Shown here: one piece after another, positions 1 to 64,000 of the stretch
Numbering within the stretch: position 1 is the first letter of the stretch
How the letters are laid out: each line of letters opens with the position of its first letter
Assembly (NCBI RefSeq): GCF_003932955.1
Contig: NZ_QOVY01000003.1
Location: 1 to 64,000, forward strand
Length of the DNA stretch: 64,000 nucleotides
Direction of reading: 5' to 3'
Source: Chryseobacterium sp. SC28
GTDB lineage: Bacteria; Bacteroidota; Bacteroidia; Flavobacteriales; Weeksellaceae
Position numbers and translations under genes: made by a program
Notes under the pieces: generated by a model
What the model was told of the DNA's origin: nothing
Seen by the model: the letters and a program-made list of their open reading frames with translations, nothing else
Databases searched by the model: none

Positions 1-96
1 CAAGCCAAAGCCAACGAGTTTCCCACATTCCAACAAAATTTTTACAACAACAACAATAAATTATTAACAAAAAACTCTACTTTTGAGTGTTACTAA
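1..96 (+). CDS. 3' end of an unidentified reading frame (partial)
   Basis: Frame 1 is open from the window edge to a TAA at 94-96 and would encode about 31 residues, Asn- and Gln-rich in the middle and ending in FECY. It may be the tail of a gene that starts outside the window. Nothing in it identifies a family, and a chance open frame is possible because the stretch is short. Confidence 0.3.
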   Translation, partial: QAKANEFPTFQQNFYNNNNKLLTKNSTFECY

Positions 97-259
97 AGTG
101 GGTGAGATTACATTGGAAGTATTGATATTAGATAAATTCACTTATAAAATTAGACAAACAATCGAATTACCTGATTATTTTGAAAAAATAATCTTCAAAG
201 ATTCAAAAGTCAAAATTATTTGTTTTGGAGAAAATGTTGTTGAAGAAAAACTAAAGTAG
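83..259 (+). CDS. Small hypothetical protein (about 53-58 aa), no ATG start
   Basis: An open frame ends at the TAG at 257-259. The possible starts are TTG at 83 or GTG at 98; no ATG lies in frame. The product is rich in hydrophobic and charged residues (LEVLILDKF, VKIICFGENVVEE) and reads like real protein rather than random sequence. The lack of a good start, the overlap with the frame that ends at 96 and the AT-rich surroundings suggest a truncated or decayed gene. No family was recognised. Confidence 0.35.
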   Translation: MSVTKVGEITLEVLILDKFTYKIRQTIELPDYFEKIIFKDSKVKIICFGENVVEEKLK

Positions 260-267
260 ATTAATTT

Positions 268-321
268 ATGGCAAAAATATTATTAGAAGGTTGGCGGAAT
301 GGATTTCTTAAATTTAACTAA
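268..321 (+). pseudogene. Truncated small gene, LEGWRxG-type N-terminus
   Basis: The ATG at 268 opens 17 codons, MAKILLEGWRNGFLKFN, before a TAA. The motif LEGWR-x-G-F-x-K matches my memory of the first residues of small Bacteroidota proteins that go on with a ribosomal L7/L12 C-terminal-like helix (LTKLLR...LKEAK). Here the frame stops just where that part should begin. Read as a remnant left by a deletion or rearrangement; the family link is from memory and weak. Confidence 0.3.
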
Positions 322-391
322 TAAATACAACTTAGCTTCATTCAAAATAATGTGCTAAATTTGATTCAAACTGAATAAAAAAATAGGTCTT

Positions 392-883
392 ATGATCCTC
401 AAAGCTACAGAAAAAGACATCCCCGCCATTCAAAATCTGGCGAAAAGCTCCTGGCAATCGGCTTATGCTCAGATTTTGGAGCCACTGCAAATCGAGTATA
501 TGTTGGATCTGATGTATTCTGAATCGGTCTTGAAAACCCATTTCGACAATCCAAATTATCAATATTATATGATTAAAGAAGATGAGGTTTATCTTGGATT
601 TGTTGGCTTCGAATTTCATAATAAACCGCAAACGACCAAGTTACACCGCATTTATCTTCTAAAAGAAGCGCAAGGAAAAGGTCTCGGAAAAAACGCACTG
701 GAATTTGTAAAAAGCGAAACTCAAAAAGCGGGCGACAAAAGATTGATCTTGACGGTCAATAAAAACAACAAGGCCAGAAATTTCTACGAATCGCAAGGTT
801 TCAGGGTTTATGACGAAGCCCTTTTTGATATCGGAAATGGTTATGTGATGGACGATTTTCTGATGGAGTTTTTAATCACATAA
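392..883 (+). CDS. GNAT family N-acetyltransferase
   Basis: A 163-residue protein with the GNAT fold. It transfers an acetyl group from acetyl-CoA to an amino group on a small molecule or protein; the substrate cannot be told from sequence. The acetyl-CoA binding motif A is clear near residues 88-105 (LHRIYLLKEAQGKGLGKNAL, the Q-G-K-G-x-G core), followed by the motif B region NKNNKARNFYESQGF, typical of RimI-like members. The length is normal for the family. It is transcribed towards recG and ends 22 bases from it; it does not look like part of an operon. Confidence 0.88.
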   Translation: MILKATEKDIPAIQNLAKSSWQSAYAQILEPLQIEYMLDLMYSESVLKTHFDNPNYQYYMIKEDEVYLGFVGFEFHNKPQTTKLHRIYLLKEAQGKGLGKNALEFVKSETQKAGDKRLILTVNKNNKARNFYESQGFRVYDEALFDIGNGYVMDDFLMEFLIT

Positions 884-905
884 TTTTCAGGGGCTTCTAA
901 AATTC

Positions 906-2993
906 CTAACTTATCTTCCCCCACTTATTCTTCCCCTTATATTGTTTGATGTAATATTGCTTCATCAGCTGATTTTCCGGATGTGCAAGAAGCGCATCTT
1001 GCTCCAAGATTTTTTCAACCGCCAGTTTCGAGGCTTTGATGATGGCAGAATCTTCTATCAAACTCAATTTTTTGAAATCAACAACACCACTTTGCTGCGT
1101 ACCGAGAATGTCGCCTGGTCCGCGCAGTTGCATATCCACCTCCGAGATCTTGAATCCATCATTGGTCTCCACCATCGTTTTGATTCTCGTGCGGCTGTCA
1201 TTGCTCAGTTTGTCGCCCGTCATCAGGATGCAGTAGCTCTGTTCTGCGCCTCTGCCAACGCGTCCTCGCAATTGGTGAAGCTGAGACAGCCCAAATCTTT
1301 CCGCGCTTTCGATCACCATTACAGAGGCGTTCGGAACGTTCACGCCCACTTCTATCACCGTGGTCGCAACCATAATTTGGGCTTGTCCGGAAGCGAAATA
1401 TTGCATATTGAGGTCTTTTTCCGCAGGTTTCATTCTGCCGTGAACCATCGTTACGTTGTAGTTCTTGAAGTAATTCATCACGTGATCCAAACCTTCCATT
1501 AGATTTTTCAAATCCAAGGTTTCCGATTCTTCAATCAATGGATAAACGAAATAGATTTGTCGGCCTTTTTCGATCTCTTCTCGGCAGAAATTATAGACCG
1601 AAACGCGATCTCTTTCGCGCCGATGCGCTGTAATAATTGGTTTCCGACCAACGGGCATTTCATCTATCACCGAAACATCCAGATCGGAATAAAAACTCAT
1701 CGCCAAAGTCCGCGGAATAGGTGTTGCGGTCATTACCAAGATGTGCGGCGGAATGTTATTCTTTGCCCAAAGTTTAGCCCGTTGCGCTACTCCGAAGCGA
1801 TGTTGTTCATCAATTATCGCCAAGCCCAGATTCTGAAATTTCACTTTGTCTTCCAACAAGGCGTGCGTTCCTATCAGGATAGAAAGTTGCCCGTTTTCCA
1901 GCTCTTCGTGAATGATTTTTCTTTCGGAAATTTTGGAAGATCCCGTCAGCAATCGCACATTGATATTCGTATTTTGCAGCATTTCTTTGATGGAATTAAA
2001 ATGTTGCTGAGCCAGGATTTCCGTCGGAGCCATCAAGCAAGATTGAAAACCGTTGTCCATCGCAATCAGCATCGTTAATAACGCCACCATCGTTTTCCCG
2101 GAACCAACATCACCTTGAAGCAATCGGTTCATTTGGATTGGTCGTTTCATATCCAGTCGGATTTCTTTCAGAACCCGTTTTTGCGCATTCGTTAATTCAA
2201 ACGGGAGATTATTTTCATAAAAATCACTGAAATAGTCGCCTACGATCGGGAAAGGATTGCCGAATGATTTTGTTTTATGATGAAGTTTTTTCAGGCCATA
2301 ACCAAGTTGGAAAAAGAAAGATTCTTCAAACTTCAATCGCCTGTTGGCTTCCTCAAGTTGTTTTAAATCTTTCGGGAAATGGATGAAATAGTAGGCATTA
2401 AGCCGCCCAATCAACTTCATCGATTTCATCAAATAATCAGGCAGATTTTCTTGAATCAAATTGGGTAAGTCTTTCAGAAGATTGAAGATGACGGTCTGGA
2501 AAAATTTATTGGTAATGCCGCGTTTCGTCAGCTTTTCGCTTCCGGGATAAACCGGCAGAAGCGTTCCGGACAAGGCTTTTTTCTCATCAGTTTCAATTTC
2601 CGGATGAGGCATTGAGAAATTCCCGTTAAAGAAATTGACCTTTCCGAAGATGAAAATTTCCTGATTCAGCGGGATTGCCTCCTGCAGCCATTTTGTATAT
2701 CTGAACCAAACCAGATCCATCGTTCCGGTCTCGTCCCGGAATTTTGCTGTCAGGCGTTTTCCCCTGTCATACGACACTTCTTGAATGTCAGTTATTTTCC
2801 CTTTCAGTTGGATGTCGGTTTCGGAATCTCTGCTAAGGCTTCCAATTTTATGGATTTTGCTTTTATCGATGTATCGGATTGGGTAAAAGGTGAGTAAATC
2901 TTCCACCGTCGAGATCCCCAACACATTTTTGATGAGTTTTGCGCGTTCGGTGGCGATGCCTTTGAGAAATTCTATGGAAGTTTCTAATGTCAA
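906..2993 (-). CDS. recG: ATP-dependent DNA helicase RecG
   Basis: A 695-residue superfamily 2 helicase that remodels stalled replication forks and Holliday junctions in the cytoplasm. The N-terminal third holds the OB-fold wedge domain. The helicase core follows: Walker A GDVGSGKT near residue 295, the DEQH Walker B box near 394, TATPIPRTLAM (motif III), and QLRGRVGRG (motif VI) near 572. The C-terminal RecG-type TRG region is present (GPGDILGTQQSG). Length and motif order fit the family; nothing is missing. The ATG at 2993 begins MTLETSIEFLKG, a usual RecG start. It is probably a single transcription unit, with a 116-base gap to the next gene. Confidence 0.97.
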   Translation of the reverse strand: MTLETSIEFLKGIATERAKLIKNVLGISTVEDLLTFYPIRYIDKSKIHKIGSLSRDSETDIQLKGKITDIQEVSYDRGKRLTAKFRDETGTMDLVWFRYTKWLQEAIPLNQEIFIFGKVNFFNGNFSMPHPEIETDEKKALSGTLLPVYPGSEKLTKRGITNKFFQTVIFNLLKDLPNLIQENLPDYLMKSMKLIGRLNAYYFIHFPKDLKQLEEANRRLKFEESFFFQLGYGLKKLHHKTKSFGNPFPIVGDYFSDFYENNLPFELTNAQKRVLKEIRLDMKRPIQMNRLLQGDVGSGKTMVALLTMLIAMDNGFQSCLMAPTEILAQQHFNSIKEMLQNTNINVRLLTGSSKISERKIIHEELENGQLSILIGTHALLEDKVKFQNLGLAIIDEQHRFGVAQRAKLWAKNNIPPHILVMTATPIPRTLAMSFYSDLDVSVIDEMPVGRKPIITAHRRERDRVSVYNFCREEIEKGRQIYFVYPLIEESETLDLKNLMEGLDHVMNYFKNYNVTMVHGRMKPAEKDLNMQYFASGQAQIMVATTVIEVGVNVPNASVMVIESAERFGLSQLHQLRGRVGRGAEQSYCILMTGDKLSNDSRTRIKTMVETNDGFKISEVDMQLRGPGDILGTQQSGVVDFKKLSLIEDSAIIKASKLAVEKILEQDALLAHPENQLMKQYYIKQYKGKNKWGKIS

Positions 2994-3109
2994 AAGAAAG
3001 AGAATTTGTTCCGACGAATTTCGGGAAATTTTATGAATTTATTAGAAAGCATGATTAAACTTAAAGTATTAATCTGACATCTAAATTCTAATATCCCGCT
3101 TCTATAAAG

Positions 3110-3646
3110 TTATTCCTTAATCTTCGACCGGAATTTCTTCTGATAGCCTTCCCATTCCCGTCGGGATTTGATTTTTTTGTATGCGTTGGTAGCAATCATC
3201 GTGAAGTAGGGTTCCACTTCTTGAGCTTTAAGAAATCCGGACAGACTGGTAATAGGATCTGTATTTTCATCAAGAAAAACCATCGTCGGGATGATATTGA
3301 TATTCATATATTTAGTGAACTGATGCAGATTGTTTTTGCTTTTAGAAACTTTGTAATTAGGATTGGTAAAAGTGTGACCTGCGTAAGAAACGGGAGCATT
3401 GCCATCGCTTTCAAATTTGACGGCGTAGAATCTTTCGTTGATGATACGGGCAATTTCGGGATGGTTGTATGTTTGTTTTTCCATTTCTTTGCACGGCACG
3501 CAAGCATCTGTGTAGAAATCGATGAGGATTTTGCGGGGTTCTTTTTTTTGGGCTTCCAGTGCCTGCGCCAGACTCATCCAATGAACTTGGGCAGAGCTGG
3601 AAATGGAAATGAGAATGAGCACTGTAACTGATAATATTTTTTTCAT
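3110..3646 (-). CDS. Secreted thioredoxin-family protein
   Basis: A 178-residue protein with an N-terminal signal peptide (MKKILSVTVLILISISSSAQ) followed by a thioredoxin fold. The redox motif is CVPC inside DACVPCKEME, near residues 49-52, so both cysteines are present. A second fold marker is the cis-proline region NIIPTMVFLDE. The size and export signal point to a periplasmic disulfide reductase or oxidase of the thioredoxin-like/DUF255-type group common in Flavobacteria. The partner is unknown. The neighbours (recG, peptide transporters) say nothing about its role. Confidence 0.85.
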   Translation of the reverse strand: MKKILSVTVLILISISSSAQVHWMSLAQALEAQKKEPRKILIDFYTDACVPCKEMEKQTYNHPEIARIINERFYAVKFESDGNAPVSYAGHTFTNPNYKVSKSKNNLHQFTKYMNINIIPTMVFLDENTDPITSLSGFLKAQEVEPYFTMIATNAYKKIKSRREWEGYQKKFRSKIKE

Positions 3647-3820
3647 CTTTACTTATGATGGTGCAAAAGGGTTTTAGTTAAAATTTTAACGCAAAGTTCG
3701 CAAAGTTTTTTTAACTACTGACTGTTTTTAAGATTCTCAAAGGCTTGAAACTTAGATGACTAAATAAAAAATTCAGAGTTCCAATTTCGTGAGGTTGATA
3801 ATCAGTAATTTGTGAAATCA
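3647..3820. other. Intergenic region with one dispersed CTTTGCGAACTTTGCG repeat
   Basis: A 174-base gap between two minus-strand genes. It holds the repeat at 3688-3707, whose reverse complement recurs at 56722-56739. No hairpin terminator or good promoter was seen in the rest. Confidence 0.5.
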
Positions 3821-5332
3821 TTATCTTACTTCTTGCATTAATTTTTTGACGAATGGCGAGATCAAAATTAGTACAACGCCCGCTATTAATGCATATAAGC
3901 CCAATTGTTTGTATCCATTGGTGTAAGTGATGAGCGCATCGTAATTGGTGGCGCCGGCTTTTACTTTCGCCATTCCTGCCCCAATCTGCCCTGCAACATA
4001 TTGCCCGTAAGCAGAGGCCAGGAACCACATTCCCATCATCATTCCTTGGAGTTTTTCGGTGGAGAGTTTGGTCATTATAGATAATCCGATCGGCGAGAGA
4101 CACATCTCGCCCAACGTGATGACGAAGAGTGCCAGCGTGAAAACACTCAGCGAGGTGACGCCTTGCTGAGTCGCGAAAAACCGTGTTGCAAAGATGACGT
4201 AATATCCAAGTCCCAAGAAGATGAAGCCCAAGCCAAATTTAATAATCGTGTTGGGCTCCATTTTCTTTTTATTGAGCCATATCCAGAAAAGACCGATTGG
4301 AACGGCGACCAGTAAAATAAAAAACGCGCCTGCCGAATTGTTGACACCGTTGGGATCCAGACCCAAAAGATCTTGGTTCAAATTGTTTGCTGCGAAGATG
4401 CTTAATGAACCACCGCTTTGCTCATAAATTCCCCAAAATAGGACTGAAAATAAGATGAAAACCAAAGCTGCCCAAAGTTTGTTTCTTTCGGCTGCGCTTA
4501 CTTTTGACATTTCGTAGAAGAGATAAAGCAAGGTCAGCGGTCCAACAGTCCACATAAAATAGTCGGTATATTGCGGAACTGAAACCATAATTATAACCAA
4601 AGGCACAAAGACGATGGATAAGACATAAACTCCGTATTCTTTCCATTTTGGAAACGGCGAAAACGTGCCATCTGCATTCGATTTTTGAGGTGGAAGTCCA
4701 ATGGGTCCTAAGTGTCTTTGTGTAAAGATAAAATTGATCAAACTGATTACCATCACGATGGCAGCCAAGCCGAAAGCAACATTCCATCTTTTATGTTCGG
4801 GAATTAAGCGTGATAGCATTTCGCCCTTTCCGATGGCGATGCACAGGTAGCCGCCCAAAAGTGCTCCCAGATTGATACCGGCGTAGAAAAGAGAAAATCC
4901 GGCATCGGTTCTGCTGTCATTGGGTTTATAAAGTTTTCCGACCATCGTAGAAATGTTGGGTTTGAAAAAACCCGTTCCTACAACCGTGAAAGCAATTCCG
5001 ATAAAGAAAAAATCGTGCGGATTGGCAGCCAAAATCGCACTGCCGATAATCATCAGGAAGCCTCCCCAAAAAAGCGATTTTCGGAATCCTAAAATTTTGT
5101 CTGCAAATAATCCTCCTACAAAGGTGAAGGTGTAAACGAAAGCTTGTGTTGCGCCATATTGCAAATTTGCTTGTTCGTCTCCGAATTTTAACTGAGAAAT
5201 CATAAAAAAAACCAGCATACCGCGCATGCCGTAGAAGCAGAAGCGTTCCCACATTTCTGAAAAGAAAAGGGACCAGATTTGTTTGGGATATCTGCCTTTG
5301 AAATTTTGTATTTCTTCGAGGGTAAGGTTCAT
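3821..5332 (-). CDS. POT-family peptide/H+ symporter (copy 1)
   Basis: A proton-coupled oligopeptide transporter (POT/PTR2, major facilitator superfamily) in the inner membrane, taking up di- and tripeptides. The start is placed at the ATG at 5332 (MNLTLEEIQNFKG, 503 residues). A longer frame to 5485 would add 51 polar residues unlike the family and would overlap the neighbouring gene. Family signatures are seen: SEMWERFCFYGMR (the ExxERF motif of helix 1), FYAGINLGAL in helix 5, and GEMCLSPIGLS in helix 10. Length and hydrophobic pattern fit 14 membrane segments. It is the last of three POT genes; a terminator-like hairpin at 5362-5388 separates it from the second. Confidence 0.93.
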   Translation of the reverse strand: MNLTLEEIQNFKGRYPKQIWSLFFSEMWERFCFYGMRGMLVFFMISQLKFGDEQANLQYGATQAFVYTFTFVGGLFADKILGFRKSLFWGGFLMIIGSAILAANPHDFFFIGIAFTVVGTGFFKPNISTMVGKLYKPNDSRTDAGFSLFYAGINLGALLGGYLCIAIGKGEMLSRLIPEHKRWNVAFGLAAIVMVISLINFIFTQRHLGPIGLPPQKSNADGTFSPFPKWKEYGVYVLSIVFVPLVIIMVSVPQYTDYFMWTVGPLTLLYLFYEMSKVSAAERNKLWAALVFILFSVLFWGIYEQSGGSLSIFAANNLNQDLLGLDPNGVNNSAGAFFILLVAVPIGLFWIWLNKKKMEPNTIIKFGLGFIFLGLGYYVIFATRFFATQQGVTSLSVFTLALFVITLGEMCLSPIGLSIMTKLSTEKLQGMMMGMWFLASAYGQYVAGQIGAGMAKVKAGATNYDALITYTNGYKQLGLYALIAGVVLILISPFVKKLMQEVR

Positions 5333-5361
5333 TCTATGATTTTTTTGACATACGAATTTAA

Positions 5362-5388
5362 CAAAAAACCACCGGATATTCGGTGGTT
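5362..5388 (-). terminator. Rho-independent terminator after the second POT gene
   Basis: A perfect 8-base stem (AACCACCG / CGGTGGTT) with a 6-base loop. Read on the minus strand it is followed by a run of six T, just downstream of the POT gene that ends at 5413. Confidence 0.8.
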
Positions 5389-5412
5389 CTGCGTTGTTAT
5401 ATTTGTGAGCAG

Positions 5413-7131
5413 TTAGTTCAATCCGTGCATCATTTTTTTCAGTCTCGGTGATAAAATTGCCAAAATTATTGCAGCAACGCCACAAAGCACCACAAATACC
5501 ATAAAGAATTCGAATAAGTTATTAATCTCAACCCCCGCAAATGTGGTGTTGGCCACAGGTAATTGTTCTTTTTCAAATAATGCCACTTGCTCGGGAGTCA
5601 ATGTCACTTTTTTGTCCAAAACATCTTGAAGATTGACACCCAGTTTTTCGGCTTTTACAAATTTGTCGCCCGTTGCAGGAATGATGGATCCCAACGAGCC
5701 TGCTAAAGCGTAACCCGCAGCATTAGAAATAAAGAATACACCATATAACAGGGATGCAAATCTTTTGGGAGCCAGTTTTCCTACCAAAGATAAGCCAATT
5801 GGCGACAGGCAAAGTTCGCCCATTGTTTGGATGAGGTATAGTAACATCAGCCATTTGATGGCCAATAATCCGGTATTTCCCAAGTCTTTGACGTTGTACG
5901 CAATAATCAAGTAGCTTAGGGCAATCAGACCCAAACCGATTGCTTGTTTCATCGGAGAAACAGGTTCCTTGCCTTTGGCGCGCAATTTATCCCAGAGCAA
6001 ACTGAAAGGCAAAGCCAGCAGTACCACGAACAATCCATTGAAAATCTGAACCATCGACGGCGGCATATTCCATCCAAAAATATTTCTATCGGTTTGATTA
6101 TCAGCAATAAATGTTAATGAGGAACCAGCCTGCTCAAAAGCTGCCCAAAAGAAAATGATAAAGAATGAAACGATATAGATGACCCAGATTCTGTCTCTTT
6201 CCACTTTGGTCTCGGCAGAGCTCATAATCAAAAATGCCAATGAAATGCCGGCGGCGTAGATGAATGGATAGATAATTCCTTTGATCAGTTGACCCATTTC
6301 AACAGAGCTAAAACCAAATTCGCTCACCAAAATATAACGGAACACGAAGAACAAGGCTACGAATAGCACGCTCGCGATTCCCATATTCTTACCCGAAAAT
6401 TTAGCCGTTTGTGTTTCGCCTTCTTCGAAATCTTCGCTCGTATTATTTTTTGGCAATCCACCGATAGGCCTGCCTTCGGGCGTTACCACGTATTTGTTTT
6501 TAAGAATAAGAAACGTGGTTGTTCCTATCAACATTGCAATAGAAGCGGCCAAAAATCCCCATTTGAAAGCAAAAACATCGCGAACACCGGAAGCATCTTT
6601 GACATCTCCTAAATAGGGGCAGATAAACTGACCTAAGAATGCACCAATGTTGATACCCATATAGAAAATGGTAAATGCAGAATCCAGTTTAGACTTTTCC
6701 TGTTTTGGATAAAGACTTCCCACCATCGAAGAAATATTGGGTTTGAAGAATCCATTTCCGAAAATAATAACAAACAGTCCCAGCCACATCAACGTTTTGG
6801 CACCACCCAGATTTGTAGAAAATGTAGAAGCACTGAAGAACAGGAATAATTGCCCAATGGCCATCAAAGTGCCACCCGTTAAGATGGCATTTCTGTTTCC
6901 AATATATTTGTCTGCTATGAAACCGCCCAAGAGCGGCGTCAAATAACAGAGCGCCAAAAAGCCGCCGTAAATAATGGCCGCATCTGCTTCTTTGATTAGG
7001 AGAGCATTTACGAGAAAGAGCGTCAGCAATGCCCTCATTCCGTAAAAGTTAAACCGCTCCCACATTTCGGTGCCGAATAATACCCAAAGACCCTTTGGAT
7101 GCTTTTGCTTAGCCTGTACTGCTGTATCCAT
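5413..7131 (-). CDS. POT-family peptide/H+ symporter (copy 2)
   Basis: A second proton-coupled oligopeptide transporter, 572 residues. It carries the POT signatures TEMWERFNFYGMRALL (residues about 21-36), FYMGINIGAF and GELCLSPIGLS. The first and third are close to copy 1, so the two are paralogues. It has a longer loop before the last helices (KAEKLGVNLQDVLDKK and following) that copy 1 lacks. The ATG at 7131 lies about 32 bases downstream of a TATATTTG -7 box, so it probably has its own promoter. The substrate is inferred to be small peptides; specificity cannot be read from sequence. Confidence 0.95.
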   Translation of the reverse strand: MDTAVQAKQKHPKGLWVLFGTEMWERFNFYGMRALLTLFLVNALLIKEADAAIIYGGFLALCYLTPLLGGFIADKYIGNRNAILTGGTLMAIGQLFLFFSASTFSTNLGGAKTLMWLGLFVIIFGNGFFKPNISSMVGSLYPKQEKSKLDSAFTIFYMGINIGAFLGQFICPYLGDVKDASGVRDVFAFKWGFLAASIAMLIGTTTFLILKNKYVVTPEGRPIGGLPKNNTSEDFEEGETQTAKFSGKNMGIASVLFVALFFVFRYILVSEFGFSSVEMGQLIKGIIYPFIYAAGISLAFLIMSSAETKVERDRIWVIYIVSFFIIFFWAAFEQAGSSLTFIADNQTDRNIFGWNMPPSMVQIFNGLFVVLLALPFSLLWDKLRAKGKEPVSPMKQAIGLGLIALSYLIIAYNVKDLGNTGLLAIKWLMLLYLIQTMGELCLSPIGLSLVGKLAPKRFASLLYGVFFISNAAGYALAGSLGSIIPATGDKFVKAEKLGVNLQDVLDKKVTLTPEQVALFEKEQLPVANTTFAGVEINNLFEFFMVFVVLCGVAAIILAILSPRLKKMMHGLN

Positions 7132-7162
7132 ATTTCTGATTGTTAAATTTTCTTAAAGGTAA

Positions 7163-7170
7163 CAAATATA
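7163..7170 (-). promoter_or_regulatory. -7 promoter box (TATATTTG) of the second POT gene
   Basis: A perfect Bacteroidota TAnnTTTG box on the minus strand, 31 bases upstream of the ATG at 7131. No TTG was found at the ideal -33 distance. Confidence 0.5.
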
Positions 7171-7240
7171 GTTTTTTTTCATAAATGGGAAAGCTAAATT
7201 GCAAGCGATTAACAAAATCCAACCGATTTATTAAACAATA

Positions 7241-7729
7241 ATGGAAATTAGAAAGTCGAATTCCGAAGACATCAACGAAATAATGAACTGCATCGACTTC
7301 GCCAGAAAGCTGATGCGCGCCAGCGGAAATTCTGTGCAATGGATCAATGGTTATCCTTCCAAAGAATTGATGTTGGAAAGTATCGAAAATGGTTTTAATT
7401 TTTTGATTTTGAAAAATGGGGAAGTTGTGGCCACTTTTGATTTTATTATCGGCAATGATCCCAATTATTCAGTAATTGAAAATGGAGCTTGGCTGAATGA
7501 CGATCCATACGGCGTCATCCACCGATTGGCGTCCAACGGGAAGGCAAAAGGCGTCGCGAAATTCTGCTTCGAATGGTGTTTTTCCCAATTCCCAAACATC
7601 AGAATCGATACGCACGAAACCAATATCGCAATGCAAAAAGTGTTGGAAAAACTCGGTTACCAAAAATGCGGCATCATCTACGTGGCCGATGGAACGCCGA
7701 GATTGGCCTATCAATTGGTCAATAGTTGA
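7241..7729 (+). CDS. GNAT family N-acetyltransferase
   Basis: A 162-residue GNAT-fold protein on the plus strand between two minus-strand peptide transporters. The acetyl-CoA loop is degenerate (HRLASNGKAKGVAKF in place of a clear Q/R-x-x-G-x-G), but the motif B end is typical: IRIDTHETNIAMQKVLEKLGY, i.e. D-T-x-x-x-N-x-x-M followed by LEKLGF-like. The early part EDINEIMNCIDFARK is the usual helix 1. The substrate is unknown. It is divergent from the second POT gene and convergent with the third. Confidence 0.85.
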   Translation: MEIRKSNSEDINEIMNCIDFARKLMRASGNSVQWINGYPSKELMLESIENGFNFLILKNGEVVATFDFIIGNDPNYSVIENGAWLNDDPYGVIHRLASNGKAKGVAKFCFEWCFSQFPNIRIDTHETNIAMQKVLEKLGYQKCGIIYVADGTPRLAYQLVNS

Positions 7730-7798
7730 TGGTTTTTGGTTAATAGATTTAATAATTTTTAAAACGAACAACCATCAACCAACAACCAACAACCCTCT

Positions 7799-9475
7799 TT
7801 AATCAACCCCTTTCTCCTTCATCACTTGATTCAAAAATTTCAGCATAAACAGGCCGAGTACAAAAGCAAAAATCAACAAGGCAAAATTTACAAGGAAGTA
7901 ATATTCCTTATGTTCGTAACTGTACCAAGTGCTGGCCAAGATTCCGGAAAGCTTGTTCCCAATAGAGTTGGCAAGGAAAAATCCACCCATCATCAAAGCG
8001 GTCAATCTCACTGGCGACAGTTTTGAAACCACCGATAAACCCATCGGAGAAAGGCAAAGTTCCCCAATCGTCACCACGCCGTAACTCGCAACCAACCAGA
8101 GCGGAGAGACTTTCACGGCGCCATTATCGCCGGCAAATACGGCGCCTACCATCACGAGGCAGGACAAAGCGGTGATGAAAAGTCCAATCATAATTTTTGT
8201 AGGCGTCGTCGGTTCTTTCCCGCGTTTTCGCAGAATTGCCCAGAATCCGACAATCAAAGGCGTGAGAACAATCACCCAAAACGGATTTACAGATTGGAAA
8301 AGTTCGGTATTGAAGAGATACACTTCCTGTTTTGGATCTTTGGCTAATGCAGCAAGTTGCTTGGGGTCGATATTTTTAAAATAAACATCTTTGCCAATGA
8401 CTTTTATGGTTTCGCCGGCTTCATTTTTCTGCGAGCGGAATTGATCGTCGTAAACGGCCACTTCTTTGTCTTCAAATGATTTCCCGACGGTTCCGTTTTT
8501 CCCATCCAGCATATAAATGCTTCGCATTGGTTCCACTAATTTCTCGGGAATGCTGCGATCGGTGTAATAGTTGGCCCAACGTGTCAATGCTGTTCCGTTT
8601 TGTTTGAAAATCGCCCAAAAAAACATACAGACCAAGAAGATCATCAGCAAAGCGCCGATGGACCTTTTCTCGTCGTGATGCGCCTTGACGTAAATTGAAA
8701 TGTAAAAATAAACTACCGGAACGCAGGCAAAAATAAAGGCATCCGTGCTGTCGCTTCCAAAGATATTGCCGGGAATGATCCATCCGATAAATCCAACAAT
8801 TAATGCGGGTACAAAGACTTTCAGGAGCACATCAGAAATCTTGCTGTCGCCTTCTTTGGCCGGCTTCATTTTGCAGGCGTGACGGATATGCTTCAATCCA
8901 AAACTGAAAATCACCAAGCCAATGAGAATTCCCACGCCGGCGGCGATGAAAGCCTCGCCCCAGCCAAACCGGTTGCGCATATAAGCTGCAATAATGTTGC
9001 AGATAAACGCACCAATGTTGATTCCCATATAGAAAATATTGTAGCCGGTGTCTTTGTTCTTTTTGTATGGTTCCTCGGAATAAAGATTCCCAAGAATGGT
9101 AGAAATCGTCGGTTTGAAGAATCCGTTCCCGATGATTATTAGGCCCAATGAACCATAAAACAAAGGCAATTCTTTGAAAAATCCGAGACCGATGTATCCG
9201 GCAGCCATCAAAATCCCACCCAGATAAATGGATTTGATATAACCAAAAAGTCTTTCTGCAAGAAAACCGCCGAGAAACGGCGTGAGATAAGTGAGTGCAA
9301 TATAAGTTCCGAAAACATCATCTGCCATTTTATCCGGCAATCCCAGTCCGCCTTTGTCGCCGCTTGGTTCTATGAGGTAGAGCACGAAAATGCCGAGAAT
9401 CAAATAGTAACCAAAGCGTTCCCACATTTCTGTGAAAAAAAGATAAGGCAGGCCTTTGGGATGTTTTTTCATCAC
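7799..9475 (-). CDS. POT-family peptide/H+ symporter (copy 3)
   Basis: A third proton-coupled oligopeptide transporter, 558 residues. Signatures: TEMWERFGYYLILGIF, FYMGINIGAF and GELCLSPMGLS. It differs from copies 1 and 2 by a large polar loop in the middle (about residues 290-370, with KNGTVGKSFEDKEVAVYDDQ), which probably faces the periplasm or cytoplasm between helices. Helix 1 has YYLILG where the others have FYGMR, suggesting a different substrate range. A 39-base sequence just upstream (9484-9522) recurs upstream of the next gene and probably carries the promoter. Confidence 0.94.
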   Translation of the reverse strand: MMKKHPKGLPYLFFTEMWERFGYYLILGIFVLYLIEPSGDKGGLGLPDKMADDVFGTYIALTYLTPFLGGFLAERLFGYIKSIYLGGILMAAGYIGLGFFKELPLFYGSLGLIIIGNGFFKPTISTILGNLYSEEPYKKNKDTGYNIFYMGINIGAFICNIIAAYMRNRFGWGEAFIAAGVGILIGLVIFSFGLKHIRHACKMKPAKEGDSKISDVLLKVFVPALIVGFIGWIIPGNIFGSDSTDAFIFACVPVVYFYISIYVKAHHDEKRSIGALLMIFLVCMFFWAIFKQNGTALTRWANYYTDRSIPEKLVEPMRSIYMLDGKNGTVGKSFEDKEVAVYDDQFRSQKNEAGETIKVIGKDVYFKNIDPKQLAALAKDPKQEVYLFNTELFQSVNPFWVIVLTPLIVGFWAILRKRGKEPTTPTKIMIGLFITALSCLVMVGAVFAGDNGAVKVSPLWLVASYGVVTIGELCLSPMGLSVVSKLSPVRLTALMMGGFFLANSIGNKLSGILASTWYSYEHKEYYFLVNFALLIFAFVLGLFMLKFLNQVMKEKGVD

Positions 9476-9483
9476 TGTTTTTG

Positions 9484-9522
9484 TCTTGAATCGTAAAAAT
9501 AGAAATTTAAAATGAATTAAAA
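9484..9522. repeat. 39-base direct repeat, copy A
   Basis: Identical over 39 bases to 10275-10313, same orientation. It begins TCTTGAATCGTAAAAATAG. It sits 8 bases upstream of the third POT gene. On the minus strand it contains TATTTTTA, one base off the TAnnTTTG promoter box. The two copies bracket the secreted-protein gene at 9554-10243. Confidence 0.9.
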
Positions 9523-9553
9523 GCCACTCAAAAATTGAGACCTGATGTTATTT

Positions 9554-10243
9554 CTAATTTGAAACCGGTGCTGGTGAAGTATATTCTATAACTTCTTTGA
9601 CTTTTGATCTCTCCGCTTTCACTAAGCCATTTATTAAACTTTCAATCTTCGTTTTAGAACTCACAAACAAGTTTTCAAATGTATAGGAAAAAACGCCGGT
9701 ATAACCTCCTTCAGTTAAGTAATAGTTAGCCATATAATGAAAATCCATACCTTGAATATTTGCAATATATTCTAAGAATAAAACGTTGATTCCATTGAGA
9801 GTTCGGTACTCTGAAGAAATCAATCTGAAAAAGCTGGCTCTTTTTTGAAGATTAGAAATTATCAAGTTTTTCAAATTTTTCAAAGTTTGAATTGGAGCTT
9901 TTTCAGAAACAAAAACACCATAAGATTGACTGGTTATATCTTGAAAAGTATATTCAGCTATTGGTGAAATGTCAGCTTTTACAGTTTTCCACTGTTTTGG
10001 ATTAAAGTAAATTCCAGAATCTAATTTTTGGCTTTTTAAAAGAAAAGTGGCATCCGCAGATTTATTGAAAATGGTGTTGTTGGTTATTATTTCGTCCATC
10101 GTTTTTTCGTCACTTTCATTCACGAAACGCCAAGTTTTATTATCAAAAAGAACAACTTCTTTCCCGTCTTCTGTCAAAGCTTTTGTTTGTGAGGAGGAAA
10201 AAGAATAGAGCAGTGCAAAGAATATGATTGTTATTTTTTTCAT
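9554..10243 (-). CDS. Secreted hypothetical protein with DUF3157-like N-terminus
   Basis: A 229-residue protein with a signal peptide (MKKITIIFFALLYSFSSSQ). The mature start ALTEDGKEVVLFDNKTWRF resembles the short 'DGxxVxLxxDxTW' motif found in DUF3157-type Bacteroidota proteins. The rest (residues 60-229) has mixed alpha/beta character and no motif I recognise; YLTEGGYTGVFSYTFENLF recalls a periplasmic lipid- or ligand-binding fold, but this is speculative. The gene is more AT-rich than its neighbours and is bracketed by a perfect 39-base direct repeat, which suggests it was inserted or duplicated into place. Confidence 0.75.
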   Translation of the reverse strand: MKKITIIFFALLYSFSSSQTKALTEDGKEVVLFDNKTWRFVNESDEKTMDEIITNNTIFNKSADATFLLKSQKLDSGIYFNPKQWKTVKADISPIAEYTFQDITSQSYGVFVSEKAPIQTLKNLKNLIISNLQKRASFFRLISSEYRTLNGINVLFLEYIANIQGMDFHYMANYYLTEGGYTGVFSYTFENLFVSSKTKIESLINGLVKAERSKVKEVIEYTSPAPVSN

Positions 10244-10274
10244 GATTAATTTGAATAAGTATTAGTTTTTATTT

Positions 10275-10313
10275 TCTTGAATCGTAAAAATAGAAATTTA
10301 AAATGAATTAAAA
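10275..10313. repeat. 39-base direct repeat, copy B
   Basis: Second copy of the repeat at 9484-9522, with no mismatch over 39 bases. It lies 31 bases upstream of the ATG of the secreted-protein gene at 10243 and probably supplies its promoter. Confidence 0.9.
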
Positions 10314-10357
10314 AATTTTAACAACCTTGATAAAAAGTTGTCGAAATAGTAGATTAT

Positions 10358-10392
10358 AAAAAACCGCAAAAGATATTTCTTCTGCGGATTTT
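10358..10392. terminator. Terminator after the S9 peptidase gene
   Basis: Stem CCGCA-AAG / CTT-TGCGG with a short AT loop, flanked by A and T runs on both sides. On the minus strand it lies directly downstream of the peptidase gene that ends at 10417. Confidence 0.7.
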
Positions 10393-10416
10393 TTTATCTT
10401 CCAGCTTTCAACATTT

Positions 10417-12552
10417 CTACAAATTCTCCAAAATAAAATTCGTCATTTTCTCGTAAAGCTGAGGCCGTGTGTTGCCACCAAAAATGCCGTGATTCTTGTC
10501 CGGATAAGCCATAAACTCAAACTGCTTTTTACTCTGAATCAAGGCTTCCGAAAACGCCATCGAGTTCTGGAAATGCACGTTGTCATCAGCTGTTCCGTGG
10601 ATCAAGAGGAATTTTCCTTTGAGTAATTTTGCAAAGGTCGTGGGCGAGTTTTGGTCGTATCCTTCCGGGTTTTCTTGAGGCGTTTGCAGGAATTTTTCGG
10701 TGTAAACGGTGTCGTAATATCTCCAGTTGGTGACGGGCGCCACCGCAATGCCGAGTTTGAAGATATCGGCCCCTTTCGTCATCGCGAGCGAACTCATATA
10801 ACCGCCAAAACTCCATCCGAAAATCCCGATTCTGGTTTTATCGATATAAGACTGATTTCCAAACCATTTTGCGGCGGTAATTTGGTCTTCGATTTCATAT
10901 TTTCCGAGTTGTTTGTAAATCACTTTTTTGAATTTGGAACCTTTGAAACCTGTTCCGCGACCGTCTACACAAGCTACCACATAGCCTTTCTGCGCCAGCA
11001 TTTCGAACCAAATTCCGTTGCCGCCGTCCCAAGAATTGGAAACTTGCTGAGAGCCCGGCCCGGAATATTGGAACATAAATAATGGATATTTTTTCGTGGG
11101 ATCAAAGTTTTTGGGTTTGATGATCCAAGCATTCAGCTGGTCGCCAACCGAATTGGGAATGGTCAAGAATTCTTTGGTGACGAAGCCATCTTTTTGAAGT
11201 TTGGAAAGCACTTCATCGTTATTCTGAAGCTCCTTAATTTCCTTCCCAGAAGCGTCCTTCAAAACAAATCGGTAAGGAGAAGCGGCCGTTGAAACTGTGT
11301 TGATGAAGTAATTGAAAGTTTTGCTAAATGCCGCCGAATTGTTGCCTTCCGGGTAAGAAATTAGCGTGGTTTTTCCGGAATTGATATCCAGTTTGGAAAC
11401 CACTTTATTCAGACTTCCTTTTTCCGTAGTTTGGATGTAGGCTTCTTTGGTTTTCGGGTTGTAGCCGTAGTAATCGGTGATTTCCCAATTGCCTTTCGCC
11501 ACTTGTTTTTTGAGTTTTCCGGATTTATCGTACCAATAGAGTTGTCGGTAGCCATCGCGTTCCGAAGCCCAAAGAAAGGAATTGTCGTCCAAAAACTCCA
11601 TCGTGAGATTGTCGGTTTCTATCCAAGCGTTGTCTGTTTCGGAGAATAGTTTGGTCAAGTTTCCGGATTTTGTATCCACTTTAATTAAATCCACTTTGCT
11701 GTGATGGCGGTTGCTGGTGGCGATTACGATTTCGTTGTCAGCATTGGTTTGCCAGATTTGCGGGATGTAATGATTCTCAAAATCGGAAATATTTAATGCC
11801 GTTGTCTTCGCAGACTTTAATTGGTAAAGATTGGCAGAAACGGTTGAGTTGGTTTCGCCGGCTTTTGGATATTTGTATCGCATTTCGGTCGGGTAAAGTG
11901 CTTTGCCGTATATCGGGATGAAGATTTCCGGAACTTTCGACTCGTCAAATTTTACGAAAACGATGGCGTCGCCCGATTTGTTCCATTGGTAATAATCGGC
12001 GTGAGAAAATTCCTCTTCGTAAACCCAATCTCCCAATCCGTTGATAATGGAATTTTTCTTTCCGTCGGAGGTTATCTGGACAATTTTATTTGATGTCAGA
12101 TCCTGATAAAACAAATTATTATCTACAATAAAAGCGACTTTGCTCCCATCGGGCGAGAACTTGGGCTCCTGAATCCAGTTTCCGTTATTGAGCGTTGCCA
12201 CTTTGTTTGATTTCAAATCTTTCACATCAAATTTGCCCAAAAAAGAATGTCTGTAGATGGGTTCGCTTTCTTTCTGAAGGAGAATTTTGGATTCGTCGGG
12301 TGAAAAAATATAAGCTTCGAAACTGCCATCCACGATGTTTCCGGCTTTTTGAGACGTTTTATAATTGTACTTTGCGATGCCGTCTTTCTCGATGGTTGCG
12401 TAGTTTTCGCCATCATTTAAGGAGGCAATTCCTGCGATGCCTTTTCCGCGGTAATACCCGGAATAGATTTTGTCTAATGTAATTTCCTGAGCATTAATAC
12501 TTTGCACAAAAACAGACGCGATCAAAACAACAGTAACGAATAGTTTCTTCAT
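10417..12552 (-). CDS. S9 family peptidase, dipeptidyl peptidase IV type
   Basis: A 711-residue exported serine peptidase that removes N-terminal dipeptides, often X-Pro. It has a signal peptide (MKKLFVTVVLIASVFVQSINA), then a DPP-IV beta-propeller (residues about 50-480, with SPDESKILL and FSPDGSKVAF blades), then the alpha/beta hydrolase domain. The catalytic serine is in GWSFGGY near residue 579, the aspartate in HGTADDNVHF near 655, and the histidine in DKNHGIFGG near 686. The EEEF motif that binds the substrate amino terminus is present (YEEEFSHADYYQW). Its product peptides could feed the POT transporters encoded alongside; that link is an inference. Confidence 0.94.
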   Translation of the reverse strand: MKKLFVTVVLIASVFVQSINAQEITLDKIYSGYYRGKGIAGIASLNDGENYATIEKDGIAKYNYKTSQKAGNIVDGSFEAYIFSPDESKILLQKESEPIYRHSFLGKFDVKDLKSNKVATLNNGNWIQEPKFSPDGSKVAFIVDNNLFYQDLTSNKIVQITSDGKKNSIINGLGDWVYEEEFSHADYYQWNKSGDAIVFVKFDESKVPEIFIPIYGKALYPTEMRYKYPKAGETNSTVSANLYQLKSAKTTALNISDFENHYIPQIWQTNADNEIVIATSNRHHSKVDLIKVDTKSGNLTKLFSETDNAWIETDNLTMEFLDDNSFLWASERDGYRQLYWYDKSGKLKKQVAKGNWEITDYYGYNPKTKEAYIQTTEKGSLNKVVSKLDINSGKTTLISYPEGNNSAAFSKTFNYFINTVSTAASPYRFVLKDASGKEIKELQNNDEVLSKLQKDGFVTKEFLTIPNSVGDQLNAWIIKPKNFDPTKKYPLFMFQYSGPGSQQVSNSWDGGNGIWFEMLAQKGYVVACVDGRGTGFKGSKFKKVIYKQLGKYEIEDQITAAKWFGNQSYIDKTRIGIFGWSFGGYMSSLAMTKGADIFKLGIAVAPVTNWRYYDTVYTEKFLQTPQENPEGYDQNSPTTFAKLLKGKFLLIHGTADDNVHFQNSMAFSEALIQSKKQFEFMAYPDKNHGIFGGNTRPQLYEKMTNFILENL

Positions 12553-12631
12553 TTTTTAAGATTTTAATGACGTAAATATAATAAAGATATATTGTTTTGA
12601 ATGTAATTATTGAAACGGAGAATTGCTAAAT

Positions 12632-12740
12632 GCGTGAGGGATAGTAGTGGAAATCCTTTTTTGCGGATGAAAAGGTGAGGGAAAAAGATTGCAACGGATA
12701 GCCCGACCCGAGCGGCTGCCTTGGTGTGGACGAGGGGCAC
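12632..12740 (+). repeat. Dispersed hairpin repeat, copy 1 (subfamily A)
   Basis: Core AGTGGAAATCCTTTTTT, a short spacer, GAAAAAGATTGCAACGGA and AGCCCGACCCGAGCGG. It shares GTGGAAATCCTTTTT and AAAAAGATTGCAACGGA with copy 2 at 34271-34345. The central stem is poorer than in copy 2. Confidence 0.7.
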
Positions 12741-12854
12741 GCCCAAATTTTTGATGCTCGATAATAGTCGGATTTTTTTGACATTTGAAAACAAATTTTT
12801 ATCAGGAATCAATTCTTCTATCAACTGTCAACCGAAACTATCAACCAAATTTCT

Positions 12855-12862
12855 TATCTTTG
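12855..12862 (+). promoter_or_regulatory. -7 promoter box (TATCTTTG) of trhO
   Basis: A perfect TAnnTTTG box 35 bases upstream of the ATG at 12898, which supports that start over the upstream in-frame codons. No clear -33 TTG was found at the ideal distance. Confidence 0.6.
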
Positions 12863-12897
12863 CGCCATTATTTTTCTCACTTAAAAACGTTTATAGC

Positions 12898-14262
12898 ATG
12901 CAACTGTACAACACTTTAAGCGCAGAAGAAAGAGCTCAACTTATTGATGAAGTCGGTAAGGAACGCCTTACCTTGTCTTTCTATGCGTATGCCAAAATTG
13001 AAAATCCCAAAAAATTTCGCGACGATTTATTTATAGCTTGGAACGCCCTGGATGCGCTCGGCCGGATCTATGTGGCGCACGAAGGCATCAACGCTCAGAT
13101 GAGCGTTCCGGCAGACAATTTCGAAGCTTTCCGCGAGACATTGGAAGCTTACGATTTTATGAAGGGTATCCGTCTCAACGTGGCTGTGGAACAAGATAAT
13201 CACTCTTTTTTGAAGCTGACGATTAAAGTTCGGAACAAGATTGTGGCCGACGGTCTCAATGACGATACATTTGATGTGACTAATAAAGGAATTCATCTTA
13301 AAGCGAAGGAATTCAATAACTTACTGGCAGATCCAAATACGATTGTGGTCGATTTCAGGAATCATTACGAGAGTGAAGTAGGGCATTTTGAAGGCGCCAT
13401 CACGCCGGATGTAGAAAGTTTCCGAGAAAGCTTGCCAATTATTAATGAGCAATTGCAAGATTATAAAGAAGATAAAAATCTCTTGATGTACTGCACGGGC
13501 GGAATCCGCTGCGAGAAGGCGAGTGCCTACTTTAAACATCAAGGTTTTAAAAATGTTTATCAGCTGGAGGGCGGAATCATCGAGTATGCACGGCAGGTAA
13601 AAGAGGAGGGAATTGAAAGTAAATTCCTGGGAAAAAACTTTGTATTCGATCACCGCTTGGGCGAAAGAATCACGGATGATATCATTGCGCAATGCCACCA
13701 ATGTGGCAAGCCGTGCGACAATCATACAAATTGCGCTAATGACGCTTGCCATTTGCTTTTCATCCAGTGCGACGAATGCAAGGCTGCGATGGAAAATTGC
13801 TGTTCAGCAGAATGCTTGGAAATCATTCATCTGCCTTTGGAACAACAGGTGGAATTGAGAAAAGGCTTGCAGGTTGGCAATAAAATTTTCAGAAAAGGTA
13901 AATCGCCTGCGTTAAAATTTAAACATTCCGGCAATAGTTCTACCCAAATCTTAGCCAAAGCAAAAGCCGCCACAAAAGATATTCGGCAGAAGATAAAGGT
14001 AAAAAAAGTCTGCATTGGAAAAGGCGAACATTACTATTCTAAATCCCAAATCGGACAGTTTTTGATTGAAAAAGGAGATCTCGCTCTGGGCGAAAAAGTT
14101 TTGATTTCCGGCCCCACAACCGGCAAGCAAGAATTCACGATCACGCAGCTTTTCGTCAATGGGCATCCGGCGGAAACGGCGAAAGAAGGTGATCAAATTA
14201 CTTTCAAAATTCCTTTCCGCATCAGACTGTCAGACAAGCTCTACAAAATTTTGGAAGATTAA
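12898..14262 (+). CDS. trhO: tRNA uridine(34) hydroxylase TrhO with extra C-terminal domain
   Basis: A 454-residue rhodanese-family enzyme that makes 5-hydroxyuridine at tRNA position 34, using oxygen. The N-terminal YceA-type domain leads to the rhodanese domain, with active-site loop CTGGIRC (Cys199, Cys205). A Cys-rich block follows (CHQCGKPC, CANDACHLLFIQC, CCSAEC), as in E. coli TrhO. The last part, about residues 368-452 (IGKGEHYYSKSQIG, LISGPTTGKQEF, AKEGDQITFKIP, SDKLYK), is extra and resembles the translation-factor-like barrel at the end of U32 peptidases. The start at 12898 is fixed by the promoter. The folate gene follows after 5 bases, so the two form an operon. Confidence 0.93.
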   Translation: MQLYNTLSAEERAQLIDEVGKERLTLSFYAYAKIENPKKFRDDLFIAWNALDALGRIYVAHEGINAQMSVPADNFEAFRETLEAYDFMKGIRLNVAVEQDNHSFLKLTIKVRNKIVADGLNDDTFDVTNKGIHLKAKEFNNLLADPNTIVVDFRNHYESEVGHFEGAITPDVESFRESLPIINEQLQDYKEDKNLLMYCTGGIRCEKASAYFKHQGFKNVYQLEGGIIEYARQVKEEGIESKFLGKNFVFDHRLGERITDDIIAQCHQCGKPCDNHTNCANDACHLLFIQCDECKAAMENCCSAECLEIIHLPLEQQVELRKGLQVGNKIFRKGKSPALKFKHSGNSSTQILAKAKAATKDIRQKIKVKKVCIGKGEHYYSKSQIGQFLIEKGDLALGEKVLISGPTTGKQEFTITQLFVNGHPAETAKEGDQITFKIPFRIRLSDKLYKILED

Positions 14263-14267
14263 GAAAA

Positions 14268-14840
14268 ATGGCTGCGAGTCTCACAAAGCAAGAACTTAGA
14301 ACAATCTATAGAGAAAAAAGGATGGCCTTGTCTAAGGATGAGGTCATTATTTTGTCCGAAAAAATACTCCAAAATTTTATTTTACAATTTAGACCTGTTG
14401 AAAATCAGACGGTTAATATCTTTTTGTCAATAGAAAAGTGGAATGAAGTCCACACCCAGATATTCATCGATTATTTCTTTAGAAGCAACATAAGGGTTTT
14501 TGTGCCAAAGATTCAGAATGGAAAAATGATTTCCGTTGAGATTTTTCCGGACTCAAAATTTGAAATTAGCCGGTTGGGAATCTTGGAACCTTCTTCTGGA
14601 TTGCGGGCAAATGTAGCGCTAGACTACGTTTTGGTTCCATGTTTATATTGTGACAGTTTCGGAAATAGGGTAGGATATGGGAAAGGTTTTTATGATCAAT
14701 TTTTAAAAGAATATGGAAAAATCGAGATAAAAATCGGGCTCAATTTTTTTCTTCCTGAGCAAAATATTACAGATGTATATGAAAATGATATTCCCATGGA
14801 TGCTTTAATTACACCTAATAAAGTTTTTGCATTTCGATAA
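14268..14840 (+). CDS. 5-formyltetrahydrofolate cyclo-ligase
   Basis: A 190-residue enzyme converting 5-formyl-THF to 5,10-methenyl-THF with ATP, a salvage step in one-carbon metabolism. The N-terminal LTKQELRTIYREKRMAL is the usual helix of this family. VPCLYCDSFGNRVGYGKGFYD near residues 124-144 is the phosphate/folate-binding signature (G-x-G-K-G-x-Y-D). Length is normal. It starts 5 bases after trhO. It might equally be called MTHFS or YgfA; no partner 6S RNA was looked for beyond the visible neighbours. Confidence 0.92.
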   Translation: MAASLTKQELRTIYREKRMALSKDEVIILSEKILQNFILQFRPVENQTVNIFLSIEKWNEVHTQIFIDYFFRSNIRVFVPKIQNGKMISVEIFPDSKFEISRLGILEPSSGLRANVALDYVLVPCLYCDSFGNRVGYGKGFYDQFLKEYGKIEIKIGLNFFLPEQNITDVYENDIPMDALITPNKVFAFR

Positions 14841-14927
14841 AGTGTTGATAAACAGGTATTATTTTTTGTAAATCTCTTTTACAAGTTGATTACAAGTTTT
14901 TTTTTGATGATTTTTGTCAGACGGTGC

Positions 14928-14935
14928 TACTTTTG
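14928..14935 (+). promoter_or_regulatory. -7 promoter box (TACTTTTG) upstream of a small lipoprotein gene
   Basis: A perfect TAnnTTTG match, 76 bases upstream of the ATG at 15012. The long AT-rich leader makes this less certain than the other promoters. Confidence 0.4.
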
Positions 14936-15011
14936 TTAAAGTAATTATTGAAACTAAAAGATATAATTTGAAAACGATCAATAAACATATTAATACTAAA
15001 ATTTTAGAAAC

Positions 15012-15248
15012 ATGAAAAAGTCATTATTTGTAGCGGCTATCGCTGCTATCGCTCTTGTAGGTTGCAAAAAAACAGATAAGGCAGAATCAAACGCTGTCGA
15101 TTCTGTAGATGCTGTAGCGGATTCCACAGTTGCTGCTATCGATTCTACAAAAGATGCAACCGTAGATTCAGTAAAAGCTACTGCCGACTCTGCAAAAACT
15201 GCAGTAAAAGAGGACGAGAAAGCCACTAAAGAAGCGATTAAAAAATAA
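15012..15248 (+). CDS. Small Ala/Asp/Ser-rich lipoprotein (copy 1)
   Basis: A 78-residue protein. MKKSLFVAAIAAIALVGCKK is a lipoprotein signal with lipobox LVGC, so Cys19 would carry the lipid. The mature part is a low-complexity string of DSV/ADS/DST/KATADS units ending in a charged tail (KEDEKATKEAIKK), probably helical or disordered. The first 19 residues are almost identical to those of the protein at 17105-17311, so the two are paralogues. No function is known to me. A strong terminator follows. Confidence 0.8.
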   Translation: MKKSLFVAAIAAIALVGCKKTDKAESNAVDSVDAVADSTVAAIDSTKDATVDSVKATADSAKTAVKEDEKATKEAIKK

Positions 15249-15272
15249 TTAGATTCGAATCTAATTAAGCAG

Positions 15273-15298
15273 AAAAACCCGCTAATGAGCGGGTTTTT
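15273..15298. terminator. Bidirectional terminator between convergent genes
   Basis: An 11-base perfect stem (AAAAACCCGCT / AGCGGGTTTTT) with loop AATG. It serves the small lipoprotein gene on the plus strand and overlaps the stop codon of the convergent gene at 15282. Confidence 0.92.
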
Positions 15299-15881
15299 CT
15301 ATTTTTGTACTGTCGGCAGAACTATCTGTATAGAAGCTGACGAAGTAAAATTTGAATTCTTTTTGGAATTTCACGGGAGCCGCTTTCAGTAGGTATTGCG
15401 CTTTTCTGTTAACGGTCGTAATATAACTTCTTTTTTTATCATAATATTCAACATCAAATGCCGCAAAGTCCAAAGTGTCTTTTTCAACTGTGGATTTTGA
15501 GGTTTTAAGATTATTGACTTTGGCATATCTTACTTTCAAACTGTCCATTTCTTTTAAAAGTGGTTTCAGATTGTTCGAATCCTTATTTAGAAAATAAGCC
15601 TGCATCTGAGTATAGATAACCGAATCTATTTCGGTGTCCTTGTTTCCGGATGTGTAAAGCGTGGAAAGATCGAGTAGTTCCTGAACTTTTTGGGTTGTAA
15701 TGACGTTGATCGCCTGTAAACTGTCCAATTTTGTCTTGGAGTATGTCACCTTGTTGTTTGCCTTTCGGATGGTTTCCAACGAGTTATCTTCTCCCTCATA
15801 TTTTTTGTTGCACGCCCATAATCCTATCAAGGTTATAGTAAGCAGCATTATGTGCAAAGACCATTTATTTTGTTTCTTCAT
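15282..15881 (-). CDS. Hypothetical lipoprotein
   Basis: A 199-residue protein with an N-terminal hydrophobic segment and lipobox LWAC (Cys24), then a largely helical, Lys- and Ser-rich mature part with possible coiled coil (KANNKVTYSKTKLDSLQAIN, LLKEMDSLKVRYAKV). No family was recognised. Its start overlaps the end of the upstream gene by 17 bases, so the two are translationally coupled and probably act together at the cell envelope. Confidence 0.7.
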   Translation of the reverse strand: MKKQNKWSLHIMLLTITLIGLWACNKKYEGEDNSLETIRKANNKVTYSKTKLDSLQAINVITTQKVQELLDLSTLYTSGNKDTEIDSVIYTQMQAYFLNKDSNNLKPLLKEMDSLKVRYAKVNNLKTSKSTVEKDTLDFAAFDVEYYDKKRSYITTVNRKAQYLLKAAPVKFQKEFKFYFVSFYTDSSADSTKIEKPAH

Positions 15882-16941
15882 TGTCTCTAATTCTAAATTT
15901 TATCATGACGATTTTTCCGTTTTCCATTTGTGAATCAATCACTTCCAAGTTTTCCAAAGAGGTCGTTGGGAGTGTAACCAGCGAGATGTATTTTTGTTTA
16001 TCCATCGTTTCGATTCCGTAGATGTCGCTTTCGACGACTTGGTAGATCAGAGCATCATCACTGATCAGCCGGTTTAGTTGCTCTGTTTTTTTCTTGAAAT
16101 CTTTAATCGATTTTGAATAATAATACAATTGAATGGCATAATCATTGGGCTTCAGTTCTATGTTTTCGGAGACGGGAGCATTGGTAAGATCTCTGGTGAC
16201 AGTATCTGTTTTGTAAAAAGGAGAGGAAATCACCATTTTTAAATTTTTACTTTTAGTTTCGTAAACGAAAGGCGAGTTTGGCTTTACCTTGAAAAGAATC
16301 GGCGATTCGTTTTCCCGTATAATCTTGACGTCCAATTCTCCTTTGATAGATGAGTTTCTATCTGCATCAATAAAGGTATAGGTATATTTCTTATAAAAAA
16401 TATTATCGTAAAAAATTAAAATGAGAACGACGGCAAACAAAAATATGGAAATACCAAGCCACAAATATTTTTTTAAAAAATTCTGCTTGCTATTTTCTAA
16501 ATTGATATTATAATTGATTTCATCAAAGGCTTGGTTATCGACGGAGAGATCATTTCTTTGAGTTTCAGCAGGTTCTTTATCTTCTTTTTGGACTGCTTCT
16601 TCTTTAGGAGAAGCTGCCGGAGCATCCAATATTTTTTGATCTACTGCGATCGGGTTTTTCATTCGGAATTCGGACCACGAACTGAATCCGACATAGACGG
16701 AAAGGATATTCAGCATATCGATTCTCGGGATTTTCCCCTGAGAATTATTTTTGAAGTAGGTATAAAAGGTTTTTTCGCTGATATTCCCTTTCGCTTTTTG
16801 CCGCAGATCTTCTTGAAAATAAATAATATCAATGCCTCTCCATTTGGAAATATCATCGTACGACGGCGAATGCGACTCAAGATATTTCTCCTGAACAGCC
16901 TTTTTTAAGTTTTGGAAATATAAAAGGTCTATGTCGGTCAA
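15865..16941 (-). CDS. Membrane protein with N-terminal regulator-like domain
   Basis: A 358-residue protein. Residues 1-105 hold a helical domain (ISEKTFYTYFKNN, PRIDMLNILSVYVGFSSWSEF) that looks like the helix-turn-helix-like cytoplasmic domain seen in a family of Flavobacterial proteins of unknown function. A Pro/Glu-rich linker follows, then one membrane helix near residues 163-183 (YLWLGISIFLFAVVLILIF) and a beta-rich extracytoplasmic domain (residues 190-358). This layout suggests a one-component membrane sensor, but DNA binding is not shown. It overlaps the downstream lipoprotein gene by 17 bases. Palindromic sites lie in front of it. Confidence 0.7.
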   Translation of the reverse strand: MTDIDLLYFQNLKKAVQEKYLESHSPSYDDISKWRGIDIIYFQEDLRQKAKGNISEKTFYTYFKNNSQGKIPRIDMLNILSVYVGFSSWSEFRMKNPIAVDQKILDAPAASPKEEAVQKEDKEPAETQRNDLSVDNQAFDEINYNINLENSKQNFLKKYLWLGISIFLFAVVLILIFYDNIFYKKYTYTFIDADRNSSIKGELDVKIIRENESPILFKVKPNSPFVYETKSKNLKMVISSPFYKTDTVTRDLTNAPVSENIELKPNDYAIQLYYYSKSIKDFKKKTEQLNRLISDDALIYQVVESDIYGIETMDKQKYISLVTLPTTSLENLEVIDSQMENGKIVMIKFRIRDNEETK

Positions 16942-16963
16942 AGTTTTTATAGCTTAAATTGTT

Positions 16964-17007
16964 GATTTACATATATATTAATTTGTAAATCCCGTTTTAC
17001 AAATATA
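16964..17007. promoter_or_regulatory. Cluster of palindromic GATTTACA/TTTACAAAT sites with minus-strand -7 box
   Basis: GATTTACA at 16964-16971, TTGTAAATC at 16983-16991 and TTTTACAAAT at 16995-17004 form two interlocking inverted repeats. The second (ATTTGTAAA / TTTACAAAT, spacer 6) is perfect over 9 bases. It overlaps a perfect minus-strand -7 box TATATTTG at 17007-17000 for the gene starting at 16941. This is the layout of an operator. Confidence 0.5.
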
Positions 17008-17046
17008 TTACAATAAATATTCAAATACAAAATTTATTTGTGGCTG

Positions 17047-17054
17047 TACATTTG
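17047..17054 (+). promoter_or_regulatory. -7 promoter box (TACATTTG) of the second small lipoprotein gene
   Basis: A perfect TAnnTTTG match 50 bases upstream of the ATG at 17105. No -33 TTG at the ideal distance. Confidence 0.5.
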
Positions 17055-17104
17055 TCACGTTCAAAGGAGAACAGAATTATTAACTAACAATTAAAATATT
17101 TATT

Positions 17105-17311
17105 ATGAAAAAATCATTGTTCGTAGCCGCAATCGCTGCTTTTGCTCTTGTAGCTTGTAAAAAAACCGAAAACGTAGAAACTACTTCAGCTGATTCTGCT
17201 GCTGTTGATTCTGCTGCTGCAACTGTTGATTCTGCTGCTGCAACTGTAGATTCTGCTGCTGCAACTGTTGATTCTGCTGCTGCAAAAGTTGATTCTGCTA
17301 CAACTAAGTAA
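17105..17311 (+). CDS. Small Ala/Asp/Ser-rich lipoprotein (copy 2) with tandem repeats
   Basis: A 68-residue protein whose first 19 residues nearly repeat those of the protein at 15012 (MKKSLFVAAIAAFALVACKK; lipobox LVAC). The mature part is four exact 7-residue repeats DSAAATV (the last ends AKV) between shorter partial units. The DNA shows the matching 21-base tandem repeat. It is divergent from the membrane regulator-like gene. Function unknown; a structural or envelope-stress lipoprotein is possible. Confidence 0.8.
   Translation: MKKSLFVAAIAAFALVACKKTENVETTSADSAAVDSAAATVDSAAATVDSAAATVDSAAAKVDSATTK
17207..17290 (+). repeat. 21-base tandem repeat, four units
   Basis: Units begin at 17207, 17228, 17249 and 17270 (GATTCTGCTGCTGCAACTGT plus one base), with partial units at 17192 and 17291. 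The period is a multiple of three, so copy-number change keeps the frame. Confidence 0.9.
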
Positions 17312-17332
17312 TTAGCATTCGGAAATTAAGAA

Positions 17333-17367
17333 TAAAGCCGTCTTGTTTTTTGCAAGGTGGCTTTTTA
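17333..17367 (+). terminator. Terminator after the second small lipoprotein gene
   Basis: Imperfect stem AAAGCCGTCTTG / CAAGGTGGCTTT followed by TTT. It reaches into the stop codon of the convergent methyltransferase gene. Confidence 0.7.
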
Positions 17368-18135
17368 TGTTTCCAATCTCTGTCTCAATATTTCGTAACA
17401 AGCGATCGCTGCTGCATTACTGAGATTGAGCGAGTCGATAGTTCCTGCCATTGGAATTACCATATTTTGTCCTTTGTCTTTCCAAAAATCACTCAGTCCC
17501 GAATGCTCAGTTCCAAATAGGATTGCCGATCTGCCCTTCAAATTTAATTTCTGAATATTTTGTGCATTCTCACTCATAAAAGTGGTAAAAATATTAAAGT
17601 TTTTTCTTTGTAGAAATTCCAAAGTTTCGGTGTTAGAAGCCTGAAAAATATTCATTCCGAAGAGGCAGCCCACGCTAGACCGGATCACGTTGGGATTATA
17701 GAAATCGGTTTTCGGATCGGTCACAATGAGTGCATTGATGCCAAAAGCTTCGCAACTCCTCAGGATAGCGCCCAGATTTCCGGGCTTTTCGACGCTTTCC
17801 AAGATAATCACAGCCGCGTCTTTTTCGGGATTAAAATCTTTTAAATTTTTTTGTTCGAGTTTGTAGATGCCGATGATGCCTTCGGTCGTGCCACGGTAAG
17901 CCATCTTTTCGTAGAGTTTTTCCGATACAAAATATATTTTAGCTTCCGGCAATTTCCCTGCGAAAATAGACTCGCAAATATAGAATTCTTCGGCTTGATT
18001 GCCAAATTCCAAGGCACGCCGGTTTTCCTGCAATCCTTCTACAATGAAAACACCGGCTTTTTTCCGTTCCTGATTTTTGCTAAGAAGTCTGGTGAGTCTT
18101 TTTATTTTTTCGTTTTGAAGGCTTTCAATAAGCAT
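17365..18135 (-). CDS. TrmH/SpoU-family RNA 2'-O-methyltransferase
   Basis: A 256-residue SPOUT-class enzyme that methylates a ribose in rRNA or tRNA using S-adenosylmethionine. The start is set at 18135 (MLIESLQNEKIKRLTRLL), the usual substrate-binding N-terminal domain; the frame upstream to 18192 looks non-native. The knot motifs are present: ILESVEKPGNLGAILRSCEAFG (N-x-G-x-x-x-R), ILFGTEHSGLS (motif 2) and IPMAGTIDSLNLSNAAAI (motif 3). The exact target cannot be told; RlmB-like is the closest group. It is divergent from lptB. Confidence 0.9.
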   Translation of the reverse strand: MLIESLQNEKIKRLTRLLSKNQERKKAGVFIVEGLQENRRALEFGNQAEEFYICESIFAGKLPEAKIYFVSEKLYEKMAYRGTTEGIIGIYKLEQKNLKDFNPEKDAAVIILESVEKPGNLGAILRSCEAFGINALIVTDPKTDFYNPNVIRSSVGCLFGMNIFQASNTETLEFLQRKNFNIFTTFMSENAQNIQKLNLKGRSAILFGTEHSGLSDFWKDKGQNMVIPMAGTIDSLNLSNAAAIACYEILRQRLET

Positions 18136-18210
18136 CGTTGAATTTTTCACAAAGATATTAAAATCGGGTTGAGTTGAATTTCCGTCTTCCAACTTCCGGC
18201 AAAAAATATA

Positions 18211-18218
18211 TATCTTTG
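18211..18218 (+). promoter_or_regulatory. -7 promoter box (TATCTTTG) directly before lptB
   Basis: A perfect TAnnTTTG box that ends only 4 bases before the ATG at 18223. Transcription would start at or next to the start codon. Confidence 0.6.
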
Positions 18219-18222
18219 TTTT

Positions 18223-18951
18223 ATGATTTTACGAGGAGAAAATTTAGTCAAAGAATACGGACCGAAGAAAGTTGTAAAAGGCGTATCACTGGAAGTTCAG
18301 CAAGGCGAAATCGTTGGACTTTTGGGACCAAATGGCGCCGGAAAAACCACGTCTTTTTATATGATCGTCGGATTGGTAAAGCCAACTTCGGGCAACGTTT
18401 ATCTTGATAATCAAAATATTACGCAGGATGCGATGTACAAGCGCGCGCAAAAAGGCATCGGATATTTGGCGCAGGAGGCATCCGTTTTCCGAAAATTGTC
18501 TGTCGAAGATAATATCCTCGGTGTTTTGCAGCTGACCAAACTTTCCAAAAAGGAACAGAAAATAAAATGCGACGAACTGATCGAGGAATTCCATCTGGAG
18601 CACGTCCGCAAGAACCGCGGCGACCTGCTTTCAGGTGGCGAAAGGCGCCGTACAGAGATTGCCCGTTGTCTTGCTACCAGCCCCAATTTCATTCTTTTAG
18701 ATGAGCCTTTTGCCGGAGTGGATCCTATTGCGGTAGAAGATATTCAGAAGATAGTGAGATCTTTGGTAGAGAAAAACATCGGAATTTTGATTACCGATCA
18801 CAACGTGCAGCAGACTTTGGCCATCACCAACAAAACTTATATTATGTTTGAGGGCAAAATCCTGAAAGAAGGCGTTCCGGAAGATTTGGCAAATGATCCG
18901 GAAGTAAGGCAGGCTTATCTTGGCGAGAATTTTCGTTTTGAAAAGATTTAG
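18223..18951 (+). CDS. lptB: LPS export ABC transporter ATP-binding protein LptB
   Basis: A 242-residue ATPase that powers lipopolysaccharide extraction from the inner membrane together with LptF, LptG and LptC, none of which is in the window. Walker [10 protein letters not shown] near residues 36-44, Q-loop YLAQEASVF, signature LSGGERRR near 136, Walker [14 protein letters not shown], and H-loop ITDHNV are all intact. The EASVF Q-loop and the [13 protein letters not shown] stretch are typical of LptB rather than other ABC ATPases. A -7 box 4 bases before the ATG predicts a leaderless mRNA. Confidence 0.95.
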
Positions 18952-19035
18952 CTCGATAGCGCGACCCTCTAAAAGAAAATTATTTTGGAATTTTTCAAAA
19001 CCGCAAAAGGATTATTTTAAACTTCCGCAATCGAT

Positions 19036-19992
19036 TTATCCTTTGAATTCGCCCATTGCGATATATTTTTCCTGACGATCATGCACGAGTTTCTCGGGTG
19101 CTTGCTTAGACAATATTTTAATGTCCTTTAGAACTGCTTTTTTCACATTTGCAATGGCGGTTTCGGCGTCATAATGCGCTCCACCTAATGGCTCGGCAAT
19201 AATACCGTCTATCAACTTCTGTTTCAGCATATCGTCGGCCGTTAGTTTCATTGTGGTAGCGGCGGTCTCTTTGTATTCCCAACTTCTCCAAAGGATGGCT
19301 GAGCAGTTTTCGGGCGAGATTACGGAGTACCAAGTATTCTCCAGCATATAAACGCGGTTTCCGACCCCGATCCCCAGCGCGCCGCCACTTGCGCCTTCTC
19401 CGATGATGACGGTGATGATAGGTACTTTGAGAGAGCACATCTCATATATATTTCTTGCGATGGCTTCGCCTTGTCCTCTTTCTTCTGCTTCGAGACCGGG
19501 GTAGGCTCCCGGAGTGTCAATCAAAGTGACGACCGGAATATTAAACTTCTCTGCCAGCTTCATCAGTCGCAGGGCTTTTCTGTAACCTTCAGGGTTCGAC
19601 ATTCCGAAACGGCGGTATTGGCGTTCCTTGGTGGTTCTTCCTTTTTGGGTTCCGATCAGCATAACGCTGTTTCCGCTGATGCTGGCAAGTCCGCCGATCA
19701 TCGCGGGATCATCTCCAAAGTTCCTGTCGCCGTGGAGTTCTACAAAACTTCCCGCATCTACCAGCCCTTTGATATAATCGAGCGTGTAGGGTCTGTCGGG
19801 ATGTCTGGATAATTGCACTTTCTGCCAAGGCGTCAGATTGCCGTAGATTTTTTTCTTGGTTTCGTCTATTTTGGTTCTGATTTTTTTGCAGGATTCTTCT
19901 ACATCAATTCCGCTTTCGGTGCCCAGTTGTACGCACTTTTCGTATTGATCTGTCAATTCTTTTATAGGTTGTTCAAATTCTAAATATTCCAT
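19036..19992 (-). CDS. accA: Acetyl-CoA carboxylase carboxyltransferase subunit alpha
   Basis: A 318-residue subunit that, with AccD, moves the carboxyl group from biotin to acetyl-CoA, the first step of fatty-acid synthesis. The sequence shows the AccA N-terminal helix ([20 protein letters not shown]), [31 protein letters not shown], and the crotonase-fold core [20 protein letters not shown] and [15 protein letters not shown]. Length is normal. accB and accC lie 11 kb away in another operon and accD is not in the window. A TACTTTTG box at 20022-20015 on the minus strand is a likely promoter. Confidence 0.97.
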
Positions 19993-20090
19993 GTTTCGGG
20001 TGTGTTAAACGCTTCAAAAGTAATGTTTTTTTTACAAATTCGTATTTAATTTTTTTGATTGTCCACATCCATCGTTGTGGATAATTTACA

Positions 20091-21599
20091 TTAGTTTGAA
20101 CGGATTGCATTGGCGATTCTCTCCAGCGTTTCTTCTTTTCCGATGATGTTCATTATGTCCGGAACGTCCGGTCCCTTCAGCTCGCCAACTAAAGCGAGGC
20201 GAAGCGGCATCATCACTTTTCCCAATCCCAAAGCATGTTCTTCTGCAAAACGGTGAATGACTTCTCTTAAAGATTCGGAATCAAATTTTGATGCTTCCAA
20301 TTTTGCGGATAAATCTCCAAGAACCTTAGAAGTGCTTTCTGTCCACGCTTTCTTGACGGCTTTTTCGTCATAGGATGTGGGTTTTTCGAAAAAGAATTTG
20401 CCCTCATTATAAATATCGATCACAAAGCTGGCTCTCTCCTTCATCAAAGAAACGATCTTCAAGAGTTTGTCGTCGGCTATACGGATGTTTTTTAATGGAT
20501 CTTCATTTTTTAGCAGATTCAATATCTCTTGGTCAGATTTCATCTTAAGATATTCCTGATTGAACCATTTTGCTTTTTGGGGGTCGAATCTGGCGCCGGC
20601 TTTATGCACTTTGTGAAGGTCGAATTCTGCGATCATTTCTTCCATAGAAACGATTTCTTTGTCGTTGGCCGGCGTCCAACCCAGTAGCGCTGTCATATTG
20701 ACAAAGGCTTCCGGAAAATAGCCCGCTTCTTTGTAGCCTTTCCAGATTTCGCCGGTTTCCGGATCCTTGAAATTCATTGGGAAAACGGGAAAACCGAATT
20801 TGGCACCGTCTCTTTTACTCAGTTTCCCTTTGCCTTCCGGCTTTAAAATCAACGATAAATGTGCGAATTCCGGCGCTTCCCAATTCATTGCTTCATAAAG
20901 CAGAATATGCAGGGGCATCGAGGGAAGCCACTCTTCGCCGCGGATGACGTGGGAGATTTTCATCTCAAAATCGTCTACCACGTTGGCGAAATGATAGGTG
21001 GGCATTCCGTCGTTTTTGATTAGGACTTTGTCGTCCAATGTATTGGTATTCACGGAAAAATGGCCTCTGATAATATCTTGCAGGTGCAGCGTTCTGTCCA
21101 CCGGCATTTTGAAACGCACGACATAAGGGGTATCGGCATTCAGCAATTTTTGAACTTCTTGTTCCGAAAGGGAAATGCTGTTTTTCAGGTGTTGTCTCGT
21201 CTTATAATTGTATGAGAAAACTTCACCTTTAGCCTCGAATTCTTTTCGGACGGCATCTAGTTCTTCGGGCGTATCGAAGGCCAGATAAGCGTGCTCTGTT
21301 TTCAGGATTTGATTTTTGTACCGGTCGTAGATATCTCTTCGTTCGGATTGCCGGTAGGGTGCGTAGGGACCGCCCACTCTGGGGCTCTCGTCTGGTATGA
21401 TGCCGCACCATTCCAGAGAATTCATGATATAATCTTCGGCTCCTTCTACATATCTGGCGGTATCGGTATCTTCTATTCTGAGAACGAATTCTCCGCCGTG
21501 GTGTTTGGCAAAGAGATAGTCGTACAGTGCCGTTCGCACGCCTCCAAGATGTAAAGCGCCGGTGGGGCTGGGTGCAAATCGCACGCGTACTTTTTTCAT
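20091..21599 (-). CDS. gltX: Glutamate--tRNA ligase
   Basis: A 502-residue class I aminoacyl-tRNA synthetase charging tRNA-Glu. The start is set at 21599 (MKKVRVRFAPSPTG), where the family begins; an in-frame ATG at 21620 would add 7 residues. The HIGH-type motif is HLGG in PSPTGALHLGG near residue 16, and the KMSKS-type motif is KLSKRDG. The anticodon-binding domain fills the C-terminal third (VHKAGARFDPQKAKWFN onwards). A minus-strand TAATTTTG box lies at 21657-21650, suggesting its own promoter. It is divergent from the cupin gene. Confidence 0.96.
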   Translation of the reverse strand: MKKVRVRFAPSPTGALHLGGVRTALYDYLFAKHHGGEFVLRIEDTDTARYVEGAEDYIMNSLEWCGIIPDESPRVGGPYAPYRQSERRDIYDRYKNQILKTEHAYLAFDTPEELDAVRKEFEAKGEVFSYNYKTRQHLKNSISLSEQEVQKLLNADTPYVVRFKMPVDRTLHLQDIIRGHFSVNTNTLDDKVLIKNDGMPTYHFANVVDDFEMKISHVIRGEEWLPSMPLHILLYEAMNWEAPEFAHLSLILKPEGKGKLSKRDGAKFGFPVFPMNFKDPETGEIWKGYKEAGYFPEAFVNMTALLGWTPANDKEIVSMEEMIAEFDLHKVHKAGARFDPQKAKWFNQEYLKMKSDQEILNLLKNEDPLKNIRIADDKLLKIVSLMKERASFVIDIYNEGKFFFEKPTSYDEKAVKKAWTESTSKVLGDLSAKLEASKFDSESLREVIHRFAEEHALGLGKVMMPLRLALVGELKGPDVPDIMNIIGKEETLERIANAIRSN

Positions 21600-21739
21600 A
21601 TTAAGATTATTATTCTGCAAGTCATCGGTATGACTAAAAAATGCTGGTGCAAAATTAAGAAATTCTGAGCGTTTTGGCTTTGGAATTTGGTTAATCTTTG
21701 CCGAAACAGTATTTTTGTTTCATAAAAAAAATAAAAACC

Positions 21740-22084
21740 ATGTTAGAAATTGGCGAAAGACCTTGGGGTAGATATTTTGTTTTGGCGGATGAGCCCAACT
21801 ACAAATTGAAAAGGATAGAGGTGAATCCGGGTCAGAAATTGTCTTATCAGTTTCATTACAAAAGACAGGAGCAATGGACCATCATCGAAGGTGATGCTAC
21901 GATTATCTTGGATGGAGAAGAAATTCCTTTATCTTACGGGCAGAGTATTTTTATTCCGCTGGGCGCGAAACACAGAATTATGAATCTTACCGATAAACCC
22001 GTAGTTTTCATAGAAGTACAGACGGGAACGTATTTTGGAGAAGATGATATCGTGCGGTTGGAGGATGAATACGAGAGACAGTAA
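21740..22084 (+). CDS. Cupin protein, type II phosphomannose isomerase-like
   Basis: A 114-residue single-domain cupin. The start is placed at 21740 (MLEIGERPWGRYFVL); the frame upstream is not conserved-looking. The sequence matches the C-terminal isomerase domain of bifunctional mannose-1-phosphate guanylyltransferase/mannose-6-phosphate isomerase: ERPWGRYFVL, VNPGQKLSYQFHYKRQEQW (metal-binding region), GQSIFIPLGAKHRI and FIEVQTG. Alone it may be a sugar-phosphate isomerase or a binding protein. Heading a glycosyltransferase cluster, it probably serves nucleotide-sugar supply; the exact reaction is inferred. Confidence 0.85.
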   Translation: MLEIGERPWGRYFVLADEPNYKLKRIEVNPGQKLSYQFHYKRQEQWTIIEGDATIILDGEEIPLSYGQSIFIPLGAKHRIMNLTDKPVVFIEVQTGTYFGEDDIVRLEDEYERQ

Positions 22085-22102
22085 GATTTTGATTATCAGA
22101 TT

Positions 22103-22918
22103 ATGAACTGCAAAATTTGTGGGGCAAGCTTAGAAAAAATTTTCTCAAAGAAAGTTTTGCTGAAGTACGATGTTGATTATCACCAATGCAGCAATTGCGG
22201 TTTCGTACAAACTGACGAAGCTTTTTGGCTGGACGAGGCATATCAAAGTGCGATTACATCTTTGGATATTGGTATTCTTGTAAGAAATTCGCTGCTCTTG
22301 AAGAATATTCCTAAAATAATTAATACCTGTTTTTCAGAGGCGAATGTTTTTTTGGATTATGCGGGAGGTTATGGTCTTTTTACAAGATCGATGAGAGATT
22401 TAGGATTTGATTTTTATCGTCAGGACATATATTGCGATAATATATTTGCACAGTATTTTGATATAACAGATACCAATTTTTCCAAATTTGATGTCGTAAC
22501 GGCCTTTGAGGTTTTCGAACATCTTTCCAGACCTCTTGAAGAGATTGAAACCATTTTAAAGTATTCGGATCACTTAATTTTTTCTACAGAAATCGTCCCA
22601 GATCAAACTTATGCTATAGAAAATTGGGTTTATATCGCCCATGAAACGGGTCAACACATTGCTTTTTATTCGGAAAAATCCTTGGAACTGATTGCTAAAA
22701 AATTTAATAAAAACTATTATCGGAAAAACAATATTCATATCTATACTACCAAGACATTTACAACCGAGCAGATTGATTATGCGTTGAAGGATCAAGAAGT
22801 AAAAAAGGTGTTTTTTGGATTGAAAAAGAAGAAAATTAAAAAATTCAATATAAAGAGAGAATCTTATCAAGATAGAGATTACTTAAAAATTAAAGAAATA
22901 CTTTATAAGAACTTGTGA
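22103..22918 (+). CDS. Class I SAM-dependent methyltransferase with zinc-ribbon start
   Basis: A 271-residue protein. It opens with two Cys pairs (CKIC and CSNC, residues 3-6 and 29-32), a likely zinc site seen in sugar C-methyltransferases. The Rossmann part has a motif I-like VFLDYAGGYGLFTRSM (G-G-x-G instead of G-x-G-x-G) and post-motif TAFEVFEHLSRPLEE, in which E-V-x-E-H is typical of methyltransferases type 11/23. The target is probably a sugar or polysaccharide, given the neighbouring glycosyltransferase. It sits 18 bases after the cupin gene and 24 before the next, as in an operon. Confidence 0.82.
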   Translation: MNCKICGASLEKIFSKKVLLKYDVDYHQCSNCGFVQTDEAFWLDEAYQSAITSLDIGILVRNSLLLKNIPKIINTCFSEANVFLDYAGGYGLFTRSMRDLGFDFYRQDIYCDNIFAQYFDITDTNFSKFDVVTAFEVFEHLSRPLEEIETILKYSDHLIFSTEIVPDQTYAIENWVYIAHETGQHIAFYSEKSLELIAKKFNKNYYRKNNIHIYTTKTFTTEQIDYALKDQEVKKVFFGLKKKKIKKFNIKRESYQDRDYLKIKEILYKNL

Positions 22919-22942
22919 TTCAGTATTTTAAGGGTTAATAAA

Positions 22943-24166
22943 ATGAAAATCAAAATAATCATCGATGGAGATGTCATCGCAGATTCTTATAAGGATAATA
23001 GAACGGGGATTTTCAGAGTTTCCTTGGAATTATTTAAAATATTAAGCAAAAAAAATGAGATCGAACTTTTCTATTCTCATTTGAGTTTTTTTGATCGGCC
23101 CACCACTACAAAAGAGTTGAATTCGTTCTTTCGAGAAAATTCCATCACAGTCGTCGAAGCTAATCGTAGGATAAGAAGAAAATTTTTGCCATTCCGGAAA
23201 GAAAAATTATTCAAGTATTTGTACCGCAAAATAGGAGTTTATAATTATCAAAATATTCTGTTTAAAAATATTTGGAAATCGGCAAAGGTCTATCATTCCA
23301 CATATTATCCCATCAATAATGTCGTAAATCATTATCCGAATCTGAAAAAAGTAATAACCGTTCACGATTTGATTCCAATTTTATTTCCCGACCTTCATTT
23401 TAATTCAGAATTAATCCAAGAAGTTATAAATAGCATTGGGGACGACGGCTACGCCATCTGTGTTTCGGAAAATACCAAAAGAGATTTGCTTAATTATGCT
23501 CCGAAAATTAATCCAGACCATGTGTTTGTTAATTTGTTGGCTGCTTCCAAATCGCTGTTTTATGTTTGCAGAAATGAGGAAAAATTTAGCTCGGTAAAAA
23601 AGAAATACAATCTTCCGGAAAAATACTTCTTAAGTGTCAGCACCTTGGAACCTCGTAAAAATGTAGATTTTGTGATTCGGACTTTTTTGAAAATTATAAA
23701 AGAAAACAGGATCAGCGACTTAGGGTTGGTTTTGGTAGGCGGAAAGGGCTGGGGTTATGATAAGATTTTTGAGGAATATCAGAATGCGCAGGAACTAAAA
23801 GATAAGATCATCATTACGGGAAGAGTTCCGGACGAGGATCTTGCAAGTCTGTACAGCCATGCCCATTCTTTTTATTATATGTCGCTTTACGAAGGTTTTG
23901 GCTTGCCACCCTTAGAAGCGATGCAATGTGGAGTAGCCACAGTTACTTCCAATACTTCCTCGTTGCCGGAAGTTATTGGTGATGCGGGAATTATGCTGGA
24001 TCCACAAGACGAAAAAGGATTGTCCAAAACTATGCTGGATCTTTATCTGGATGAATCTTTTAGAAAACACTATGCTAAAAAAGGATTGGAGCGTTCCAAA
24101 CTATTTTCTTGGGAAAAAAGTGCCAATGAACTTGTTGCGATTTATGAAAAAATTAGTAATTCTTAA
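22943..24166 (+). CDS. GT4-family glycosyltransferase
   Basis: A 407-residue retaining glycosyltransferase of GT-B fold. The C-terminal nucleotide-sugar domain is clear: STLEPRKNVDFVIRTF, VGGKGWGYDKIF, ITGRVPDEDLASLYSHA, and YEGFGLPPLEAMQCG (the E-x7-E motif), then SLPEVIGDAG. The N-terminal acceptor domain has HSTYYPINN and TVHDLIPI. This pattern resembles WbaZ/mannosyltransferase-like enzymes of O-antigen or capsule synthesis; donor and acceptor are not known. It ends right where the convergent gene ends, with no spacer. Confidence 0.9.
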   Translation: MKIKIIIDGDVIADSYKDNRTGIFRVSLELFKILSKKNEIELFYSHLSFFDRPTTTKELNSFFRENSITVVEANRRIRRKFLPFRKEKLFKYLYRKIGVYNYQNILFKNIWKSAKVYHSTYYPINNVVNHYPNLKKVITVHDLIPILFPDLHFNSELIQEVINSIGDDGYAICVSENTKRDLLNYAPKINPDHVFVNLLAASKSLFYVCRNEEKFSSVKKKYNLPEKYFLSVSTLEPRKNVDFVIRTFLKIIKENRISDLGLVLVGGKGWGYDKIFEEYQNAQELKDKIIITGRVPDEDLASLYSHAHSFYYMSLYEGFGLPPLEAMQCGVATVTSNTSSLPEVIGDAGIMLDPQDEKGLSKTMLDLYLDESFRKHYAKKGLERSKLFSWEKSANELVAIYEKISNS

Positions 24167-25384
24167 TTATTGCAACAGCCGAAAAATATTTTCTTTCTGA
24201 GCCTCGATAGTAAATGGAAAAATCGCTTTTGCAGAATTGTTATGAAGTGTTTCCCAGGTTTTTCTGTTGGTGCAAATTTCAATAATGTTATCGGCAAATT
24301 TCTGATAATCTTCATTCCCTGCAATGAGCGCCGTAACGCCGTTTTCCAGAAACATTCCTTCTGCTCCTATTTCTGTAGTTAAAACAGGAAGTGCATATTC
24401 CAAGGCTTGTCCGATTTTCCCCTTCACGCCTGCTCCAAACCTTAACGGAGACACCGATGCGAAACATTTTTCGTAATAAGGAATGATGTTTTCCACATAT
24501 CCGGCAACTTCAAAGTTTTGAGAATTCATTTTTAAGATAGATTCCGGGACTTCGGAACCAATGATCGTGACCTTTAGATCCGGCTGGACTTTCCATACCA
24601 AAGGCATAATTTGATGATAGAGAATCTCCACCGCATCCACATTCGGATCGTGAAGAAAAGTACCAATAAAGAAAATCCCTGCTCTCTCTTCGAAAGAAGG
24701 CATCTCGGTGGGGTTTACTTTCAGATTATGAACATTGCTCACCGTGAAAAGTTTCGATTCATCTACAAAAGACTTCATGAATTCTTTTTCTTGGTCACTT
24801 ATCACCACTATTTTGTCTGCTTTTTTACTCAGCTCCGTTTCAATATATTTATAGCGAACGACTTCCTTGGCTCTGGTTTTATCATATTTTATCTCGAGAC
24901 CTCGTTCCATTCTTAGGTAATGGATGTCCACCATATCATAAATTATTTTGGCCCGTGGTGCTTTTGCTCGGAAAAAATCCAAATAATATTCAAAAAGTTC
25001 CGGTCTGTGACACCATACAAAATCAATCTTTGGGAGCAGATTCTTAATAAAATATTTTTTCCCTCTCAATAGGCCATATTTATTTATAAATGGTGTGTAA
25101 ACCGTCACGTTGTGATCGTTCAGATTTTGGATATATTTTTTTGATTTTGCATTCGGAATTTCTTTTCGCCAATCTACAAGATACACATTGTAATATTTCG
25201 CCAAAAATTTGGCAATTTCTGTGAGTCTATTCGATGCAGAATCCTTATCAAATGTGGGAATTTGACTGTCAACAATTAAAATGGTTTTCTTATTCTCATC
25301 AGGAATAATTATTTTTTCCGACAAGGGATAAAACTTCTTGATGTGGATATAATTCTTTATTTTTCTTTTAATTCCCATTTGCAT
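24167..25384 (-). CDS. GT4-like glycosyltransferase
   Basis: A 405-residue GT-B glycosyltransferase. The N-terminal half has ILIVDSQIPTFDKDSASNR, a motif of polysaccharide glycosyltransferases, and WCHRPELFEYYL. The C-terminal half has FFIGTFLHDPNVDAV, VTIIGSEVPESI, and SVSPLRFGAGVKGKIGQALE with the family's G-x-G-x-K-x-K core. An alternative start at MGIKRK (25378) is 2 residues shorter. It overlaps the upstream gene by 17 bases and is the last of four minus-strand genes. Confidence 0.87.
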   Translation of the reverse strand: MQMGIKRKIKNYIHIKKFYPLSEKIIIPDENKKTILIVDSQIPTFDKDSASNRLTEIAKFLAKYYNVYLVDWRKEIPNAKSKKYIQNLNDHNVTVYTPFINKYGLLRGKKYFIKNLLPKIDFVWCHRPELFEYYLDFFRAKAPRAKIIYDMVDIHYLRMERGLEIKYDKTRAKEVVRYKYIETELSKKADKIVVISDQEKEFMKSFVDESKLFTVSNVHNLKVNPTEMPSFEERAGIFFIGTFLHDPNVDAVEILYHQIMPLVWKVQPDLKVTIIGSEVPESILKMNSQNFEVAGYVENIIPYYEKCFASVSPLRFGAGVKGKIGQALEYALPVLTTEIGAEGMFLENGVTALIAGNEDYQKFADNIIEICTNRKTWETLHNNSAKAIFPFTIEAQKENIFRLLQ

Positions 25385-26330
25385 TTAATTTAAATATTCT
25401 GTTGGTAAACTGTTTTACCGAATATCGATCGATTATTTCTCTTGAGATCTCCACATAAGGAATTTTCAAAAATGTTTTAATTTCATCGATGTCAATTGTT
25501 TTGCTGTCGATTACCAGGATATTATTGGGATTATAGAAATCATAATTTTTCACAGATTTATTAGTAGTTATCAATTTTTTTCGATAACCCAAACTCTCAA
25601 AAGTCCGAAAAGAAAGTCCCTGCTGGTCAGCCCTTTGAATATCGATCATCGCTTTGGACTGTGCAATCAGTTTTTTGGTTTCCTTCAGATCAAGATATTT
25701 CGTCACCGAGATGAGATGCGGAAATGTCAATTTTTTGAAATTAAATAAAACAAAATGAATCTTCAGCCCGCCCTCAGATAATATTTTCGACAAATACAGG
25801 ATCTCATCAATTCTCGAATCGTACGATGAAATATTGAAAATGTCATATATCATCTCGTCAGGCTCTATCGTTTCATCATAAATAAAATTGGAAGTCTCGA
25901 GAAAACCATATTTTTCTATATCTTCTTTTTCATAAGAGTAGATTTCATCAAAAAAATGAGCAATTTCCAGCTGTTTAGGATATTTTTTGCAACTGTCGTA
26001 ATAGTAAGCAACCAGTTTTTCGGATTTATCTTTTAATTTTTTCAATAAAGAAAGCGCCAAGAGATCGGGTCTGATAATGAAAATAATATCTTGTTTTTCA
26101 TCAATCTGCTGCAAGATTTGATTTTGAAAATATTCTTTTTTAAAATTTTTTCCGAACAATTTTCTGACGCCATTCCAGACTTTTGCCCGCAAGTTGGGAT
26201 ACTTGTATTTGATCTTGTCGGTTTTGATTTCGGTTACCACCACATCCGGATGAGATCTCAATTCCCGAACTACAAAATCAATGTAGCCGTATGCAAAAGG
26301 ATAAATCAAAGTAATTCTCTTCGGCGTCAT
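25368..26330 (-). CDS. CgeB-like glycosyltransferase-family protein (paralogue 1)
   Basis: A 320-residue protein. I read it as a CgeB/'DUF3880-like' GT-B protein from its layout: a Rossmann-like start (RITLIYPFAYGYIDFVVREL), a central DEIYSYEKEDIEKYGF stretch, and a C-terminal block QQGLSFRTFESLGYRKKLITTNK followed by YDFYNPNNILVID. The last block is shared closely with the gene at 27386, so they are paralogues. The function is probably transfer of a sugar to a surface polysaccharide; this is inferred from context. It overlaps the genes on both sides (4 and 17 bases). Confidence 0.72.
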   Translation of the reverse strand: MTPKRITLIYPFAYGYIDFVVRELRSHPDVVVTEIKTDKIKYKYPNLRAKVWNGVRKLFGKNFKKEYFQNQILQQIDEKQDIIFIIRPDLLALSLLKKLKDKSEKLVAYYYDSCKKYPKQLEIAHFFDEIYSYEKEDIEKYGFLETSNFIYDETIEPDEMIYDIFNISSYDSRIDEILYLSKILSEGGLKIHFVLFNFKKLTFPHLISVTKYLDLKETKKLIAQSKAMIDIQRADQQGLSFRTFESLGYRKKLITTNKSVKNYDFYNPNNILVIDSKTIDIDEIKTFLKIPYVEISREIIDRYSVKQFTNRIFKLNANGN

Positions 26331-27313
26331 TTTCCAAAAATTTCTTTCAACTTATTTTCAAAAACCGCTTCTTCGTTCAAAACTTCATTTTTATAGGGCA
26401 GGAAATTCGGAATGTGATCTTTGTAATTTTCCAAAACAGTTTTTATCTTATCGATAATTTCGGGGATGCTCTCCTCACGAAAATCAAATTTATATTCTTC
26501 CGGGATCATCAAGTCTTGCTGATATTGAGACGAGCCCTTCCTGCCGGAGATGATGCAGCAATCTTGCGAGACAGATTCCCTCAGCATCTTGTCCCGCCCC
26601 GGATTTTCCCCGAAATCTACATACAGTAGCGATGCCGCCATCAAGTCGCGTATCTCTCTGGCGTTCATGTTTTTGATTGGCACCCACTCCAGCTCCGGCG
26701 AGTTCAGCATCAATGAGTGCATTTCTTTTTTCCCTTTTTTAGGATTATAAAGTATTCTTCTGCTGTGCAGATTTTTTTTGATGCCGGTGCTTTCCAAGAA
26801 AACCGGATTGATATAATCGCAGACATAATCGATTTGGTCTTCGGGAATATGATGATTTTTAAGATAAACACCGGATCTGTACGATTGCGCCCAGTGAAAA
26901 ACATCCGGAAGCGGCTCCAGATGATACTCCCTGTCTGCCTGCTTATAGAATAATTTTTGAAATATATTTTGCTTTCTAATCCTGTTGTCGACCAAGATTT
27001 GGTAAAAGTCCACACTCAGCCACCAAATTATTTTCCGGCATTTGGGATATTTTTTTATCAGATTCGTCATCGATTCCGGGATGATGAGCAAAGTATGCGG
27101 ATGATCTTCTACCGCGCCGGTCTGCACAGACTCATAGATGGAATAGTTTTTGGCTTTGGGGTGCGCGCGTTTCGGGAGATAATGCATGAAAACATTTTCT
27201 AGCCCGATTGCCCGCAACTTATGAGACAACTGGTGCAAGGCCTCCGGCCCGCCCGTCACTTTTTTTGGTGGACAGAAGATGACGATTTTTTTATAATCTT
27301 GGGAGTTAATCAT
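26327..27313 (-). CDS. Glycosyltransferase-like hypothetical protein
   Basis: A 328-residue protein with a GT-B-like start (IVIFCPPKKVTGGPEALHQLSHKL), in which the T-G-G-P-x-x-L-H-Q-L motif is seen in Bacteroidota and Firmicutes polysaccharide proteins. It goes on with WWLSVDFYQ and a C-terminal YVDFGENPGRDKMLRESVSQDCCI region, where a typical glycosyltransferase has its nucleotide-sugar E-x7-E site; here R-E-S-x-x-x-D replaces it. Probably an enzyme of the surface-polysaccharide locus. It overlaps the next gene by 4 bases. Confidence 0.65.
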   Translation of the reverse strand: MINSQDYKKIVIFCPPKKVTGGPEALHQLSHKLRAIGLENVFMHYLPKRAHPKAKNYSIYESVQTGAVEDHPHTLLIIPESMTNLIKKYPKCRKIIWWLSVDFYQILVDNRIRKQNIFQKLFYKQADREYHLEPLPDVFHWAQSYRSGVYLKNHHIPEDQIDYVCDYINPVFLESTGIKKNLHSRRILYNPKKGKKEMHSLMLNSPELEWVPIKNMNAREIRDLMAASLLYVDFGENPGRDKMLRESVSQDCCIISGRKGSSQYQQDLMIPEEYKFDFREESIPEIIDKIKTVLENYKDHIPNFLPYKNEVLNEEAVFENKLKEIFGK

Positions 27314-27385
27314 TGATTGCGAACGAAAAGTACTTTATGAAAATACAAAAATGGGCTTATTAATGCTCAATTCCAAACCGACAGA

Positions 27386-28342
27386 TTAAACAATAAGCTC
27401 ATTCACCCAGTTTTCTATCAAATATTTATCGAGAATGTGGCCGGGTACGGGGCAATAAGCGCTTTGGAAAAAGGATTCCGGGATCGAGAAGTTGTCGATG
27501 TCTTCTATTACAAAAATATTTTGGCGGTTGTAAAAGTCGTAATTGATGATATCCTTGTTTGTCGTAATTAATTTTTTCTGCAATCCCAAACTTTCAAACA
27601 CTCTGAAGCTCAGTCCCTGCTGTTCATTTCGATGAAGATCGAGCAAGATTTCGGATTCCCGCATCATCTCATTAATTTCGGGGATAGACAGCGGTTTTTT
27701 TGAAAATTCTAAATAGGGATCGGCCACTTCTCTGCAAGTGAAAATGATGATTTTGTATTTTATATTCATCTCCGAGAGGCATTTTCCTATTTTTCTAAAA
27801 ATAGGATATCTCTGGTCATAAGAACTGATATTGAATATTTTGTATTTGAACTGCGAAGTCGTCTCCGCCGAATAGTTGTAGATAAAATTGGGTTTAAAGA
27901 GCAAGTTGTATTCCTGACAATCTTTTTTTTCAAAAGAAAAAACCTTGTCGAAGAGCGACAAAATATGTTTGGTTTCAGGATATCTTTTGATAGAATCGCT
28001 GATGAGCAATACCGATTTCTCGCATTTTTTATTAATTTCTTTGATGGTCTTGGGCGACAAAAAATCTGCTTTGATGTAAATAGCCGTGTCGATGTGATTG
28101 ATATTTTCCAACTCTTTCAGGATCGCTCTATGATAATGAAGATGTTTCAAATTGGCAATGCCCAAATTTTTCGTAAAAAAATTAAAGATTTTGTGCCAGA
28201 TGCTTGGATATCTGTACCGATATTGATAAAAATTTATATGCTTTACCTTGTGCGACTTTGCCTCCAGAGCATCCGCAATATATTGGTTGTATCCCCAATT
28301 GTCAAAGGTGATCATTACTATAAATTTGGTGCTTTCTATCAT
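27386..28342 (-). CDS. CgeB-like glycosyltransferase-family protein (paralogue 2)
   Basis: A 318-residue paralogue of the protein at 25368-26330. Both share FNISSYDxR, the block QQGLSFRxFESLGxxKKLITTNK and YDFYNxxNIxVI, as well as KVFSFEKKD/EIYSYEKED in the middle. The N-terminal halves are less alike, as expected if they bind different acceptors. An internal start at residue 10 (MITFDNWGYNQ) is possible. It is the first of the four minus-strand genes, 72 bases before the next. Confidence 0.7.
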   Translation of the reverse strand: MIESTKFIVMITFDNWGYNQYIADALEAKSHKVKHINFYQYRYRYPSIWHKIFNFFTKNLGIANLKHLHYHRAILKELENINHIDTAIYIKADFLSPKTIKEINKKCEKSVLLISDSIKRYPETKHILSLFDKVFSFEKKDCQEYNLLFKPNFIYNYSAETTSQFKYKIFNISSYDQRYPIFRKIGKCLSEMNIKYKIIIFTCREVADPYLEFSKKPLSIPEINEMMRESEILLDLHRNEQQGLSFRVFESLGLQKKLITTNKDIINYDFYNRQNIFVIEDIDNFSIPESFFQSAYCPVPGHILDKYLIENWVNELIV

Positions 28343-28589
28343 TCTTGTTTCAGCCGCTTATCTGTCACTCTTTTATAAACGAAAAGTTTTGGTTTTTCTG
28401 TCATTTCTTTTCAGAAATCTTTCCCGGCGTTCTTGCAAAAACCGCACATCCGAGTTTTTTGACATTAATATCAATCAATAAAATACTTTCATACTTCATC
28501 CGTAAAATCTGTAGAACTTGCGCCTTACTATTGAAATTCGGCGCTGTTCAGAGACTTTTAATTTGCAATTTAATATATTTTACATTCCA

Positions 28590-28706
28590 TTAATTGGCAT
28601 TAAAATCATCGACAAGTTCGTTCAAATGCAAAAATCTTTCCAATTCGGCAGCGGGCATTTCCATGAGCTTTTGCGATAGACCGCAGTAGCAACGGATGCT
28701 CTTCAT
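28590..28706 (-). CDS. Possible 38-residue small protein
   Basis: The ATG at 28706 opens 38 codons (MKSIRCYCGLSQKLMEMPAA..., ending VDDFNAN). The product has a C-x-C pair and an amphipathic helix-like middle (AAELERFLHLNELVDDF). It is in the same orientation as its neighbours. It may be a real short gene or the remnant of a larger one; no family was recognised. Confidence 0.35.
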   Translation of the reverse strand: MKSIRCYCGLSQKLMEMPAAELERFLHLNELVDDFNAN

Positions 28707-28759
28707 TTTTTCAGAAGTCAGAAATATTGACAGCAGAACAAATGGGTTTTTATAAAGTG

Positions 28760-28798
28760 AAAATCCGCAGGGAAAAAGCTGCCGCCCTCAGGATTTTT
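28760..28798 (-). terminator. Likely terminator after rocD
   Basis: Stem AAAATCC-GC-AGGG / CCCT-CA-GGATTTT. On the minus strand it lies just downstream of the rocD stop at 28807 and ends in a short T run. Confidence 0.55.
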
Positions 28799-28806
28799 AG
28801 AATAAT

Positions 28807-30060
28807 CTAAGACTTCCGAAATTCCAAAACAGTTTTTTCGATAATTTTGACACAGTCCAACAGTTGTGCTTCGGTGATGACCAAAGGCGGAGCCAGCCGG
28901 ATGATATTGCCATGCGTGGGTTTGGCAAGAAGCCCGTTTTCCATTAGTTTTATGCAGATGTTCCACGCCGTGCTGCTGTCCGGAGAATCATTGATAAGAA
29001 TGGCATTCAGCAGTCCTTTGCCGCGAACTTTGGTAATTAGGTCTGTTTTTTCGATCACTTTTCCTATTTCGGAACGGAAAAGTTGCCCCAGCTTTTCAGA
29101 TTTTTCTGATAAATGTTCCTCGGCAACCACGTCCAAAGCGGCCATAGCAACGGCGCAGGCAATCGGATTTCCGCCAAAAGTGGAGCCGTGCTGCCCCGGT
29201 TTGATGACATTCATAATCTCATCATTGGCCAAAACCGCAGACACAGGATACATCCCTCCTGAAAGCGCTTTGCCCAAAATCAAAACATCGGGCTGAACAT
29301 TTTCGTGATGGCACGCGATGAGTTTTCCCGTTCTTGCAATGCCGGTTTGAACCTCGTCTGCAATGAAAAGAACATTGTATTTTTTGCACAGTTCCCAAGC
29401 GTTTTTCAAATAATTCTCATCAGGAACGTCTACGCCGGCTTCGCCTTGGATGGGTTCTACCAAAAAGGCTGCAATATTTTGAGCGTCATCTTTCAACGTT
29501 TCTTCCAGCGCCGTCAAATCGTTATAAGGAATTTTCACAAATCCCGGTGTGAAAGGGCCGTAATTCTGATTGGCCTCGGGATCATTGGAGAAAGAAACAA
29601 TGGTCGTGGTTCTGCCGTGGAAATTATTTTCGCAAACGATTATTTTCGCAGTGTTTTCAGCAATTTGTTTTACCTCGTAGCCCCATTTTCGGGCTAATTT
29701 CACAGCAGTTTCTACGGCTTCAGCGCCGGAATTCATCGGTAGCACTTTATCAAAACCGAAAAGCGTCGTGATTTTTTTCTCATATTCTCCAAGATTTGCA
29801 TTGTAGAAAGCCCTTGAAGTTAAAGCCAATTTCTTGGCTTGATTTATTAGCGCTTCCACTATTTTTGGATGGGAATGCCCTTGATTGACAGCAGAATAGG
29901 CAGAGAGAAAATCGTAGTATCTCTTTCCTTCAACGTCCCACACGAATACGCCTTCGCCGCGCTCAAGAACCACGGGAAGCGGATGATAGTTATGCGCACC
30001 ATATTGATTTTCGAGATCGATGTAATATTGAGAATTCTTTTTCTGAACTGCTGTTGACAT
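28807..30060 (-). CDS. rocD: Ornithine aminotransferase
   Basis: A 417-residue class III PLP-dependent aminotransferase turning ornithine and 2-oxoglutarate into glutamate semialdehyde and glutamate, in arginine breakdown or proline synthesis. Diagnostic stretches: [68 protein letters not shown], and the PLP-lysine loop [15 protein letters not shown]. Length is normal. A TATTTTTG -7 box lies at 30084-30077 on the minus strand, 17 bases before the ATG. No arginase gene is nearby. Confidence 0.95.
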
Positions 30061-30114
30061 AATGATTTATTTTAAGCAAAAATAATAAATTTGGAAGCAA
30101 TAAGGGCTAAACAG

Positions 30115-30143
30115 AAATGCCTAACTGCAGTAGTCAGGCATTT
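30115..30143 (-). terminator. Terminator-like hairpin after accC
   Basis: Stem AAATGCCT-ACT / AGT-AGGCATTT, downstream of accC on the minus strand. The following T run is short, so efficiency is uncertain. Confidence 0.55.
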
Positions 30144-30165
30144 ATGCTGATATTAAGGGATGTTT

Positions 30166-31524
30166 TTAGATATGATTGTCATAACTTTTGTCCATTACGA
30201 AGTCTTCCATAAACTTGGTGGTGTAGTTTCCTGCAAGGAAATCCTCATTTTCCAATAATTGTCTGTGGAAAGGAATTGTCGTTTTTACTCCTTCTATGTA
30301 AAACTCTTCCAAGGCACGTTTCATTTTCGCAATCGCTTCGTCTCTTGTGTGAGCCGTGACTATTAGCTTTGCAATCATAGAATCGTAGTTGGAGGGAATG
30401 GTGTAGCCGGAGTAGACGTGCGTGTCCACGCGCACGCCATTTCCTCCGGGGATATTAAGTTCCGTAATTTTCCCGGGAGATGGTCGGAAGTCGGCATAAG
30501 GATCTTCCGCATTGATTCTGCACTCGATCGAATGCCTTTGTGGATAGTAATTTTTCCCGCTCAGTGGTTCTCCCGCAGCCAAGAAAATCTGCTCCCGAAT
30601 CAAGTCGAAATCCACCACTTGCTCCGTTATCGGATGTTCCACCTGGATTCTGGTATTCATTTCCATAAAATAGAAATTCCGGTGCTTATCGACCAAAAAT
30701 TCTATAGTGCCAACGCCTTCGTACGAAATAAATTCTGCAGCTTTCACCGCTGCATTGCCCATTCTTTCGCGGAGATCATCGGTCATGAAAGGCGATGGAG
30801 TTTCTTCGATCAGTTTCTGGTTTCTTCTCTGGATAGAGCAGTCTCTTTCCGAGAGGTGACAGGCTTTGCCCAATTGATCTCCTGCCACTTGGATCTCAAT
30901 ATGTCTCGGTTCCTCGATGAGTTTTTCCATATACATTCCGCCGTTTCCAAAGGCTGCAAGGGCTTCTTGGATCGCGGAGTCCCAATGGTGCTTGAGGTCT
31001 TCTTCATTCCACACGGCTCTCATTCCCTTGCCGCCACCCCCGGCGGTTGCTTTTATCATTACCGGATATCCCGTTTCTTTTGCTATTTTTTTGGCGTCTT
31101 CGTACGAATCGATCAGGCCGTCGGATCCCGGAACACAAGGGATGCCCGCCGCTTTCATCGTGGCCTTAGCTGTTGCTTTATCGCCCATTTTTTCGATTTG
31201 TTCCGGTGTGGCGCCGATAAATTTGATATTGTTTTTGGCACAGATTCTGGAGAAATTGGCATTCTCCGAAAGGAAGCCGTATCCGGGATGGATGGCATCT
31301 GCATTGGTAATTTCTGCCGCTGCAATGATATTGGGGATTTTCAGATAAGAATCTTTGCTCATCGGCGGACCGATGCAGACTGCTTCGTCTGCAAAACGCA
31401 CGTGCAGGCTGTCTTTGTCGGCAGTTGAATAGACAGCTACAGTTTTGATTCCCATTTCCTTAGCTGTACGCAAAATTCGCATCGCGATCTCGCCACGGTT
31501 TGCGATCAGTATTTTTTTGAACAT
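30166..31524 (-). CDS. accC: Acetyl-CoA carboxylase biotin carboxylase subunit
   Basis: A 452-residue ATP-grasp enzyme that carboxylates the biotin on AccB using bicarbonate and ATP. Clear features are [19 protein letters not shown] at the start, [13 protein letters not shown], the glycine-rich ATP loop [58 protein letters not shown], and the C-terminal ECRINAEDP. Length is normal. It follows accB by 99 bases and is probably co-transcribed with it. Confidence 0.97.
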
Positions 31525-31623
31525 CTTTTTAGAAATTTTAAATTTTAAATCTTGAATTTTAAATTAATTCTAAACGAATTGTGATTCATCTAAAATCTTT
31601 AGCATCTTTCATCTAAAATTCCT

Positions 31624-32100
31624 TTAAGAAGGATCGACTAAAAACAATGGCTGATCATATTCTACCGGCGAAGCATCCTCCACTAATATTTTTACGATTT
31701 TTCCGTTCACCTCCGATTCGATTTGGTTGAAAAGTTTCATGGCTTCGATCACGCAAACCACCTTCCCAACTGTGACAGTATCGCCTACGTTGACAAATAC
31801 CTCTTTGTCCGGAGATGGTTTTCGGTAAAATGTACCGATCATCGGCGATTTTATCGTCACATATTTGCTTTCGTCTGCAGAAGAGGCCGTTTCCGAATTT
31901 TCGGGCGGTGCGGAAACCGGGGCTGCCGCGGGCGCAGAAACGGGCGTCTGATAAGAAACTTGAGGGGTAACATAGCTTACGGGCTCTCCGCCCAGCGGGG
32001 TTTTGATGTAGATTTCGAAGTCTTTGTTCTTATATTTTACTTCGGAAACTCCTGCTTTTGCTACAAATCTAACAAGATTCTGAATGTCTTTTAAATCCAT
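31624..32100 (-). CDS. accB: Acetyl-CoA carboxylase biotin carboxyl carrier protein
   Basis: A 158-residue carrier. The N-terminal helix (MDLKDIQNLVRFVAKAGV) is followed by a Pro/Ala-rich flexible linker (residues about 45-75) and the biotinyl domain (YVTIKSPMIGTFYRKPSPD onwards). The biotinylated lysine is in EAMKL near residue 122. It lies between rpmF and accC on the minus strand. In many Bacteroidota fabH separates rpmF from the acc genes; here it does not. Confidence 0.96.
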   Translation of the reverse strand: MDLKDIQNLVRFVAKAGVSEVKYKNKDFEIYIKTPLGGEPVSYVTPQVSYQTPVSAPAAAPVSAPPENSETASSADESKYVTIKSPMIGTFYRKPSPDKEVFVNVGDTVTVGKVVCVIEAMKLFNQIESEVNGKIVKILVEDASPVEYDQPLFLVDPS

Positions 32101-32133
32101 AAAATTTTAAATGTTTTGAACGCCAAATATAAT

Positions 32134-32172
32134 AAAAAACCACCCAAATTAATAAAATGTGAGTGGTTTTTA
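32134..32172. terminator. Hairpin between rpmF and accB
   Basis: Stem AAAAACCAC / GTGGTTTTT with an AT-rich loop of about 19 bases and T runs on both strands. It lies downstream of rpmF on the minus strand and could reduce read-through into accB. Confidence 0.6.
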
Positions 32173-32192
32173 AAAAATTATCAGAAATAATT

Positions 32193-32396
32193 CTAATTTT
32201 CTTCTGTGGTTTCTACGGTTTTTTCTACCACTACTTTTCCTCTGTAGTATAGTTTTCCTTCGTGCCAGTGCGCTCTGTGGTACAAGTGCATTTCGCCGGA
32301 TGTTGCGTCTTTTGCCAATTGAGGAACTACAGCTTTGTAGTGCGTTCTTCTTTTATCTCTTCTTGTAGACGATTGTCTTCTTTTAGGATGTGCCAT
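32193..32396 (-). CDS. rpmF: 50S ribosomal protein L32
   Basis: A 67-residue basic ribosomal protein beginning [19 protein letters not shown], the conserved L32 start. The Cys pairs of zinc-binding L32 are absent; [11 protein letters not shown] stands in the second position, the usual zinc-free form. It follows the DUF177 gene by 36 bases, a conserved pairing in bacteria. Confidence 0.97.
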
Positions 32397-32432
32397 TTCT
32401 GATATTTTTTAACCGAATTATTTTGTTATTTC

Positions 32433-32957
32433 TTAATTGTTGTCTTTTAATTTTTTCAAAGCTTCCCATCTGGGATCGATTGGTTTCTCTTCTTCCTTGA
32501 TTTTGGGACTGTATTTGTCTAAAAGATTTTGATATTCCTCATTTTCTTGTACAGCAGGCGATACCTTTTTCATCGGGATAGATAAAACTACCGTTTCGTA
32601 GATCAGATGGGCGATATTGAAATCGCTGTCTTTTCTGTTGATCGTGATGACATCTTCGTTGCTGTCGTCATATTCTTCGCCAAATTTTACAAGAATTTTC
32701 AAATCGTTTTGTACGTTTTCAGAAAATGCATCATTGCTAATGTCGCAGATTAATTGAACCGTACCTGCGATGTCGATATAAAATTCCAAAAATGTCGTGT
32801 GCTTGTCCAGCAGAACATTCACGTTGATATTGGGGTTGAAAAACTCATGTTCAGTCTCAAATAAATCAAAGAACTGCTGATTGATTTCATAATTGAAATC
32901 GTGCTTTCCCGGTTTTAGGCCTACAAAAGCAATGTCGTAGTTTCTAAATCTGTCCAT
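32433..32957 (-). CDS. YceD-type DUF177 protein
   Basis: A 174-residue protein of the DUF177/YceD family, linked in other bacteria to 23S rRNA levels. The start is set at 32957 (MDRFRNYDIAFVGLKPGKH), where Bacteroidota members begin, and 12 bases after a good promoter's -7 region; an upstream in-frame ATG at 32999 lies inside that promoter. The CxxC pair of other YceD proteins is not seen here. It is the first gene of the rpmF-accB-accC transcript. Confidence 0.88.
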   Translation of the reverse strand: MDRFRNYDIAFVGLKPGKHDFNYEINQQFFDLFETEHEFFNPNINVNVLLDKHTTFLEFYIDIAGTVQLICDISNDAFSENVQNDLKILVKFGEEYDDSNEDVITINRKDSDFNIAHLIYETVVLSIPMKKVSPAVQENEEYQNLLDKYSPKIKEEEKPIDPRWEALKKLKDNN

Positions 32958-32969
32958 AAAAAGGGTTTG

Positions 32970-32999
32970 CAAAAATAGTTTAATTTTTTTGAATCGCAA
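32970..32999 (-). promoter_or_regulatory. Promoter of the DUF177-rpmF-acc operon
   Basis: Read on the minus strand: TTG (32999-32997), a 19-base spacer, and TATTTTTG (32977-32970). This is a full match to the Bacteroidota -33/-7 consensus. It rules out the longer start at 32999. Confidence 0.78.
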
Positions 33000-33076
33000 A
33001 ATATTTTTAGTAATACTTCCATTGGAAAGAACTCGGTCTTGCCTTCATTTTCAGGCTTCAATATTGTTGAAGCTTG

Positions 33077-34165
33077 TCAATTTTCCTCCGGCAAGTCTTC
33101 GTCTATGCCGTCTTGACCGGCGTGCATGGCTTTGGGACGAAGGCGGTTTGCGCGCAATTCCTGATATTCTTCTCTGTTTTTAAAAATCTCGATGGCGGTG
33201 AAAATGGCTTCTGAAAATGAAGTTTCGTCCGCGATATTTTTCCCCGCAATATCGTAAGCAACGCCGTGATCGGGCGAAGTTCTCACGAAAGGCAAGCCCG
33301 CAGTAAAGTTGACGCCGCATTCGTAAGCGATTGTTTTGAAGGGCGTGAGCCCTTGATCGTGATACATTGCCAAGACGGCGTCGAAAGCACAATATTTCTC
33401 CGGCTGGAAAAAACTATCGGCCGGATAAGGCCCGAAAGCCATGATGCCATCGCGGAACAAATCCTGAATCACGGGTTCAATGATTTCTATTTCTTCGCGG
33501 CCAATCACGCCGCCGTCGCCGGCGTGCGGATTGAGTCCCAAAACGGCGATTTTTGGTTTTTCTACGCAGAAATCTTCTCGGAGGGTGGTCACCAGTTGCT
33601 TGATTTGCTGTTTGATATTGTCTCCCGTAATGTGGCTGGCAACATCGGCAACGGGGATGTGGTGCGTGGAAACGGCGACTTTCAAAGTTTCGCTTACCAT
33701 AAACATAAGGGCTTTTTTGCCGGCTTTTTCTTCGAAATATCCCGTGTGGCCGGTGTGGGCAAAACCACATTTCATCATTTCGTCTTTGTTGATGGGCGCC
33801 GTGACGATCACATCGATATCTTTATTGAGCAAGGCTTCTGTCGCGGCGTTTAGCGAGTCGATGGCCATTTTGGTAGATTCTTCTGTGGGGATGCCAAATT
33901 CTATATTGCTGTTTTCCTTCGTGAGGTTTACCATATTGATTTTCCCACCTTGGGCTTCTTTGGCATCGTTGATGTAATGGAAATTGGTCTGAAGTTTAAA
34001 AACATTTTTCTGATAGGTAAAAAGTTTTCCGGAACCAAAGATGACGGGTGTAAAAAAGTCGGTGATGGTTTTATCTTTCAAAGATTTGAGGATGATCTCG
34101 GGACCGATGCCGTTGAAATCGCCGATGGAAATTCCTACTCGGATTTTGTGGTGTTTGGTGCGCAT
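33077..34165 (-). CDS. pdxA: 4-hydroxythreonine-4-phosphate dehydrogenase
   Basis: A 362-residue metal- and NAD-dependent enzyme of vitamin B6 synthesis. Typical stretches: ISIGDFNGIGPEIILKSL at the start, VTAPINKDEMMKCGFAHTGHTGYFEE (His pair), VLGLNPHAGDGGVIGREE (His-Asp metal site), MYHDQGLTPFKTIAYECGVNFTAGLPFVRTSPDHG. Length is slightly long for the family (about 330-360). pdxH lies 22 kb away; pdxJ is not in the window. A TAAATTTG box at 34204-34197 is its likely -7 element. Confidence 0.96.
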   Translation of the reverse strand: MRTKHHKIRVGISIGDFNGIGPEIILKSLKDKTITDFFTPVIFGSGKLFTYQKNVFKLQTNFHYINDAKEAQGGKINMVNLTKENSNIEFGIPTEESTKMAIDSLNAATEALLNKDIDVIVTAPINKDEMMKCGFAHTGHTGYFEEKAGKKALMFMVSETLKVAVSTHHIPVADVASHITGDNIKQQIKQLVTTLREDFCVEKPKIAVLGLNPHAGDGGVIGREEIEIIEPVIQDLFRDGIMAFGPYPADSFFQPEKYCAFDAVLAMYHDQGLTPFKTIAYECGVNFTAGLPFVRTSPDHGVAYDIAGKNIADETSFSEAIFTAIEIFKNREEYQELRANRLRPKAMHAGQDGIDEDLPEEN

Positions 34166-34270
34166 TTGTTTATCTTTGACATTGTTTATAGGTTTACAAA
34201 TTTACAAATTTTTGGGATAGTTTTTCTTTCGTTATTAAATGGGGATGGTTTCTGCGGATGACCAAGCCCA

Positions 34271-34345
34271 TAGCCCCGATTGCAGTGGAAATCCTTTTTC
34301 TTTTTTTTCGGAAAAAAAAGAAAAAGATTGCAACGGAAAGCGGGA
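34271..34345 (+). repeat. Dispersed hairpin repeat, copy 2 (subfamily A)
   Basis: GCCCCGATTGCAGTGGAAATCC, a pyrimidine run, TTCGGAA, then an A/G run, GATTGCAACGGAAAGCGGG. The two runs pair into a long stem (TTTTCTTTTTTTTC / GAAAAAAAAGAAAA). An open frame through it into ribE (from 34258) is not a gene start. Confidence 0.85.
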
Positions 34346-34380
34346 TCAAGCTTCTAAAAATTTTAAAATATTATCAGAGA

Positions 34381-34980
34381 ATGTTTACAGGAATCATTGA
34401 AGCGACCGGGAAAGTCGAGAAAATTGAAAGACGGGAAAGTAATATAGATTTTTGGCTGAGTGCGCCTTTTGCTGGCGAATTGGAAATCGACCAGAGCGTG
34501 GCTCACAATGGCTGTTGCCTTACGGTGGTGGAGGTGGTGAACCCTTTTTACAAAGTGACGGCGATCCACGAGACGCTGGCAAAGACGAATCTTGGTTGTT
34601 GGGATGTTGGGACGGAAGTGAATCTGGAGCGATGTTTGCGCTTCGAAGGGCGATTGGACGGGCATATCGTGCAAGGCCACGTGGACAAAACGGGCGTGGT
34701 GGATAGCATCGAAAATAGGAACGGGAGTTATTTCATTACCATTAAGTATGATGAATCGGCGGAATATACGACGGTTCCGCAAGGCTCTATTACGGTGAAC
34801 GGAATCAGCCTGACGGTGGCGGAGAGCGGTGCAGGGCAGTTTTCTGTGGCCATTATTCCTTATACTTGGGCGTTTACGAATATGAGAAATCTTGAGAAAG
34901 GCGATGTGGTGAATCTGGAATTTGACATTATCGGGAAGTATGTTGCCAAATTATTAAAAAAACAGAATGTCATTAAGTGA
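34381..34980 (+). CDS. ribE: Riboflavin synthase alpha chain
   Basis: A 199-residue enzyme that dismutates two 6,7-dimethyl-8-ribityllumazine molecules to riboflavin. The start at 34381 (MFTGIIEATGKVEKIE) is the universal MFTGIIE start; the frame upstream runs through a repeat and is not coding. Two lumazine-binding repeats are seen: NGCCLTVVEV with CLRFEGRLDGHIVQGHVD, and VNGISLTVAES. Its last 14 bases overlap the kinase gene, so the two are coupled. Confidence 0.96.
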   Translation: MFTGIIEATGKVEKIERRESNIDFWLSAPFAGELEIDQSVAHNGCCLTVVEVVNPFYKVTAIHETLAKTNLGCWDVGTEVNLERCLRFEGRLDGHIVQGHVDKTGVVDSIENRNGSYFITIKYDESAEYTTVPQGSITVNGISLTVAESGAGQFSVAIIPYTWAFTNMRNLEKGDVVNLEFDIIGKYVAKLLKKQNVIK

Positions 34981-36421
34981 TTATAAAGGTTACCAACTGA
35001 GGAACCGGGTTTTTGCGGGTTTTCTTACGATTTGTATCTTGAGTGTGGTGACTTCGGCGGCTCTGTCTTTTGTGATTCTGCGAGACAATGCCAAGAAGCA
35101 GAGCAAAACCGATATGCAGAATAAAACCGAGGCGCTGATGGCTTCGCTGGATTATGCACTTAGCCATTCTCAGGTTCAGACGTATGATATTCCCAAGGTG
35201 TTGGGAAATAAAATTTATGAAATTGCGGACATCAACAAGCACGACATTATTATTTATGACCTGAAAGGTAACTATCTGCTATCCAACAAAGACCCCAATC
35301 TTGTGGAGCAAAAAAAGATGCCTGCCAAGGTTCTGAAAGAAATCCGGAAAAACGGAAAAAAGTACGATGAAAAATCCTACGACGAAAAATTGGGCGCCAG
35401 CATCATCTCGTCGTATATGGTTCTGAAAAATAATATGTTGGAAGATATTGCGTACATCTACTTTCCGTACTATCATAATGAGAGTGCTTATATGAGCGTC
35501 TTCCGGAATTATTTTGGCTACATTATCGGCGTCAACGTTTTGATTATTCTTTTTAGTATTTGGCTCAGCTGGATTATTTCCAACAACCTGACAGACGCCA
35601 TTACCCGATTTACATCGATGATCAGCAGCATCAATCTGTTTGATAAAAATCTAAAACCTATCAAATATTATAAAAACGATGAACTCAATGCGCTGGTGAA
35701 AGCTTATAACAAGATGATCGCCGAGATCGCCGACCAGCGCGAACGATTGAGCTACATCGAGAAGCAATCTGCGTGGCAAGAAATGGCGAAGCAGGTGGCA
35801 CACGAAGTCAAAAACCCGCTGACGCCGATGAAACTGATGATGCAGAATTTTGAGCGGAAATTTGACCCCAACGATCCCCACATTAGCAATAAAGTTAAAA
35901 ATCTCAGCGAGATCATCATCGGTCAAATCGATGTGATCAATAGGGTGGCGAATGCCTTTTCCGAATTTGCGCAGCTGCCGCAAAAAAATGATGTCGAAAT
36001 CTGTCTGAACACCGAAGTAAGAAATGCACTATTAATCTTCAGCGACGAGAATATCTTTGTCCACGCCAACCAGGAAGATATCCGGATGAGGATCGACAAG
36101 GATTATCTCACGAGAATCATTACCAACCTCGTAAACAATGCCAGCCAAGCAAAATCCGGCGAAAGAAAATCTCTCATCAATGTAGATCTGGAAAAAATCG
36201 AAAAGCGGATCAAAATAACGGTTCAAGACAATGGAGTAGGGATCCCCGCCGATAAGCTGGACAAAATATTCGATCCCAATTTCACCTCCAAAAACAGCGG
36301 TATGGGCATCGGCCTGACAATGGTAAAAAGAATGGTAGAAGATTATAACGGTACGATTACGGTGGTTTCTGAGCTCGATAAAGGCGCTACTTTTACGATT
36401 TCGATGCCGTGCAACCTTTAA
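34967..36421 (+). CDS. Sensor histidine kinase, NtrY-like, without a nearby response regulator
   Basis: A 484-residue inner-membrane kinase. A first membrane helix (about residues 14-36), an extracytoplasmic sensor domain (residues 37-180), a second helix (about 183-203), and a HAMP-like linker (SNNLTDAITRFTSMISSIN) precede the kinase core. The phosphorylated His is in AHEVKNPLTPMKLMMQ near residue 279. The ATP-binding part shows NLVNNASQAK (N box), DNGVGIPADKLDKIFDPNF (G1) and GMGIGLTMVKRMVE (G2). The H-box and long linker are as in NtrY. No response regulator is encoded in the window. It overlaps ribE by 14 bases. Confidence 0.92.
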   Translation: MSLSDYKGYQLRNRVFAGFLTICILSVVTSAALSFVILRDNAKKQSKTDMQNKTEALMASLDYALSHSQVQTYDIPKVLGNKIYEIADINKHDIIIYDLKGNYLLSNKDPNLVEQKKMPAKVLKEIRKNGKKYDEKSYDEKLGASIISSYMVLKNNMLEDIAYIYFPYYHNESAYMSVFRNYFGYIIGVNVLIILFSIWLSWIISNNLTDAITRFTSMISSINLFDKNLKPIKYYKNDELNALVKAYNKMIAEIADQRERLSYIEKQSAWQEMAKQVAHEVKNPLTPMKLMMQNFERKFDPNDPHISNKVKNLSEIIIGQIDVINRVANAFSEFAQLPQKNDVEICLNTEVRNALLIFSDENIFVHANQEDIRMRIDKDYLTRIITNLVNNASQAKSGERKSLINVDLEKIEKRIKITVQDNGVGIPADKLDKIFDPNFTSKNSGMGIGLTMVKRMVEDYNGTITVVSELDKGATFTISMPCNL

Positions 36422-36458
36422 ATTTTTTGATGAGGCGGTCGATCGGGGTTTCACAATA

Positions 36459-37163
36459 ATGAAAGATTTCAACTTCAAAAAATTCGCTGTCAAACAAGCG
36501 CCATCGGTCTTCCGAGTGGGAACAGATGCTGTTCTGCTGGGCGCTTTGGCAAGCGTTTCCGGAGCTCAGCATATTTTGGAAGTCGGATCCGGCACGGGCA
36601 TTATTTCTTTGATGTTAGCCCAAAGAAATCCAAATGCGACGATCTTGGCGATAGACATCAATTCGCATGCTGTGGATCTTTCTGAAATCAATTTCTCCAA
36701 TGCGCCATTCTCGCGAAGAATGAAAGCTGAATTACAAGATTTCAAAACGTTCGAAACAGAACAAAAGTTTGATCTTATCATTTCCAATCCGCCTTATTTC
36801 GAAATTAATGCTTCCGGGAAAGATATTCTTGCAAGACAGAGATTGGAATTAAATTTTTCTGGTTTAATTAACAAGGCAAGTCAATTACTTTCGGAAAAAG
36901 GACTTTTCACAGTCATCATTCCCCTGGATTCTGAAAAAGAATTCACCGAAAATTGCTTTGAGCTGAAGCTATTTCTTCAAAGAAAAGTCAGCATCAAAGG
37001 CATCAAAACCGCGGAGCCGAAACGTGTTGTTTTGGAATATGCATTGGTGAAATCGGAACCAAAAATCGAGAACTTTGTGATAGAGAAATCACCCAGAGTG
37101 TATTCTGATGAATATTTGGAATTGACAAAAGATTTTCATCTTTTCCACAAAAAACCGCTATGA
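36459..37163 (+). CDS. tRNA1(Val) (adenine(37)-N6)-methyltransferase, TrmN6-like
   Basis: A 234-residue class I methyltransferase of the YfiC/TrmN6 group, methylating adenine 37 of a valine tRNA. F-K-x-F-x-V-K-Q opens the protein, then APSVFRVGTDAVLLGA (typical of the family), SAM-binding motif I ILEVGSGTGIISLML, and the amino-methylating motif NPPYF near residues 110-114. Substrate assignment follows the family and is not proven here. Confidence 0.9.
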   Translation: MKDFNFKKFAVKQAPSVFRVGTDAVLLGALASVSGAQHILEVGSGTGIISLMLAQRNPNATILAIDINSHAVDLSEINFSNAPFSRRMKAELQDFKTFETEQKFDLIISNPPYFEINASGKDILARQRLELNFSGLINKASQLLSEKGLFTVIIPLDSEKEFTENCFELKLFLQRKVSIKGIKTAEPKRVVLEYALVKSEPKIENFVIEKSPRVYSDEYLELTKDFHLFHKKPL

Positions 37164-37230
37164 AATTTTCCGAAAGATTCTATTGCTAAAAAAACATCAA
37201 AATTGATATCAAACATCCAATTTCTAAAGA

Positions 37231-37941
37231 TTATTCAAAAAGTTCCGCCGTATCCAAAACCGAGACCTTGCCATTTTCGCAACGGATGGCTTCGCCGGGA
37301 AAGTTTTGAATCATATGATAATCGTGGGTTGCCATCACTACGGCGCAATGGTTTTCTTCCGAAAGATTTTTTAGAAGCGTCATAATATCGTTTGAGGTCT
37401 CCGGATCCAGATTTCCCGTCGGCTCATCCGCAAGGATTAATTCCGGATGATTCAAAAGCGCTCTTGCAATCGCAGCACGCTGCTGCTCGCCGCCGGACAG
37501 CTGGTGCGGCATTTTGTGTTTTTTGGTTTTCATCCCCACGCTCGAGAGAACTTCGTCTATCCGTTCTTCCATTTTCTGTTTGTCTGTCCAGCCGGTGGCT
37601 TCCAAAACGAAAAGCAGATTTTTTTCTATATTGCGGTCGGGCAGCAGTTGAAAGTCTTGGAAAACGATTCCCAATTTTCGTCTCAGGTTGGGAACATCAG
37701 ATTGTTTTAATTTTGTCAAATCGAAGCCGGCAACCTGGCCGCTACCGCCTTGCAAAGGGAGTTGTCCGTAGAGAACTTTCAGAAGAGAGCTCTTTCCGGA
37801 GCCCGTTTTCCCGATGAGGTAGCAGAATTTTCCTTTTTTGATATGAAGATCCACGTCATTAAGGACGGTGAAGTTTTTCTGAACAATTTTTGCGTCGTTT
37901 AGATCTATAATGCTAACTCCCGGCTCATTTCTGTGTGGCAT
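37231..37941 (-). CDS. ftsE: FtsE-like cell division ABC ATPase
   Basis: A 236-residue ABC ATPase of the FtsE/LolD group. FtsE works with the membrane protein FtsX to control peptidoglycan hydrolysis at division. Walker A GKTGSGKSS near residues 43-51, VFQDFQLLPDRNIEKN (Q loop; 'FQDFQLLPDRNVxxN' is characteristic of FtsE), signature LSGGEQQRAAIARAL, and Walker B ILADEPTGNLDP are intact. No ftsX is adjacent, so the assignment rests on the Q-loop sequence. Confidence 0.85.
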   Translation of the reverse strand: MPHRNEPGVSIIDLNDAKIVQKNFTVLNDVDLHIKKGKFCYLIGKTGSGKSSLLKVLYGQLPLQGGSGQVAGFDLTKLKQSDVPNLRRKLGIVFQDFQLLPDRNIEKNLLFVLEATGWTDKQKMEERIDEVLSSVGMKTKKHKMPHQLSGGEQQRAAIARALLNHPELILADEPTGNLDPETSNDIMTLLKNLSEENHCAVVMATHDYHMIQNFPGEAIRCENGKVSVLDTAELFE

Positions 37942-38082
37942 AATGATGATAATTGATAGTGATAATTGATCAGTGATAAGATTGCTTGTCGACTTCGTGG
38001 CATAATCGTCATACAGCGTTTAATCCATCCAAAAATAATAAAAACATCTTGTAGGGCATCAATTTTTGGGAAATTTTAACAA

Positions 38083-38118
38083 CAAAAAAATGTCTGAACA
38101 CACGTCCAGACATTCTTT
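38083..38118 (-). terminator. Terminator after rpmH
   Basis: An 8-base stem (AATGTCTG / CAGACATT), loop about 10 bases, followed on the minus strand by a T run. It lies 22 bases downstream of the rpmH stop. Confidence 0.85.
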
Positions 38119-38139
38119 TTATATGATAATTTTTCGAAA

Positions 38140-38298
38140 TTATCTCTTAGCGCGCTGTGCGCTAACAGTTAAACTCTTTCTGCCTTTAGCTCTTCTAGCG
38201 GCCAACACTCGTCTGCCGTTTGGGGTGGACATTCTTTCGCGGAAACCGTGTTTGTTTCTTCTTTTTCTCTCAGATGGTTGGAACGTTCTTTTGCTCAT
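38140..38298 (-). CDS. rpmH: 50S ribosomal protein L34
   Basis: A 52-residue, highly basic protein, too short for many gene-finding cut-offs. It starts [20 protein letters not shown] and has the conserved [20 protein letters not shown] core of L34, ending SAQRAKR. A strong promoter and terminator frame it, so it is expressed alone. rnpA and dnaA, its neighbours in many bacteria, are not here. Confidence 0.97.
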
Positions 38299-38342
38299 CG
38301 CCGGTATATTTAGTTCGTAATTACTGTTAAATTTTCAGATTG

Positions 38343-38372
38343 CAAATATACAGCTTTTATTTTGTGCTACAA
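38343..38372 (-). promoter_or_regulatory. rpmH promoter
   Basis: On the minus strand: TTG (38372-38370), 19-base spacer, TATATTTG (38350-38343). It is one of the best consensus matches in the window, 44 bases before the ATG. Confidence 0.8.
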
Positions 38373-38470
38373 CTTTTTTATAACAATTTTCAGTTATCAT
38401 CTCTAAAATAATTTAGCGGATCGATTAAAATAAATATTTTCCCTATTTTCTTAAAGTCTATCATTATCCT

Positions 38471-38478
38471 TAGATTTG
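38471..38478 (+). promoter_or_regulatory. -7 promoter box (TAGATTTG) before the DUF1648 gene
   Basis: A perfect TAnnTTTG box 24 bases upstream of the ATG at 38503. It overlaps the TTG of a possible longer start at 38476, arguing for the shorter protein. Confidence 0.5.
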
Positions 38479-38502
38479 TGTCAGAAAAATGAAGCTAAAC
38501 TA

Positions 38503-38985
38503 ATGAAAAGCATTTCCACTTTTTCAAATACAATTTCCGGCTTAATCTTGATTTTCATCTGGATTTTTACAATTATAAATTTTCAAAAGTTGCCGGAAAT
38601 CATTCCAACTCATTTTAACTTCAGTGGCAAACCCGATGGTTTTGGAAGCAAAAATTCACTTTGGTTTTTGCTTGCGGTTGCAACGGCCTGTTTTGCATTG
38701 ATGCTGTATCTTTCCAAAAATCCGAGTTCTCCATTACTCAATATCCCTACGAACCTAAAGGAAAATCCCAAAATCGGAAGATTGGTTGTCAATATTTTGA
38801 ATTTTATTTTGATGCTGATGTTTGCAGATATCAACTACGAAAGTATTGCGATCGCATTAGGCAAATCAAAAGAATCAATTTCGGCAATTGGTTATTTGGG
38901 AGGCTCACTTTTGATTTTTATCATTGGAATGATGATTTATTCCGTCTCAATTTCTAATTCTCAAACCCGCAAGGATTCCCGATGA
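38503..38985 (+). CDS. DUF1648 family membrane protein
   Basis: A 160-residue protein with four predicted membrane helices. The region after the first helix, LPEIIPTHFNFSGKPDGFGSK, is the DUF1648 signature (I-P-x-H-[FW]-N-x-x-G-x-[PA]-D). The family is found in SdpI-like immunity and sensor proteins of Firmicutes and in many Bacteroidota; the role here is unknown. Its stop overlaps the start of kdtA by 4 bases (ATGA), so they are co-translated. Confidence 0.82.
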   Translation: MKSISTFSNTISGLILIFIWIFTIINFQKLPEIIPTHFNFSGKPDGFGSKNSLWFLLAVATACFALMLYLSKNPSSPLLNIPTNLKENPKIGRLVVNILNFILMLMFADINYESIAIALGKSKESISAIGYLGGSLLIFIIGMMIYSVSISNSQTRKDSR

Positions 38986-40241
38986 AATCTCTGTACAATC
39001 TTTTCGTCCGCCTGATGATTTTCGGAATGAAGGTCTATTCAATCTTCGATGCCAAAACCAAAAAAGGAATCCGAGGCAGAAAGCTATCTCTGGACATTGT
39101 GAAAAACGCTTTTTCACCAGAAGATAAAGTCCTGTGGATGCACGCTTCCAGCCTGGGCGAGTACGAGCAAGGTTTACCAGTTCTCGAAAAATTAAAAGAA
39201 CAATTCCAAGATTATAAGGTTCTAATCACATTTTTCTCGCCATCAGGTTATGAAAATGTGAAGAAGAAAAAGCATGTCGCCGATGCGATTTGTTATCTGC
39301 CTTTCGATAAAAAGAAAGATATTCAGGAATTTGTTTTTAGCTTCGACTGCGAGATTTTCTTCACGGTAAAATATGATTACTGGTACAATCTTCTGAGCGA
39401 ACTAAAAAATCGAGGAACAAAGATTTATGTGATTTCTGCCTTGTTTTATGAGCATCAGATTTTCTTTGAGAGCTACGGCAAATGGTTTGTGAAGCAACTG
39501 AAAAATAACGTCGATTGGTTTTTTCATCAGACCATCAAATCTTCTGCTTTGGCAAAAAATATTGGATTGATAAACTCCTCCGTTTCCGGCGACACGAGAT
39601 TTGACCGCGTGAAACAGTTTCTACAAAGAGACAATCACCTCGATTTTATAGAAGAGTTTAAAGGCGATCAGAAACTAATCGTTTTCGGAAGTTCTTGGCA
39701 AAGCGAGGAAGATATTGCCCAACTTTTGGTCAAAAAACTTCCCGAAACCAAATTTGCCATCGCGCCGCACGATTTGCACCGCGTTGCGCATCTACAGAAA
39801 TTATTTCCAAACGCCATTTTGTACAGTTCGCTTTCCAATTCTGAAGCACTTCAAACTTCCAATTGTCAAATTTTAATCATCGACAGCATCGGAAAGCTTT
39901 CCAAATTATATTCTTACGCAGATTTGGCGGTTGTCGGCGGCGGTTTTCATTCGGCGGGTTTGCACAATATTTTGGAAGCGGCCGTTTACTCGGTTCCGGT
40001 CATTTTCGGAAGTCATTACAAGCAAAATCCCGAAGCCGAAAATTTGATTGCGGCAAAGGGCGGCAAATGTTTCGACGATTTTGTGACGGCGGCAACCTTC
40101 ATCGAGGAAATGATGAAGCAAGATCTGGCCACGCAAGATGGCGAAGTTTCTTATCTGAAAGAAATGGCGAACAATGCCGGCGAATTCGTGCGTTCTCAGC
40201 CGAATGCCACAGAAATTATTTTGAAGAAAATCTTATCGTAA
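38982..40241 (+). CDS. waaA: 3-deoxy-D-manno-octulosonic acid transferase
   Basis: A 419-residue GT30 glycosyltransferase (also called KdtA) that attaches Kdo to lipid A precursor at the inner membrane, so the organism makes a lipopolysaccharide with Kdo. The N-terminal anchor helix (YNLFVRLMIFGMKVYSIF) and ASSLGEYEQGLPVLEKLK (catalytic Glu in G-E) are present, as are SGDTRFDRV, FGSSWQSEEDI and VGGGFHSAGLHNILEAAVYSVPVIFG. Length is normal. Its end overlaps the convergent gene by 9 bases. Confidence 0.95.
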   Translation: MKSLYNLFVRLMIFGMKVYSIFDAKTKKGIRGRKLSLDIVKNAFSPEDKVLWMHASSLGEYEQGLPVLEKLKEQFQDYKVLITFFSPSGYENVKKKKHVADAICYLPFDKKKDIQEFVFSFDCEIFFTVKYDYWYNLLSELKNRGTKIYVISALFYEHQIFFESYGKWFVKQLKNNVDWFFHQTIKSSALAKNIGLINSSVSGDTRFDRVKQFLQRDNHLDFIEEFKGDQKLIVFGSSWQSEEDIAQLLVKKLPETKFAIAPHDLHRVAHLQKLFPNAILYSSLSNSEALQTSNCQILIIDSIGKLSKLYSYADLAVVGGGFHSAGLHNILEAAVYSVPVIFGSHYKQNPEAENLIAAKGGKCFDDFVTAATFIEEMMKQDLATQDGEVSYLKEMANNAGEFVRSQPNATEIILKKILS

Positions 40242-40859
40242 AAAACCTTGGCTTTTAATTTTTTTCACGATGAGTTCCAGATGATCGGGAATGTTTTCGC
40301 ATTTCAACCAGTTGAAATCCAATCCGTTATTGATGCAGATTTTTTCAAGATATAGATTTTCGTGGATTTGGAAATCGATATCAGCCAAAAGTTCGTCAAA
40401 TTCCATCCAATAATCTTCGTCCAGTTTTTTGATAGAAATCAAGGCTTTGAAGATTTTATTGATGAGATAGATGTAGAGTTTGTAAACGTTGTCGAATCTT
40501 TCAAATGATAATTGATAGTTATGCTCCAAAATTTTGTTGATCAAAAATAAGTTCAAATAAACGTCACCAAATTTATCGGTTGTAACCTTCACGTGCTCTG
40601 TTATTTCGCCGCTGCTGCTCCTTATGAGCATTAGAAAATATTTTTGATTGGCAATATATTTGCAAGCATAGGCGACATTTTTAATGATGTTTTCTTCCAT
40701 TGCATTTCGTTTTTCGTCGACGGTTTCCGGATCGATGAGTTCGAAATAAAGTTTCTTAGAGAGCAATCTGTCTTTTTTCAGCAATCGGAAGATCAATTTA
40801 TCTTTTTCCGCGGGAGAAAACTCGCTCAGAGCCCGCTTGAATTCTTTTGAATATTCCAT
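40233..40859 (-). CDS. Conserved hypothetical protein, helical
   Basis: A 208-residue, mostly helical, Lys- and Leu-rich cytoplasmic protein without a signal peptide or membrane helix. The start EFKRALSEFSPAEKDKLIFRLLKKD and the end DFQIHENLYLEKICINNGLDFNWLKCEN are reminiscent of proteins conserved in Flavobacteria; I do not know a function. Its start codon overlaps the stop of the upstream GT2 gene (TAATG), so both are made from one mRNA. Confidence 0.72.
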   Translation of the reverse strand: MEYSKEFKRALSEFSPAEKDKLIFRLLKKDRLLSKKLYFELIDPETVDEKRNAMEENIIKNVAYACKYIANQKYFLMLIRSSSGEITEHVKVTTDKFGDVYLNLFLINKILEHNYQLSFERFDNVYKLYIYLINKIFKALISIKKLDEDYWMEFDELLADIDFQIHENLYLEKICINNGLDFNWLKCENIPDHLELIVKKIKSQGFLR

Positions 40860-41611
40860 TAATTAAAGATTTTTGAATATTTGATAAAACCGTTCAATGC
40901 CCAATTCGCCGTGTAATACAGAGATTTGAGGGTAGAAAATTTCATATAATTTTTGTAAACCAAATATTGGTCTTTCATCACGTCTGATTTTTTTCGGGAG
41001 ACGCTGTTGGGCAGCATTCTGTATCTGGACAAAGTTTTTTTCAAGGGTTTTCCTTGCGGGATTTTCTTCAAAAGTTCCAGCCACATCACGTGGTCTTCGC
41101 GTTTGGTGCCTTCGGGGAAGTAGAATTTTCCAACTCTTTTGGAGTCATACATCGAGGCTAAGAGTGATAATCTGCAGGTTTTCAGAAGATTATTAAAATC
41201 CACAACCGTATCTGCTTCGAAATCTCCTAAAATCGGATTCAGATTTTCATCGCAGCGGGAATAGGTGGAGTAGGCCAACTCGGCATTTTCAGATTTCATA
41301 AAAGCGATCATTTCTTCGAGGAAATTGGGTTCCCAAAAATCGTCGGCGTCCAGAAAAGTGATGAATCTTCCGGTTGCATTTTCGAGAGAAATGTTCCTGG
41401 CGTGTCCTGCGCCGCCATTTTTTTTAGTTTTAAATACCTTGATTCTTGGGTCGTTTTGCTGTCTCAGAATTTCTATGGAATTGTCGGTTGAGCAATCATC
41501 GGTAATCAGCCATTCCCAGTCCTCAAAAGTTTGTTTGAGGACAGAAGCAATCGTTTCTTTCAAATATTTTGAAGAATTGTAGCTTGGCGTGATGATTGAG
41601 ACTTCCGGCAA
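40859..41611 (-). CDS. GT2-family glycosyltransferase
   Basis: A 250-residue inverting glycosyltransferase of GT-A fold. VSIITPSYNSSKYLKETIASVLKQ is the classic nucleotide-binding start, LITDDCSTDNS follows, and the metal-binding DxD is LDADDFW near residues 90-96. The end carries a positively charged and aromatic tail that may contact the membrane. Its likely job is adding sugar to lipopolysaccharide core, since waaA is convergent nearby; the acceptor is not known. Confidence 0.9.
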   Translation of the reverse strand: MPEVSIITPSYNSSKYLKETIASVLKQTFEDWEWLITDDCSTDNSIEILRQQNDPRIKVFKTKKNGGAGHARNISLENATGRFITFLDADDFWEPNFLEEMIAFMKSENAELAYSTYSRCDENLNPILGDFEADTVVDFNNLLKTCRLSLLASMYDSKRVGKFYFPEGTKREDHVMWLELLKKIPQGKPLKKTLSRYRMLPNSVSRKKSDVMKDQYLVYKNYMKFSTLKSLYYTANWALNGFIKYSKIFN

Positions 41612-41789
41612 TGGGGATTTTTTACAAAGATAAAAATATAGACTTTAAGATAATAGATGAAAGATAAAAGACTTTGTGATGATGAAGGCACTTCGACTCC
41701 GCTCCGTGTTACAAGTCTAATACGGACTGCTATTTTACGATTTCAAATGTTGTGGTAGATGGCAAATATTGATTTGAAGCTCGGAATAT

Positions 41790-41870
41790 GCGCCCCGGCC
41801 TGAGTGGAGCTCTTTTTATTTTTTCTTTGGAAAAATAAAAAAGCGGGAACGGAGGACGGATAAAGGCGCC
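41790..41870 (+). repeat. Dispersed hairpin repeat, copy 3 (subfamily B)
   Basis: GCGCCCCGGCCTGAGTGGAG, then CTCTTTTTATTTTTTC, TTTGG, AAAAATAAAAAAGCGGG, AACGGAGGACGGATAAAGGC. Its reverse complement matches copy 4 (56531-56612) almost base for base. Confidence 0.85.
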
Positions 41871-41914
41871 CAAATAATTGTTATTGTTGAAAAGTGAATG
41901 CGAAAAATTAAAAA

Positions 41915-41944
41915 TTGTCCATTTCTTTCAAAATCTTAACTTTG
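41915..41944 (+). promoter_or_regulatory. leuS promoter
   Basis: TTG (41915-41917), 19-base spacer, TAACTTTG (41937-41944): a full Bacteroidota promoter match, 42 bases before the ATG. Confidence 0.8.
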
Positions 41945-41986
41945 TGACTCTAAAAAATTATTCATTATTAATTCTTAGTTCATAGA

Positions 41987-44900
41987 ATGTTTTACGACCA
42001 TCAGCAGATAGAAAAAAAGTGGCAGAAATATTGGGAAGACAACCAAACTTACAAGACTTCCGACTCAACCGACAAACCGAAATTCTACGTCCTCGATATG
42101 TTTCCGTATCCTTCCGGAGCCGGGCTTCACGTGGGTCATCCGCTGGGATACATCGCGTCGGACATCTATGCGAGATTCAAAAGGCATCAGGGTTTCAACG
42201 TTCTCCATCCGATTGGTTACGATAGTTTTGGACTTCCTGCCGAGCAATATGCGATACAGACCGGAACGCATCCGGCAATCACCACCGAACAAAATATCAG
42301 GCGATACGAAGAGCAATTAAGGAAAATTGGTTTTTCGTTTGACTGGAGCAGAGAAGTGAGAACTTCGGATCCTTCTTATTATAAATGGACGCAATGGATT
42401 TTCATCCAGTTGTTTCATTCCTGGTACAACAAAGATTCGGACAAGGCAGAATCTATCGAAACCTTAATCCAGCATTTTGAAGAAAAAGGAACAGAAGGAT
42501 TGAATGCCAATCAAAATGAGGAATTAAATTTTACTTCTGATGAATGGAAAAATGCTTCTGATATTAAGAAAGAAGAAATATTGCTAAACTATCGGCTGGC
42601 TTACAGAGCAGAAACGACGGTGAATTGGTGCCCGGCTCTGGGAACTGTTTTGGCCAATGATGAAGTCAAAGATGGGAAATCCGAAAGAGGCGGTTATCCC
42701 GTTTTTCAAAAGAAAATGATGCAGTGGAGTATGCGTATTTCTGCATATTCGGAAAGATTGCTGCAAGGTTTGAAAACTTTGGACTGGCCTCAGCCTTTGA
42801 AAGATGCTCAGGAATATTGGATTGGGAAATCTCAGGGTGCGGAGGTGGAGTTTGAGGTTTTCACCCCAGCTCTCTCAAAAGGAGAGGGGTTGGGGGTGAG
42901 GATCTCAGTATTCACCACACGTCCCGACACAATTTTCGGAGCAACTTTTATGGTTTTGGCGCCTGAACATCCGCTGGTCCAAAATTTAACAACTCCGGAG
43001 CAGAAATCCGAAGTCCAAAATTACATCGAAGAAACTTCCAAAAAAACAGAGCGTGATAGGATGGCCGACGTGAAAAATGTTTCTGGAGCCTTCACGGGAA
43101 GCTACGCCATCAATCCTTTTACCGGAAAAGAAATGCCGGTTTACATTTCGGATTACGTCTTGATGGGTTACGGAACGGGCGCCGTGATGGCGGTTCCTGC
43201 GCACGATGAGCGCGACCATAGATTTGCAAAGAAGTTCGGGTTAGAAATTATCAAAGTTGTAGAATCTGATGTAGATGTTCAGGAAGAAGCATACGATTCT
43301 AAAGATTCGTTTTGCATCAATTCTGATTTTTTGAACGGACTTAATTATAAAGAGGCTAAAGCAAAAATAATTGCCGAAATCGAAAACCGAGGCATCGGTC
43401 ACGGAACAACGAATTACAGACAGCGGGATGCGATTTTCTCCAGACAAAGATATTGGGGCGAGCCGGTTCCTATCTATTATAAGGACGGAATGCCGTACAC
43501 GTTGCCAAATTCCGCTTTGCCTTTGGAACTTCCGGAAGTTGAAAAATATCTACCGACAGAAAACGGCGATCCGCCATTAGGAAATGCGAAAACGTTTGCC
43601 TGGGACGAAGCAAATCAGAAAGTGGTTGCCACAGATTTGATTAATGATGAAACCGTTTTCCCACTGGAATTATCGACGATGCCGGGCTGGGCTGGAAGTT
43701 CTTGGTATTTTCTAAGATATATGGATCCGAATGATGATGAGGTTTTTGCTAAAAAAGAATTGACCGATTATTGGGGACAAGTGGACTTGTACATCGGAGG
43801 AAGCGAGCACGCCACCGGACATTTGTTGTATTCCCGGTTTTGGAATATGTTTTTGAAAGACAGAGGTTACATTGAGCAAAATGAACCTTTCCAAAAATTG
43901 ATTAACCAGGGGATGATTTTGGGGATGAGTGCGTTTGTTTATAGAAACTTCTTGACTGTTACAGTTTTTGATTCTAACAAAGAGAAGTTCTCTTCAATTG
44001 AATTTAAACAATATTATCAAGAAGTTATAAATGGAACTCCAATTTTTATTTCTAAAAAACATATTGATAAATTTAAACTTGATGAAAATTACAATTTAGA
44101 AACTGATTTGGAAATTTTAAATCAAGTAAACAAAATAAAAAATGTAATCGCAGATAAATTTAGATTAAAATATCCAAACATTGAAGAAATACAAGTTGAC
44201 TTTGAAGCTCTAAAATGGTTTTTAATGCCAGTTCACGTTGATATTTCTTTGTTAAAAGGTACAACCGACGAATTAGATATTGAAAAATTCAAACAATGGA
44301 GACCCGAGTTTGCGGAAGCGGAGTTCATATTCGAAAACGGAATCAGCTCCCTCTCCCTCGGAGAGGGTTGGGGTGAGGCAAAATATATCTGTGGCCGCGA
44401 AGTAGAAAAAATGTCCAAATCCAAATACAATGTCGTCAACCCGGATGATATTTGCAGCGAGTATGGCGCCGATGCCTTGCGCTTGTACGAGATGTTCCTC
44501 GGTCCATTGGAGCAATCCAAACCTTGGAACACGCAAGGTCTTAGTGGTGTTTACGGGTTTTTGAAGAAATTCTGGAACTTGTATTTCAACGGTGATACTT
44601 TTGAAGTTTCTGATGAAGAGCCAACTAAAGCGGAATTCAAGATTCTCCATACCTTAATCAAAAAAGTACTCTTTGATATCGAGAATTTTTCTTTCAATAC
44701 TTCGGTTTCGTCTTTTATGATAGCTGTCAACGAGTTACAGAAACTGAAATGTAATAAAAGAAAAATATTGGAGCCGCTGGCAATCCTTATTTCGCCGTAT
44801 GCGCCGCACATCTGCGAAGAGTTATGGTCTTTGATGGGACATCAGAGTTCTATCGAGTTCGAAAAGTTTCCGATTCTCGATGAAAATTATCTTGCGGAAG

Positions 44901-45088
44901 ACGAGATAGATTATCCGATAAGTTTTAACGGAAAGATGAAATTCAAGCTTAAATTGGCTGCAGATCTGGGAAAAGATGAGGTAGAGAAAATTATCTTGGA
45001 AAATGAAGAAATAAAAAGATACTTAGACGGAAAAACAGTTAAAAATTTCATCTTCGTTCCAAAAAAAATCATTAATATTGTCGCGTAA
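41987..45088 (+). CDS. leuS: Leucine--tRNA ligase with inserted repeat-encoded peptides
   Basis: A 1033-residue class I synthetase charging tRNA-Leu. The HIGH motif is in PYPSGAGLHVGHPLGY near residues 40-55 and KMSKS in VEKMSKSKYN near 806-815. It is about 100-170 residues longer than usual. Part of this is the Bacteroidota insert before KMSKS (ending PVHVDISLL...KQWRPEF), here lengthened by an AT-rich stretch (about residues 654-747). Two further short inserts, about residues 292-304 (TPALSKGEGLGVR) and 787-798 (SSLSLGEGWGEA), are encoded by palindromic repeats (42860-42900 and 44345-44378). The frame stays open through all of it. Confidence 0.95.
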   Translation: MFYDHQQIEKKWQKYWEDNQTYKTSDSTDKPKFYVLDMFPYPSGAGLHVGHPLGYIASDIYARFKRHQGFNVLHPIGYDSFGLPAEQYAIQTGTHPAITTEQNIRRYEEQLRKIGFSFDWSREVRTSDPSYYKWTQWIFIQLFHSWYNKDSDKAESIETLIQHFEEKGTEGLNANQNEELNFTSDEWKNASDIKKEEILLNYRLAYRAETTVNWCPALGTVLANDEVKDGKSERGGYPVFQKKMMQWSMRISAYSERLLQGLKTLDWPQPLKDAQEYWIGKSQGAEVEFEVFTPALSKGEGLGVRISVFTTRPDTIFGATFMVLAPEHPLVQNLTTPEQKSEVQNYIEETSKKTERDRMADVKNVSGAFTGSYAINPFTGKEMPVYISDYVLMGYGTGAVMAVPAHDERDHRFAKKFGLEIIKVVESDVDVQEEAYDSKDSFCINSDFLNGLNYKEAKAKIIAEIENRGIGHGTTNYRQRDAIFSRQRYWGEPVPIYYKDGMPYTLPNSALPLELPEVEKYLPTENGDPPLGNAKTFAWDEANQKVVATDLINDETVFPLELSTMPGWAGSSWYFLRYMDPNDDEVFAKKELTDYWGQVDLYIGGSEHATGHLLYSRFWNMFLKDRGYIEQNEPFQKLINQGMILGMSAFVYRNFLTVTVFDSNKEKFSSIEFKQYYQEVINGTPIFISKKHIDKFKLDENYNLETDLEILNQVNKIKNVIADKFRLKYPNIEEIQVDFEALKWFLMPVHVDISLLKGTTDELDIEKFKQWRPEFAEAEFIFENGISSLSLGEGWGEAKYICGREVEKMSKSKYNVVNPDDICSEYGADALRLYEMFLGPLEQSKPWNTQGLSGVYGFLKKFWNLYFNGDTFEVSDEEPTKAEFKILHTLIKKVLFDIENFSFNTSVSSFMIAVNELQKLKCNKRKILEPLAILISPYAPHICEELWSLMGHQSSIEFEKFPILDENYLAEDEIDYPISFNGKMKFKLKLAADLGKDEVEKIILENEEIKRYLDGKTVKNFIFVPKKIINIVA
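42860..42900 (+). repeat. CTCTC/GGAGAGG palindromic repeat inside leuS, copy 1
   Basis: TTCACCCCAGCTCTCTC, AAAA, GGAGAGGGGTTGGGGGTGAG. The outer arms TCACCCC / GGGGTGA pair. It is in frame with leuS, between the editing-domain strand and VFTTRPDTIFG. Confidence 0.85.
44345..44378 (+). repeat. CTCTC/GGAGAGG palindromic repeat inside leuS, copy 2
   Basis: AGCTCCCTCTCC, CTC, GGAGAGGGTTGGGGTGAGG. Stem CCCTCTCC / GGAGAGGG is perfect. It has the same orientation and reading frame as copy 1 and splits ENG from KYICGREVEKMSKS. Confidence 0.88.
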
Positions 45089-45385
45089 TTCTGCAATTTA
45101 AATGATAATTGTAAAAATGTTAACAAAAAATTCTTACATAGCATAGAACTTTTCAGTTAATTGCGGACGTATTAAATAGAGACGATTGGTAGTGATTATT
45201 TTAATCATGTTCCCCGATTGATATAATAAAATGATAAAAAAAAAGTTTAGATGTTAGGATCACTTTCAGGTGCGATAAATCTTAACATAAAAAAAATACA
45301 AAGTCACGTTATTTAGTTTGCATTTTTAAATAATTTGGCTTTATTTTACAAAAATAAAATTTAACAATTATAATTTAGTTTTAAT
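45089..45385. other. AT-rich intergenic region before exbB
   Basis: 297 bases between leuS and the exbB operon. It is very AT-rich with no clear hairpin terminator and no perfect TAnnTTTG box; the promoter of the exbB operon should be here but I could not place it. Confidence 0.4.
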
Positions 45386-46252
45386 ATGGAAATGAATGTT
45401 TCAAACACAGACGAGCAAGTAGTTGCTAGAAAAAAAGGAGGTCTTAATCCTGCAATAATCATCCCAATTTTATTAGTGATTGGTATTGCCATTTATTTAT
45501 TTGTATTGGGTAATCCGTCCAATTTTCAGGAAGATGCGCGGCTTGCCGGCAAATCCTCGGTAGCATTTGCAAATGATATCAAAACGACGGAGTTGCATCC
45601 TCACGGATTAGGCGTTATTTATATGGGAGGAGTTCTTGTTCCTGTTTTGATCACTTTTATGATTATCGTTATCGTATTTGCAATTGAGAGAGCAATTGTA
45701 TTAAACAAAGCTCAAGGAACAGGAAACGTAGACAACTTTGTTCTAAAAGCAAGAAAATTGCTCAATAACAACAAAATTGATGAAGTTCTCGAAGAGTGCG
45801 ACAAACAACAAGGTTCCATTGGCAACGTGGTGAAAGAAGGCCTTACGACTTACAAAGCTTTGGCAGTAGATACCACTTTGGACAAAGAGCAAAAAATGGC
45901 TGGTCTCAACAAAGCCATCGAAGAAGCCACTACTCTGGAAATGCCAATGTTGGAAAAAAACATGAACATCCTTTCCACCTTGGGAACCGTTGCTACATTG
46001 GTTGCCTTGCTTGGAACAGTATTGGGGATGATCCGTTCATTCCAAGCCTTGGGACAAGCGGGCGGAACACCGGATGCTGCTGCACTATCTATCGGTATCT
46101 CCGAGGCGTTGATGAATACGGCTCTGGGTATTAGCACCTCTGCAGTCGCGATCATCCTATATAACTATTTTACTTCCAAAATCGATAACCTTACTTATAA
46201 GATCGACGAGATTTCTATGAGTATCCAACAGTCTTTTGCTGAATTTCACTAA
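45386..46252 (+). CDS. exbB: MotA/TolQ/ExbB proton channel protein
   Basis: A 288-residue inner-membrane protein that uses the proton gradient to energise TonB. It has a first helix near residues 22-42 (PAIIIPILLVIGIAIYLFV), a second near 80-105 (MGGVLVPVLITFMIIVIVFAIERAI), a cytoplasmic domain, and the paired helices of the MotA/ExbB domain (LSTLGTVATLVALLGTVLGMIRSFQ and ALGISTSAVAIILYNYF). It heads an operon with two exbD genes and tonB. Confidence 0.93.
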   Translation: MEMNVSNTDEQVVARKKGGLNPAIIIPILLVIGIAIYLFVLGNPSNFQEDARLAGKSSVAFANDIKTTELHPHGLGVIYMGGVLVPVLITFMIIVIVFAIERAIVLNKAQGTGNVDNFVLKARKLLNNNKIDEVLEECDKQQGSIGNVVKEGLTTYKALAVDTTLDKEQKMAGLNKAIEEATTLEMPMLEKNMNILSTLGTVATLVALLGTVLGMIRSFQALGQAGGTPDAAALSIGISEALMNTALGISTSAVAIILYNYFTSKIDNLTYKIDEISMSIQQSFAEFH

Positions 46253-46318
46253 GAAATCGAGCTTTTATAAAATGTATTTTACATTTTAAATTCATCAAAT
46301 AGTTAAATAGACAAAACA

Positions 46319-46924
46319 ATGGCGAGAATTAAACCAAAAAGACACGGGGTAGCGCTGGATATGACAGCAATGTGCGATGTAACATTCTTACTTCTTACAT
46401 TCTTCATTACAACTACCCAGTTCAAAAAGCCCGATGTGGCACAGATAAAACCGCCTTCTTCTATATCAGAAAAATTACTTCCTGATGCCAGTCTAATGAC
46501 CGTAAGTGTTACGAGCGACGGCGTGTTTTATTTCCAGCCGGTAGAAAACGGATCAGAAAGAATGCAACTCTTGGACAAAATGGGAGCAAAGTATAAAATG
46601 AGCTTTACCAATCCTGAAAAAGTTGCCTTTGCAAAAATAGAAGCTGTTGTAGTGCCAATGGGACAGTTGAAAAGTTTTTTGAATCTGCCCGAGCAACAGC
46701 GGAAAGCATATAAATCGAAAGAAGGAGTTCCGATGGACAGTACAAACAAACAGTTAATTGATTGGGTACAGCAGAGCCTTGCCGTAAATCCAAATTACAA
46801 GTTGGCAATCAAAGGCGATGTAACCACTAAGTATCCGAAAGTCAAAACGTTGTTTGAAGGTTTGAGAGATATAGATTTTCTTAAATTTTGGTTGATTACA
46901 TCACAAGAAACTAAAACAAATTAA
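46319..46924 (+). CDS. exbD: ExbD/TolR biopolymer transport protein (1)
   Basis: A 201-residue protein with one N-terminal membrane helix (MTAMCDVTFLLLTFFITTTQF) and a periplasmic domain. The membrane Asp essential for proton flow in ExbD is present (MCDVTFLLL, about residue 20). The periplasmic part is longer than in E. coli ExbD (about 140 residues). It partners ExbB and TonB. Confidence 0.92.
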   Translation: MARIKPKRHGVALDMTAMCDVTFLLLTFFITTTQFKKPDVAQIKPPSSISEKLLPDASLMTVSVTSDGVFYFQPVENGSERMQLLDKMGAKYKMSFTNPEKVAFAKIEAVVVPMGQLKSFLNLPEQQRKAYKSKEGVPMDSTNKQLIDWVQQSLAVNPNYKLAIKGDVTTKYPKVKTLFEGLRDIDFLKFWLITSQETKTN

Positions 46925-46935
46925 TCCAACGAGAA

Positions 46936-47478
46936 ATGGCAGAAGTAGAAGTAAAAGAGGATAGTGGCAAAGGCGGCAAAGTTCGCTCGAAGAAGCACAA
47001 TCCCCGTGTAGATATGACACCGATGGTTGATTTGAATTTCCTGATGTTGATGTTCTTTATGTTCACCACAACATTCAGCAAACCCAATGTGATGGATCTC
47101 GGTCTTCCGGCAAAACCGAAAGATGAAAAACAAAAACCACCGGATACAGAAATCAAATTGAGCAATTCAATTTCTATCATCATAGGTAAAGACAACAGAG
47201 TTTTTTATCACCAGCAAGATCAGGAAGGTCTTAATGATGAAAATTTTATTGAAACCAGTTTTGACAGAGAAGGAATCAGACAAGTAATCGAGAAGGCAAA
47301 AGCCGCCGCAGCTGATAAAGACAAATTTACAGTAATTATAAAGCCAACGGATGATGCAGTATATAAGAATTTTGTAGATATTCTAGACGAGATGGCCATT
47401 ACCAAAAACGAAAGATATGGTGTCACCGATATCAAACCCTGGGAGTTGGCTATCTACAAAAGAAAAGTCGGGGAATAG
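46936..47478 (+). CDS. exbD: ExbD/TolR biopolymer transport protein (2)
   Basis: A 180-residue second ExbD. A basic cytoplasmic start (KGGKVRSKKHNPRVDM) leads to the membrane helix MVDLNFLMLMFFMFTTTF with its essential Asp. It follows the first exbD by 11 bases. Two different ExbD proteins next to one ExbB is the usual Bacteroidota arrangement. Confidence 0.92.
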   Translation: MAEVEVKEDSGKGGKVRSKKHNPRVDMTPMVDLNFLMLMFFMFTTTFSKPNVMDLGLPAKPKDEKQKPPDTEIKLSNSISIIIGKDNRVFYHQQDQEGLNDENFIETSFDREGIRQVIEKAKAAAADKDKFTVIIKPTDDAVYKNFVDILDEMAITKNERYGVTDIKPWELAIYKRKVGE

Positions 47479-47517
47479 CAAGTTCTCGCTACAATTATCA
47501 TATTTAAAATATCAAAA

Positions 47518-48345
47518 ATGGCAGACGAAAATTTGAATTACAATCAAACACTTGATGAGATTGTATTTGAACATAGAAATAAAGCGTACGGAGCGTATGA
47601 CCTTAGGAAATCGTATCCCAAGTTGCTCACAAGATCCTTCATCATAGGGACGGTTCTTTTTATTATCCTCGCAGTTTCTCCTCTTATATATCTGAAGATT
47701 CAAGAAATGAATGCGAAAGAATCTGTAGAAGTGGACGCGAAATTGGTAGATATATTAGAAGAAGAGCCAATTGTAGAAGTGCCAAAAGAGGAAGAACCAC
47801 CTCCACCGCCTCCTCCAAAAGTGGAGCAACAACAAGAAGTAATACAAAACGTGGTGCCAGAACCTAAAAGAGCGCCGAAGATTGAGACGCCGCCACCGCC
47901 CATTACAGAACAGCTCAAAACTACCACAGGGCTAACTAATCAGGAAGGAGTGAGAACACCCGTCTATACCCCTCCACCACCGCCTCCCGGCACGGGCAAG
48001 GCAGTGACAGTTGAGGTGAAACCCGTAACCAATGAGGTGTACGAGTCTGTAGATCAAGCGGCTGATTTCCCGGGAGGTGTCAATACCGCATTCAGAAGGA
48101 AATTCGTGGACAACTTTGATGGAACCGATCTGGAAGGAGAAGGTACTATCAAAACCGAAATCACCTTCGTTGTAGAAAAAGACGGCTCTCTTACTCAAAT
48201 AAAAGCCACAGGACCCAATGCAGCTTTCAACAGGGCAGCTGAAGAAACAGTGCGGTCGATAAAAACAAAATGGACGCCTGGAAAAGTCAACGGTCAACCG
48301 GTGCGATCTAGATTTAGATTCCCTGTTACAATGAATTTCCAATAG
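47518..48345 (+). CDS. tonB: Energy transducer TonB
   Basis: A 275-residue TonB that spans the periplasm and drives outer-membrane receptors. A cytoplasmic start with the Bacteroidota motif FEHRNKAYGAYDLRKSY is followed by a membrane helix (residues about 40-60), a Pro/Glu/Lys-rich spacer (EEEPPPPPPPKVEQQQEV) and the C-terminal TonB domain (ITFVVEKDGSLTQIKATGPN, KWTPGKVNGQPVRSRF). A strong terminator follows it. Confidence 0.95.
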   Translation: MADENLNYNQTLDEIVFEHRNKAYGAYDLRKSYPKLLTRSFIIGTVLFIILAVSPLIYLKIQEMNAKESVEVDAKLVDILEEEPIVEVPKEEEPPPPPPPKVEQQQEVIQNVVPEPKRAPKIETPPPPITEQLKTTTGLTNQEGVRTPVYTPPPPPPGTGKAVTVEVKPVTNEVYESVDQAADFPGGVNTAFRRKFVDNFDGTDLEGEGTIKTEITFVVEKDGSLTQIKATGPNAAFNRAAEETVRSIKTKWTPGKVNGQPVRSRFRFPVTMNFQ

Positions 48346-48371
48346 ATCAGTCGACCTAATAGCTATGCAAA

Positions 48372-48400
48372 AGAGAAGTTTTCACAACTTCTCTTTTTTT
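48372..48400 (+). terminator. Terminator after tonB
   Basis: A perfect 9-base stem (AGAGAAGTT / AACTTCTCT), 5-base loop, then a T run. It ends the exbB-exbD-exbD-tonB unit. Confidence 0.93.
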
Positions 48401-48402
48401 AT

Positions 48403-48410
48403 TAAATTTG
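48403..48410 (+). promoter_or_regulatory. -7 promoter box (TAAATTTG) of the small membrane protein gene
   Basis: A perfect TAnnTTTG box ending 4 bases before the ATG at 48415, placed directly behind the tonB terminator. It predicts a leaderless mRNA. Confidence 0.55.
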
Positions 48411-48414
48411 CGAC

Positions 48415-48597
48415 ATGTATAAATGGCTTTCTTTATTGGTAGGATTTCTCTACATCGCATTCGGGGTTTTAATGATAGTTTACAGATTCTCAAGAATCAT
48501 TGAATCTAATATTGCCTATCCCCTAGGCGCTTTATTAGTTGGATATGGAATCTTTAGATTTGTACGCGCTATTATAGCCCTCAAAAATGATAATTGA
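48415..48597 (+). CDS. Small two-helix membrane protein
   Basis: A 60-residue protein made of two membrane helices (LSLLVGFLYIAFGVLMIVY and AYPLGALLVGYGIFRFVRAI) with a short charged loop (RFSRIIESN). It starts after the tonB terminator at a -7 box with 4-base spacing. Only 3 bases separate it from the PstS-like gene, so they form an operon; function unknown. Confidence 0.75.
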   Translation: MYKWLSLLVGFLYIAFGVLMIVYRFSRIIESNIAYPLGALLVGYGIFRFVRAIIALKNDN

Positions 48598-48600
48598 AAA

Positions 48601-49467
48601 ATGAAAAAAATACTTCTTCTGAGCTGGATAAGTTTGTTTTTTTTCTATTCTTGCTCCAAAGATATCGATATTGATAATCCAAATAAAGGCGAAATCACCG
48701 TAGAAGCAGACGAGTCCTTCAGGAGCGTTTTGGAAGCCTTGGTAGAAAGATATACCGCTCTTAATCCCCAGACCAAGATCAACCTTGTTATTAAAAAAGA
48801 AGATCTGGGATTACTGGATCTTTTGGATAAAAAAGTGAGGGTCGTCGTGATGTCGAGAGAGCTATCCCAAAAGGAAAAAGAAGCTTATGATAAAAAAATA
48901 GATATGCCTTGGCTACCGGCTAAATTTGCAGCCGATGCAGTGCTCTTTGTGGTTCCAAAAGATTCGCCTTTGGAAGCTATCTCCATGGAAGATATTTATA
49001 AGGAATTAAATTCTGATGAAAAAAGAATGATATTCGATGGGGTAAACTCGAGTAATCTCAATTTTGTTGCTCAGAAATTCAAAAAAAATCCGGGCGACTT
49101 AAAATTTTCCGTCATCCCTGGAAACAAAAATGTAGCCCAGCAGCTGAAAAACTATCCAGACAAAATCGGTGTGATCAGCTACAACACCATCAGCAGACCC
49201 TATGGCAAAGAAGCGGAAAACCTTAGAAAAGAATTGAAAATTTTAAAAATTATTCAAGATCATAAAATCTACGACGTCTCTATCGACAATCTCAAGAATA
49301 TGACCTATCCTTTTACCAGAATTCTATATTTCCTTACTAATGAATCTTATTATGGCTTGGGAAATGGTTTTATAAGATTTTCCTGCCAGCAGCTTGGTCA
49401 GATTATCGTAGAGAAAGAGGGATTGCAACCTTATAATATTTTCCCGAGGGAAGTGCAAATGAGATAG
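48601..49467 (+). CDS. PstS-like substrate-binding lipoprotein
   Basis: A 288-residue lipoprotein; signal MKKILLLSWISLFFFYSC with Cys18 as lipid site. It resembles the phosphate-binding (PBP type 2, PstS-like) superfamily: GEITVEADESFRSVLEALVERY near the start, VVVMSRELSQKEKEA, FAADAVLFVVPKDSPLEAISM, VIPGNKNVAQQLKNYPDKIGVISY. It is not linked to pst permease genes but to the TonB operon and a TPR protein, so phosphate uptake is doubtful. Confidence 0.82.
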   Translation: MKKILLLSWISLFFFYSCSKDIDIDNPNKGEITVEADESFRSVLEALVERYTALNPQTKINLVIKKEDLGLLDLLDKKVRVVVMSRELSQKEKEAYDKKIDMPWLPAKFAADAVLFVVPKDSPLEAISMEDIYKELNSDEKRMIFDGVNSSNLNFVAQKFKKNPGDLKFSVIPGNKNVAQQLKNYPDKIGVISYNTISRPYGKEAENLRKELKILKIIQDHKIYDVSIDNLKNMTYPFTRILYFLTNESYYGLGNGFIRFSCQQLGQIIVEKEGLQPYNIFPREVQMR

Positions 49468-49564
49468 CTTAATTTTAATATTTTTTTAACACGCTAATTA
49501 AATTTTATTATCTATTTTGGTCTGAATATTGTCAGAAAAACAAATTTATAGTTTAAAAGGAATA

Positions 49565-51226
49565 ATGAAAACAGAGAATATAATGAATTTATCAAAAAAA
49601 ATTATTGTAACAGCAGCAGTCGGTTTATTTACCAGCCTAAGTTTTGCACAGTCGGTGCAAGACGGAATCAACTTGGTAGACAGCCAAAAATATGCGAAAG
49701 CGAAGCAAAATTTCCAAGAACTTATCAATCAGAATCCTAATGAAGCGAGTTACTACTTCTATTTGGGAAATATATATCTTACACAATTTGATCCCAATTT
49801 TGAATTGGCCAAGGAAAGTTTTAACAAAGGTCTGTCCGTAGATCCCAAAAGTCTTTTGAACAAGTTGGGTCTCGCCGCCGTCAAGCTAGGAAAGGGTGAC
49901 AAATCTGCCATCACAGAAATTCAGCAAATTGTAAAAGACTCCAGAGAAAAAGATCCGGAAGTGCTTTTCAGAGCAGGCGAAGCGCTTACCTTATTCGAAA
50001 AGTACAGTTCGCCCGATCTTGCAATCACCTACCTGAATAAAGCCATCGAAAAAGCGCAGAAAACAGGAGTGCCTGCTAATTACTATTATTCTTTAGGCGA
50101 TGCCTACAGAATCAAAAAAGATCCCGGAAATGCAATGACCGCCTACGACAAAGCAGAAGCCGTGGCAAAGAACAAAGCTTCCGTATATACCAGAAAAGCA
50201 ACACTGTGGATTGCAGCCAAACAATGGCAACAGGCCAAAGCCAATATTGATAAAGCACTCGCGGTAGATCCCACCTATGCGCCGGCTTACAAGGCATTGG
50301 CGGGCTATAATATCAGATATCAGAAAAATGCCGAAGCAACACAGAATTTGATAAATTATGCAAAATATGCCGATGAAGATCCATATACACAATTGGAAAT
50401 CGCAAAACTTTATTTTACTAATGAAGATTATACAAACGCCAAGGCGACTTTAGATGCTGTTTTTGATAAGGTGACCGACCCAATCAAATATAAATTGCGT
50501 GCATACATCTTATATGGCGAAGGTAAATATGCTGAAGCTCAGCAAAATATGAATACTTTCTTGTCTCAGGCAGATTCTTCAAGAGTCCAGACTTCCGATG
50601 AAGGTCTGCAAGGTCTTATCGCAGCAGGATTAGCCAAAGACGAAAAAGATGCAGCCAAGAAAGCACAACTCGAAGCATTGTCTCAACAAAAATTAAGCAT
50701 TGCAAAAAACGCAAAAGACGAGACCATGAATTGGGATGCTGAATTGGCAAAAATAAAAGGTGGCTTGGTGGGACTTTCTCCAGACGCCGGTGCTACATCA
50801 CCGCAGATTGAAGCCCTTAAAGCCAAAGTTGCTGCAAATCCGCAAGATACCGACGCTATTTATAAATTAGCTCAGGCTTACCAGGATGTCAAGAACTGGG
50901 ATGGTGCGATCATGACTTGGCAAAAAATGATTACATTGCTTCCGGATTGGGAGCCGGCGTATTACAGCCAAGGGTATGCCTACCAACAGGCCGGTAAACA
51001 AGATCTTGCCGCTGCGGCTTATCAAAAGTATATTGATGTTTTGACTTCGAAACCCGCCGCAGATCAGGAAGCCAACAAAGAGACACTCTCTTACGCTTAC
51101 TTCGCGATTGCTTTCATTGTAAAAGACACCGATAAAGAAAAAGCGAAAGAAATGGTGGCGAAATCGTTGGCACTCAACCCAACATATGCAGATGCTCTTA
51201 ATTTGCAGAAAAACCTTAATCAGTAA
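49565..51226 (+). CDS. Exported tetratricopeptide-repeat protein
   Basis: A 553-residue protein with a signal peptide (KKIIVTAAVGLFTSLSFAQ) and TPR units along its length, e.g. ASYYFYLGNIYLTQFDP, YYYSLGDAYRIKKDPGNAM, DAIYKLAQAYQDVKNWDGAIM, EPAYYSQGYAYQQAGKQDLA and YADALNLQKN. The start is taken at 49565, 8 bases after AAAAGGA; ATG at 49583 would give a cleaner signal peptide. Located behind the TonB and PstS-like genes; a periplasmic scaffold role is likely. Confidence 0.88.
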   Translation: MKTENIMNLSKKIIVTAAVGLFTSLSFAQSVQDGINLVDSQKYAKAKQNFQELINQNPNEASYYFYLGNIYLTQFDPNFELAKESFNKGLSVDPKSLLNKLGLAAVKLGKGDKSAITEIQQIVKDSREKDPEVLFRAGEALTLFEKYSSPDLAITYLNKAIEKAQKTGVPANYYYSLGDAYRIKKDPGNAMTAYDKAEAVAKNKASVYTRKATLWIAAKQWQQAKANIDKALAVDPTYAPAYKALAGYNIRYQKNAEATQNLINYAKYADEDPYTQLEIAKLYFTNEDYTNAKATLDAVFDKVTDPIKYKLRAYILYGEGKYAEAQQNMNTFLSQADSSRVQTSDEGLQGLIAAGLAKDEKDAAKKAQLEALSQQKLSIAKNAKDETMNWDAELAKIKGGLVGLSPDAGATSPQIEALKAKVAANPQDTDAIYKLAQAYQDVKNWDGAIMTWQKMITLLPDWEPAYYSQGYAYQQAGKQDLAAAAYQKYIDVLTSKPAADQEANKETLSYAYFAIAFIVKDTDKEKAKEMVAKSLALNPTYADALNLQKNLNQ

Positions 51227-51248
51227 ACTCTACATAATCAATTACTAA

Positions 51249-51288
51249 AACTTCCCATTCCTGGCGATTGGGAAGTTTTGATTTTAAT
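51249..51288 (+). terminator. Terminator after the TPR gene
   Basis: Stem CTTCCCA / TGGGAAG (51251-51257 and 51269-51275), then TTTTGATTTT. The 3' arm overlaps the likely -33 element of the next gene. Confidence 0.8.
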
Positions 51289-51295
51289 ACATTTG
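51268..51295 (+). promoter_or_regulatory. bshB1 promoter, overlapping the terminator
   Basis: TTG (51268-51270), 17-base spacer, TACATTTG (51288-51295), 18 bases before the ATG at 51314. Confidence 0.6.
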
Positions 51296-51313
51296 TAAAT
51301 AATATTTTTGAGA

Positions 51314-52036
51314 ATGAAATGTGATATCTTGGCAATTGGCGCCCATCCTGACGATGTAGAATTAGGCTGCGGAGGCACCATTTTGAAGTTGATAGCCGAA
51401 GGCAAATCAATCAGCATTGTAGATTTGACCGAAGGGGAGTTGGGTACGCGCGGAACCGCCGAGACCCGAGCGGCGGAAGCTAAAGAAGCTGCAAAAATAT
51501 TAGGAATCTCCGCCAGGGAAAATCTAAAAATGAAAGATGGTTTTATTATTAATTCGGAAGAATATCAACTAAAAATCGTGGAAATGATCAGAAAATATCG
51601 ACCCGATATTGTGTTGGCAAATGCAATCGACGATCGCCATCCCGACCACGCCAAAGCAGCAAAGTTGGTTTCCGATGCTTGTTTTTTATCGGGACTAAAA
51701 AAAATAGAAACCTTTGATAGTGAGGGTTTGCAAGAAATCTGGCGGCCGAAGCACATCTTCCATTATATCCAGTGGCGAAATGTAGTGCCACATTTCGTGA
51801 TCGACATCACTGGATTTTTAAATCAAAAGATTGAAGCTTGCTTGGCCTACAAAACGCAATTTTACGATCCGAACTCTACGGAGCCAATCACCCCCATCGC
51901 TACAAAAGATTTTTTAGAAAGCTTGACGTACAGGGCGCAGGATTTAGGGAGACTATCGGGCGTAGAATTTGCCGAAGGTTTTACCACCGAAAAGCTCCTT
52001 GCTTTCAAAAATTTCGACGGAATTGTTTGTGATTAA
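51314..52036 (+). CDS. bshB1: Bacillithiol biosynthesis deacetylase BshB1
   Basis: A 240-residue zinc deacetylase of the PIG-L family that removes acetate from GlcNAc-malate in bacillithiol synthesis. Metal and catalytic residues are in AHPDDVELGCGG near residues 9-20; a second site is NAIDDRHPDHAKAAKL near 100; HYIQWRNVVPHFVID is the third His region. DLTEGELGTRGTAETRAAEA is typical of BshB1. The start at 51314 (MKCDILAIGAHPDD) is preferred over an upstream TTG at 51308. bshA and bshC are not in the window. Confidence 0.94.
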   Translation: MKCDILAIGAHPDDVELGCGGTILKLIAEGKSISIVDLTEGELGTRGTAETRAAEAKEAAKILGISARENLKMKDGFIINSEEYQLKIVEMIRKYRPDIVLANAIDDRHPDHAKAAKLVSDACFLSGLKKIETFDSEGLQEIWRPKHIFHYIQWRNVVPHFVIDITGFLNQKIEACLAYKTQFYDPNSTEPITPIATKDFLESLTYRAQDLGRLSGVEFAEGFTTEKLLAFKNFDGIVCD

Positions 52037-52056
52037 ACGATAAAAAGTTATATTTG
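52027..52056 (+). promoter_or_regulatory. tRNA-His promoter
   Basis: TTG (52027-52029), 19-base spacer, TATATTTG (52049-52056), 14 bases before the tRNA. It overlaps the end of bshB1. Confidence 0.78.
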
Positions 52057-52070
52057 CACACGCGAAAAAC

Positions 52071-52145
52071 GGTGATTGTAGCTCAGTTGGTTAGAGCGCC
52101 GGATTGTGGTTCCGGAGGTCGGGGGTTCGAGACCCCTCATTCACC
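52071..52145 (+). tRNA. tRNA-His (anticodon GTG)
   Basis: A complete cloverleaf. The extra G at -1 (52071) that marks tRNA-His is encoded and faces C73 (52145). D arm GCTC/GAGC, anticodon stem CCGGA/TCCGG with loop TTGTGGT (anticodon GTG), T loop TTCGAGA. Acceptor arms are GTGATTG and CATTCAC, leaving a U-U mismatch at position 5-68. The 3' CCA is not fully encoded. No intron. Confidence 0.95.
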
Positions 52146-52156
52146 CAAAGACTCAG

Positions 52157-52186
52157 GCGCATTCTTTTTCGAGGATGCGCTTTTTT
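52157..52186 (+). terminator. Terminator after tRNA-His
   Basis: Stem GCGCAT / ATGCGC followed by TTTTTT, 12 bases behind the tRNA. Confidence 0.88.
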
Positions 52187-52222
52187 CATTATCCCAAAAA
52201 TATTTTTAAATTACATTTTCAA

Positions 52223-53464
52223 ATGTTGCCGATGCTCGCAAAACTGAATTCCTTTTTATCTTATGGTAATCTATTGATAGCAACTGGGATAATTGTAATC
52301 CTGAAAATATTCTATATCGTACTGATTCAGAAAGAATTTGTAGGTTTAGAGGATTTTGCAATCGCTCAAAATATAGTGGCCTATCATCAATATTCGCAGT
52401 TTATCAATCTTGGTGGGACTGCTTTCAAACTTCCTGTTTATCCTCTTTTTCTAAGTTTTTTCATCTGGTCTTTGGGCAATAATGCACTTTTAGGCGTCGC
52501 CATAGTGCAGGCACTAATAAGTTTCTTCATTCCACTGCTACTTTTCAGGATTTTAAGATTATTTGGATTGGAAAAAGTAGGTGTGCTCGCCGGTTTTTTG
52601 TATATCTTGTCGCCGGCCTATTTCCTTTACAGCGGTATCATCGAGGCAACCAACGTTTTTGTGCCGCTGCTTTTGCTCTGGTTGTATTTCTATTTTAAAA
52701 TTTGGTGCTCCAAAGAAAAGCGGATGATTTCCTTCATTATCTTTGGTTTTGTGACGGCAATTTTGTTCCTTACGCAGGTTGTTATAGTTCCGTTGGCTTG
52801 CTTGATGATTCTCGCTTTATTAATCTACGAAAGAGTAAGTTTCAAAAATTTTGCGCTTATGGCTTGTACAGCAATCCTGTTTTATTCGCCTTGGGTGATC
52901 CGAAATTATTACGTTTTCGATAAGATTATTCCTTCCAAAACGCCCGTTTGGCAGAATATATATTTTGGGTTTACGCCGAAGGGCCAGCTGCGGAAAGATC
53001 TCCAATTGATTACAGCGGAGCGGGATCATAACTTGTACCAAATGAGCGATGAAAATGATGAGCTGGCGATGGAAAAGATTTATAAAGAAGAAACGCTAAA
53101 AGCAACACAAGGCAAACCCCAATATTTCATCAAAAAAGCACTCAGCAATCTGCTTTGTCTTTGGTATATGCCGCCCAAATATGTCGATGATCAAAGTTGG
53201 CCGGTAATCGCAGGTCGCAAAATCTATGTGGTGATTTTGGATTTGCTGACATTGATTTCGCTCTTTTTTTTATACAAAAAATCCAAAATGGTTTTTTGGT
53301 TTTCAGTGCTGTTTTTCTCCAACTTTTCTTTACCGTATATGATTGGTCACGCCGCCAATATGCGGTTCAAATTAGACTTCGAATGGTACCAACTCGTTTT
53401 GGTTTCATTTCTTTTAATGGAAATCCTTGCGCATTTTCTATCAAAGAAAAGCGACACCGCGTAA
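52223..53464 (+). CDS. Polytopic membrane protein, GT39/GT83-like
   Basis: A 413-residue protein with about ten membrane helices. The arrangement (a first periplasmic loop after helix 1 with EDFAIAQNIVAYHQYS, then FKLPVYPLFLSFFIW, and SPWVIRNYYVF later) resembles dolichyl-phosphate-mannose or lipid-A-sugar transferases of the GT-C fold, in which D/E-x near the first loop is catalytic. The ATG at 52223 (MLPMLAKLN) is used; a longer frame from 52106 would start inside the tRNA. Probably moves a sugar from a lipid carrier; substrate unknown. Confidence 0.75.
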   Translation: MLPMLAKLNSFLSYGNLLIATGIIVILKIFYIVLIQKEFVGLEDFAIAQNIVAYHQYSQFINLGGTAFKLPVYPLFLSFFIWSLGNNALLGVAIVQALISFFIPLLLFRILRLFGLEKVGVLAGFLYILSPAYFLYSGIIEATNVFVPLLLLWLYFYFKIWCSKEKRMISFIIFGFVTAILFLTQVVIVPLACLMILALLIYERVSFKNFALMACTAILFYSPWVIRNYYVFDKIIPSKTPVWQNIYFGFTPKGQLRKDLQLITAERDHNLYQMSDENDELAMEKIYKEETLKATQGKPQYFIKKALSNLLCLWYMPPKYVDDQSWPVIAGRKIYVVILDLLTLISLFFLYKKSKMVFWFSVLFFSNFSLPYMIGHAANMRFKLDFEWYQLVLVSFLLMEILAHFLSKKSDTA

Positions 53465-53482
53465 GAGTGTCGCCTTTATTCA

Positions 53483-53818
53483 TTAAACTTCGTCGTCCGA
53501 TTCTATCGTAAACGATTTTGATTTGAAATCTTTTTCGTGCCGTTCCGAGATCACGTCTTCGCCCTTCTGTTGGATGATGAAGTCTGTGGCTTCGTTAAAT
53601 AATTCTTGGAAACTTTTAAAATCCTCTTTATAAAGATAAATCTTGTGTTTTTCAAAAGTAGCTTCGCCATTGTCCCCAAAATTCTTTTTGCTTTCGGTAA
53701 TGGTGAGATAATAGTCACCCGCTTTGGTTTCCCGCACATCAAAAAAGTACGTTCTTCTGCCCGCTTTCAGCACCTTGGTGAAAATCTCATTCTCATGTCG
53801 TTCCTTAAATTCACTCAT
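53483..53818 (-). CDS. PUR-family (DUF3276) nucleic-acid-binding protein
   Basis: A 111-residue protein of the PUR-alpha-like/DUF3276 family, common in Bacteroidota and spirochaetes and shown in Borrelia to bind nucleic acid. The PUR repeat is visible: EIFTKVLKAGRRTYFFDVRETKAGDYYLTITE, i.e. R-T-Y-F-F-D-V-[RK]-x-[TN]-x-x-x-D-Y-Y-L-x-I-[TS]-E, followed by KHKIYLYKEDFKSFQELF. It ends in an acidic tail (TIESDDEV). Probably a chromosomal or RNA-binding regulator. Confidence 0.92.
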   Translation of the reverse strand: MSEFKERHENEIFTKVLKAGRRTYFFDVRETKAGDYYLTITESKKNFGDNGEATFEKHKIYLYKEDFKSFQELFNEATDFIIQQKGEDVISERHEKDFKSKSFTIESDDEV

Positions 53819-53846
53819 CGTTATATATTTTTAAAATCTGTTTAAA

Positions 53847-53875
53847 CAAATATAACAGAATTCTTGGAAATTCAA
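53847..53875 (-). promoter_or_regulatory. Promoter of the PUR-family gene
   Basis: On the minus strand: TTG (53875-53873), 18-base spacer, TATATTTG (53854-53847), 28 bases before the ATG. Confidence 0.7.
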
Positions 53876-53953
53876 AATTTTTTGTTAAAAAAATCCTGAA
53901 ATTGGTTAAATTTCTTAAAAATTTGGCAAGATTATTAACAGTTTATTGAGCAT

Positions 53954-55642
53954 TTAATTCAAATATAATATCTCGTCCGCCATTTTAGCGCTTGATTCTC
54001 TGTGAGTTATGATGATAGAGGTCGTTGTCTTCAAATCATTTTCGATGTTGTGCAATATATGTTCCTCCGTCTCCGTATCCAAGGCAGAGAGGCAGTCGTC
54101 GAAGATCAAGATATTCGGATATTTTATCATCGCCCGGGCTATGCAAATCCGCTGTTTCTGACCACCAGAGAGCATTACGCCGCGCTCGCCCACCATAGTA
54201 TCGTATTTTTCTTTGAACTCTTCGATGTTTTTGTGGACATCAGCTTTTTTCGCCATTTCCACCACCAAGTCGTGATTTGGATGGTCTATCGCAAATCCGA
54301 TATTATTCTCGATCGTGTCGGAAAAAAGATAACTTTCCTGCGGCGTGTAGCCCAGCTGGTCACGGTAAAGTTTTAGATTGTGGTTTTTGAGATTTTTCCC
54401 GTCGATGAGTATCTCGCCTTCATCCGGATCGATTAATCGGCACAGCAATTGTGCAATGGTAGATTTTCCGCTTCCAGTCTTTCCCATTATTGCTAAGGAT
54501 TTTCCGGGATTTATTTTGAAGCTGAGATTATCCACCGCTTTGATGCCCGTATTCGGATAGGTGTAGCTCACGTTTCGGAATTCTATTTCTCCGAAGATCG
54601 GGTAGGTTTCATTATTTGTATTGACGATCTCCGATTGCATATCCAGAAACTCATTCACGCGCTGCATACTGGCCTCCGCTCTTTGGTTGATAGACGTTAC
54701 CCAACCCAGCATCGAGAATGGGAAGATGAGCATATTGATGTACATAAAGAAATCTGCAATCGTTCCCACACTCGTTTCGCCGGCTATATATTTTTGACCG
54801 CCGATGTACAGAACCGCTACATTCAGAAGCCCGACCACGAAGAGGATAATCGTGAAAAAATATGCTTCGGTTTTCGCCAGATCCAAGGCTTTGTCTTGAT
54901 AATCTCTAATTTTTATGCCGTAGTTCTTTTCAATATATTTTTCTTTACTGAAGAATTTGACCACTCTGATTCCCGAAAAACTATCCTGAACAAAGGTCGA
55001 TATCCCGGACTGGCTTTTCTGCATTACCTTCGATTTTCTATTGATAATATCACTGACTTTGTAGATTACAAAAGAAAGAATTGGCAGAGGCAACAAGGTC
55101 CAAAGTGTCATCCGAACATCGGTCATAAACATATAAGTGCTCGTGATAATCAGCAGAATTACAAGATTGAAGAGGTACATCACGCCGGGACCCAGATACA
55201 TCCTAATAGCGACCACGTCCTCGCTCAGCCGGTTCATCAGATCCCCGATGGTCGTCTTTTTGTAATCCGTAACCGATAATTCTTGATAATGGGCATAGAT
55301 TTTATTTTTCAGTTCATACTCTATTCTTCTGGAAGCCACGATGATGGTTTGCCGCATCATAAAAGTGAAAAATCCCGATAGCAGAGAACAGACAATCAGA
55401 ATACCCGAGTTGATAAAGATGATCCGGAAATAGCTCCAATTATTTTGGACATTGGCTATTAGTCCGGCTGAATCGGATAAGTGGAGCGTGGAATAATTTT
55501 CCGCAATGATATTCACCGTTTGCCCGATGTATTGAATCTTGTATATCGCGAAGAAATTACTCAAAATAATGAATAAAAATCCCCAAAGTAGCAAGACGCG
55601 GTGTTTCCAGAAATACGGATTAAGTGATTTTAACGCTTTCAT
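53954..55642 (-). CDS. ABC exporter, fused permease and ATPase
   Basis: A 562-residue half-transporter; two copies would form one exporter. The permease part (residues 1-310) has six helices. The ATPase part shows Walker A IMGKTGSGKSTIAQLL near residue 376, Q loop LGYTPQESYLFSDTI, signature LSGGQKQRICIARAM, Walker B ILIFDDCLSALD and H-loop IIITHRES. The Walker B lacks the usual Glu after the Asp pair: DDCLS reads where DDS/DEATS is normal, as in several multidrug-type members. The substrate may be drug or lipid. TAATTTTG at 55679-55672 is a likely -7 box. Confidence 0.92.
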   Translation of the reverse strand: MKALKSLNPYFWKHRVLLLWGFLFIILSNFFAIYKIQYIGQTVNIIAENYSTLHLSDSAGLIANVQNNWSYFRIIFINSGILIVCSLLSGFFTFMMRQTIIVASRRIEYELKNKIYAHYQELSVTDYKKTTIGDLMNRLSEDVVAIRMYLGPGVMYLFNLVILLIITSTYMFMTDVRMTLWTLLPLPILSFVIYKVSDIINRKSKVMQKSQSGISTFVQDSFSGIRVVKFFSKEKYIEKNYGIKIRDYQDKALDLAKTEAYFFTIILFVVGLLNVAVLYIGGQKYIAGETSVGTIADFFMYINMLIFPFSMLGWVTSINQRAEASMQRVNEFLDMQSEIVNTNNETYPIFGEIEFRNVSYTYPNTGIKAVDNLSFKINPGKSLAIMGKTGSGKSTIAQLLCRLIDPDEGEILIDGKNLKNHNLKLYRDQLGYTPQESYLFSDTIENNIGFAIDHPNHDLVVEMAKKADVHKNIEEFKEKYDTMVGERGVMLSGGQKQRICIARAMIKYPNILIFDDCLSALDTETEEHILHNIENDLKTTTSIIITHRESSAKMADEILYLN

Positions 55643-55817
55643 TCTATGGCTTCGGTTTTAGAAAAGCGATGCAAAATTAATGATTTAAAATTTCAGAAAA
55701 GATTTTAAAACGCCGGTTTGATTGTTTCTTAACAATTGATAACAGATCAGCAAAGCATCCGTCAAGAAAAATAGAAAAGCCCGCTTTCGGAAACTTTTTT
55801 GTTAGTAATCCTTAAAA

Positions 55818-55850
55818 AAACAAAAAGGTTCGAAATTACTGAACCTTTTT
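55818..55850 (-). terminator. Terminator after algH
   Basis: A perfect 10-base stem (AAAAAGGTTC / GAACCTTTTT) with a 9-base loop, 43 bases behind the algH stop on the minus strand, T run present. Confidence 0.85.
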
Positions 55851-55892
55851 ACGTTTTGTAGAATTTGCTATTTTTATGATGTTCTCATCCAT

Positions 55893-56444
55893 CTAATTCA
55901 TCGAAACATCTTCCGGCGCATTGGCCCAAAGCAAAAACTCGCCACCCAAGTTCTGCATAATATTTTTCCAAAGCCCCTGATCATTAGGCGAGGTGTAATC
56001 CAAATTGTAAACATCCACCACTGTCCACATTTTTCGTTGCAATTCGCCCTCCAGCTGCATACTCGCCCAGCCGGAATATCCCGAGAAAACCTTCATTTCG
56101 CTCGTACTAATCTCCCCGTTGATGATCGCAGAAATCACCGCGTCAATATCTTCTGTGAGATAAAACTGCTTGTTGATTTCAACATATTCTGCCGTAATCT
56201 TTTTTTCCCCTTTTATGATGAAGTAAATCCTTTCTTGCTCCACAGGGCCGCCTTCATATAGATCCACAGGGAAGCCAAGAATATTCAGCAGCTGCGAACT
56301 CTTGTTCTGATTCTTCTTATTTAGGATCAGGCCAAACGCCCCATTCTCGTTGTGATTGATTATCAAAACAACCGAACGGGAAAATATATCGCCCGAAATG
56401 TCCGGCGTAGATATTAAAATTTTACCTTTATAAGAGTAATTCAT
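55893..56444 (-). CDS. YqgE/AlgH family protein
   Basis: A 183-residue protein of the YqgE/AlgH (DUF179) family. KGKILISTPDISGDIFSRSVVLIINHNENGAFGLILNK is the conserved start (read in parts: L-I-[SA]-x-P, F-x-R-[ST]-V-[VI]-L-[IL]-x-x-H, G-A-x-G-L-I-[LV]-N). FSGYSGWASMQLEGEL carries the G-Y-[AS]-G-W-x-x-x-Q-L motif. The biochemical function is unknown; in Pseudomonas a member affects alginate regulation. A -7 box sits 4 bases before its ATG. Confidence 0.92.
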   Translation of the reverse strand: MNYSYKGKILISTPDISGDIFSRSVVLIINHNENGAFGLILNKKNQNKSSQLLNILGFPVDLYEGGPVEQERIYFIIKGEKKITAEYVEINKQFYLTEDIDAVISAIINGEISTSEMKVFSGYSGWASMQLEGELQRKMWTVVDVYNLDYTSPNDQGLWKNIMQNLGGEFLLWANAPEDVSMN

Positions 56445-56448
56445 ATTT

Positions 56449-56456
56449 CAAATCTA
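56449..56456 (-). promoter_or_regulatory. -7 promoter box (TAGATTTG) directly before algH
   Basis: On the minus strand the box ends 4 bases before the ATG at 56444, the same spacing as for lptB and the gene at 48415. Confidence 0.55.
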
Positions 56457-56530
56457 TAAAAAAATATTTTTTTTGGAAAGAATTTCAATTGAAATTTACG
56501 TTAAATTTTACAAGGATTTAAACTGTTTTG

Positions 56531-56612
56531 GGCAGCTTTATCCGCCTTCCGCTCCCGCTTTTTTCTTTTTTTTCCAAAAAAAGAAAAAGAGCTCCGCTCA
56601 AGTCGGGCTGCA
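56531..56612 (-). repeat. Dispersed hairpin repeat, copy 4 (subfamily B)
   Basis: GGCAGCTTTATCCGCCTTCC, GCTCCCGCTTTTTTC, a T run, CCAAAAAAAG, AAAAAGAGCTCCGCTCAAG. It is the reverse orientation of copy 3 (41790-41870) and nearly identical in the arms. Confidence 0.85.
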
Positions 56613-56775
56613 GCTTCGCAAAGTTGTAGATTTCTCTTTTGAGATATCCGTTTTTCATCTTTAGTTTTCATCGCTGCATTTTACGCCTTTCAGCCAGGAA
56701 AGCTGTTGCTATCTAAAAAATCTTTGCGAACTTTGCGTTGGAATAAATTTCCAAATTGTCTATATCTCAATCAAA

Positions 56776-57429
56776 ATGAACGACTCACAGAACCTGTACG
56801 ATAAAAGAAAAACCTACGAAAAATCCCAATTGATCGAATCCGAGATCAAGCAAAATCCCATCGAGCAGTTCCGAGACTGGTTTCTGGACGCAGAAAATGC
56901 GCCGGAAGTCGCCGAAGCCAACGCAATGGCCATCTCCACCGTAGAAGATGACGGCTGCCCACGCACCCGGATGGTTTTGCTGAAGGCATACAGCGCCGAT
57001 GGCTTTACTTTTTACACCAATTACGACAGCCGAAAAGGAAGATCAATCGAAAATACGCACAAAGCCTGTCTTCATTTCTTCTGGCCAAGCCTCGAAAGGC
57101 AAATCATCATCAAAGCCAATGTCGAAAGAGTCGCCGAGAATCTCAGCGATGGCTATTTCCATTCGAGGCCGAAGGGCAGCCAGTTGGGCGCGGTTGTATC
57201 GCCTCAAAGTCAAGAAATCCCCGACCGAGATTTCCTCGAAAATAAACTGAAACACCTCGAAAAAGAATTTGAAAACCAAGAAGTTCCAAGACCGGAAAAT
57301 TGGGGCGGCTACATCGCAAAACCCTATGAAATAGAATTCTGGCAAGGCCGACCGAACCGCCTCCACGACAGAATTCTTTACTCTTTGGAAGATAACATCG
57401 ATTGGAAAATCTCAAGATTGGCGCCGTAA
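56776..57429 (+). CDS. pdxH: Pyridoxamine 5'-phosphate oxidase
   Basis: A 217-residue FMN enzyme making pyridoxal 5'-phosphate. Typical stretches: PIEQFRDWFLDAENA, EANAMAISTVEDDGCPRTRMVLLK (FMN-binding R-M-V-L-L-K), TFYTNYDSRKGR, FFWPSLERQI, and the C-terminal WGGYIAKPYEIEFWQGRPNRLHDR with R-L-H-D-R. Length and start are normal. It is convergent with the his operon and ends right against hisIE. Confidence 0.96.
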   Translation: MNDSQNLYDKRKTYEKSQLIESEIKQNPIEQFRDWFLDAENAPEVAEANAMAISTVEDDGCPRTRMVLLKAYSADGFTFYTNYDSRKGRSIENTHKACLHFFWPSLERQIIIKANVERVAENLSDGYFHSRPKGSQLGAVVSPQSQEIPDRDFLENKLKHLEKEFENQEVPRPENWGGYIAKPYEIEFWQGRPNRLHDRILYSLEDNIDWKISRLAP

Positions 57430-58020
57430 TTATTTGCTTCTCGATTTTAAAACCGTCTCGACATTTTCCATTGTAAAACCTTTGGCTTTCAGCAAAATCA
57501 AATAATGGTACATCAAATCTGCAGCTTCATTCAGAAATAATTCGTCATTATTATCTTTCGCTTCAATGACGAGTTCCACAGCTTCTTCACCCACTTTTTG
57601 AGCGATTTTGTTGATGCCTTTTTTGTATAGTTCGTTGGTGTAGGATTTCAAGTCGTCATCATTATCAATTTTATCAGAAATCGTTTGTTGCAATTCGTAC
57701 AAAAATCCTTTATCGTTTTCCTCTGCAAAACAAGTCGTCGATCCGCTATGACAAGTTGGTCCCAACGGTTTTGCTTTAATGAGTATCGTGTCTTGGTCGC
57801 AATCGATTTTCCAATCTATTAATTCCAGAAAATTTCCTGAGGTTTCACCTTTGGTCCAAAGTCGATCTTTGGAACGGGAGAAAAAAGTGACTTTCTTTTC
57901 TTGCAAAGTCTGGTCAAATGCTTCCTGATTCATATAACCCAGCATCAGAACTTTCATATTAAGATAATCCTGAATAATTGCTGGAACCAAGCCTGTATTG
58001 TTGTCAAATTTTATAGTCAT
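57430..58020 (-). CDS. hisIE: Bifunctional phosphoribosyl-AMP cyclohydrolase / phosphoribosyl-ATP diphosphatase
   Basis: A 196-residue fusion for histidine steps 2 and 3. The cyclohydrolase half has [36 protein letters not shown] and the metal-binding [12 protein letters not shown]. The diphosphatase half (from about residue 110) has [14 protein letters not shown] and [13 protein letters not shown]. It overlaps hisF by 4 bases and is the last his gene. Confidence 0.97.
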
Positions 58021-58769
58021 CGTATGGGTAAGTTTTTAGATTTTAAATAATTTTTAAGTTCCGGAATTCCGATTTCGTTGAAGTGAAAGATGCTCGCCGC
58101 CAACGCTCCTGTTGCTTTGGTTTCCCTGAAAACCTCTTCAAAATGTTGCATCGTACCTGCACCTCCGGAAGCGATTACCGGAATATTGACCAATTCCGAA
58201 AGTTTTTTGGTAATGTCGATCGCGAATCCGGCTTTGGTTCCGTCCGTATTCATCGAGGTTAAGAGTATTTCGCCCGCACCCAGATTCTCGACTTCTTTTG
58301 CCCAAGAAAACAGTTCTTTGTCAGTTTCGATCTTTCCGCCATTGCTGAAAACTTTGTGTTGATTTCCAACGAATTTGGTGTCGATCGCCAAAACCATACA
58401 TTGCGAACCAAATCGTTTGGCAACTTGGGTAATTAAATTTGGATTCGATAAAGCCGCTGAATTAATCGTGATTTTGTCGGCCCCGTTTTTCAAAAGTTCT
58501 TCTACATTTTCCAAAGCATTGATTCCACCACCAACCGTGAACGGAATATTGATATTTTTCGCGATTTCTTTGACTAATGGAATCAAAGTTTTCCGCCGTT
58601 CTTCGGTTGCAGAAATATCGAGGAAAACCAATTCATCAGCGCCTTGTTCTGAGTATTTAATTGCCATTTCTACCGGATTTCCGACTTCTTTCAAATCCAA
58701 AAAATTGATACCTTTTACGGTTTCGCCATTTTTGATGTCGAGACAAGGAATAATTCTTTTTGCGAGCAT
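58017..58769 (-). CDS. hisF: Imidazole glycerol phosphate synthase subunit HisF
   Basis: A 250-residue beta/alpha barrel that closes the imidazole ring with ammonia from HisH. The start [19 protein letters not shown] holds the catalytic Asp (CLDI, residue 11); the phosphate loops FTVGGGIN and [17 protein letters not shown] and the second catalytic Asp ([11 protein letters not shown]) are present. Its start overlaps the hisA stop (TAATG). Confidence 0.97.
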
Positions 58770-59485
58770 TAGAGAAATGGTTTTAAATCGTTGAACGTGA
58801 TTCTGTTTTCATACAAAGCTTTCCCGATGATTGCGCCTTCACAACCGATGGATATTAACTTTTCTAAATCTTCAACGGAAGTAATTCCGCCCGACGCGAT
58901 GAGTTTTATATCCGGATTTTGCGAAATTATATTTTTGTATAACTCAAAAGAAGGGCCTTCCAACATTCCGTCTTTGTCGATGTCTGTTGAGATAACGTAC
59001 TCGATTCCCGATTCTGTTTTTTCTTTGATGAAATCATAAATATTCTTTTCACTTTCCTCAAGCCAGCCGGAAACTGCGATTTTTTCTTGCCGTGCATCAG
59101 CACCCAAAATGATTTTTTCGGAACCATATTTTTCCAAACTTATTTGAAATAATTCCGGGTTTTTGATCGCCACACTTCCCATTGTCACTTGATTGGCGCC
59201 ACTTTCAAAAGCGATTTCAATATCTTTTTCCGATTTCAAACCGCCGCCAAAATCGATGATTAAATTGGTTTGTTTACAAATCTGTTCTAATATTTTATAA
59301 TTGATGATTTGGTTCTGTTTTGCGCCGTCCAAATCTACCAGATGCAGAAAGCGGATTCCGTTGGCCTCGAAGTTTTTGGCAACGTCTATAACATTGGAAT
59401 TGTAAATCGTTTTCTGACTGTAGTCGCCTTTTGAAAGCCGCACGCATTCACCGTTGATGATGTCTATTGCCGGGATAATTCTCAT
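58769..59485 (-). CDS. hisA: ProFAR isomerase HisA
   Basis: A 238-residue barrel enzyme, paralogue of HisF, that isomerises ProFAR to PRFAR. Features: [21 protein letters not shown] (catalytic Asp8), [15 protein letters not shown], and [19 protein letters not shown] (second catalytic Asp), then [16 protein letters not shown]. It is preceded by a 161-base gap holding an inverted repeat. Confidence 0.97.
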
Positions 59486-59513
59486 TTTCTGTTTTGATTT
59501 TTAATGATACTCT

Positions 59514-59639
59514 AACCACAAAAGTCACAAAAGATTTTACGTTTTAGTTACTCAAAAGTTCCAAAAAGGGTTTATGTAAAATTTTGTTTTCTTTTGAAAA
59601 TCTCTATTCTCAATCTTTCCTCTTGTGTCTTTTGTGGTT
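59514..59639. repeat. Inverted repeat in the hisA-hisH gap
   Basis: Left arm AACCACAAAAGTCACAAAAG (59514-59533) and right arm CTTGTGTCTTTTGTGGTT (59622-59639) are inverted copies with one gap and few mismatches, about 88 bases apart. The arms are of a sort seen dispersed in Flavobacterial genomes, by memory. Confidence 0.6.
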
Positions 59640-59646
59640 GAAATTA

Positions 59647-60228
59647 TTATAATTTTAAAAAGTTCTCTAATATTCTGCTTCCCAGAATGCCGCTTTTCTC
59701 CGGATGAAATTGCACGCCGAAAAAGTTGTTTTTTTGCAAAGCCGTGCTGTAAGCTTCGGAATAATCGGTGGTTGCAATCGTGTTTTCATTCTTTGCAACG
59801 TAATAACTGTGAACGAGATACGTGTATGTCTGCTCCGGAATTCCTTTGAATAAATCCGACTTCAAATCATAAATCTGATTCCAGCCGATCTGCGGAACCA
59901 GAACCGAATCTGGAAATTTTTTGACCGAAACATCGAAGATACCTAAGGCTTTTGTGTCGCCTTCCTCCGAGTTTTTGCAAAGCAATTGCATCCCGAGACA
60001 AATCCCCAAAAGAGGTTGTTTGAGCTCGGGAATCAGCGAATCCAGCTGGGTTTCGCACAAGGAGTTCATCGCAAAAGCCGCTTCGCCAACGCCCGGGAAA
60101 ATGACTTTGTCTGCGTTGGAAATCTCGTCTGCATTGCTTGTAATCTTCGCCGAAAAGCCCAGCCTTTCAATCGCAAATAGCAGACTTTGGACGTTTCCGG
60201 CTTTGTAATCTATGATAACTGTTTGCAT
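59647..60228 (-). CDS. hisH: Imidazole glycerol phosphate synthase subunit HisH
   Basis: A 193-residue class I glutamine amidotransferase that gives ammonia to HisF. The nucleophile Cys is in LLGICLGMQLL near residue 77; the His-x-Glu of the triad is GVQFHPEKSG near 175. Length is normal. It lies 65 bases after hisB and 161 before hisA. Confidence 0.97.
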   Translation of the reverse strand: MQTVIIDYKAGNVQSLLFAIERLGFSAKITSNADEISNADKVIFPGVGEAAFAMNSLCETQLDSLIPELKQPLLGICLGMQLLCKNSEEGDTKALGIFDVSVKKFPDSVLVPQIGWNQIYDLKSDLFKGIPEQTYTYLVHSYYVAKNENTIATTDYSEAYSTALQKNNFFGVQFHPEKSGILGSRILENFLKL

Positions 60229-60293
60229 TATTTTTAATTTTTACAGATGCAAGATGTAAAGTTTATAATCTATTCGTCTTTTCTCTATTTCTA

Positions 60294-61427
60294 CTACAAC
60301 ATTCCTTTTGTAGATGGGAGAATCATTTTGTCTGGATCCCGCTTTGCGGCAGATTTGAGACATTTGGCGAAGGCTTTGAAAATGGATTCTATTTTGTGGT
60401 GTTCGTTGTCGCCTGCTGCTTTGATGTTGAGATTTGCTTTGGCCGAGTCAGAAAAAGATTTGAAGAAATGGAAGAACATTTCGGTGGGCATTTTTCCAAT
60501 CATTTCCCGATTGAAATCGGCTTCCCAAACAATCCAATTTCTTCCGCCAAAATCCAGCGCAACCTGCGCCAGACAATCGTCCATCGGCAATACGAAAGCG
60601 TAACGCTCGATTCCTAATTTGTTTCCCAAAGCTTTGTAAAACGCTTCTCCGAGGGCAATCGCTGTGTCTTCAATCGTGTGATGCTCGTCCACTTCCAGGT
60701 CACCATCGACTTTGATTTCCAAATCCATTTGGCCGTGTTTTGCAATCTGATCGAGCATATGATTGAAAAACGGAATTCCGGTTTCTATGTTGGATTTTCC
60801 GGTTCCGTCTAGGTTCAGGAGGATTTTTATTTTAGTCTCGTTGGTGTTTCTGATGATTTTTGCGGTTCGGTTTTCGAGTCTGAGGAATTCGTAGATTTCT
60901 TGCCAGGAAGTGGTTTTGAGAGCCATCACGTTTTCAAAATCTTCATTTTCTAAGATTTCATTTGCGCCAAGATTTTCATCAGTATTAATGAAAATTGCTT
61001 TTGAATTAAGATTTTTTGCCAATTTGACATCGGTCATTCGGTCGCCGATCACGAAGGAATTTTCTAAATCGTAAATATCTTTATTAAAATATTTTGTCAA
61101 AAGTCCGGTGTTCGGTTTCCTCGTTGGTGCATTGTCTTTGGCGAAGGTTTTGTCAATGAAAATATCTTGGAATCTAATACCTTGACTTTCAAATGTTTCA
61201 ATGATGAAATTTTGAATGGGCCAAAAATTTTCTTCGGGATGAGACTTTGTCCCCAAGCCATCTTGATTAGTCACCATTACCAGACCGTAATCCAGTTCTT
61301 TTGCGATTTTTGAAAGGTAAATGAAAACCTGCGGATAGAATTTCAGTTTTTGAAAAGAATCGACCTGATAATCGTCGGGCTCCAGAACCAAAGTGCCGTC
61401 GCGGTCTATGAATAGTATTTTTTTCAT
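60294..61427 (-). CDS. hisB: Bifunctional histidinol-phosphatase / imidazoleglycerol-phosphate dehydratase
   Basis: A 377-residue fusion for histidine steps 6 and 8. The N-terminal HAD phosphatase has [13 protein letters not shown] near residue 6, [11 protein letters not shown] and [16 protein letters not shown]. The C-terminal dehydratase (from about residue 190) has the metal-binding HxxE pairs [25 protein letters not shown] and [11 protein letters not shown]. It starts 1 base after the end of hisC. Confidence 0.97.
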
Positions 61428-61428
61428 T

Positions 61429-62460
61429 TTAACTAATTGATTTTAAGGTTTTTATTAATTTCAAATTTTCTTCCGGAGAACCAACCGTTATTCTCAAGCA
61501 ATTTTTGATGACATTATTTCGGTTTCTTACAATCACATTTTCCTCGACTAATTTTTGGTAGATTTCATCTGCGTTTTCAACTTCGATTAAAATAAAATTG
61601 GCATCAGTAGGATAAATTTTCTGAACCAATTTCAGTTGTTTTAAATTTTGAATCAGAAGTTTTTTTTCTTTTAAAATCAGTTTAATGTTTTCGGAAACTA
61701 TCTTGATATTTTCATCATTCAAAACTTCGAGAACTGCATTTTGATTAAGCTGACTGATGTTGTAAGGCGGTTTTACTTTGTTGTAAAAATTGATGATTTC
61801 TTCCGATGCATACGCTATCCCGACTCTCACGCAAGCCATTCCCCAAGCTTTACTGAAAGTCTGGCTCACGATAAGATTCGGATATTTTTTAATTTGATTT
61901 CTGTAACTTTCTTCCGGACTAAAATCGATATAAGCTTCATCAATAAAGACAATTCCGCGGAAATTTTCAAGAATGTATTCTATATTTTTAATTGAATTTC
62001 CAGTCGGGTTGTTTGGCGAGCAAATGAAAATGATTTTCAGATTTTCGTCGTTTAAATATGGTTTTAAAGTCTTCAAATCGATTTGAAAATCTGCATTCAA
62101 ATCCAAATTGATAAGTTCTATATTGTTGATATTAGCCGAAACTTCATACATTCCGTAAGTTGGTGAGAATGTCAAAACCTTATCTATTCCCGGCTCGCAA
62201 AAGATTCGGAAAGCCAAATCAATCACTTCATCGCTGCCGTTTCCGAGGAAAATATTTTCTGTAGAAATCCGATTAATGATGCTCAATTTTTCCTTAATTT
62301 TTTTTTGATGAGGGTCTGGATAGCGATTCAATTCTCCAAAAGGATTTTCGTTGGCGTCCAAAAAAATGCCGTTCCCACCTTCAAACTCGTCTCTTGCGGA
62401 AGAATACGGCTTGAGATTTAAAATGTTTTTTCTGACCAAATTTTGAATGTTAATTTTCAT
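61429..62460 (-). CDS. hisC: Histidinol-phosphate aminotransferase
   Basis: A 343-residue class I/II PLP aminotransferase. [10 protein letters not shown] opens the active-site region, [40 protein letters not shown] and [16 protein letters not shown] (PLP lysine in S-K-A) follow. It overlaps hisD by 11 bases. Histidine synthesis is the likely role because it is inside the his operon. Confidence 0.97.
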
Positions 62461-63745
62461 TTTCCAAATATTTTAATCTGACGGAAACCGCATTTTTATG
62501 AGCCATCAATTCTTCGGCTTCCGCCATCAATTCGATGGATTTTCCGATATTTTTAATACCATTCTTCGTGACATTTTGAAAAGTGATTTTCTTCACAAAA
62601 CTATCCAAAGAAACGCCGCTGTAATTTTTCGCAAAACCGTTGGTTGGCAAAGTGTGATTGGTTCCCGAAGCATAATCGCCGGCACTTTCGGGGCTGTAAT
62701 TTCCTAAGAAAACCGAGCCTGCATTGGTGATTTTATCAGCGAAATTCTCAGCGTTTTCTGTGGCCAAAATCAAGTGTTCGGGCGCATAAAAATTGGAAAA
62801 GTCGATCGCTTCATTTATCGAATCGAACAAAATTGATTTGCTGTTTCGGAGTGCGATTTTTGCAATTTCTTTTCGTGGTAATTCCTCCATTTGCTTTTCG
62901 ATTTCGGTTATAATTTCATTGATAACTATTTGAGAATCAGTTAATAAAATCACTTGAGAATCCGTTCCGTGTTCCGCTTGCGACAATAGATCCGACGCTA
63001 CGAATGCAGGAATCGAGGTTTCATCTGCAATCACCAAAACTTCACTTGGACCCGCCGGAATATCGATGGCGACGTTAAAATTAAGCGCCCACTGTTTCGC
63101 AAAGGTCACATATTGATTGCCGGGTCCGAAGATTTTATCCACTTTCGGAATGGTTTCTGTTCCAAAAGTTAAAGCCGCAATGGCTTGGCTACCACCTACT
63201 TTGAAAATATTTTTGATGCCAACCAAATCTGCAGTAAACAAAATTGCAGGATTTATTTTTCCGTTATGGTCGGGCGGCGAACAAAGCGCAATGTTCTTGC
63301 AACCAGCAATGTTTGCCGGAATTCCCAGCATCAAAACTGTGGAAAACAAAGGCGCTGTACCTCCAGGAATGTAGATTCCAATATTTTCAATCGCCCGACT
63401 TTCTCTCCAACAAAAAACACCATCGGAGGTTTCAATGATTTTTCTGTCTTCTTTTTGAGAACTGTGGAATTTTCTAATATTTTCCAAGGCTGTTTTTATG
63501 GCTGATTTTAATTTTTCAGAAACCAAATTTTTTGCTTCATCGATTTCATTTTCAGAAACTTTAAAGTAATTTAGAGCTACCCCATCAAACTTTTCTGTAA
63601 AGATTTTCAAAGCTCTGTCTCCGTTCTTTTTAACTTCACCGAAAACCAATTTCACTTGCTCCGAAAGGTTTTCTTGATTTTGCAAAGGCCTCTCGGAAAG
63701 TGCTTTCCATTCTGCAAAATTTGGATATTTATACTGCTTCATCAT
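62450..63745 (-). CDS. hisD: Histidinol dehydrogenase
   Basis: A 431-residue zinc enzyme catalysing the last two steps to histidine with NAD. Markers: IENIGIYIPGGTAPLFSTVLM, KVGGSQAIAALTFGTETIPKVDKIFGPGNQYV, IDIPAGPSEVLVIAD, LLSQAEHGTDSQVILL (catalytic and zinc region), and SAGDYASGTNHTLPTNGFAK. Its ATG overlaps the hisG stop by 4 bases (ATGA). Confidence 0.97.
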   Translation of the reverse strand: MMKQYKYPNFAEWKALSERPLQNQENLSEQVKLVFGEVKKNGDRALKIFTEKFDGVALNYFKVSENEIDEAKNLVSEKLKSAIKTALENIRKFHSSQKEDRKIIETSDGVFCWRESRAIENIGIYIPGGTAPLFSTVLMLGIPANIAGCKNIALCSPPDHNGKINPAILFTADLVGIKNIFKVGGSQAIAALTFGTETIPKVDKIFGPGNQYVTFAKQWALNFNVAIDIPAGPSEVLVIADETSIPAFVASDLLSQAEHGTDSQVILLTDSQIVINEIITEIEKQMEELPRKEIAKIALRNSKSILFDSINEAIDFSNFYAPEHLILATENAENFADKITNAGSVFLGNYSPESAGDYASGTNHTLPTNGFAKNYSGVSLDSFVKKITFQNVTKNGIKNIGKSIELMAEAEELMAHKNAVSVRLKYLENEN

Positions 63746-64000
63746 AATATCATTTTTTCGATTTCTAAGACTAAAATTCCCTGCGCACCTTCATTCTTCA
63801 ATTTTTCTATTACTTCCCAAAACTGATCTTCTTTGATAACCGAATGAATTGACGACCAGCCACTTTCTGCAAGTGGAATCACGGTTGGAGATTTCATTCC
63901 GGGTAGAATGTTGATGATTTTTTCTAAGTTTTCATTAGGCGCGTTCAGGAGAATATATTTGCTTTCGGAAGCTTCTTTTACAGCGTTGATCCGGAAGAGT
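63742..64000 (-). CDS. hisG: ATP phosphoribosyltransferase, C-terminal part (cut by window edge)
   Basis: An open frame from the window edge to a TGA at 63744-63742, giving the last 85 or so residues. It reads FRINAVKEASESKYILLNAP, then INILPGMKSPTVIPLAESGW and GAQGILVLEIEKMIL, which is the ACT-like regulatory C-terminal domain of the long form of HisG that histidine inhibits. Long-form HisG would not need a HisZ partner. The catalytic part is outside the window. It is the first gene of the operon. Confidence 0.93.
   Translation of the reverse strand, partial: LFRINAVKEASESKYILLNAPNENLEKIINILPGMKSPTVIPLAESGWSSIHSVIKEDQFWEVIEKLKNEGAQGILVLEIEKMIL

Follow-up and report, generated by a model that had tools for sequence, protein, structure and literature searches.

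A secreted-protein gene between two copies of a promoter-like element at a peptide-uptake locus of Weeksellaceae, and its probable insertion by promoter duplication

In a 64,000-nucleotide stretch of DNA from Chryseobacterium sp. SC28 (the window), a gene for a putative exported protein, here called SEC, is enclosed by two identical copies of a 39-base promoter-like element. Comparison with related genomes suggests that a cassette was probably inserted between the original promoter of the downstream peptide transporter gene (POT3) and POT3 itself, duplicating the promoter. The occupied and empty sites of two close relatives carry most of this reading, while the perfect identity of the two copies in the window appears to have a separate and more recent origin.

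The 39-base repeat and the gene it encloses

The minus-strand order at the locus is DPP IV, P1, SEC, P2, POT3, in which P1 and P2 are the two repeat copies, with the following features.

7799–9475, minus strand: POT3, a POT-family di/tripeptide:H+ symporter (PF00854, E=9e-53; TIGR00924)
9484–9522, minus strand: P2, the 39-mer copy before POT3, identical to P1, with the −7 box TATTTTTA at 9494–9501
9527–9539, minus strand: short hairpin with a T-rich tail behind SEC (found by eye; the terminator scan did not flag it)
9554–10243, minus strand: SEC, enclosed by the repeat, encoding a 229-aa putative exported protein (signal peptide by eye)
10275–10313, minus strand: P1, the 39-mer copy before SEC, with the −7 box TATTTTTA at 10285–10292
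10364–10387, minus strand: terminator-like hairpin behind DPP IV (terminator scan)
10417–12552, minus strand: DPP IV, a dipeptidyl peptidase and the conserved left neighbour of the interval (PF00930, PF00326)

An alignment of starts shows that the conserved start of POT3 is not the listed GTG but an ATG three bases further in, at 9472. Hairpins behind SEC are more clearly terminator-like in relatives than in the window, as judged by eye. POT3 is the third of three POT-family transporter genes in a row (3821–9475) and is separated from the second by an acetyltransferase-like ORF (7241–7729, plus strand; by eye). Elsewhere in the window, a Flavo-1 RNA (RF01705, 53.8 bits) lies at 12620–12712 on the plus strand, just upstream of the DPP IV start and on the opposite strand to it, and 21-base tandem repeats at 17202–17290 fall inside a small Ala/Asp-rich lipoprotein-like ORF (17105–17311).

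The initial annotation had described a perfect 39-base direct repeat upstream of two minus-strand genes, and the two copies are indeed identical at 39 of 39 bases; they are spaced 791 bases apart, are 85% AT and, when stretched to 45 bases, share 96% identity. The repeat is the longest perfect direct repeat of the 64-kb window. Its length rules out a chance product: 100 first-order Markov simulations yielded no repeat longer than 20 bases within 4 kb, versus 39 here. The additional genomic copies that the initial annotation had proposed looking for did not appear: when up to three mismatches were allowed across the strain's whole genome (48 contigs, 2.74 Mb), a 38-base version matched only the two known sites, and a 21-base core matched these two sites plus one more with three mismatches, against four matches for the reversed control. 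Since these searches gave no copies beyond the control level, the 39-mer is specific to this locus, and a common genomic element is ruled out. An Rfam search at the repeat returned no match.

SEC has a G+C fraction of 0.314, compared with 0.441 for POT3 and 0.425 for DPP IV, in line with the earlier description of the enclosed gene as more AT-rich than its neighbours. Because 50 of 320 genomes of the family, belonging to 6 of 33 genera, have homologues, the ORF represents a real gene, and it is a fast-changing secreted-protein gene. The window protein has no match in Pfam, NCBIfam, PADLOC or the PDB, and none to DUF3157 (PF11355) at an E-value of 0.1; twelve of 28 SEC homologues match DUF3157 weakly, with a best E-value of 0.0039 that falls short of the curated cut-off. 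We discarded a known defence protein, given the PADLOC result, as well as a phage- or plasmid-borne gene, as no plasmid or phage record carried SEC. Family and structure gave nothing solid on function, the AlphaFold model having a mean pLDDT of 39, which made it unusable and left no basis for a fold search. SEC lies between a peptidase that releases dipeptides and a dipeptide importer, and from this position we guess that it may function in peptide use.

The DPP IV–POT3 interval among relatives

The host (G000) belongs to the Epilithonimonas group of the Weeksellaceae. We compared 84 DPP IV–POT3 intervals, 22 from the genus and 62 from elsewhere in the family. G001, in which POT3 lies off the stretch, was left out of the genus set, and G170 and G219, in which the DPP IV end lies off the stretch, were left out of the family set. 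The 62 non-genus intervals are a non-random sample, comprising SEC carriers adjoining POT3 and genomes among the best POT3 matches listed. In 15 of a set of 20 stretches (genera g45 and g10), SEC lies away from DPP IV and POT3; these were left out of the interval counts.

Between its two conserved nutrient-uptake genes, the interval is a variable locus, whose states are empty, toxin–antitoxin (TA) type, SEC, a 204-aa secreted gene, a TonB-receptor-like gene and other larger inserts (the larger ones named by eye). DPP IV was matched in all 23 genus genomes, and SEC is present in seven of the 23, in each case between DPP IV and POT3. The remaining 15 of the 22 genus intervals have other contents. 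The TA genes (DUF2281 and ParE) occur as antitoxin and toxin ORFs alone in G010, G014, G020 (Epilithonimonas sp. JDS) and G021 (Chryseobacterium sp. FP211-J200), and as an antitoxin ORF without a full-length toxin ORF in G004, G012, G013 and G017. Five intervals (G005, G007, G011, G015 and G016) hold the 204-aa gene, which has no Pfam match, with or without TA ORFs, and two (G009 and G018) hold the TonB-receptor-like gene, named by eye. In G005, G007, G011 and G015, the 204-aa gene has the TA-side flank and another promoter-like sequence, with no repeat. Among the 62 non-genus intervals, 21 are empty (139–232 bp) and 20 carry SEC directly behind DPP IV.

An element approximating TTTAAAAnnCTATTTTTRnGA stands immediately before POT3 in 21 of the 22 genus intervals, regardless of what lies upstream; the single exception is G002 (Weeksellaceae metagenome bin S2.104), the sister of the window's genome. 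A looser test, for a TAnnTTTR box within 130 nt, found one in 80 of the 84 family intervals. The sigma-A −7 consensus of flavobacteria, as mapped in Flavobacterium psychrophilum, is given as TAnnTTTG (PMC9723704). The window's box, TATTTTTA, is one base off this consensus, and many relatives have TATTTTTG. The 39-mer is therefore a conserved promoter-like element before POT3 and, given this resemblance and conservation, a putative promoter. Both copies nearly fit the flavobacterial box, as would two ordinary sigma-A promoters that merely look alike; this reading is extremely improbable, because the core has no third copy in 2.7 Mb beyond the control level, and because the identity runs through spacer and leader over 39 bases, where simulations gave at most 20.

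Direct repeats of at least 24 bases with one copy in the 130 nt nearest POT3 and the other elsewhere in the interval occur in only three of the 84 intervals, namely G000 (39 bases), G003 (E. lactis DSM 19921; 27 bases) and G006 (24 bases), compared with simulated maxima of at most 15 bases. The corresponding runs are 14 bases in G008 (E. tenax DSM 16811) and 12 bases in G022, and G002 has P1 and SEC and lacks P2. SEC stands without the repeat, behind DPP IV and with one promoter, in all 20 sampled intervals of genus g36, presumably Chryseobacterium, and in G019. Since these intervals have no repeat, SEC was associated with the locus before the repeat was, and since their SEC has no promoter copy of its own, the repeat arrangement was not the route by which SEC first arrived. 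SEC is thus an old occupant of the interval in the family, and the promoter-duplicating form came later, within Epilithonimonas. The initial annotation had counted the gene without repeats in relatives against its own proposal; these 21 intervals, together with G002 with its P1 only, bear this out in part.

Empty and occupied sites, and the identity of the two copies

The closest comparison of an empty with an occupied site is provided by G020 and G003, which are adjacent in the DPP IV tree (support 88/96), with identities of 94.3% in DPP IV and 94.7% in POT3. In G020 there is a single promoter and SEC is absent. The same site in G003 carries an 821-bp insert that contains SEC and is flanked by two copies of a 27-base promoter core. 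In the sequence to the left of the core, agreement with G020 is 57 of 60 positions for the left copy of G003 and 19 of 43 for its right copy; in the sequence to the right, it is 23 of 24 for the right copy and 10 of 20 for the left. The insert is therefore bounded exactly by the promoter repeat, and G020 is the kind of relative, with an empty site and one repeat, that the initial annotation had suggested seeking. On its POT3 side, the G003 insert retains a complete promoter. The 27-base promoter of G003 is a consensus found also in G010, G020 and G021, so the identity of the two cores proves little by itself and the flanks carry the argument. More than 60 nt away from the promoter, G003 and G020 diverge in their TA regions, the whole left flank being 68.9% identical with 106 gap columns, which implies that the left side underwent further change.

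G003 is surrounded on well-supported branches by G013, G014, G018, G020 and G021, all of which are SEC-less; gain of SEC in G003 is therefore the simplest reading. Over the well-supported branches of the DPP IV tree, SEC presence requires at least four changes, and it is no more clustered on the tree than expected by chance (98 of 500 shuffles were as low). Promoter-duplicating insertion in the genus is, on this sequence comparison, well supported, and suggests that genes of this type can enter through recombination in a promoter while the downstream gene escapes silencing. In the window, in-silico removal of SEC with one repeat leaves a 158-bp interval with one promoter, within the size range of the 21 empty intervals among the 84; the earlier claim that a single recombination would leave the POT gene with its promoter holds on this count.

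A direct repeat at both ends, a single copy in the empty site and a patchy presence would also be expected of a site-specific mobile element or an integron-like cassette with its attachment site in the promoter. We consider such an element very unlikely: the SEC units of the genus contain no recombinase-like ORF (ORFs judged by eye; the exception, G170, is outside the genus), the length and limits of the repeat vary between genomes (39, 27 and 24 bases) with no constant attachment core, and the plasmid and phage records lack SEC. In G170 (L164), SEC is broken into two parts that lie on the same contig about 80 kb from each other, and close to one of them is a 421-aa recombinase-like ORF (by eye); a mobile element probably inserted into SEC there.

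The flanks of the window's own copies indicate which of the two is the older. Over the 70 nt ending at the promoter, P1 matches the single POT3 promoter of the SEC-less G020 and G021 at 62 of 70 positions, whereas P2 matches them at 44 of 60 and 46 of 66. Upstream of P1, the window and G002 retain a stretch that relatives have between the antitoxin start and the promoter, and the TA genes are gone.

10314–10350, minus strand: remnant of the antitoxin-start-to-promoter sequence of TA-bearing relatives (aligned by eye, limits approximate)

In this region, G002 retains an antitoxin-start-like CCATTT (alignment by eye). From the left-flank matches and the retained stretch, it follows that P1 occupies the position of the single promoter of TA alleles. 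The same left flank and remnant are also what one would see had the polarity been reversed, that is, had a segment of TA genes and promoter from a TA-type allele been inserted upstream of a SEC already resident behind DPP IV, where the repeat-free Chryseobacterium-type intervals and G019 have it. This alternative has a modest chance of being correct and is a live rival for some lineages; against it, the SEC-less state of G020, G013, G014, G018 and G021 around the SEC-bearing G003 favours gain of SEC, in that best-resolved case, at a site of the TA–promoter–POT3 type, as in the promoter-duplicating insertion that we prefer.

The perfect identity of P1 and P2 in the window is a different matter. 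Among the 84 intervals, the variant TTTAAATTTCTA is restricted to P1 and P2 of G000 plus P1 of G002, while ACGATTCAAG is confined to the two copies of G000 and CCTATTTTTGGGAAGTTGTG to the two copies of G006. In a test limited to the five genomes with both copies, P1 and P2 resemble each other more within than between genomes: counting the real pairing itself, 2 of 120 permutations reached the observed summed identity and 1 of 120 the observed summed run length. These observations point to recent copying of P1 into P2 in the window's genome, a direction indicated by the one variant that is common to P1 of G002.

P2 lies within a region in which the window and G002 differ strongly.

9080–10105, no strand assigned: tract of strong difference between the window and G002, from about SEC codon 46 through P2 to about POT3 codon 130 (limits approximate)

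On either side of this tract, the two genomes are about 97% identical (97.0% in DPP IV). Within SEC, codons 1–46 are 95.7% identical between them and codons 47–225 are 62.2% identical, and the latter part of the window's gene is nearest to that of G006 (81.6%, compared with 79.1% for DPP IV), which leans towards transfer. A tract of about 1 kb has thus been replaced in one of the two sisters, G000 or G002. POT3 alleles themselves fall into two groups, about 93% and about 73% identical to the window protein, at the same place and mixed across the genus; this and the mosaic POT3 5′ end may be signs of raised homologous recombination in the flanking core genes. The SEC gene of G006 (L068) has a frameshift near codon 46, the point where the SEC alleles of the window and G002 start to diverge.

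G002 has no P2, and the P2 of the window carries two variants found otherwise only in P1 of G000 and G002 or in P1 of G000. Taken to its limit, this would make the window's repeat a gene-conversion scar only, with P1 copied over an unrelated, G002-like region upstream of POT3 that was never an insertion boundary here. We judge this unlikely. All other SEC-bearing genomes of the genus have the element before POT3, which makes loss of P2 in G002 equally likely, and copying onto a non-homologous site would need a special route. The proposal of insertion by promoter duplication in the initial annotation thus gains from the G003/G020 pair and is narrowed on two counts: SEC is older at the locus than the duplication, and the 39/39 identity is not simply an insertion scar.

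Proposed mechanism and comparison with known systems

From the element before POT3, the empty and occupied sites, the limits of the G003 insert relative to G020, the mosaic tract and the private shared variants, all read from sequence, we infer promoter activity, an order of events, a recombination route and excision as follows. The cassette would consist of SEC, the terminator-like hairpin and a second promoter, placed between P1 and the POT3 coding region, so that SEC would take over the old POT3 promoter, P1, while POT3 would be driven by P2, the copy that arrived with the cassette. Entry most likely went through homologous recombination with a relative's DNA, on the left within the promoter sequence and on the right within the promoter or POT3, and no dedicated recombinase would be needed for insertion. 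Recombination between P1 and P2 would restore the empty site. In the lineage of the window, the TA genes once located before P1 would have been lost, and P2 appears to have been recently overwritten with P1 sequence, within or beside the allele replacement of about 1 kb that covers SEC and the POT3 5′ end.

Insertion of a gene directly downstream of a promoter would ordinarily silence the gene that this promoter serves. In a promoter-duplicating insertion, the newcomer would be expressed and the resident left intact, which would explain low-cost entry and exit of accessory genes at a nutrient-uptake locus without mobile elements. More broadly, and tentatively, promoters of Weeksellaceae may serve as short homology arms for cassette insertion: a crossover between similar promoters would bring a foreign gene under control of the resident one, and the promoter arriving with it would maintain expression of the resident gene; gene conversion would then keep the pair alike and the cassette removable. 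Because the incoming promoter copy keeps the resident gene expressed, insertion of this kind would be neutral to the neighbour by construction.

Several known systems share parts of this arrangement. Phage morons are single extra genes with their own promoter and terminator, located between conserved genes; the cassette is likewise a single extra gene with a promoter and a terminator-like hairpin between conserved genes, but it lies in a bacterial chromosome, its promoter is a duplicate of the neighbour's, and its insertion is marked by a repeat. Some integrative elements, SXT at prfC among them, restore the start of their target gene, using an integrase and an attachment site. The insertion described here is similarly on the 5′ side of a gene and replaces the part that was lost, whereas no integrase or attachment site is seen. 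In horizontal regulatory transfer, one promoter replaces another by recombination, and promoters move between alleles; promoter sequences appear to move between alleles here as well, but the promoter is present in duplicate, one copy on each side of a gene, and the two have been homogenised.

The closest parallel is with hotspots without mobile elements, which have been described as diversifying by recombination at flanking core genes (Oliveira et al. 2017, PMC5635113). As in the hotspots of that description, the DPP IV–POT3 interval has variable content between two conserved genes, most alleles lack an integrase, and the mosaic tract extends into a flanking gene, POT3. Whereas core genes form the arms in those hotspots, one arm here seems to be the flanking gene's promoter; as a result, the inserted gene would gain a promoter and the neighbour would get its promoter back. 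A limited literature search of open-licence papers returned no description of an insert bounded by the promoter of a flanking gene. Compared with those hotspots, the distinctive feature of this locus is an insert whose boundaries are set by the flanking gene's promoter.
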